Shown piece after piece: positions 1-26,458 of a stretch of 26,458 nucleotides of DNA; the stretch's first letter is position 1; each line of letters starts with the position of its first letter. Location of the stretch: NCBI GenBank assembly GCA_023434855.1, contig JAEYSJ010000043.1:1-26458 (forward strand), written 5' to 3'. The position numbers and the translations under genes were made by a program. The DNA comes from Bacillota bacterium (lineage in GTDB: Bacteria; Bacillota_C; Negativicutes; JAEYSJ01). The notes under the pieces were generated by a model that saw nothing but the letters and a program-made list of their open reading frames with translations, made no database searches and was not told where the DNA came from.

Positions 1-741
1 GTGGAAGACGGCGGTTTAAAAGCTTTCAATTCATCCATCTTAACCGAAGTGGATTTGTCAAAAACCCTGGCCGAGGAAGAATACCAGGAGAAGCTGAAAA
101 AATGCCAGGAACGAATAAGGGAACTTGAATATATTGTCTTCCGCAAAAGAATACCTGTGTTAATCGTTTTCGAGGGTTGGGACGCTGCCGGTAAAGGCGG
201 CGCTATCAGACGGGTGACTCAGAATATGGACCCACGGGGTTACACCGTTGTGCCGGTAGGGGCTCCCACTGATGAGGAAAAAGCCCATCATTATCTCTGG
301 CGGTTTTGGAAGAGCATGCCGAAAGCAGGGCATATTGCTATTTTTGACCGTAGTTGGTACGGACGAGTACTGGTTGAACGGGTGGAGTGCTATTGCCGCG
401 AAGCTGACTGGCGGCGGGCATTCAACGAGATTAATGAGATGGAGGCCCATTGGGCGAGTTTCGGAGCGGTGCTGGTAAAATTATGGCTGCATATCGATAA
501 AGATGAGCAGCAGCGACGTTTTGAGGAACGGGTTGCTAACCCCGGCAAGCAGTGGAAAATTACCGGCGAAGACTGGCGTAACCGGGAAAAGTGGGAATTA
601 TATGAGTCGGCCGTAGATGAAATGTTTTTCCGCACAAGTACAACTTATGCTCCCTGGACGATCGTGGAGTCAAATTCCAAAGAATACTCCAGAATAAAGG
701 TACTGCAGACAATTATTGAATCAATAGAGAAAAAATTATAG
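1..741 (+). CDS. PPK2-family polyphosphate phosphotransferase, C-terminal part (probably cut by the window edge)
   Basis: This is a polyphosphate kinase 2 domain, which moves phosphate between polyphosphate and a nucleotide in the cytoplasm. The Walker A segment FEGWDAAGKGG lies at about residues 57-67. The family block FDRSWYGRVLVERVE is at 115-129, and the late motif EDWRNREKW is clear. The protein resembles the second half of two-domain polyphosphate:AMP phosphotransferases (about 500 residues), in which the linker before the second domain ends in a VDLSK-like stretch, as here at residues 17-21. The frame opens with GTG at base 1 and no ribosome binding site is visible, so the true start is probably upstream. 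The next gene follows after 24 bases and is probably co-transcribed. The PPK2 assignment is firm. AMP specificity and two-domain architecture are inferred. Confidence 0.9.
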   Translation: MEDGGLKAFNSSILTEVDLSKTLAEEEYQEKLKKCQERIRELEYIVFRKRIPVLIVFEGWDAAGKGGAIRRVTQNMDPRGYTVVPVGAPTDEEKAHHYLWRFWKSMPKAGHIAIFDRSWYGRVLVERVECYCREADWRRAFNEINEMEAHWASFGAVLVKLWLHIDKDEQQRRFEERVANPGKQWKITGEDWRNREKWELYESAVDEMFFRTSTTYAPWTIVESNSKEYSRIKVLQTIIESIEKKL

Positions 742-765
742 CAATAGAGGAGACGGATTATAACC

Positions 766-1449
766 GTGAAGAAAAAAATTGTGACGTTAATAGTGTCTGG
801 TGCTATTATTCTAAGCGCAGTAGCTTATTTTGCCTTTCGGCCGGCAGGACAGGTTATTGCCAACGTACTGCCGCAGGAAATGAGTGCAGGCAGCAATACG
901 TTGCAGTACCCGGTAATTGAAGATTTGCCAGACAAAGCTGTTCAGGACAAGCTTAATGGTGTGATACAGCAGGAAATGAATCAGTTTGCCGAGAATCTTA
1001 GTAAACCGCAGTATTCCGGGCGTACGGATTATCTTGTTCAGTTTAACAAAGACAGTATTTTAAGCATTGTTATTACCGAATCTTCTTATGCCAAAGGTGC
1101 CGCACATCCAATGTCATATCTGCGTGCTTTCACTATGAATACCAGGACCGGGCAAATCTATAAATTGGCGGACTTATTTAAGCCTGGACAGGATTACGCG
1201 ACTGTCATCAACACGGCAATCGAGCAGCAGATCGCTGAACGTCAGGTGACAATGCTGCGGCCATTTAAAGCCATAGGCGACAATCAGGAATTTTATCTTA
1301 CAGGCGAAAACCTTGTAGTTTACTATCAGCTATATGAATACACGCCATATGTTTATGGGTTTCCGAAATTTACCGTTCCTTATTCGCAAATTGCCGGTAT
1401 GCTGAATCCTGACGTAGCAGGCGCTGTTAAGCTGGCCGCAAAAAAATGA
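766..1449 (+). CDS. Exported DUF4163/DUF3298 (RsiV/PdaC-like) protein
   Basis: The protein has 227 residues and an N-terminal hydrophobic segment (about residues 4-24) after a Lys-rich start, so it is exported or membrane-anchored. The rest resembles the DUF4163-DUF3298 pair found in the extracytoplasmic part of the anti-sigma factor RsiV and in the deacetylase PdaC. Supporting features are the segment around GAAHPMSY (about residues 110-118), then TGQIYKLADLFKPG (about 129-142), and a C-terminal YGFPKFTVPYSQI stretch. There is no catalytic domain and no cytoplasmic anti-sigma domain, so the role is unknown; ligand or lysozyme binding at the cell surface is a family-based guess. The GTG start is chosen because GAGGAGA lies just upstream. 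A terminator follows, which closes a two-gene unit with the polyphosphate gene. Confidence 0.75.
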   Translation: MKKKIVTLIVSGAIILSAVAYFAFRPAGQVIANVLPQEMSAGSNTLQYPVIEDLPDKAVQDKLNGVIQQEMNQFAENLSKPQYSGRTDYLVQFNKDSILSIVITESSYAKGAAHPMSYLRAFTMNTRTGQIYKLADLFKPGQDYATVINTAIEQQIAERQVTMLRPFKAIGDNQEFYLTGENLVVYYQLYEYTPYVYGFPKFTVPYSQIAGMLNPDVAGAVKLAAKK

Positions 1450-1479
1450 AAGGATACGGCGATGATTTACGAAAAATTG

Positions 1480-1504
1480 GCAGGCCTAATAGGTCTGCTT
1501 TTTT
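1480..1504 (+). terminator. Rho-independent terminator after the DUF3298 gene
   Basis: An 8-bp stem (1480-1487 with 1491-1498, one G-T pair) with a three-base loop is followed by a T run. It lies 31 bases after the stop codon at 1449. Confidence 0.75.
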
Positions 1505-1505
1505 G

Positions 1506-1534
1506 TTGCGCTCATAAGAACTGTATTATATACT
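1506..1534 (+). promoter_or_regulatory. Candidate sigma-A promoter for the small exported protein
   Basis: TTGCGC (1506-1511) and TATACT (1529-1534) are separated by 17 bases. They lie directly after a terminator and about 30 bases before the start at 1563, which fits an independent transcript. Confidence 0.5.
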
Positions 1535-1562
1535 GAAGAAAATATTATACAAGGAGAGTTAA

Positions 1563-1841
1563 ATGAACAGAATAACTATGTGGCTTATCCTGGTAACGGT
1601 ATTGACTTCTGGATACATATTAGACTCTAAAAATAATGTTGCTTACATTAAATCTGCTCCGCAAGAGACAGTCGCTTGGTCTGATTCTGTTGGCAATTGT
1701 AATAAAGAGGAGTTTGATGGCACTATTTTTAGTGGTCCGATCTACAATACTATTCATAACATAAGAGATTTTCTGGCGAAAAGAAACTTAGATGTTCAAT
1801 CAACCGATGGGCGATTTGAGTTGTTTTACAAGTTAAATTAA
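1563..1841 (+). CDS. Small exported hypothetical protein
   Basis: I do not recognise this 92-residue protein. It starts with a short basic and hydrophobic stretch (residues 1-18) that could be a signal peptide or membrane anchor. A polar part follows, with one cysteine (about residue 46) and a C-terminal region near DVQSTDGRFELFYKLN. AAGGAGAG sits at a good distance before the ATG. The gene has its own candidate promoter, and a palindromic repeat begins 26 bases after its stop. Its base composition is more AT-rich than its neighbours. It is probably a real gene because of the ribosome binding site and promoter, but no function can be assigned. Confidence 0.5.
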   Translation: MNRITMWLILVTVLTSGYILDSKNNVAYIKSAPQETVAWSDSVGNCNKEEFDGTIFSGPIYNTIHNIRDFLAKRNLDVQSTDGRFELFYKLN

Positions 1842-1866
1842 TGGAAGTAATTTAACTAGAAAACGA

Positions 1867-2008
1867 TTAACCGCCAAGGGATATTTTTGATTTTTCCAAT
1901 GAGATAATATTCTTACCGGTGAAATACATCCCTGAAAGGCTAAGCATCCAAATATTTATTAATAAAATTCAATGTTTTTCTTGGCGACTTTGGCGTGCTT
2001 GGCGGTTA
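1867..2008. repeat. Family 1 palindromic repeat, copy R1
   Basis: The ends are TTAACCGCCAAG (1867-1878) and its inverse CTTGGCGGTTA (1998-2008). The right arm is built of consecutive 9-mers: CTTGGCGAC (1980), TTTGGCGTG (1989), then CTTGGCGGT (1998). The left arm keeps only one unit, and the central sequence differs from copies R2 and R3, so this is a decayed or divergent copy. It lies in a 413-base gene-free stretch (1842-2254), which also holds a terminator and the promoter of the next gene. Confidence 0.8.
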
Positions 2009-2087
2009 GATATGCTTTTAACAATGTGGTGATTGTCTAATAAATATTCAAAGACGCTGAGCGTTTTTCTCATGAATTTTTTAGCTT

Positions 2088-2127
2088 AAAAGTGGAGCCT
2101 GTCCAAACAGCTCCACTTTTATTTTTA
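2088..2127 (+). terminator. Strong Rho-independent terminator
   Basis: A perfect 11-bp stem (2088-2098 with 2110-2120) carries an 11-base loop and is followed by T-rich sequence. No gene ends directly before it; the nearest upstream stop is at 1841, with repeat R1 between. It probably ends the transcript of the small exported protein, or an unannotated short RNA. Confidence 0.75.
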
Positions 2128-2195
2128 TAGATTTGCCGGATTTTTTATTGCTTTTCGATTTTTCTCGCAGGACGTTTATATTTTTTCGCGAATTA

Positions 2196-2224
2196 TTGAC
2201 AAGCGGCGTTAATATAGTTTTATA
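2196..2224 (+). promoter_or_regulatory. Sigma-A-type promoter for the M16C protease gene
   Basis: A perfect TTGACA (2196-2201) is followed after 17 bases by TTTATA (2219-2224), about 30 bases before the start codon at 2255. The start also has a GAGAGAGG-type ribosome binding site. Confidence 0.6.
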
Positions 2225-2254
2225 AGTGAATTTTTAGAGAGAGGTAAGTGATCT

Positions 2255-5179
2255 ATGACATTACAGGTTGGCAATATATATTATGGCTTTCGTTTATTGG
2301 AAGAGCAGACAATTAGTGAGTTAAATTCCACCGCCCGGATTTTTTGCCATGAGAAAAGTGGAGCGCAGTTGATTCATTTTGAAAATGATGATGATAATAA
2401 AGTATTTTCCATTACTTTCCGTACGCCTCCTAAGGATAGTACCGGTGTACCTCATATTATTGAACATTCGGTGCTATGCGGGTCCCGCAAGTTCCCTTTA
2501 AAGGAACCATTTGTCGAATTGGTCAAAGGATCTCTTAATACTTTTCTCAATGCCATGACATTTCCAGATAAAACCATGTATCCGGTGGCCAGCCGGAATG
2601 AGAAAGATTTCCGGAATTTAATGGATGTATATCTGGATGCGGTATTATATCCCAACATATATAAATCACCGGAAATTCTCATGCAGGAAGGATGGCACTA
2701 TGAACTGGAGAGTAAAGCGGCTGAAATTACCTATAAAGGGGTAGTCTATAACGAAATGAAAGGCGTTTTTTCAGCGCCGGACGCCATTTTAGAACGTAAG
2801 ATTTCCGAGTTTTTATTTCCTGATACCACCTACGGAGTGGAGTCGGGAGGAGACCCTGATGTTATTCCTCAATTAACTTATGAAGAATTTGTGGATTTTC
2901 ACCGAAGATACTATCACCCTTCCAACAGTTATATATTTTTATATGGTGATTTACACCTGCTGAACAATTTGAAATTTATTGACGATGCTTATCTCAGCTG
3001 GTTTGAGAAGGGGGCAGTGGACTCGGCTATTTCATTGCAGGCGCCACCGGCGGCACAGGTAGAGAAAGTGATTGAATACGCCATATCGCCGACTGAGAAA
3101 GCGGAGGATAAAACTTTCTTCAGTATGAATTTTGCGGTAGGGCTGGCAACCAACCCGGAGCTTTGCCTGGCTATGCAGATGCTGGAGTACATGCTGCTAG
3201 AAACACCGGCTGCGCCACTGAAACAGGCGCTGCTGGCTGCTGGTTTAGGCAAGGATGTTTTCGGTTCTTATAACCGGAGTATGCTGCAGCCTGTTTTTAC
3301 TATCGGCATAAGTGGCTCCAATGAAGAGCAGCAGGAACAATTTACCGCAGTTGTAAATCAAACTTTGCAAAAACTGGCAACAGATGGTATTGATAAAAAA
3401 TTGGTCGAAGCTTCGATTAATATATTTGAATTTGCTTTGCGGGAAGCCAATTATGGACAGCGTCCTAAAGGATTGGTGTATAACATTAAGTGCATGGACA
3501 GCTGGCTGTATGACGCCCATCCCTTGCTGCATCTTGCTTATGAGCCGGTGCTTAGTAAAATAAAGACGGCATTAACTACCACCTATTTTGAAAATCTGAT
3601 TAACTCGTATTTATTAAACAATCCTCATCAGGCGTTAGTTGCCTTAAAACCCAAAGCCGGTCTGGCTGAAGAAAAAGCCAGCCAAATCCGCCAGCAATTG
3701 GCCGATTTTAAAGCCCGGCTTTCACCGGCAGAAATAACGGAACTTGTCGACCAAACGGCCAAACTTAAAGCGATGCAAGCTGAGCCCGATCCGCCGGAAG
3801 CGTTGGCCGTCATCCCCCTGTTGGAATTGAAGGATATTGAGATACAGGCGGAATATCTGCCGCTGGTAGAAAAACAGGAAAAGAATGTTACTATTCTGTC
3901 TCACCCGTTGTTTACCAACCAAATTGCTTATGTGAATCTTTACTTTGAAACCAGGGGAGTTCCGCAGAAACTTATTCCTTATTTATATCTGCTTGTTGAA
4001 ATGCTTGGCAAGGTCGATACCCAGAAATACACTTATACTGAACTATCCAACGAAATTAACATTCATACCGGTGGTATCAGCTATGATATTGCGACATATA
4101 CAGAGAATGGCAGTGATAATCAATATAATCCCAAACTCAGGATCAAAGCCAAGACGTTGGCGGACAAATTACCGGAAATGTTTAGCTTATTAGGGCAAAT
4201 TGTCAGCTATAGCAAGTTTTCCGATAAGAAACGCATTCAGGATATTATTCGGCAAGTTAAGTCCTGCTGGGAAATGAATATTTTAAGGAATGGCCAGCAA
4301 ATTACTGCCAGCCGGGTATTGTCTTACTTTTCTCCGTCAGCTGTATATAATGAAATAGGAATGTTATCATTTTATGAATTTGTCACTGATTTAGAGAAAA
4401 ACTTTGCAGATAAATATGAGGAAATCAGGCATAATTCAGCACTCGTTGCCGGGATCGTGTTCAATGAAACCAATCTGTTGATCGGTCTAACAACTGATAG
4501 GGAAAACTATAAGAAATTCCAGCAGGCTTTTCCGGCGTTTATTAATTGTCTCGGACAGTTGCAACCCGAAACGAATACCTACTTCTTCGAATTTTTGCAG
4601 CGAAACGAGGGTCTACTGACTTCCGCCAAGGTTCAATATGTGACTAAAGGCGCTAACTTCAAGCGCTTAGGCTATGATTATCATGGCCGTCTAAAGGTGC
4701 TGGAAACCATCCTGCGCTATGACTATCTGTGGACAAGAGTACGCGTTCAGGGGGGCGCTTACGGGGGGTTTGCTCAGTTTGACAGGAGCGGTAACATGGT
4801 GTTAGGGTCTTACCGCGACCCAAACCTGAAGGAAACATTGACAGTATATGACGAGACTGCACAATATTTACGTGATTTTAAAGTCAGTGACCGGGAAATG
4901 ACCAAATACATTATCGGTACTATGAGCCAGATTGATGCCCCGTTAACGCCCCAACAGAAAGGCGAGCGGGCAGATGCTTATTATATTCGCAAAATTTTGC
5001 AGGCTGATATTCAAAAAGAACGGGATGAAATATTAGCTACCCGCCAGACAGATATTCAAAATCTATCCTCACTGCTTGATGCCGCCATGCGTCAGAACTA
5101 TTTATGTGTGCTGGGCAATGAACAGAAAATCAAAGATAATAAAACTGTGTTCAATAAATTAGTAAATGTATTTGAGTGA
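2255..5179 (+). CDS. M16C (presequence-protease-type) zinc metallopeptidase
   Basis: This 974-residue protein is close to the usual length of M16C enzymes (PreP and relatives), in which one chain carries both halves of the clam-shell peptidase. The inverted zinc motif HxxEH is H67-I-I-E70-H71 in GVPHIIEHSVLCGS. The downstream metal ligand is E167 in VYNEMKGVFS. The opening stretch, VGNIYYGFRLLEEQ followed by CHEKSGAQLIHFEND, is characteristic of the subfamily. There is no signal peptide, so a cytoplasmic role in degrading short or unfolded peptides is likely. The C-terminal half has no second zinc motif, as expected. The gene stands alone behind its own promoter. The family is certain; the physiological substrate is unknown. 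Confidence 0.96.
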   Translation: MTLQVGNIYYGFRLLEEQTISELNSTARIFCHEKSGAQLIHFENDDDNKVFSITFRTPPKDSTGVPHIIEHSVLCGSRKFPLKEPFVELVKGSLNTFLNAMTFPDKTMYPVASRNEKDFRNLMDVYLDAVLYPNIYKSPEILMQEGWHYELESKAAEITYKGVVYNEMKGVFSAPDAILERKISEFLFPDTTYGVESGGDPDVIPQLTYEEFVDFHRRYYHPSNSYIFLYGDLHLLNNLKFIDDAYLSWFEKGAVDSAISLQAPPAAQVEKVIEYAISPTEKAEDKTFFSMNFAVGLATNPELCLAMQMLEYMLLETPAAPLKQALLAAGLGKDVFGSYNRSMLQPVFTIGISGSNEEQQEQFTAVVNQTLQKLATDGIDKKLVEASINIFEFALREANYGQRPKGLVYNIKCMDSWLYDAHPLLHLAYEPVLSKIKTALTTTYFENLINSYLLNNPHQALVALKPKAGLAEEKASQIRQQLADFKARLSPAEITELVDQTAKLKAMQAEPDPPEALAVIPLLELKDIEIQAEYLPLVEKQEKNVTILSHPLFTNQIAYVNLYFETRGVPQKLIPYLYLLVEMLGKVDTQKYTYTELSNEINIHTGGISYDIATYTENGSDNQYNPKLRIKAKTLADKLPEMFSLLGQIVSYSKFSDKKRIQDIIRQVKSCWEMNILRNGQQITASRVLSYFSPSAVYNEIGMLSFYEFVTDLEKNFADKYEEIRHNSALVAGIVFNETNLLIGLTTDRENYKKFQQAFPAFINCLGQLQPETNTYFFEFLQRNEGLLTSAKVQYVTKGANFKRLGYDYHGRLKVLETILRYDYLWTRVRVQGGAYGGFAQFDRSGNMVLGSYRDPNLKETLTVYDETAQYLRDFKVSDREMTKYIIGTMSQIDAPLTPQQKGERADAYYIRKILQADIQKERDEILATRQTDIQNLSSLLDAAMRQNYLCVLGNEQKIKDNKTVFNKLVNVFE

Positions 5180-5323
5180 ATGGGAAGTATAATATAGTTT
5201 CATTTTTTGTTAAATATTTGCTCCATTGGGAAGGAAGACCGGCGGCGGCATGTCGAATTATATTTTGCAGTAGAACAGGTTAAATTAAAGTAAATCAACG
5301 GGTAATTTGAAAGGAGTTGTGTC

Positions 5324-6559
5324 ATGGCCCTATTAAATGAGAACTATTTAAAGCTGCCTGGGAGCTATTTGTTTGCTGAGATTGCACGAAGGGTGGCTGC
5401 TTTTAAAGCTGATCATCCTGAAGCCGATATAATCCGCCTGGGGATCGGCGACGTTACTAAACCTTTGCCGTCGGCCGTAATTAAAGGTCTGCATGCTGCC
5501 GTCGATGAAATGGCGCATGAGGAAACCTTCCGGGGATATGGTCCCGAACAGGGTTATAGTTTTCTCATCCAAAAAATAATTAACTATGATTATGCGCCTT
5601 TAGGCATTGATCTGGCTGAGGATGAAGTATTTATCAGTGACGGCTCAAAAAGCGATGTTGGTAATATCCAGGAAATTTTTGGTATTAACAATAAGGTTGC
5701 AATCACCGATCCGGTCTATCCTGTTTACCTGGATACCAACGTAATGGCCGGCAGGACCGGAGAACTGCAGACTAACGGCATGTTTGCCAATGTAATATAT
5801 ATTCCCTGTAATTCAGAGAACAAGTTTGTTCCGCAATTGCCTCAGGAAAAAGCCGATTTAATATATCTCTGCTTTCCCAATAACCCTACCGGCACCACCA
5901 TTTCCAAAACTGAACTGAAAAAGTGGGTAGATTACGCTAAAGCTAACGGATCGATTATTCTGTATGATGCAGCTTACGAGGCGTATATCCAGGAACCTGA
6001 TATTCCTCATAGTATTTACCAAATAGAAGGCGCAAAAGATGTTGCTATCGAATTCAGGACTTTTTCCAAAAATGCCGGTTTTACGGGAACACGGTGTGCG
6101 TTGACCGTAGTGCCCAAGACAGTCATGGCTTATACTAAAGATGGCAAGGCACATCAATTGAATAAGCTGTGGAACAGGCGGCAGACTACTAAATTCAATG
6201 GTGTGCCGTATATTGTGCAAAAAGGTGCTGAAGCAGTATACACCGAAGATGGACAACGGCAAATAAAGGAACTGGTTAGTTTTTATATGGCAAATGCCAA
6301 GATTATCCGGGAAGGTCTTATCAGCCTGGGACTGGAAGTATTCGGCGGTGTAAATGCTCCGTACATCTGGCTAAAAACGCCAAACGGCATGGATTCCTGG
6401 ACCTTTTTTGACAAACTGTTGACTGAAGCTCATTTGGTAGGCACTCCCGGCGTTGGTTTCGGCCCTTCCGGTCAGGGGTATTTCCGTCTTACCGCTTTCG
6501 GAAAACGGGAAAATACCGAAGAAGCAGTGACTAGATTAAAGACAAAACTAAAATTATAA
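5324..6559 (+). CDS. dapL: LL-diaminopimelate aminotransferase
   Basis: This 411-residue fold-type I PLP enzyme converts tetrahydrodipicolinate directly to LL-diaminopimelate using glutamate, giving the short aminotransferase route to lysine and peptidoglycan. The DapL signature at the N terminus ([16 protein letters not shown], then [12 protein letters not shown]) separates it from ordinary aspartate aminotransferases. PLP contacts are visible: the Schiff-base lysine K249 in [14 protein letters not shown]187 in PNNPTG, and D215 with Y218 in YDAAYEAYI. The ATG follows GAAAGGAG at a good distance. A terminator sits directly after the stop, so this is a single-gene unit; no other dap genes are present here. 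DapL is typical of anaerobic Firmicutes and chlamydia/plant lineages. Confidence 0.97.
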
Positions 6560-6560
6560 A

Positions 6561-6598
6561 AGAAAAAAGGCCTAAAAATAGTAAGGCCTTCTTTTCTT
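6561..6598 (+). terminator. Terminator after dapL
   Basis: The stem (6567-6573 with 6584-6590) is flanked by an A run and followed by CTTTTCTT. It starts a few bases after the dapL stop. Confidence 0.75.
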
Positions 6599-6653
6599 GT
6601 CTATTAAATAATATTACTATTTAATAGACAATCTTCGGAAAGAATGATAAAAT
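6597..6653 (+). promoter_or_regulatory. 14-bp inverted repeat overlapping a candidate promoter
   Basis: TTGTCTATTAAATA (6597-6610) and its perfect inverse (6618-6631) are separated by 7 bases. The right arm covers TAGACA (6625-6630), which lies 17 bases before TAAAAT (6648-6653), a plausible sigma-A promoter for the gene at 6687. An operator overlapping the -35 element would fit a repressor. There is no T run, so it is not a terminator. No regulator family is recognised. Confidence 0.55.
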
Positions 6654-6686
6654 TATAACAGGATGGGAATAAGGGAGGGAACTACC

Positions 6687-6914
6687 ATGAAAACACTGGA
6701 AGATGCAGTAGAGGCAGCTAAGAAGCAGGTAATTGCCGAAGACTGTATACATGTTGTTATTGAAACTGAAAATGGATTTGAATTATTACCTGTAAGGGAA
6801 GAGATAGATATACAACCTAACTTTCGCGCACTGGTTTCTGATAGCGAGATAACATTATTCACTCATTCTGATGAAGGAATAATTGCCGAAGTTATGCGAT
6901 ACGGAAAAAACTAA
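6687..6914 (+). CDS. Small cytoplasmic hypothetical protein
   Basis: This is a 75-residue acidic protein with no recognised family. It begins with a helical stretch (MKTLEDAVEAAKKQ), has no membrane segment, contains one cysteine, and has alternating hydrophobic stretches that suggest a small alpha/beta fold. I chose the ATG at 6687 because GGGAGGGA lies just before it. An in-frame ATG at 6663 would put that ribosome binding site inside the coding region. The gene has its own promoter with an operator-like palindrome and its own terminator, so it is a separately regulated single gene. Confidence 0.65.
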   Translation: MKTLEDAVEAAKKQVIAEDCIHVVIETENGFELLPVREEIDIQPNFRALVSDSEITLFTHSDEGIIAEVMRYGKN

Positions 6915-6930
6915 CCAAAGAAATATTATG

Positions 6931-6963
6931 AAAAATCACTCCAGGCCGCAGGAGTGATTTTTT
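6931..6963. terminator. Bidirectional terminator between convergent genes
   Basis: A perfect 12-bp stem (6931-6942 with 6951-6962) has an 8-base loop. Its arms end in A and T runs, so it can stop transcription from the small gene on the plus strand and from the diguanylate cyclase on the minus strand. Confidence 0.85.
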
Positions 6964-6982
6964 CTCTGTATCAGAATTTATA

Positions 6983-7033
6983 ACTTTTCGGGCGACTGCA
7001 AATAGTTAATTACCTGCAGTTTCGCCGAAAAGT
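6983..7033. other. Hairpin beyond the diguanylate cyclase gene
   Basis: ACTTTTCGG (6983-6991) pairs with CCGAAAAGT (7025-7033). A second stem, CTGCA/TGCAG, lies inside after a small internal loop. It lies just beyond the minus-strand stop at 7057. The flanking word TATAACTTTTCG also opens a hairpin in the dctA leader (12565 onward). Confidence 0.5.
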
Positions 7034-7056
7034 AACTTAACAGTATCAGAAAGTAA

Positions 7057-8253
7057 TTATTTACTTACACAGTTTCGTCCCTTGTTTTTAGCCCGGTAAA
7101 GCGCGGAGTCGGCCACTTTTATTACTTCATCAGGTGTCTTATATTTAGGGCTTTTTTCTGCCAGACCTATACTGATAGTTACAAAAAGCTGTTTTTGGGC
7201 CGACTTTTTGTTATCGCTGTTAGCGAGCGGCGTATAACCTGTCTGAGATACACTTTGTCTTAACTGCTCGAGGTGGGGAATAGCTTCAGCTATGCTAATG
7301 CCGGGAAAAATGACAGTGAACTCTTCGCCGCCATAACGAAAAGCTTTTCCTCCGCCGGTAATATCCTTCATCACTGAAGCAACCAGCCGCAGGACGGCAT
7401 CACCCACGTCATGACCATAGGTGTCATTGAATTTTTTAAAAAAGTCGATATCTACCATAGCTATAACGTAACTGCCACTGAGCTTCATAAGTTCTTCCTG
7501 CAGCGCCCGGCGAGCGGGAAGGCGTGTTAATTCGTCTAAATAGGCCATGGAGTAGGAATCTTGCATCACGGCGATTAGCATCATTATACCGGATGCTGCG
7601 AAAAAAGTAGGGGCAGCCAATGGATTTTCTTTAAGATGCAAGGCAATGGCTGCTGCCAGCAGGGTGCTTATAAATGCTCCGTCTAAATTGGATTTTCCTT
7701 GAGATTGTTTTTTTATAAGGTAAAGAAGGGCCGCGATAAATGCCAAAACTGCCGTTTGTGGCAATGGTGTATAAAAGGCAAGGTTAATTGGGAATAGGGA
7801 TTGGCTAACAGGCGCAATTAATTCCGCGTCTTGGGTAAGGGCAACTGTTGCGATAAAAAAAATTTGTGCTATAATCAGACCAAAACGTTTAATTCCCCAG
7901 GTACTAAAAATGCCCCGTTCATCTAACCGGGAAAAAATAAATATATTGAGAGGAATTAAGAGACAAATAACAGGGTAAATTGTATTTGAATAAAACTGCT
8001 TGTCAAAGTACGAGACGGTAAAATTTGATAATGCCAGCTGACTTAGCCCGAGAACAGCGACAATGAAAAATGCCCGGCTGCGATTAAACCACCAGCTTAG
8101 GATCATGCAAATTAAATATATTACATAAGAGAAATTATATAATATGACAAGTGATGCAAAAGGGGCTGAGGTCATCAAAAGGAAACCAACAGCGGCTGAT
8201 GTTAATAAACCAAAATGGATGATTGTTGCAGCCGACAATGATTTTGTAATCAT
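7057..8253 (-). CDS. Membrane-bound diguanylate cyclase (GGDEF)
   Basis: This 398-residue protein makes cyclic di-GMP from two GTP. Residues 1 to about 230 hold seven or eight hydrophobic segments without a recognised sensor name; the remainder is a GGDEF domain. The domain opens with DELTRLPARRAL (240-251), has the metal-binding MVDIDFFKKFND (266-277), and carries an intact active-site loop GGEEF (308-312), so it should be active. The product-inhibition I-site (RxxD, six to nine residues before GGEEF) is replaced by TGGG, so allosteric feedback is probably absent. AAGAAAGGA lies before the ATG. The gene is monocistronic and ends at the shared terminator at 6931-6963. The signal sensed by the membrane part is unknown. 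Confidence 0.93.
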   Translation of the reverse strand: MITKSLSAATIIHFGLLTSAAVGFLLMTSAPFASLVILYNFSYVIYLICMILSWWFNRSRAFFIVAVLGLSQLALSNFTVSYFDKQFYSNTIYPVICLLIPLNIFIFSRLDERGIFSTWGIKRFGLIIAQIFFIATVALTQDAELIAPVSQSLFPINLAFYTPLPQTAVLAFIAALLYLIKKQSQGKSNLDGAFISTLLAAAIALHLKENPLAAPTFFAASGIMMLIAVMQDSYSMAYLDELTRLPARRALQEELMKLSGSYVIAMVDIDFFKKFNDTYGHDVGDAVLRLVASVMKDITGGGKAFRYGGEEFTVIFPGISIAEAIPHLEQLRQSVSQTGYTPLANSDNKKSAQKQLFVTISIGLAEKSPKYKTPDEVIKVADSALYRAKNKGRNCVSK

Positions 8254-8481
8254 TGAGTAAATTCCTTTCTTACATGTTAAATAATTATCGTCTGAAAAGA
8301 CAGCAATTATGTCGGATATTTAACAATAGTGTCATTTTACATACAAATTTGTCTACTTTTATATTATAGCAACAGTGGTGGATTTTTTCAACAAATCCAA
8401 TGGCTTCCGCTGACGCTTATAGCGTAGGGCTATACCAGACATAGTTCGCAAAAAAGAATTAGGACAAGGATGTGGAAAATA

Positions 8482-8967
8482 ATGATTTTAGGTCATATTA
8501 CAAATATCAATCAAGAGGGGGTTCTTTATCCAGCTGCTTTACACAAAGGTCTCATGTACCTTAATAATACCGATTTTTCAAAGGTTGAGAATGGTAAAAA
8601 TAATATTGATGGCGATAATATGATTGCAATTGTATCCGAGTATTTGCCTGATATAAAGGAAAACCGTCAAGCCGAAACACACCAGAAATATATTGACATA
8701 CAGTACCTTGTATCAGGTGAAGAATTTATTGGAGTTGCCTGTTCAGCAGACGGAGTTCCCGAGCCAGAAGGATATCTTGCGGAAAAGGATGCAACTTTCT
8801 ATGCAAGTGTGAACAATGAGATTGAGATAAAGTTATTAGCCGGTATGTATGTGGTGTTTTTTCCCTGGGATATTCACCGTCCGGGATGTATAAGTCAGGC
8901 GGGCGGTAAAGTCCGCAAAGTTGTGTTGAAAGTCAGGGCTACACAATTATTTCCTAAAGCGATATAA
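8482..8967 (+). CDS. YhcH/YjgK/YiaL (NanQ-like) family protein
   Basis: This 161-residue cupin-like protein belongs to the family of E. coli NanQ (YhcH), a sialic acid anomerase, and YiaL. Family marks are the opening MILGHI, the central ETHQKYIDIQYLVSGEEFIG (from about residue 65, with E65 and H67 as likely metal ligands), FFPWDIHRPG (H132), and the terminal VRKVVLKV. The ATG at 8482 is preferred over one at 8470 because the family starts with MI-x-G and AAGGA then has workable spacing. No sialic acid or sugar genes are nearby, so the substrate is open; sugar anomer interconversion is inferred from the family. A long hairpin terminator follows. Confidence 0.88.
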   Translation: MILGHITNINQEGVLYPAALHKGLMYLNNTDFSKVENGKNNIDGDNMIAIVSEYLPDIKENRQAETHQKYIDIQYLVSGEEFIGVACSADGVPEPEGYLAEKDATFYASVNNEIEIKLLAGMYVVFFPWDIHRPGCISQAGGKVRKVVLKVRATQLFPKAI

Positions 8968-8992
8968 ATCAGGTAGTTGAATAATTAACCTG

Positions 8993-9038
8993 AAAGGCTG
9001 TCCTCCGAGCAATTTTTGCTTTGGGGGACAGCCTTTTT
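8993..9038. terminator. Long hairpin terminator between YhcH-like gene and cheW
   Basis: AGGCTGTCC (from 8995) pairs with GGACAGCCT (to 9034). The stem continues inward through AGCAA/TTGCT, and a T run follows on the plus strand. It serves the plus-strand gene and may also stop minus-strand cheW transcripts. Confidence 0.8.
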
Positions 9039-9056
9039 AATAAAGTACTATGCACA

Positions 9057-9482
9057 TTATTGGGAAATTCTTTCTGTGTCTAACATTATAATTAAGCGGT
9101 CATCAATCTTACCTACGCCGGTAATATATTCGCCTTGGATTTTTGTAATAAAACCTGGCGCATTTTCAACATTTTCCTCGGAAATGTGTACGATATCGGT
9201 AACTTCGTCAACGATATAGCCCACAGTTTGCTCTTTTGCATATACCATAATTATTTTGCTTTCAATATCAATAGGCTTTTCCGGCAGAGCAAACAATTTT
9301 GTTAAATTATAAATATAATTTACATTTCCCCGTAAATTGATTACGCCTTCAATAATAGGCGGGACACTGGGAAGCTTTCTTATGGTAAAATTTTTTAAGC
9401 GCAATATACCATTTACCGCAGTAACGTCAATACCAAATTCTTCGCCAGCCATTTCAAATACGACTACTTGCTTACTAGCCAC
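9057..9482 (-). CDS. cheW: CheW-type chemotaxis coupling protein
   Basis: This single CheW domain of 141 residues couples chemoreceptors to the kinase CheA. Family features are EFGIDVTAVNGILR near residues 15-28, the conserved VPPIIEGVINLRG (about 40-52), and VGYIVDEVTDIV (about 87-98). Translation starts at GTG, with GGGGGGAG upstream at good spacing. It lies 35 bases downstream of the PocR chemoreceptor gene on the same strand, so the two are almost certainly co-transcribed as a dedicated receptor and adaptor pair. No cheA or cheY is present, so the kinase must be encoded elsewhere. Confidence 0.94.
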   Translation of the reverse strand: MASKQVVVFEMAGEEFGIDVTAVNGILRLKNFTIRKLPSVPPIIEGVINLRGNVNYIYNLTKLFALPEKPIDIESKIIMVYAKEQTVGYIVDEVTDIVHISEENVENAPGFITKIQGEYITGVGKIDDRLIIMLDTERISQ

Positions 9483-9517
9483 GGCATCTCCCCCCTATAG
9501 GTCTCTCCTGGATACTA

Positions 9518-10534
9518 TTAGTGTTCATTGGCCAAATCAATTAGCTTGCTTGCCATCAAGGTGATTTCCTGAACACTTGCGGTTATTTCCTCTATTCCGG
9601 CAGACTGTTGTTCCACCGTTTGCATCGTTAGGTCGCTCATATTTACTGTCGTGTTTACGGAATCCTGAATATGGGTTGTTAATTCCTTTATTTTACCTAC
9701 TGTTTCTTTGGAGTCACCTGACAGTTTGCGAATTTCTTGCGCAACCACGCCAAATCCTAAGCCTGCTTCCCCGGCCCGTGCTGCTTCAATTGCGGCGTTT
9801 AGCCCGAGTAATCGTGTTTCATCAGCAATTTCCTTGATAAAATCCAGTACACTGTTAATCTTTTCCGAAACAGTACTTACATTTTTTATTTCCCCATTAA
9901 GCGATGCCTGGTTTTGTGTTACGTCAGTCGTGGACGCGGCCAACTCCTCCATTGTTGCCGAAATTTGGGTCAGGTGGTCATTAAGTGTTCCTGCCGTTTC
10001 TTTTAATCTTTGCTGGTAATACCAGGTTTTTGACAAGTTGTTGGTAACAATGAACAGTACGTTTGCCGCTGCTTCAATTTGTTCACGCGGTAATTTTTTT
10101 ATTTCTTTTACGGCGTCAACGTATCCATCCTCGTTGACTCCAATTTCCTGAGCTATTTTTCTATATTTATCCTCATCAGGCAAATCTGTCAGCACTTGTC
10201 CTCCCAGAATAGTGCCGATGAGCTTTCCTTCCAGCATAATCGGCGCGGCAAAATCGATAAGGCCGGCATGGCATTCATACACGTAGGGCCTACCGGTTCT
10301 GGCAGCTTCCTGTCCACCGTGAAGATGGGATTCAGCACAGCGGTCATCGCCGCACTTAGTAGAATGAGTAAAGTCCATACAGAAACGGGTGTAGTAACTG
10401 GGATTTGTAATGGGTTTTCCATCCAAATCAACTGTAACACTGGCAATTCCCATGCTTTTTGCAAAGTCATCCTGGAACTTTTGCAAAAAATCGACATCAA
10501 CAATATCGGCTAATTTTACCTCGGCTACGTTCAT
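9518..10534 (-). CDS. Soluble chemoreceptor with PocR sensor and MCP signalling domain
   Basis: This 338-residue protein lacks membrane segments. Residues about 10-170 form a PocR domain, known as the ligand domain of the propanediol/cobalamin regulator PocR and proposed to bind small carbon compounds. Its conserved cysteines C52, C61, C66 and C88 (in [14 protein letters not shown]) are present. Residues about 185-338 form a short methyl-accepting-type coiled coil, with the hairpin tip around [20 protein letters not shown] (237-256) and [12 protein letters not shown] placed the start at the ATG of MNVAEVK because AGAGAGG precedes it; the open frame runs further up to a TTG without such a site. 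It should signal from the cytoplasm through the CheW encoded next. A palindrome lies upstream at 10653-10687. Confidence 0.93.
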
Positions 10535-10652
10535 TTTCCATACACCTCTCTTTTTGGTAATCGACAATTTCTTCCATTATATATTTTATTGTTCTATATT
10601 TGTATAAAAAATCCTGCCATTTTTACTAAATTTTTTGAAAATTAAATCGACT

Positions 10653-10687
10653 TTACACTTGGATTACACAGTGTAACACAAGTGTAA
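10653..10687. promoter_or_regulatory. 35-bp palindrome between divergent genes, probable operator
   Basis: TTACACTTGGATTACAC (10653-10669) and its inverse (10671-10687) match at 15 of 17 positions around a central A. It contains two nested copies of a TTACAC/GTGTAA half-site pair. There is no T run. It lies 118 bases upstream of the chemoreceptor start and 70 bases upstream of the ferritin-like gene start, so it could control either or both. No regulator family is assigned. Confidence 0.65.
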
Positions 10688-10757
10688 TGGCATAATGTCT
10701 TGTCGCCAATCTATTTTCAACCGCATATTATAAAGAAATAAATTTGGAGGTGTTACT

Positions 10758-11354
10758 ATGCGGACGCAGAAATACAGGAAAAGTAAAGTTCTTGAAAGTA
10801 AGTTTGAGAAGCACGATAAAATAGAATGTCCAGACTGCTGCGACTTGCTATTGTTAAGAGATGCAGCTGCCGATGAGCGGAATGCCATAGCCTTTTATTT
10901 GGAGTCTGCATTAGAAGTAGGCTGTCCCAAATTATTTTTCAAAGTAGCCGAAGATGAGATGCAGCATTTTATTGCCATTATGCAGGAAATCTCCCGGCTT
11001 GACCGGGTGCAGGCTGTAAAATTAAAGGAAGCGTGTCTGGATATACTTACACTGCCAAGACCGTTGCCGAGGCAAGAGCTCGACTGGATGGCCCAGGTGC
11101 CGGAAAATGAAAGAGACGATGGGGAAGTCAATCCACCGACCACAAAAGATTTGCCCAGCATTCAGGCTCTTACAAAAGCACTTAGTGATGAATTTCATGC
11201 TGTTAATAAATATCAGACTTATATGGAAAAAGCTGAGGACTGTGAAGTCGCAGAACTATTTTGTAAGCTAATGAATGATGAGAAAGAGCATATTGCCGAA
11301 TTCACTGCAGCTCTGTTTGAAATTACCCATGAACCATTGGTTCCCCAAAGTTGA
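10758..11354 (+). CDS. Ferritin-like diiron protein with two helix-pair repeats
   Basis: This 198-residue protein contains two similar halves, each with a helix bearing a Glu and a helix bearing ExxH. The first half is DERNAIAFY (E40) with E67-x-x-H70. The second is DEFHAVNKY (E145) with E175-x-x-H178. Together they supply the usual ligand set of a four-helix diiron site of the rubrerythrin/ferritin-like superfamily. The long Pro-rich linker between them (about 98-133) is unusual. The N terminus holds a CPDCC cluster (C24-C28) that is too short for a rubredoxin domain. Likely roles are peroxide or oxygen detoxification or iron handling, inferred from the fold. GGAGG lies well placed before the ATG. 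A palindrome upstream suggests specific regulation. Confidence 0.85.
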   Translation: MRTQKYRKSKVLESKFEKHDKIECPDCCDLLLLRDAAADERNAIAFYLESALEVGCPKLFFKVAEDEMQHFIAIMQEISRLDRVQAVKLKEACLDILTLPRPLPRQELDWMAQVPENERDDGEVNPPTTKDLPSIQALTKALSDEFHAVNKYQTYMEKAEDCEVAELFCKLMNDEKEHIAEFTAALFEITHEPLVPQS

Positions 11355-11384
11355 TTGTGCGGTAGTATAACAAAAAAGAAAAAA

Positions 11385-11421
11385 GTTCTTCACATCCGCA
11401 TCATGTTTGAGGGTGAAGAAC
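11385..11421 (+). terminator. Possible weak terminator after the ferritin-like gene
   Basis: GTTCTTCAC (11385-11393) pairs with GTGAAGAAC (11413-11421) around a 19-base loop. Only a short TTTT follows a few bases later. It lies 30 bases after the stop. Confidence 0.35.
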
Positions 11422-11430
11422 CTGAGTTTT

Positions 11431-11462
11431 ATAAAACCGCGGCTGGCTGTTACCAGCCGCGG
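11431..11462 (-). terminator. Minus-strand terminator overlapping a zinc-finger reading frame
   Basis: A perfect 10-bp GC-rich stem (11437-11446 with 11453-11462) with a 6-base loop is followed on the minus strand by TTTTAT. The TAA stop of the minus-strand zinc-finger frame lies in the loop, so this terminator belongs to that frame. Confidence 0.7.
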
Positions 11463-11599
11463 GAATATTCTTCGCAACAGGACAGGCAGGCAATTCTGCC
11501 GTCTTTTATCCTGGCGCGCGGCTCCATGGTTTTTTCGCCACAATATTCACAAATTACCGATTTAAATATAACTTTTTTAAAGTTATTGTCAATAGCGTT
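11450..11599 (-). pseudogene. Remnant of an FmdE-type C-terminal zinc finger
   Basis: On the minus strand an open frame of about 49 codons ends in VICEYCGEKTMEPRAR, then IKDGRIACLSCCEEYSRGW and TAA. This matches the C-terminal treble-clef zinc finger of FmdE-family proteins (CxxCGE, a basic stretch, CxxC), which are associated with molybdenum formylmethanofuran dehydrogenase and related redox genes. The rest of FmdE (about 130 residues) is missing. A TAG lies in frame at 11600-11602, and no ATG, GTG or TTG precedes the conserved part. The intact terminator overlapping its stop suggests the 3' end of a once-working gene. A stand-alone zinc-finger peptide with a non-standard ATT start is the alternative. 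Confidence 0.5.
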
Positions 11600-11709
11600 C
11601 TATCGCCCGCCTGACAACCTTTATAAGGCACAAGAACATCACCAGGCAATAAATGTTGGTATTGACCTCTCTGATTTTTGTGATAAGGTATAATTATGGG
11701 GGGAGCATA

Positions 11710-12390
11710 ATGGTTGATGCGATGTATACTGTTGAAAAAGAATGTGTAATTTGCCGTAACAAATTCAATGTTACCAAAGTTCGCTCACGTCTTAACATGA
11801 TTAAACAGGAAAGCGATTTTTGTACATATTATAAGGAAGTAAACCCATACTATTACACAATATGGGTATGCCCTCATTGTGGTTATGCAGCAAGGGATAG
11901 CGATTATAGCGAAATGCCGCCGGCCCATAGCGAAGTAATCAATACATTCCTTGAAGGGAAAGATGTCAGGGTTGATTTATGCGGACAGCGCACCCGGGAA
12001 CAGGCAATTACTTCCTACAAACTGGCAATTTATTACGCTGATATGACGGGCAGTAAGTCCAGTAAACTGGCAGGGATGTATCTCCGCTTAGGATGGCTGT
12101 ATCGTGAAGGCGGACAGGCAGATGAAGAACAGATGGCTTTATCCAAAGCTGCCGATTATTATGACTTGGCGTTATGCAAAGAACGTTTGCCGGTAGATAA
12201 TTTGTCTGAAGTAGGTTTAACTTATTTAATCGGCGAGTTATTCCGGCGTACGGGAAAGCTTGAGCAAGCCTTGCTATATTTAGGAAAAGCCGTATCCAAT
12301 AAACAGGCGAGAATGGAACCGCGAATTCTGGCAATGGCACGGGATGCTTGGCATGACGCCCGCCAAGCCAGGGATCAGGGATCACCCTGA
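11710..12390 (+). CDS. DUF2225 zinc-binding TPR-like protein
   Basis: This 226-residue protein is of the DUF2225 family. The N-terminal part carries two cysteine pairs, C12-x-x-C15 (ECVICRNKF) and C54-x-x-C57 (VCPHCGYAA), with the family core SDFCTYYKEVNPYYYTIWVC between them; zinc binding is expected. Residues about 100-215 form alpha-helical TPR-like repeats (KLAGMYLRLGWLYREGG, then YLIGELFRRTGKLEQALLYL). The start at 11710 is preferred because GGGGGGAG lies directly before it, and the in-frame extension to 11653 would run through a TATAAT (11689-11694), probably the promoter -10 box. The biochemical function of the family is unknown. The gene is monocistronic. Confidence 0.9.
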   Translation: MVDAMYTVEKECVICRNKFNVTKVRSRLNMIKQESDFCTYYKEVNPYYYTIWVCPHCGYAARDSDYSEMPPAHSEVINTFLEGKDVRVDLCGQRTREQAITSYKLAIYYADMTGSKSSKLAGMYLRLGWLYREGGQADEEQMALSKAADYYDLALCKERLPVDNLSEVGLTYLIGELFRRTGKLEQALLYLGKAVSNKQARMEPRILAMARDAWHDARQARDQGSP

Positions 12391-12500
12391 CACTATTTTA
12401 AGAAGCTGGCGGCATCCCGGACCCGAATTGCGAGGCTGGGATGTTTGTGTTGGAAAGAATAAAATATACAAAATACATGTAAAAATATGCAAGAAAACTT

Positions 12501-12529
12501 TTGACATTTTACTTTCAGGGTGATATTAT
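12501..12529 (+). promoter_or_regulatory. Near-consensus promoter for dctA
   Basis: TTGACA (12501-12506), a 17-base spacer and TATTAT (12524-12529). Transcription from here would give a leader of about 205 bases before dctA that contains two hairpins. This lies in the 352-base gene-free stretch 12391-12742. Confidence 0.75.
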
Positions 12530-12568
12530 CAAGCCGAATACTGATTTTTTACTATATCGGAGTCTATA

Positions 12569-12615
12569 ACTTTTCGAAAAATGCAACAGAATTTTTCTGT
12601 TTTTTTTCGGAAAGT
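12569..12615 (+). other. Nested hairpin with internal T run in the dctA leader
   Basis: The outer stem of 13 bp (12569-12581 with 12603-12615, one G-T pair) encloses a small hairpin ACAGAA/TTCTGT (12586-12600) that is directly followed by seven or more T residues. The inner hairpin alone looks like a terminator, whereas the outer stem would sequester its T run. This arrangement suits an attenuator. A second small hairpin with a T run (CTGTT/AACAG) follows at about 12653-12675. Confidence 0.5.
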
Positions 12616-12742
12616 AATTTTATTTTTCATATTAATTCTTAAATTCTTCACTGTTCGAAAACAGAACGTTTTTCTTAGGGGGTGAAAATCTAAGATACAG
12701 GATGGTTATCAAAATTAAATAGCAATGAGAGGAGAGTAGAAA

Positions 12743-14023
12743 TTGAAAAAGTCCTTTTATACGTCACTGCATTTTCAGGTGTTGTTCTCAATTGCTGTCG
12801 GGATAGCTCTTGGACACTTTTTTCCTGCAGTAGGCGAGAGTATGAAACCACTTGGTGATGGCTTTATCAAACTTATCAAAATGATCATCGCGCCCATCAT
12901 TTTTTGCACAATTGTTACCGGCATCGCCGGCATGGATGACATGAAGAAGGTAGGCCGGGTAGGTGCTAAAGCTTTACTTTATTTTGAGATAGTTACGACC
13001 TTTGCTCTTATTATGGGGCTTGCGATTGTGACTTGGACCCAACCGGGTGCCGGAATGAATGTGGACGTGGCTGGTCTTGATACCAAGGCTATTTCTGCTT
13101 ATACCACCGCAGCCAAGTCGCAAAGCTCGGTGGAGTTCTTTATGAATATCATTCCTACGAGCGCAGTGGATGCTTTTGCGAAAGGCGATATTCTACAGGT
13201 CCTGTTGTTCTCAATTATGTTCGGTTGGGCATTGTCGGCTATGGGACAAAAGGGTAAGGCCTTGTTTAGCGTAATCAGCGACGTATCCCATGCTTTATTT
13301 GGTATTGTTGATCTTATTATGAGGTTAGCACCTATTGGAACTTTTGGAGCTATGGCATTTACCATTGGCAAATACGGTATTGCTTCTTTGGGGCCGTTGG
13401 CCAAATTACTTGGTGTTTTTTACCTGACATGTATCTTCTTCATTTTATTTGTTGTAGGACCAATCGCCAAATGGTCGGGATTCAGTATTATAAAGTTCCT
13501 TGCGTATATTAAAGAAGAGCTTCTGATTGTGCTGGGGACGGCTTCTTCGGAAAGCGTGCTGCCGAGGATGATGGACAAACTGGAGAAACTGGGATGTTCC
13601 AAATCGGTGGTTGGACTCGTTGTGCCGGCAGGATATTCATTTAACCTTGACGGAACTTCAATTTACCTTACAATGGCGGCTATTTTCGTTGCCCAGGCGA
13701 CAAATACCGAATTAACTTTAGTGCAAGAGCTGACAATCTTAGCCGTACTGTTGTTAACGTCAAAAGGAGCTTCTGGTGTAACAGGCAGCGGGTTTATTGT
13801 GCTCGCAGCAACATTGTCCGCTATACCGGGAATTCCGGTGGCTGGTCTGGCAATAATTTTTGGTATTGACCGCTTCATGTCCCAGGGAAGGGCTTTAACA
13901 AATCTTATTGGCAACGGTGTTGCAACTGTAATTGTTTCGAAATGGGAAAATGAACTGGACGAAGGCAAATTACAGGAGATACTGAACGAAGGAGCAGAGA
14001 CTGAGTTCGTAAAAACTCAGTGA
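12743..14023 (+). CDS. dctA: C4-dicarboxylate:cation symporter DctA
   Basis: This 426-residue protein is of the DAACS family, inner-membrane importers of fumarate, succinate and malate driven by cation gradients. The length matches E. coli DctA (428). Diagnostic motifs are the serine-rich hairpin [17 protein letters not shown] (268-284), [13 protein letters not shown] (301-313, the ion and substrate site), [12 protein letters not shown] (339-350) and [20 protein letters not shown] (373-392). These match DctA more closely than the glutamate carriers. Translation starts at TTG, preceded by GAGAGGAGAG. The structured leader and strong promoter suggest regulated expression; no DctBR- or DcuSR-type two-component genes are adjacent. 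An 8-bp hairpin without a T run spans the stop codon (14000-14021). Confidence 0.94.
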
Positions 14024-14118
14024 TTAATTGTTCTACAATATCTTAACGTGATAAAATATTACAAAAAAACGACCTGATATACCATAAAACCTAATATATC
14101 ATGAAAGGGGCATAAACA

Positions 14119-14328
14119 ATGACCGGGAATATTATTTCAGGACATGTTGTGCTGGCAGGCAATGGTATAAAAGACGTGGTCGAAAAACTTTTGAATGCAA
14201 GCTTTGTGGTATGGCATACGGGGAAAACAAATAAAAAGCCGCATTTCATACCCATTCATGGTGCAGCAGACAAAGCCGGAAATCACCGTGTGACAAATTG
14301 CATCTCTTACGGTGCGACATCAGTCTAA
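14119..14328 (+). CDS. Small hypothetical protein with its own terminator
   Basis: This 69-residue frame has no recognised family. It starts with ATG after GAAAGGGG at good spacing and ends directly against a strong terminator whose stem begins one base after the stop. The protein has a short helical part (VVEKLLNA) and several His and Lys residues, with no signal peptide or membrane segment. It could be a truncated gene, because a palindromic repeat lies just beyond the terminator. Gene status rests only on the ribosome binding site and terminator. Confidence 0.45.
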   Translation: MTGNIISGHVVLAGNGIKDVVEKLLNASFVVWHTGKTNKKPHFIPIHGAADKAGNHRVTNCISYGATSV

Positions 14329-14376
14329 GACCTTGGAGACTTCAAATTATGAAGGATCCAAGGTCATTGTTTTTTT
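14329..14376 (+). terminator. Rho-independent terminator
   Basis: GACCTTGGA (14329-14337) pairs with TCCAAGGTC (14357-14365), with an inner CTTC/GAAG stem, and is followed by seven T residues (14370-14376). It ends the small gene and probably the dctA transcript. Confidence 0.85.
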
Positions 14377-14391
14377 GACGGAAGAAACGGC

Positions 14392-14490
14392 TAACCGCCA
14401 AGAACGCCGAGGACGCCAAGGGAAACGGCGTGATATTCATCGCACAGGGAAAAAGGATTCCTTGGCGTTCTTGGCGTCCTTGGCGGTTAA
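14392..14490. repeat. Family 1 palindromic repeat, copy R2
   Basis: This is a 99-bp imperfect palindrome with arms of about 31 bases. The left arm is TAACCGCCAAG AACGCCGAG GACGCCAAG, the right arm CTTGGCGTT CTTGGCGTC CTTGGCGGTTAA, so each arm is three 9-mers. The centre contains GGCGTGATATTCATCGCA, which is also found in R3. It lies 43 bases beyond the stop of the minus-strand flavin reductase. Confidence 0.88.
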
Positions 14491-14532
14491 TCGGTATTTT
14501 TCGCACCGTCAAGTGTCAAGCTGCATGTCTTG

Positions 14533-15036
14533 TTATTCGTCTAAATAAGTGGCTACAATTTCGCCGAAGTACATGGTGTGGTAATCGCCGTTGGCGTAGC
14601 AGGCTTTTTGGTATTCGCTGTCAAGCGTATCCGGAGTCATGGCTTGTTTATACACTATTTTGCATTCGTAGTGAAGGTTGCAGCCGGCAATTACAGGCAC
14701 GGATACTTTTTTTCCGGGGGTGGTGCTTAGCCCGGCGACCGCTATTTTATCCATGTCGCGGCCGGATTTAGTGCCACACAGCGCTAAAGCTTCTGTCATG
14801 TCTTTAAAGGGAACGCTTACGGTAAATTCGGTGCTTTTCTCAATCAGATCGTAAGTAAAGCGGGAATACCTGACCAACACCATAAAGATGGGTTTCTGCC
14901 AGATACGGCCAATTGATCCCCAGCCAATAGTCATAGTATTAACCTTGCCATTATGCGCGGTAGTTAAAAATGTTCCCTTTGGCAACGCCTCCATGACTCT
15001 GTCCGCATATTGGCTGTATAATACGTCCTTACTCAT
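14533..15036 (-). CDS. Flavin reductase-like FMN-binding split-barrel protein
   Basis: This 167-residue protein is of the flavin reductase/flavoredoxin family, which binds FMN in a dimeric split barrel. Supporting segments are LPKGTFLTTAHNGKVNTMTIGWG at the N terminus (the typical flavin phosphate region), the KPIFMVLVRYSRFTYDLIEKS stretch (which reads like the family's substrate-facing loop), and the C-terminal YHTMYFGEIVATYLDE. Its natural partner (NAD(P)H, ferredoxin or another protein) cannot be read from the sequence. The ATG at 15036 is chosen because AAGGAG lies 10 bases before it; a TTG at 15045 overlaps that site. The gene is flanked on both sides by copies of the family 1 repeat. 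Confidence 0.88.
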   Translation of the reverse strand: MSKDVLYSQYADRVMEALPKGTFLTTAHNGKVNTMTIGWGSIGRIWQKPIFMVLVRYSRFTYDLIEKSTEFTVSVPFKDMTEALALCGTKSGRDMDKIAVAGLSTTPGKKVSVPVIAGCNLHYECKIVYKQAMTPDTLDSEYQKACYANGDYHTMYFGEIVATYLDE

Positions 15037-15155
15037 TTTTATCAATCTCCTTTACGGATTGAATTCTATCAGATTTAATGTCCAGAAGAAAATTGGTTTT
15101 TCTGCATAATCATGCAGCGTTTCTGTATGATTCGTTGCATTTTGGGAAGCGATAA

Positions 15156-15253
15156 AACCGCCAAGGTCAAGGAAAAAATGGCGTGATACTCATTGCGCCG
15201 GGACAAAGAGACTATAAAAATTCCTTGACGTTCTTGGCGTTCTTGGCGGTTAA
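15156..15253. repeat. Family 1 palindromic repeat, copy R3
   Basis: The element is 98 bp. The left end is AAACCGCCAAGGTCAAGGAA; the right arm is CCTTGACGTT CTTGGCGTT CTTGGCGGTTAA. The centre GGCGTGATACTCATTGCGCC matches R2. It lies 12 bases beyond the serC stop, between serC and the flavin reductase gene on the same strand. Confidence 0.87.
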
Positions 15254-15265
15254 TATTTCTCTTAC

Positions 15266-16363
15266 TTAGCCATTTTTGCGCTGGAACTCGAGCATAAAAT
15301 CTTTAAGTGCCTTACAGCCTGCCAACGTCATGGCGTTGTAAATTGATGCTCTCAGGCCGCCTACTGAGCGGTGTCCTTTCAGGCCTTCCATTCCGGCTTT
15401 AGTAGCTTCGGTTACAAAGGTTTTCTCCAAATCCTCATTAGGCAGGCGGAAGGTGACATTCATTAATGAACGGCTGTCTTTGTCAGCATGGCCGCGGTAA
15501 AAACTGCCGCTGTTATCAATAGTATCATAGATCAGGGAAGCTTTCTCAACGTTGCGTTTTTCCATACCTGCCGAACCACCATTATCCTTGATCCAGCGAA
15601 GCACCAGGTTGACCATATAAACCGAAAATGTCGGAGGTGTATTGTATAATGAGTCATTGGCGGCGTGGGTGTGGTAGCGCAGCATGGTAGGTATATGCTG
15701 CGGATTGCTTTCAGCAAGGTCTTTGCGGATAACAACAACGGTCACACCGGCAGGGCCGAGATTTTTCTGCGCTCCAGCGTAGATTAGGGCAAACTTGGAG
15801 GCATCAAACGGCTTGCACAATATGTCTGAGGACATGTCGGCAAATAAGGGGATATCGCCAAAAGATGGGAAATTGGCCCACTGCGTGCCAAAAATAGTAT
15901 TGTTGGAGGTGAGATGTATATATGCCGGATTAGCACTAAGGTGAATTTCCTCTACTGACGGAATGCGTTTGTAGTTGCCTTCGGCAGTCGTGGCGGCGAT
16001 ATGAGTTTCGCCGCCGAGAATTTTTGCTTCTTTAAGGGCTTTTTCCGACCATGATCCTGTCAGGATATAGTCGGCTGTGCGGCCCGGAGATAGAAAGTTC
16101 ATGGGAATCATGGCGAACTGCGTGCTGGCACCCCCCTGGAGAAACAGCACGCGGTAATCGTCACCAAGGTTTAACAGCTCTTTCATGTTGTTCTCAGCTT
16201 CAGCGTTGACTGCCTCATAGGCTTTGGAACGGTGGCTGATTTCCAAGATGGACATTCCGGTATTATTAAAATTTAGTAGTTCAGCTTGCGCAGCCTGCAG
16301 CACTTCCAGTGGCAGTGTGGCAGGGCCGGCGCTAAAATTGAAAATGCGCTTGGTCACAGGCAT
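15266..16363 (-). CDS. serC: Phosphoserine aminotransferase
   Basis: This 365-residue PLP enzyme interconverts 3-phosphohydroxypyruvate and O-phosphoserine in serine synthesis, and can also serve vitamin B6 synthesis. The family opening IFNFSAGPATLPLEVL is present. PLP-binding positions include GGAS (77-80) and the Schiff-base lysine K200 in YAGAQKNLGPAG, and the C-terminal GHRSVGGLRASIYNA is typical. The start is uncertain by two codons: ATG at 16363 lies close to GGGGGG, while a GTG at 16357 gives better spacing and the usual MTKR opening. serA is not next to it. On the other strand, 263 bases upstream, begins the DUF1015 and LarA-like gene pair, so the two transcripts share a regulatory region. 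Confidence 0.96.
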   Translation of the reverse strand: MPVTKRIFNFSAGPATLPLEVLQAAQAELLNFNNTGMSILEISHRSKAYEAVNAEAENNMKELLNLGDDYRVLFLQGGASTQFAMIPMNFLSPGRTADYILTGSWSEKALKEAKILGGETHIAATTAEGNYKRIPSVEEIHLSANPAYIHLTSNNTIFGTQWANFPSFGDIPLFADMSSDILCKPFDASKFALIYAGAQKNLGPAGVTVVVIRKDLAESNPQHIPTMLRYHTHAANDSLYNTPPTFSVYMVNLVLRWIKDNGGSAGMEKRNVEKASLIYDTIDNSGSFYRGHADKDSRSLMNVTFRLPNEDLEKTFVTEATKAGMEGLKGHRSVGGLRASIYNAMTLAGCKALKDFMLEFQRKNG

Positions 16364-16484
16364 TACCCCCCAGATATTATTGCAATTGTTAGTTTTTACC
16401 GTTTTTACGATAATTAATTATAAATAATAACACCATCATACGTATTTGTGAAGACAAAAAATATGAAAATATATTTTTTTCTGT

Positions 16485-16519
16485 AAGTCAAGTGTGTTTG
16501 CTCAAAATACACTTGACTT
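16485..16519. promoter_or_regulatory. 11-bp inverted repeat overlapping the DUF1015 promoter, probable operator
   Basis: AAGTCAAGTGT (16485-16495) and its perfect inverse ACACTTGACTT (16509-16519) are separated by 13 bases that hold a further TTT/AAA pair. The right arm covers the whole -35 box (16513-16518). The lack of a T run in either direction argues against a terminator. It sits between divergent serC and the DUF1015 gene. Confidence 0.7.
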
Positions 16520-16541
16520 TGCGAGACGGATAAAATATAAT
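16513..16541 (+). promoter_or_regulatory. Near-consensus sigma-A promoter for the DUF1015 gene
   Basis: TTGACT (16513-16518), a 17-base spacer and a perfect TATAAT (16536-16541). Transcription should begin near 16548. Confidence 0.85.
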
Positions 16542-16556
16542 CAAAAAGAAAATTAG

Positions 16557-16585
16557 TCTCGTCCCAGTTTTGGGGCGGGATTTTT
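16557..16585 (+). terminator. Terminator-like hairpin at the 5' end of the DUF1015 transcript
   Basis: TCTCGTCCCA (16557-16566) pairs with TGGGGCGGGA (16571-16580), giving 10 pairs including two G-T, with a 4-base loop and a TTTTT run. It begins only about 10 bases after the expected transcription start and ends about 40 bases before the start codon, so it would act as an attenuator or as a 5'-stabilising hairpin. Confidence 0.6.
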
Positions 16586-16625
16586 AATTTAGCGATTGTA
16601 CAGCTAAAATGAGGAGGAGTATTCA

Positions 16626-17867
16626 ATGGCTGTTGTTAAGCCTTTCCGTGGTTTGCGACCTGTTCCGGAATTGGCCGCTAAGGTTGCTTCATTGCCCTAT
16701 GATGTGATGGATTCTGATGAAGCAAGGTGTATTACCGAAAAAAATCCGTATAGTTTTTTGCGGGTAACCAAGTCTGAAGTCGATCTTGCCTCCGGCGTGG
16801 ACACTCATTCACCGGAAGTGTATGCCAAGGCTGCAGAAAATCTGCGTAAGTTTATTGAAAATAATACTCTTAAGCAGGATGAAAAAAACTGTTTCTATAT
16901 ATATAAACAACAAATGGGTGAACATATTCAGATTGGTTTAGTAGCCACCGCTTCTGTGGAAGAATATAATGGCAATATTATAAAAAAGCATGAACTGACC
17001 AGGCCGGATAAAGAACAGGACCGGGTGGAGCATATAACCGCCACTCAGGCCCAGACCGGTGCAGTATTTCTTACTTATAAAGCCGACGCCGCAGTTAATT
17101 CCATATTGGCAAGATGTATGCAGCAGGAGCCTGTATATGATTTTATGTCAGAAGATGGCATTATCCATACATTGTATCTGGTGGCCAAAAATGAAGAAAT
17201 TACAGCCATTGAGCAGGTGTTCAACAAAATTGACGTATTATATATCGCCGACGGTCATCACCGTTCCGCTGCCGCCGCCCGGGTATGTGCAGATTACTGC
17301 CAAAATAACCCGGGTCATACCGGCGAAGAAGAGTATAATCGTTTTTTGGCAGTAATCTTTCCACATAATATGATGAAAATTATGGATTATAACCGGGTTG
17401 TAACTGATTTAAACGCGCTTACTGCTGAAAATTTCCTGGAAGCAGTGCAGGTGAATTTCACTATTGAAAAACATTCTGCAGGTGCCTATAAACCGGGACA
17501 GGCTCACACCTTTGGTATGTATCTTAATGGCACCTGGTACAAGCTGACCGCCAAATCCGGTAGTTTCAACGAGCAAAATACGTTGGACAAGCTCGATGTG
17601 AACATTTTGCAAAATAATCTTTTAAAACCCATTTTAGGAATTACCGATCCTCGCACCGACAAAAGAATAAACTTCGTGGGCGGCATCAGGGGTATGCAAG
17701 AATTGGAAAGACTTGTTGATAGCAGCAAATATACTGTTGCGTTTTCCTTGTTTCCTACATCCATTGAAGAACTTATGGACATTGCTGATGCCGGAGAGAT
17801 TATGCCGCCAAAGTCTACCTGGTTTGAGCCTAAGCTCCGGGATGCTATGGTGGTGCATTTGATTTAA
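16626..17867 (+). CDS. DUF1015 family protein with ADGHHR motif
   Basis: This 413-residue protein matches the DUF1015 family in length and motifs. These are the opening FRGLRPVPELAAKVASLPYDV (7-27), KHELTRPDKEQDR (121-133), YIADGHHRSAAAARV (206-220) and the end PPKSTWFEPKLRD (394-406). It has no signal peptide or membrane segment. The family is uncharacterised to my knowledge. The ADGHHR box resembles the nucleotide-binding motif of ParB/sulfiredoxin-fold enzymes, including the archaeal free serine kinase SerK; together with divergent serC this hints at serine or phosphoserine chemistry, but that is inference. AGGAGGAG precedes the ATG. The LarA-like gene follows after 22 bases and is surely co-transcribed. 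Confidence 0.92.
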   Translation: MAVVKPFRGLRPVPELAAKVASLPYDVMDSDEARCITEKNPYSFLRVTKSEVDLASGVDTHSPEVYAKAAENLRKFIENNTLKQDEKNCFYIYKQQMGEHIQIGLVATASVEEYNGNIIKKHELTRPDKEQDRVEHITATQAQTGAVFLTYKADAAVNSILARCMQQEPVYDFMSEDGIIHTLYLVAKNEEITAIEQVFNKIDVLYIADGHHRSAAAARVCADYCQNNPGHTGEEEYNRFLAVIFPHNMMKIMDYNRVVTDLNALTAENFLEAVQVNFTIEKHSAGAYKPGQAHTFGMYLNGTWYKLTAKSGSFNEQNTLDKLDVNILQNNLLKPILGITDPRTDKRINFVGGIRGMQELERLVDSSKYTVAFSLFPTSIEELMDIADAGEIMPPKSTWFEPKLRDAMVVHLI

Positions 17868-17889
17868 GATTGTCCGGGGGTGACATTAA

Positions 17890-19188
17890 TTGTTAAAGGA
17901 ATACGCTTTTGGATTCGGTGACACTGAATTCAGGACTAATTTGCCTCAAGACCGTGTAATCAATGTTGTGGAAGGCAAAGAGTGTAAACCGGTGACTAAT
18001 ATCGAAGCTGCGGTAAAGGAAGCCTTAAACAATCCTATTGATTCGCTGCCGCTTAGGGAGCTCGTTAAAAAAGGTGATAGGGTTACGATTATCGCCAGCG
18101 ATATTACCCGCCGATGGGTACGGTATGATTTATTTTTGCCTGCTTTATTAAATGAATTAAATACCGCCGGTATTCCGGACAAAGACATTACTCTGATAAT
18201 CGGGCTGGGGTCACACCGTTATAATACCGGTAAGGAAAATATAATCAACTTTGGACAGCAGGTGGTGGACCGGGTTTCAATTAAGCAGAGTCATGCTCCG
18301 GTCAAAGAAGATTTCGTATATGTCGGCCGGACTTCCCGCGGACATGATGCTTATATCAATAAACATGTTGCCGGTGCAGACAAAGTCATCCTTACCGGCG
18401 GAATTGTATACCATCTGATGGCCGGCTTCGGCGGTGGGCGAAAATCAATTATGCCTGGCATTTCAGGCTATGCCAGCATTCAGGCTAATCATAGCCTGTG
18501 TCTCCATGAAGAAGTGGGAAAAGGGCTGAGTCCCAATTGTGTTTCCGGCAAGCTGGAAAGCAATGCCATGCATGAAGATATGACGGAAGTGGCCGAAATG
18601 CTAAAACCGGCCTTTTTACTTAATGCCGTATTTACACCTGACGGCAAGTTCGCCCGGTTTGTTGCCGGCCATTGGTATAAAGCCTGGTTGGAAGGGACAA
18701 ATATTGTAAAGGAAATATTCGGTGTTTCGGTTAACGGCAAAGCGGACTTAGTAATAGCCTCGGCCGGCGGTTTTCCGAAAGATATTAATTTGTATCAAGG
18801 CGCAAAAGCGCTGGATAATGCGTATATGGCTGTCAATGATAACGGCGTAGTCATTTTATTGCTGGAATGCCGGGATATTATGGAACCTCCTGATTTCAGT
18901 GCCTGGTTTAAATATGAATCCTTGTATGAGCGTGAACTGGCCTTGCGCAAGGCTTTTACGGTGCCGGGGTTTATTGCATTAATGATTGGTTACAGGGCAA
19001 AGAAGCTGCCACATATTGTGGTTTCACTGCCCAAAAACAAAGAGTTTATTGAGAAAGCCGGCATGATTTTCGCTGCCAGTTTGGAAGAAGCTATGGCCAT
19101 TGCTGAGCAGAAATTAGGCCATACAGATTATAGCATAAATGTAATGGCCCATGCATCGAGTACTGTTCCGCTGGAAAACGGACAATAA
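17890..19188 (+). CDS. LarA-like (nickel-pincer lactate racemase family) protein
   Basis: This 432-residue protein is a homologue of LarA, the lactate racemase that uses a nickel-pincer nucleotide. Residues corresponding to the catalytic and metal-binding set of Lactobacillus LarA are all in register: H109 in GLGSHR, H175 and K185 in VYHLMAGFGGGRKS, H201 in ANH, and Y302 with K306 in LYQGAK. It should therefore be able to hold the cofactor and catalyse a hydride-transfer racemisation or epimerisation. The substrate may well not be lactate, as LarA homologues vary. The cofactor genes larB, larC and larE are not in the window. The TTG start follows GGGGGTG. It is the second gene of the unit with DUF1015 and ends at a large hairpin. 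Confidence 0.9.
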   Translation: MLKEYAFGFGDTEFRTNLPQDRVINVVEGKECKPVTNIEAAVKEALNNPIDSLPLRELVKKGDRVTIIASDITRRWVRYDLFLPALLNELNTAGIPDKDITLIIGLGSHRYNTGKENIINFGQQVVDRVSIKQSHAPVKEDFVYVGRTSRGHDAYINKHVAGADKVILTGGIVYHLMAGFGGGRKSIMPGISGYASIQANHSLCLHEEVGKGLSPNCVSGKLESNAMHEDMTEVAEMLKPAFLLNAVFTPDGKFARFVAGHWYKAWLEGTNIVKEIFGVSVNGKADLVIASAGGFPKDINLYQGAKALDNAYMAVNDNGVVILLLECRDIMEPPDFSAWFKYESLYERELALRKAFTVPGFIALMIGYRAKKLPHIVVSLPKNKEFIEKAGMIFAASLEEAMAIAEQKLGHTDYSINVMAHASSTVPLENGQ

Positions 19189-19258
19189 ATTGTATCGGGG
19201 CGCACAAAAACCAGCCGAAAAGCAGCATTTGTAATTTTAAAAAGTAAAATATAAGATT

Positions 19259-19343
19259 AAAGCGCAAGCTTTTGCACCTGAGAATTAAAATGGACCTCGT
19301 ATCAAGGCCATTTTAAATAGTGCAAGCTTGCGCTTTCTTTTTT
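19259..19343. terminator. Long two-part hairpin terminator between convergent genes
   Basis: The outer stem AAAGCGCAAGCTT...GCAC pairs with GTGCAAGCTTGCGCTTT (ending 19336), with two bulged T residues. An inner stem TTAAAATGG/CCATTTTAA is perfect. A T run follows on the plus strand. It separates the LarA-like gene from the minus-strand zinc-ribbon gene. Confidence 0.85.
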
Positions 19344-19358
19344 GTATGTATTCGGGGA

Positions 19359-19586
19359 CTATTTATTGATTTTCTTGGGCAGCCATTGTTTTTTATCTGT
19401 ATTGCATTCACAGCAGCCGTACAGGTCAGTGATGGTCTTGCCGACATTTTGATAAGCAGTAAGAATATCAGGTGACGGAGTCTGACCACACATACAGCAT
19501 TTAAGAGACTTCGGATTTGTGGCTAAGTCTTCATGCGAAAAATCAAAACTGTGTTGGCAAGTAGGACATTCGAAAGTGAATTTCAT
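19359..19586 (-). CDS. Small zinc-ribbon-like protein
   Basis: This 75-residue protein is cysteine-rich. C7-x-x-C10 (ECPTC) with C30, C31 and C33 (KCCMCG) forms a probable zinc ribbon, and a third cluster C58, C59, C61 (GCCEC) lies near the basic C terminus. No named family is recognised. AAAGGAGATGA lies before the ATG. It is divergent from the aldo/keto reductase, with 118 bases between them, and convergent with the LarA-like gene. Metal binding is likely; DNA, RNA or protein binding are equally possible roles. Confidence 0.75.
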   Translation of the reverse strand: MKFTFECPTCQHSFDFSHEDLATNPKSLKCCMCGQTPSPDILTAYQNVGKTITDLYGCCECNTDKKQWLPKKINK

Positions 19587-19704
19587 AGATAATCATCTCC
19601 TTTTTAGAAATAATACTTTCTTAATATATATTATATATTGTACGAGCAGGATTTACCAGCTTTCAGGGCAAAATATTAATGTACCACAAGGAGGTATTGG
19701 TATA

Positions 19705-20712
19705 ATGGAAAAAAGACGATTGGGCCGCACAGGTTTACATGTGACGGTAATTAGCTTTGGTGCTTTACCGATGCAACGCTGCGGCATGGAGGAAGCAGGA
19801 GAGGTGCTGAATGCCGCACTTGATGCCGGCATAAATTTTGTTGATACGGCCCGGGCATACACCGACAGTGAAGAAAAAATCGGCCGTTACATTTCAGCCC
19901 GAAGGCCGGAATATTATCTGGCTACCAAAAGTATGGCCAGGGACAAAGCCGGCATGGCCAGAGATATTGATATTAGCTTGTCCACTATGCAGACAGATTA
20001 CATCGACTTGTATCAAATACATAATATAAAAGCGCGGCAGGATTTTGGGGCCGTTATGGCCCCCGGCGGTGCTTTGGAGGCATTAAAGGAAGCCCGGGCC
20101 GCAGGCAAAGTTGGCCATATCGGTGTTACCGGGCATAATATTGACTTGCTGGTGGAAGCCGTCAAGACCAATGAATTCAGCACTGTGCAAGTACCGTTTA
20201 ACTGTATTGAAACAGGAGCGCTTACAGAACTTTTCCCGCTGGCAAAATTCCTGGATGTTGGCAGTATTATCATGAAGCCTCTCGGAGGCGGACAAATTCA
20301 GAGCGTTGATTTAGCTCTAAGATTTATTCTGGAGCATGACATTTCCGTAGCTATTCCCGGCATGGATGAAGTCGGCCACATCGCTGCTAATACTGCGCCG
20401 GCAAATAATTTTAAACCATTAACTGTGGAAGAAAGAGCAAAGCTAATGGCGGAAGCCGAAGCTATCGGTCCGAACTTCTGCCGCCGTTGTGGGTACTGTC
20501 TGCCGTGTGCCGCGGGAATTGATATTCCGACTATGTTTATTTTTCACTTACAATACACACGCTATAATATGAAAACAGCTATTCCCGGCAGGTATGCCGA
20601 AATGAAAGTAAAGGCATCCGGCTGTACGGAGTGCGGTCTATGTGAAGAACGCTGTCCCTATAATTTGCCAATCAGGGAAAGACTTAAAAAGGTGGCTGCT
20701 GATTTAGGCTAG
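19705..20712 (+). CDS. Aldo/keto reductase with C-terminal iron-sulfur domain
   Basis: This 335-residue protein is an aldo/keto reductase barrel (residues 1 to about 245) fused to a ferredoxin-like tail. The catalytic tetrad is present as D47 and Y52 (NFVDTARAYTDSEEKIG), K75 (ATKS) and H106 (YQIHN). The tail has cysteines C259, C262, C265, C268 and C307, C310, C313, C317, the second set in the classical CxxCxxCxxxCP spacing, so one or two [4Fe-4S] clusters are expected. Such enzymes are common in strict anaerobes; the natural electron partner and substrate are not established. I chose the ATG at 19705 because AAGGAGG lies just before it. The open frame reaches back to 19519, but that part overlaps the opposite gene and lacks similarity. 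Confidence 0.94.
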   Translation: MEKRRLGRTGLHVTVISFGALPMQRCGMEEAGEVLNAALDAGINFVDTARAYTDSEEKIGRYISARRPEYYLATKSMARDKAGMARDIDISLSTMQTDYIDLYQIHNIKARQDFGAVMAPGGALEALKEARAAGKVGHIGVTGHNIDLLVEAVKTNEFSTVQVPFNCIETGALTELFPLAKFLDVGSIIMKPLGGGQIQSVDLALRFILEHDISVAIPGMDEVGHIAANTAPANNFKPLTVEERAKLMAEAEAIGPNFCRRCGYCLPCAAGIDIPTMFIFHLQYTRYNMKTAIPGRYAEMKVKASGCTECGLCEERCPYNLPIRERLKKVAADLG

Positions 20713-20775
20713 AAGAATTGGCCAGGAGTTTGCTGTTCGTCAATTATCAAATATTATTTCCGGAACAAAGAGCAG

Positions 20776-21087
20776 CTAAACCTTTTGCCTGCGGCTTAAG
20801 GCACTTGATACAATACAGCTATTCTCCCGGGAATTGCTTTCTAACCGGACTGGGATACCACCGATAACCGGTGCCAGTAAATTAAAGATTAGTATACAGG
20901 CTACTCCGGTGACTCCTGCCCCAATCCCGGTAAGCAGTCCGATAAATCCTCCACCCAGCCAGCCGATGCCAGTTCGGTCTAAATAGCCTAGTGTCAGGCC
21001 GATAAAGCCGCCGATGAATGCACCGGCGAGAAACAAATGGCAGAAAACGGGGATATATGACAGGCGAATAATAGTGTAGTTGTACAC
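20776..21087 (-). CDS. Small membrane protein, possibly DUF3566-like
   Basis: This 103-residue protein has two or three hydrophobic segments, rich in glycine (around AGAFIGGFIGLTLGY and GGGFIGLLTGIGAGVTG). It is followed by NLLAPVIGGIPVRLE, a phrase seen at the end of small DUF3566-type membrane proteins. The C-terminal 20 residues are polar. Translation starts at GTG with AAAGGGGTG upstream. Function unknown. It is divergent from the thioredoxin-reductase-like gene, and a family 2 hairpin lies between them. Confidence 0.72.
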   Translation of the reverse strand: MYNYTIIRLSYIPVFCHLFLAGAFIGGFIGLTLGYLDRTGIGWLGGGFIGLLTGIGAGVTGVACILIFNLLAPVIGGIPVRLESNSRENSCIVSSALSRRQKV

Positions 21088-21117
21088 AAGTTTTCACCCC
21101 TTTATAATCCTGCTGAT

Positions 21118-21217
21118 AGAGGCTCATCTGCGTTGTTGCTCCTGCGATCACTCGCTCAACGTACCACAACCGTACGCCCTCGCTCGCGTTCTCGTCGCGC
21201 CTAGCATATGAGCCTCT
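21118..21217. repeat. Family 2 hairpin repeat, copy H1
   Basis: The terminal inverted repeat AGAGGCTCAT (21118-21127) / ATGAGCCTCT (21208-21217) is perfect. The interior shares CATCTGCG, TCAACGTAC....CGTACGCC and GCGCCTAGCAT with copy H2. It occupies the leader region between two divergent genes. Confidence 0.75.
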
Positions 21218-21255
21218 CTCAACAGTATTTGTAAAATCGAAAGGAGGAAAAAATT

Positions 21256-22125
21256 ATGGCAGACAAAAAATTTGACATTGCAGTGGTGGGGGGCGGTCCG
21301 GCCGGCCTTTCTGCAGCTCTTACCGGACGAATCCGCAACAAGGTGATTGGGCTGTTTGAGCATTTGCAACACAGCGAAAAACTGCAAAAGGCGCATGTTG
21401 TAGATAATTACCCTGGCATGCCCCAGGTAACCGGTCAGGGGCTGATGCAGCAATTGGTCAGTCATTGTATGAGCCATAACCCGGTAATGATAAAAGAGAA
21501 AGTGGTGAATATTTTTCCTACTGATGAAGGTTTCACCCTGCTTACTGCCAATGATACTTACGAAGCCCAGGCTGTAATTTTGGCAACAGGTGTGGTCAGT
21601 ACCGTGCTGTTTTCCGGCGAACGGGATTTTCTCGGCAAAGGGGTTAGTTATTGTGCCACTTGTGACGGCATGTTTTACAAGGAAAAGGATGTTGCTGTTA
21701 TTTCATATACGGCAGAAGGAGAGCATGAAGCGAATTATCTGGGAGAAATTTGCCGGAGTGTATACTATCTGCCACAATATAATAGCGAATTAGGAGAAAT
21801 GCGTTCCAGCGTTAAGGTGGTAAAGGCCAAACCGCAGGGAATCAAGGGTGATACTCAGGTGGAAAAATTGGCTACCGACAAAGATGAATTAAAAGTAAAC
21901 GGTGTATTTATCTTACGACAGTCTGATCCGGTGGAAAATGTATTACCAGGTCTGGAGCTTGATGGCGAAGTGATCAAGGTAAAGCGGGACATGTCTACCA
22001 GTATTCCGGGGGTCTTTGCTGCCGGTGATTGTACCGGCAAGCCCTGGCAGATTGCCAAAGCTACAGGGGAAGGTCTTGTTGCCGTCCTAAGTGCTATCGC
22101 TTATTTGGAGCAGAGAGTAAAATAG
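21256..22125 (+). CDS. Thioredoxin-reductase-like flavoprotein lacking the usual NAD(P)H motif
   Basis: This 289-residue protein has the FAD-binding GGGPAG (12-17), ATG (111-113), the redox-active C133-A-T-C136 in SYCATCDGMF, and the C-terminal FAD segment GVFAAGDCTGKPWQIAKATGEG (252-273), so it is of the thioredoxin reductase type. Where bacterial TrxB has GxGxSA for NADPH binding, this protein reads VAVISYTAEGEHEANYL (146-162), and the usual HRR motif is absent. The length is about 20 residues shorter than TrxB. This recalls ferredoxin-dependent flavin thioredoxin reductases of clostridia, so electrons may come from ferredoxin; that is inference. AAAGGAGG precedes the ATG. The gene overlaps the convergent membrane-protein gene by 25 bases. 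Confidence 0.9.
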   Translation: MADKKFDIAVVGGGPAGLSAALTGRIRNKVIGLFEHLQHSEKLQKAHVVDNYPGMPQVTGQGLMQQLVSHCMSHNPVMIKEKVVNIFPTDEGFTLLTANDTYEAQAVILATGVVSTVLFSGERDFLGKGVSYCATCDGMFYKEKDVAVISYTAEGEHEANYLGEICRSVYYLPQYNSELGEMRSSVKVVKAKPQGIKGDTQVEKLATDKDELKVNGVFILRQSDPVENVLPGLELDGEVIKVKRDMSTSIPGVFAAGDCTGKPWQIAKATGEGLVAVLSAIAYLEQRVK

Positions 22126-23156
22126 ATGAGCCGCAGGGTAAACAACAAGGTGGCGTAGCCGAAGATGGGGAAGATGGTGGCAATTAAGTTGGCAAACCCT
22201 ATTTGACTGCACAATAGGCTTAAACCGGTAATAATAAAAATACAGACACCAAAACGTATTCCTGTAGTTGAATGAAGTTTGGCGGAACAGCCGTATAGGC
22301 TGGCTGAGGCCGTAGTAAACATCGCTGTCAGGAACATGCAAGCATAGGCTATGAGATTAAACGGGTGCTGGATACTGGCGATGTAAAGCATGGGAATCTC
22401 ATATTCCAGTACCGACGGATAGTGAACCATTATTACCATCGTGACCAAGGAAGCCAAGGCAGCAAGCGTTATCCCACCGGCGATGCTGCCTAGCATCCGG
22501 GCCTTTTTGCCGGTAATGCAAGCACCCAGGGGGGCCAGTACTGTTGCTCCCATTACCAGGTTATAAGATACGTATAACAGGCTGGCCAGCAGCCAGTGGG
22601 GAGCGGGGCGCTGAGTTTCATGTGCCGCAATTAATGAAAAGTCCAGGTTTAATCCATGGTATATTAGGGAATAAAGACTGACTACAATAGTAGTCATCGC
22701 TAAAAGCGGTGTCAGGATGATGTTGACTGATGCAATGCCTTTTACACCATGACAGGTAGTAAGGATAATAATAGATGCCATTACCGCCAGTCCTAAATTA
22801 TATGGCAGCTCAAAGTTATCCCGGCACATTGTGCCTGCGCCTGCCAGCATTACAGTGAGAATGCTGAACAAGAAAATGGCAATAATGATATCAAGAAACA
22901 GGCCGACTCTTGGTCCGCATAAATAATAAAGCAATTGGTGATAACCGGTAGCTTTCAGACGGTTGCCAAGTTCCAATATATGTCCACCCAGCCAGGCAAA
23001 CAGACAGCCTGCGACAATAATGCCAGCCAGGCCAAGACTACCATATACAACAAAGAACTGCATTAATTCCTGGCCTGATGCGAAGCCGGCGCCAATTATG
23101 GTACCGGCATAGGTCGCCGCAACTTTCAGAATGTCAAACACTGTCCGCAGCGTCAT
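22101..23156 (-). CDS. YkvI-family membrane protein (predicted transporter)
   Basis: This 351-residue protein has about ten hydrophobic segments. It opens with AATYAGTIIGAGFASGQE (13-30), the glycine-rich broken first helix shared by the YkvI family and other amino acid/cation symporters of the APC type. Substrate unknown. AAGGGGTG lies before the ATG. Its 3' end overlaps the last 25 bases of the convergent flavoprotein gene, so both transcripts must run into each other without a separate terminator between them. Confidence 0.87.
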   Translation of the reverse strand: MTLRTVFDILKVAATYAGTIIGAGFASGQELMQFFVVYGSLGLAGIIVAGCLFAWLGGHILELGNRLKATGYHQLLYYLCGPRVGLFLDIIIAIFLFSILTVMLAGAGTMCRDNFELPYNLGLAVMASIIILTTCHGVKGIASVNIILTPLLAMTTIVVSLYSLIYHGLNLDFSLIAAHETQRPAPHWLLASLLYVSYNLVMGATVLAPLGACITGKKARMLGSIAGGITLAALASLVTMVIMVHYPSVLEYEIPMLYIASIQHPFNLIAYACMFLTAMFTTASASLYGCSAKLHSTTGIRFGVCIFIITGLSLLCSQIGFANLIATIFPIFGYATLLFTLRLIYFTLCSK

Positions 23157-23331
23157 GACATCACCCCTTACTATTGTATATGACCGAACAGTTCAATCCT
23201 GACGTGGATATATATGGAAATAATTTATTGAGCGGTCATCTTTACATGCATTGCTGTATAATGTAAAATATAAAAGAACAAAATAACTATTAATCCAATT
23301 ATATGCGGAAATGCCCGTTATATGGGAATAT

Positions 23332-23365
23332 CCTCTCGCCTCCTAGATAACAGGCGGGAGGTTTT
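23332..23365 (+). terminator. Terminator-like hairpin upstream of serS
   Basis: CCTCTCGCCT (23332-23341) pairs with AGGCGGGAGG (23352-23361), with one G-T pair, followed by TTTT. No plus-strand gene ends before it. A TATAAT (23257-23262) lies upstream, so it may end a short leader RNA or attenuate serS. The 466-base gap 23157-23622 otherwise holds repeat H2 and a small palindrome. Confidence 0.65.
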
Positions 23366-23375
23366 GTAATTATTT

Positions 23376-23570
23376 AGAGGCTGTTTCAAAACGTCCATCT
23401 GCGGCGCCGCACGAACTGCGTGAGACAATCCACATAAAAACTAGCTGCGATGACTAGACTGTCTCAAACAGAACGTGCCCGAGCTTCCGAGGTCCTCAAC
23501 GTACTACTGCGTACGCCTCCGGCCTCGAAATCCCAGGCGCCTAGCATCTGAACATTTTGAAACAGCCTCT
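23376..23570. repeat. Family 2 hairpin repeat, copy H2
   Basis: The 195-bp element has a perfect 16-bp terminal inverted repeat, AGAGGCTGTTTCAAAA (23376-23391) / inverse (23555-23570). Its interior shares three blocks with H1. It also holds a nested inverted pair TGAGACA/TGTCTCA that brackets about 35 extra bases not seen in H1, suggesting a hairpin within a hairpin. It lies in the serS leader. Confidence 0.85.
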
Positions 23571-23583
23571 TTAAATTAGGGTT

Positions 23584-24922
<1,339 letters not shown>

Positions 24923-24945
24923 CTATACAAATGGAATATTTGGAA

Positions 24946-25126
24946 TAGGTGCCCGGTTCGGGCTTAATAGGGAAGTTTGGTGTAAATCCAGCACGGTCCC
25001 GCCGCTGTAATGGGGAGCGGCCTGCAATAAGCCACTGAAGCAGCAATGCTTTGGGAAGGCGCAGGTGCGTGATGATCCTAAGTCAGAAGAACTGCCTGTT
25101 CAACAATCACCGCTGTAACCCACGAG
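24946..25126 (+). ncRNA. Cobalamin (B12) riboswitch aptamer
   Basis: The conserved elements of the cobalamin aptamer occur in order: the opening TAGGTGCC, the GGGAAGTTTGGTGTAAATCC segment, CACGGTCCCGCCGCTGTAA, then GCCACTG and GGGAAGGCGCAGG, and finally the B12 box as AGTCAGAAGAACTGCC (25081-25096). It controls the cbiMN cobalt transporter genes downstream, turning them off when adenosyl- or related cobalamin is plentiful. The exact 3' boundary is approximate. Confidence 0.93.
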
Positions 25127-25135
25127 CGATGGGGA

Positions 25136-25200
25136 GGGGATTTGCGTATGAATACGTCATAGTCAAATCTCTACTACTTGTATAGTGGTAGAGATTTTTT
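25136..25200 (+). terminator. Riboswitch expression platform: antiterminator and terminator
   Basis: The terminator stem of 13 bp (25165-25177 with 25185-25197, one G-T pair) is followed by T residues. The left arm can instead pair with upstream GGGGATTTG (25136-25144 with 25164-25172), a mutually exclusive antiterminator. This indicates transcriptional rather than translational control. Confidence 0.85.
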
Positions 25201-25234
25201 ATTGTTTTAAATGACGTAGGGAGAAGGATAATTC

Positions 25235-25987
25235 GTGAAAAAGATAGTTATGTTTATAGGTTACTTCATTGCAGTGGGTGCATTATTGCCGTCAATTGCT
25301 CAGGCGATGCACATAATGGAAGGCTTTCTACCGCAAGAATATGCACTGGGATGGCTAATAGCGGTAATTCCCTTTCTGGTAGTGGGAGTAAGGCGCATTA
25401 GGATTACCCTGAAAAATTATCCTGAGCGAAAAATGTTTCTCGGGCTGGCGGCTGCCTTTATTTTTGTGCTGTCGGCTCTTAAGATACCTTCGGTTACCGG
25501 GTCCAGTTCCCATGCCACCGGTGTAGGGTTAAGCGCTGTTTTGTTTGGTCCGGCGGTGTCATCGGTGTTGAGCGGAATTGTATTGGTATTTCAGGCATTA
25601 CTGTTGGCTCATGGCGGTATTACCACCTGGGGGGCCAATACTTTTTCCATGGGTGTTGCCGGAGCTTTTGTTGCCTGGGGGTTATTTAAGGTTGCCCGGC
25701 TTTGCGGGTTGTCGGAACAAGTTGCAGTCTTTTTGGCCGCTACCTTTGGAGATTGGGTTACTTATATGGTAACTGCCGGACAATTAGCGCTGGCTTTTCC
25801 TGACACAATAGGCGGGTTTTGGGCATCATATACCAAATTCCTTGGCGTTTTTGCCATAACCCAGCTGCCGCTGGCTGTTAGTGAAGGTTTATTGAGTGTT
25901 GTGGTTTATAACGCCTTACTCCGTTATAGCGAACAGGGGCTTATAAATACATGGTGGAAAAACGGGGGAACTACCCATGAAAAATAA
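25235..25987 (+). CDS. cbiM: Cobalt ECF transporter substrate-binding membrane protein CbiM
   Basis: This 250-residue integral membrane protein is the cobalt-binding S component of the ECF-type importer CbiMNQO, feeding corrinoid synthesis. A cleavable signal peptide ends at IAQA (21-24), exposing the conserved mature N terminus M25-H26-I-M-E, whose amino group and histidine bind the metal. Later family blocks are TGSSSHATGVGLSAVLFGPA (88-107) and LLAHGGITTWGANTFSMG (122-139). The GTG start follows GGGAGAAGG. It lies behind the cobalamin riboswitch and overlaps cbiN by 11 bases, indicating translational coupling. Confidence 0.96.
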   Translation: MKKIVMFIGYFIAVGALLPSIAQAMHIMEGFLPQEYALGWLIAVIPFLVVGVRRIRITLKNYPERKMFLGLAAAFIFVLSALKIPSVTGSSSHATGVGLSAVLFGPAVSSVLSGIVLVFQALLLAHGGITTWGANTFSMGVAGAFVAWGLFKVARLCGLSEQVAVFLAATFGDWVTYMVTAGQLALAFPDTIGGFWASYTKFLGVFAITQLPLAVSEGLLSVVVYNALLRYSEQGLINTWWKNGGTTHEK

Positions 25988-26309
25988 ACAAAATATTATT
26001 CTGTTGGTATTGGTAGTAGTTCTGGCTTTTATGCCGCTGGTTTGGCAGCAGGGTGCAAACTTTGGCGGCTCAGACGATAAAGCTAAAGATATGATCTCGG
26101 AAATCAGTCCGTCTTACCAGCCGTGGTTTTCCAATATATGGGAGCCGCCTTCGGATGAGATAGAAAGCTTCTTGTTTGCATTGCAGGCAGCATTAGGCGC
26201 TGGATTTTTAGGTTATTTCTTTGGGTATTACCGGGGCCGCAAAAAGGAGAAAGCCACCGGTTGTCCTATATCTTTATCAGCCAGTCAGACAAACCATGTT
26301 AAGATTTAA
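25977..26309 (+). CDS. cbiN: Cobalt transporter accessory protein CbiN
   Basis: This 110-residue protein has two membrane helices (about residues 7-24 and 65-85) joined by an outward loop with the family segment SPSYQPWFSNIWEPPSDEIESFLFALQAALGAG. CbiN works with CbiM in metal loading. The start lies inside the end of cbiM. The expected partners cbiQ and cbiO do not follow directly: after the stop come a well-formed AAGGAG (26313-26318) and then a family 2 hairpin repeat up to the window edge. Confidence 0.94.
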   Translation: MKNKQNIILLVLVVVLAFMPLVWQQGANFGGSDDKAKDMISEISPSYQPWFSNIWEPPSDEIESFLFALQAALGAGFLGYFFGYYRGRKKEKATGCPISLSASQTNHVKI

Positions 26310-26334
26310 ACTGAAGGAGCTATTCTATTAAAGG

Positions 26335-26441
26335 CTGTTACAAAATACCCTTCTCTGTCGTTAGGCCTTTCAGCGTAGTAATTGGATATGCCCTCGCTGT
26401 GCGGTCTCCCGAGCGTTTAACATCAGGGTATTTTGTAACAG
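26335..26441. repeat. Family 2 hairpin repeat, copy H3
   Basis: A perfect 16-bp terminal inverted repeat: CTGTTACAAAATACCC (26335-26350) and its inverse (26426-26441). The AGGCTGTTNCAAAA end is shared with H2; the interior (CTCGCTGTGCGGTCTCCCGAGCG) is divergent. It begins 17 bases after an AAGGAG ribosome binding site that has no start codon in place. Confidence 0.75.
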
Positions 26442-26458
26442 TTTAAAAGAATATTAAG

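Follow-up and report, generated by a model that had tools for sequence, protein, structure and literature searches.

A DUF1015 gene divergent from serC points to a candidate serine-kinase-fold phosphotransferase in the serine operons of Negativicutes

The window, i.e. the whole stretch of 26 458 nt that was analyzed (Bacillota bacterium, Negativicutes, contig JAEYSJ010000043.1), raises the question of what a DUF1015 protein does next to serC, and whether the larA gene that follows it belongs to the same pathway. The first-pass annotation had placed serC, a DUF1015 gene and a LarA homolog at this locus, and both the coordinates and the profile scores agree (Table 1). The SerC and LarA proteins score above the curated cutoffs of their families, and the DUF1015 protein matches PF06245, which is named in Pfam as a family of unknown function, with 378.4 bits (gathering cutoff 25.8) over positions 1–324 of the 325 in the profile. 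A gap of 262 nt (16364–16625) separates serC from DUF1015, and 22 nt lie between the DUF1015 stop and the start of larA, which is apparently co-transcribed. The motifs GSHR, YHLMAGFGGGRK and NLYQGAK of the window LarA align with LarA structures at positions that we take to hold the catalytic His and the NPN-lysine. We found no serA in the window, either in the list of open reading frames or by tblastn with SerA queries; Methylomusa, the nearest relative with a genus name, carries a divergent SerA (46%) at another place in its genome. Zero matches were obtained in a plasmid search with the locus.

Table 1. Features of the serC–DUF1015–larA locus (positions within the window)
Feature	Position	Strand	Evidence
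serC, phosphoserine aminotransferase, 365 aa	15266–16363	−	TIGR01364 519.9 bits, cutoff 443.6; NF003764 520.6 bits
Inverted repeat, 15-nt arms and 5-nt spacer, overlapping the −35 box	16485–16519 (arms 16485–16499 and 16505–16519)	none	
DUF1015–larA promoter TTGACT-17-TATAAT, common to the serA–DUF1015 promoter of relatives	16513–16541	+	11/12 matches; alignment
Terminator hairpin and T-run, aligning with the serine T-box leader of relatives at its 3′ end	16555–16588 (hairpin 16555–16582)	+	−18.8 kcal/mol, z −5.5; alignment
Ribosome-binding-site-like GAGGAGGAG ahead of DUF1015	16611–16619	+	sequence
DUF1015 protein (PF06245), 413 aa, predicted SerK/SbnI-type serine/phosphoserine phosphotransferase	16626–17867	+	E 3.2e-113; fold matches; invariant motifs
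LarAH10-family nickel-pincer 2-hydroxyacid racemase, TTG start	17890–19188	+	NF052525 NPN_LarAH10 643.9 bits, cutoff 540; H/K motifs
Terminator-like hairpin that may close the DUF1015–larA unit	19319–19334	+	

Between serC and DUF1015 a strong promoter and an operator-like palindrome had been noted. The promoter is borne out by its consensus matches: it is the best site in the region 14400–19700, where 27 sites were found compared to 11.4 in shuffled sequences, and its surroundings are 87% identical over 47 nt to the region upstream of serA in a related locus (L001). The palindrome exists as well (arms 93% complementary, folding z −7.7, right half overlapping the −35 box), but a role as operator appears doubtful because an alignment with four relatives shows conservation of the right half alone; as the left arm is not kept there, a conserved operator was ruled out. 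A terminator-like hairpin further downstream had been overlooked in the first-pass annotation. In the same alignment the promoter and the T-box terminator are kept, while serA and the T-box sensor part, which in relatives lies between the two, are missing in the window. This is in line with the earlier remark that serA is not adjacent and that the usual serine operon is broken. We infer that both losses occurred on the window's own lineage, leaving promoter and terminator fused. No T-box was found in the window with T-box model R1 to E 0.1 or with Rfam to E 10, and the sole Rfam match at gathering is a cobalamin riboswitch at 24930–25113, with none in the DUF1015 leader. A riboswitch in this leader was rejected since all 24 Rfam matches at E ≤ 10 are below their gathering scores; no T-box is among them, and the best is IMES-3 (26.7 of 55 bits, E 0.002).

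We analyzed the neighborhoods of DUF1015 in 43 of the 77 Negativicutes genomes with a DUF1015 match and in a wider set of 80 loci, some of them with short flanks. SerA and SerC labels denote tblastn matches at 1e-15; of the two SerA-like proteins that were compared with NCBIfam, the one from L003 is over the cutoff and the shorter one from L024 is below it. DUF1015 is co-located with serA or serC in 38 of the 43 Negativicutes genomes and in 34 of the 80 loci, and in many relatives serA lies directly upstream of DUF1015. Five of the 43 genomes have neither gene within 3 kb. A Cloacimonadota-type context was observed in 29 of the 80 loci, and 18 show neither this context nor serA/serC. Thus the association of DUF1015 with serA and serC is upheld, but the survey, which the first-pass annotation had itself set as the refuting test, shows no conserved association of the three families SerC, DUF1015 and LarA.

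A serine T-box leader was found upstream of 20 of 21 serA–DUF1015 operons in Negativicutes and in 1 of 14 operons that start with DUF1015, based on 35 genomes and the window (eight of the 43 were omitted, seven with 1.5-kb flanks and one in which the contig starts near serA). Among 12 loci outside the Negativicutes that were run against the T-box model, one (L039) carries a T-box and 11 do not. The specifier is TCC in the T-boxes of the Negativicutes relatives and of one Clostridium. Six of seven Negativicutes T-boxes score 71.6–91.4 bits, which is under the gathering cutoff of 93, and hence were missed by the gathering scan. Since a serine T-box precedes serA–DUF1015, the operon would be turned on as charged tRNA-Ser runs low, which argues for serine making. 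A glycine riboswitch ahead of COG4198 genes is described for metagenomes in the available text of PMC2211319; we found none at gathering in 21 DUF1015 loci and none to E 0.01 in three of these.

The structure model of the DUF1015 protein (pLDDT 95.5) matches the ParB/Srx-type serine-kinase fold (10–15% identity to SerK), with about 90 extra residues at the N-terminus. The fold is common to SerK, the ADP-dependent free serine kinase of archaea (TK0378 and relatives; PDB 1vk1, 5x0b/e/g/j/k), and to SbnI, the staphylococcal ParB-type serine kinase (PDB 5uje, 5ujd, 6nr6); SbnI serves siderophore synthesis according to a title cited in PMC12704722, whereas DUF1015 sits in serine operons. Neither a single DUF1015 protein nor a profile of 62 sequences retrieved a SerK or SbnI chain from the PDB at E ≤ 10, and a sequence bridge between DUF1015 and SerK was dropped. 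Because of this missing match we do not file DUF1015 as a member of SerK, only as a protein that may work alike; unlike SerK it lies in serine T-box operons (Negativicutes), and its phosphoryl transfer is predicted. Across the 62 sequences, which come from many phyla, 58 columns are invariant, among them HExTRxxKExDR and DGHHR (H122-E123, R126, K129, E130 and D209-GHHR-213). The catalytic glutamate of SerK is E30 according to PDB titles. Judging from the model, DUF1015 may move phosphate onto or off serine; for its substrate, its direction of reaction and its catalytic residues, we infer them from fold, motifs and operon context. In four genomes a shortened DUF1015 is flanked by serA and serC, and from the three that were read the HE and DGHHR motifs are gone, as are about 145 C-terminal residues; such forms were considered as minimal kinases and rejected as remnants. 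'DU1015' is listed in a survey of the ParB-CTPase fold among the domains fused to it, with SerK in the same tree, and the accessible part of that survey is silent on its function, on a link to serine and on its operon context (PMC12704722). No mention of PF06245 or of a PPi-type serine kinase was found in the literature searched, with supplements and preprints outside its scope.

For the last step of serine synthesis we compared DUF1015 with the phosphatase SerB. Among at most nine candidates scored per genome, SerB over the cutoff was found in 0 of 300 Negativicutes. Of 49 genomes from the subset behind the 80 loci, 1 has it. HAD proteins match the SerB model with low scores in 298 of the 300 and 43 of the 49. 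DUF1015 is present in 77 of the 300 Negativicutes, and at least 157 of 234 SerC-positive ones lack it. With SerB over the cutoff missing as well, other solutions for the last step must exist. The 31 Negativicutes genomes with SerB-like matches of at least 50 bits, all below the SerB cutoff, share none with the 77 DUF1015 genomes (p 1e-4, kinship ignored). Of 395 Bacteroidota genomes, 330 have DUF1015 and 108 have SerB (among at most seven candidates scored per genome): 90 have both, 240 DUF1015 only, 18 SerB only and 47 neither (Fisher p 1.0). Complementarity was therefore rejected there, and because the two genes are independent DUF1015 is not a simple SerB substitute in Bacteroidota. Counting against DUF1015 as the last step are this independence and the SerC-positive Negativicutes without DUF1015, and also the motif-less shortened forms, the missing sequence match to SerK, the non-serine contexts and the sparse T-boxes beyond serA–DUF1015 operons. 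The gap itself is wider: PMC9026213 reports, in the text available, that 450 gut genomes encode both SerA and SerC but none of four SerB types, and Clostridium perfringens grows without serine, yet has low-confidence SerB candidates only (PMC7311316, available part). SerB1–SerB4 (HAD and histidine-phosphatase families) resemble DUF1015 in the proposed pathway step and operon position; the families are unrelated, and DUF1015 is not among the SerB substitutes named in the accessible text of PMC9026213.

The first-pass annotation had tied the DUF1015–LarA pair to a metabolite connected with SerC. For DUF1015 a link to serine metabolism is supported by the neighborhoods, the Negativicutes T-box leaders and the serine-kinase fold, while the partnership of LarA does not survive the neighborhood survey. 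We consider it probable that DUF1015 acts in serine operons as an enzyme of SerK/SbnI fold which, in place of SerB, transfers phosphate between O-phosphoserine and an acceptor, and that the window locus is derived. In a serA–DUF1015–serC operon, SerA would convert 3-phosphoglycerate to phosphohydroxypyruvate, SerC would form phosphoserine and DUF1015 would release serine, the candidate acceptors being water, a nucleotide, or phosphate, which would yield pyrophosphate. Known SerK/SbnI enzymes are described as kinases that convert serine to phosphoserine, and a reverse run forming ATP is energetically unfavorable. That DUF1015 runs in reverse such that the phosphate of phosphoserine is saved as pyrophosphate or nucleotide, closing the phosphatase gap in anaerobic Firmicutes as well as in other phyla, is a more tentative proposal, which we regard as possible, if doubtful. 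A true serine kinase is an unlikely reading, in which phosphoserine is formed from serine and SerC and SerA in reverse feed 3-phosphoglycerate, or phosphoserine supplies cysteine as with the Thermococcus SerK. It would fit the fold match, the 90 Bacteroidota with both DUF1015 and SerB, and SerK-dependent serine assimilation, with serK of Desulfurococcales lying close to genes for 3-PGDH and aminotransferase (Makino et al., PMC5120207, available text); however, the T-boxes before 20 of the 21 operons switch on at low seryl-tRNA, and the Negativicutes, with no SerB over the cutoff, would be left with pathways lacking a known last step.

A non-catalytic role of DUF1015 as partner or regulator of SerA/SerC, e.g. 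as a nucleotide-sensing subunit, with promiscuous HAD phosphatases hydrolyzing phosphoserine, is quite improbable. The ParB-type fold is often a nucleotide switch (PMC12704722, accessible part), the motif-less forms are retained between serA and serC and low-scoring HAD matches abound, but the 58 invariant columns fit an enzyme and five of the 43 genomes keep DUF1015 although neither serA nor serC lies within 3 kb. A single pathway of DUF1015 and LarA for a serine-derived hydroxy acid, as first proposed, appears hardly credible. The two genes are adjacent in the window and the LarAH10 of Megasphaera shows weak glycerate racemase activity; however, LarAH10-type activities favor hydrophobic 2-hydroxy acids and gluconate/mannonate (both from the available text of PMC11770544). 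Moreover, LarA lies within 3 kb of DUF1015 in none of the 80 loci, some of which have short flanks, and in 1 of the 43 genomes, as a 32%-identical paralog 2.5 kb off (L148), close to a gene that encodes galactarate/altronate dehydratase domains. Orthologs of the window protein in Pelosinus are sited elsewhere and adjoin an MFS transporter, and LarA as a serine-pathway partner was thus rejected. The window larA is a member of the LarAH10 family of hydrophobic 2-hydroxyacid racemases (NF052525) in which only the position after DUF1015 is unusual; it looks like a chance newcomer, an unrelated gene that would have been placed there.

Returning to the phosphotransferase that we favor, DUF1015 may, if this is true, catalyze the final reaction of serine synthesis for which many anaerobes lack a known enzyme. 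The evidence from fold, operon and T-box would narrow an abundant family at a standing pathway gap to one substrate pair, and therefore both the gap and a large domain of unknown function become answerable by experiment.

The first-pass annotation had described serC as divergent from a DUF1015 and LarA unit, with a promoter and a palindrome between them, and had proposed a new serine-related pathway. All three genes were recovered as placed, and both elements were found in the 262-nt gap between serC and DUF1015; the LarA homologue follows DUF1015 after 22 nt. Among the matches listed, the nearest relatives of the DUF1015 protein are the top match (81%), a Firmicutes bacterium (75%) and Methylomusa anaerophila (75%). 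Elsewhere in the window we observed an LL-diaminopimelate aminotransferase of the TIGR03542 (DAPAT_plant) type (5324-6559, 617 bits) and a cobalamin riboswitch (24930-25113, 112.3 bits), whose downstream gene (25235-25987) we take by eye to resemble a CbiM-type cobalt transporter component.

Features of the window and of three genomes carrying a shortened DUF1015
Feature	Coordinates	Setting
serC	15266-16363 (-)	window
DUF1015	16626-17867 (+)	window
LarA homologue	17890-19188 (+)	window
Inverted repeat, 15-nt	16485-16519	262-nt serC-DUF1015 gap
Promoter, strong, sigma-70-type	16513-16541	262-nt serC-DUF1015 gap
Hairpin and T-run	16555-16582	directly after the promoter
Short DUF1015, L190	5437-6186	open frame kept between serA and serC
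Short DUF1015, L191	6314-7063	open frame kept between serA and serC
Short DUF1015, L193	7307-8056	open frame kept between serA and serC

We analyzed the neighbourhood of DUF1015 in the best 80 of 94 loci from a genome-collection scan across many phyla, where all counts are lower bounds because some loci stop near DUF1015. Of the 80 loci, 32 carry a SerA-like gene on the DUF1015 strand no more than 3 kb away (on the 5' side in 30 of these), and 34 have SerA, SerC or an SPT-like class-V aminotransferase nearby. A Cloacimonadota-type context (PepM18, RimO-like and TrpS genes, named by eye) accounts for 29 loci, 18 show neither context, and LarA was near DUF1015 in none of the 80. In the Cloacimonadota loci (L009, L013, L016-L019, L021 and others) DUF1015 sits between the PepM18-like peptidase gene and the RimO-like and TrpS-like genes, and serA and serC are mostly missing nearby.

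Within the Negativicutes, DUF1015 was matched in 77 of 300 genomes, and a few of these matches are fragments or remnants. For the 43 whose context was examined, we observed same-strand SerA in 29, SerC in 27 and either in 38, and a LarA paralogue in one. The five genomes with neither gene nearby are G056 and G030, which are closest to the window, and G127, G147 and G050. In G030 one SerA (61%) is encoded on the contig that carries DUF1015, at a distance of about 15 kb, and a second (45%) elsewhere; the other four encode a full-length divergent SerA elsewhere, 43-46% identical to Pelosinus SerA. The relative L001 (70%) has serC(-), serA(+) and DUF1015(+) in that order and shares the genes downstream of them with the window; compared to this plan the window lacks serA and carries larA as well, whose position we take as a recent rearrangement. 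A further locus, L149, carries a full DUF1015 gene (9399-10634) and, just upstream, a partial second copy of its N-terminus (11225-11386; about 55 residues, 91-93% identical) with a masked stretch nearby.

The leaders 5' of serA in the relatives resemble T-boxes. Eight leader loci were fetched and seven were searched with the Rfam T-box model; all seven scored (71.6-133.1 bits), six of them under the gathering threshold of 93, so that an Rfam scan at gathering scores had not picked up such leaders. In a pattern survey the element occurred in 20 of 21 serA-first operons versus 1 of 14 DUF1015-first operons, and all 17 specifiers read in the serA-first set were the serine codon TCC. When run on 55 sources, a covariance model built on eight leaders, which match by construction, gave 25 strong matches (114-200 bits), including Methylomusa serC (L194), Acetonema serS (L151) and an aminotransferase-serA-DUF1015 operon of Clostridium bornimense (L039); L177 scored 35.5 bits, and none of the 11 other loci outside the Negativicutes matched. 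The window gave no match to this model. Aligned with four relatives, its leader keeps promoter and terminator, and some 200 nt or more between them are gone, so that by alignment it is the relatives' leader minus the T-box sensor. As the sensor is absent here and widespread in relatives, the change was probably a loss. Six of the 21 serA-first leaders (L002, L155, L156, L159, L160, L164) have two antiterminator/terminator elements about 80-85 nt apart, and T-box elements (GGGTGGTACCGCG) also occur at L086:395 and L116:389, about 1.1 kb 5' of distant LarA paralogues.

The window LarA homologue retains the LarA catalytic motifs and is a LarAH10 member by the curated cut-off. Characterised members act on hydrophobic 2-hydroxy acids and gluconate/mannonate (PMC11770544, PMC7583248). 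An MFS-type transporter directly adjoins the LarAH10 orthologue in 8 of 11 loci listed and lies about 430 nt away in a ninth (L168); three such transporters were checked with Pfam, and for one the nearest subfamily was the D-galactonate transporter, with a score under cut-off.

SerB exceeded its model cut-off in none of the 300 Negativicutes (298 have weaker matches) and in 1 of 49 DUF1015 genomes outside them, and SerC did so in 234 of the 300. Among 395 Bacteroidota, DUF1015 was found in 330, SerB in 108 and both in 90 (p 1.0). From these counts, DUF1015 accompanies SerA/SerC in genomes mostly without SerB, yet the two are not mutually exclusive. At least 157 of the 234 SerC-positive Negativicutes have neither. 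In four genomes a short DUF1015 form is flanked by serA and serC, and no full-length copy was found there. The three aligned (249 aa) lack the HE stretch and, in the C-terminal part, some 145 residues, and DGHHR has become AGAHL; T-box elements persist 5' of serA at all three loci. This pattern suggests that some lineages can do without the catalytic DUF1015 protein.

A ParB relation of DUF1015 is known in part, as a 2025 ParB-fold survey names 'DU1015' among fused domains (PMC12704722) and one member carries the database name 'SpoOJ/ParA/ParB/repB family protein'. In the literature searched, two papers name DUF1015, each a single time, and we found no serine role for it. For archaeal clusters, Makino et al. 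proposed serine assimilation (PMC5120207); the T-box argues for the serine-making direction of the DUF1015 operon. Taken together, operon context, serine T-box and predicted fold point to DUF1015 as a putative serine/phosphoserine phosphotransferase with a role in making serine. The enzymes known to share this fold have been described as kinases. If serine is made, DUF1015 would hydrolyse phosphoserine or hand its phosphate to a low-energy acceptor, e.g. phosphate.
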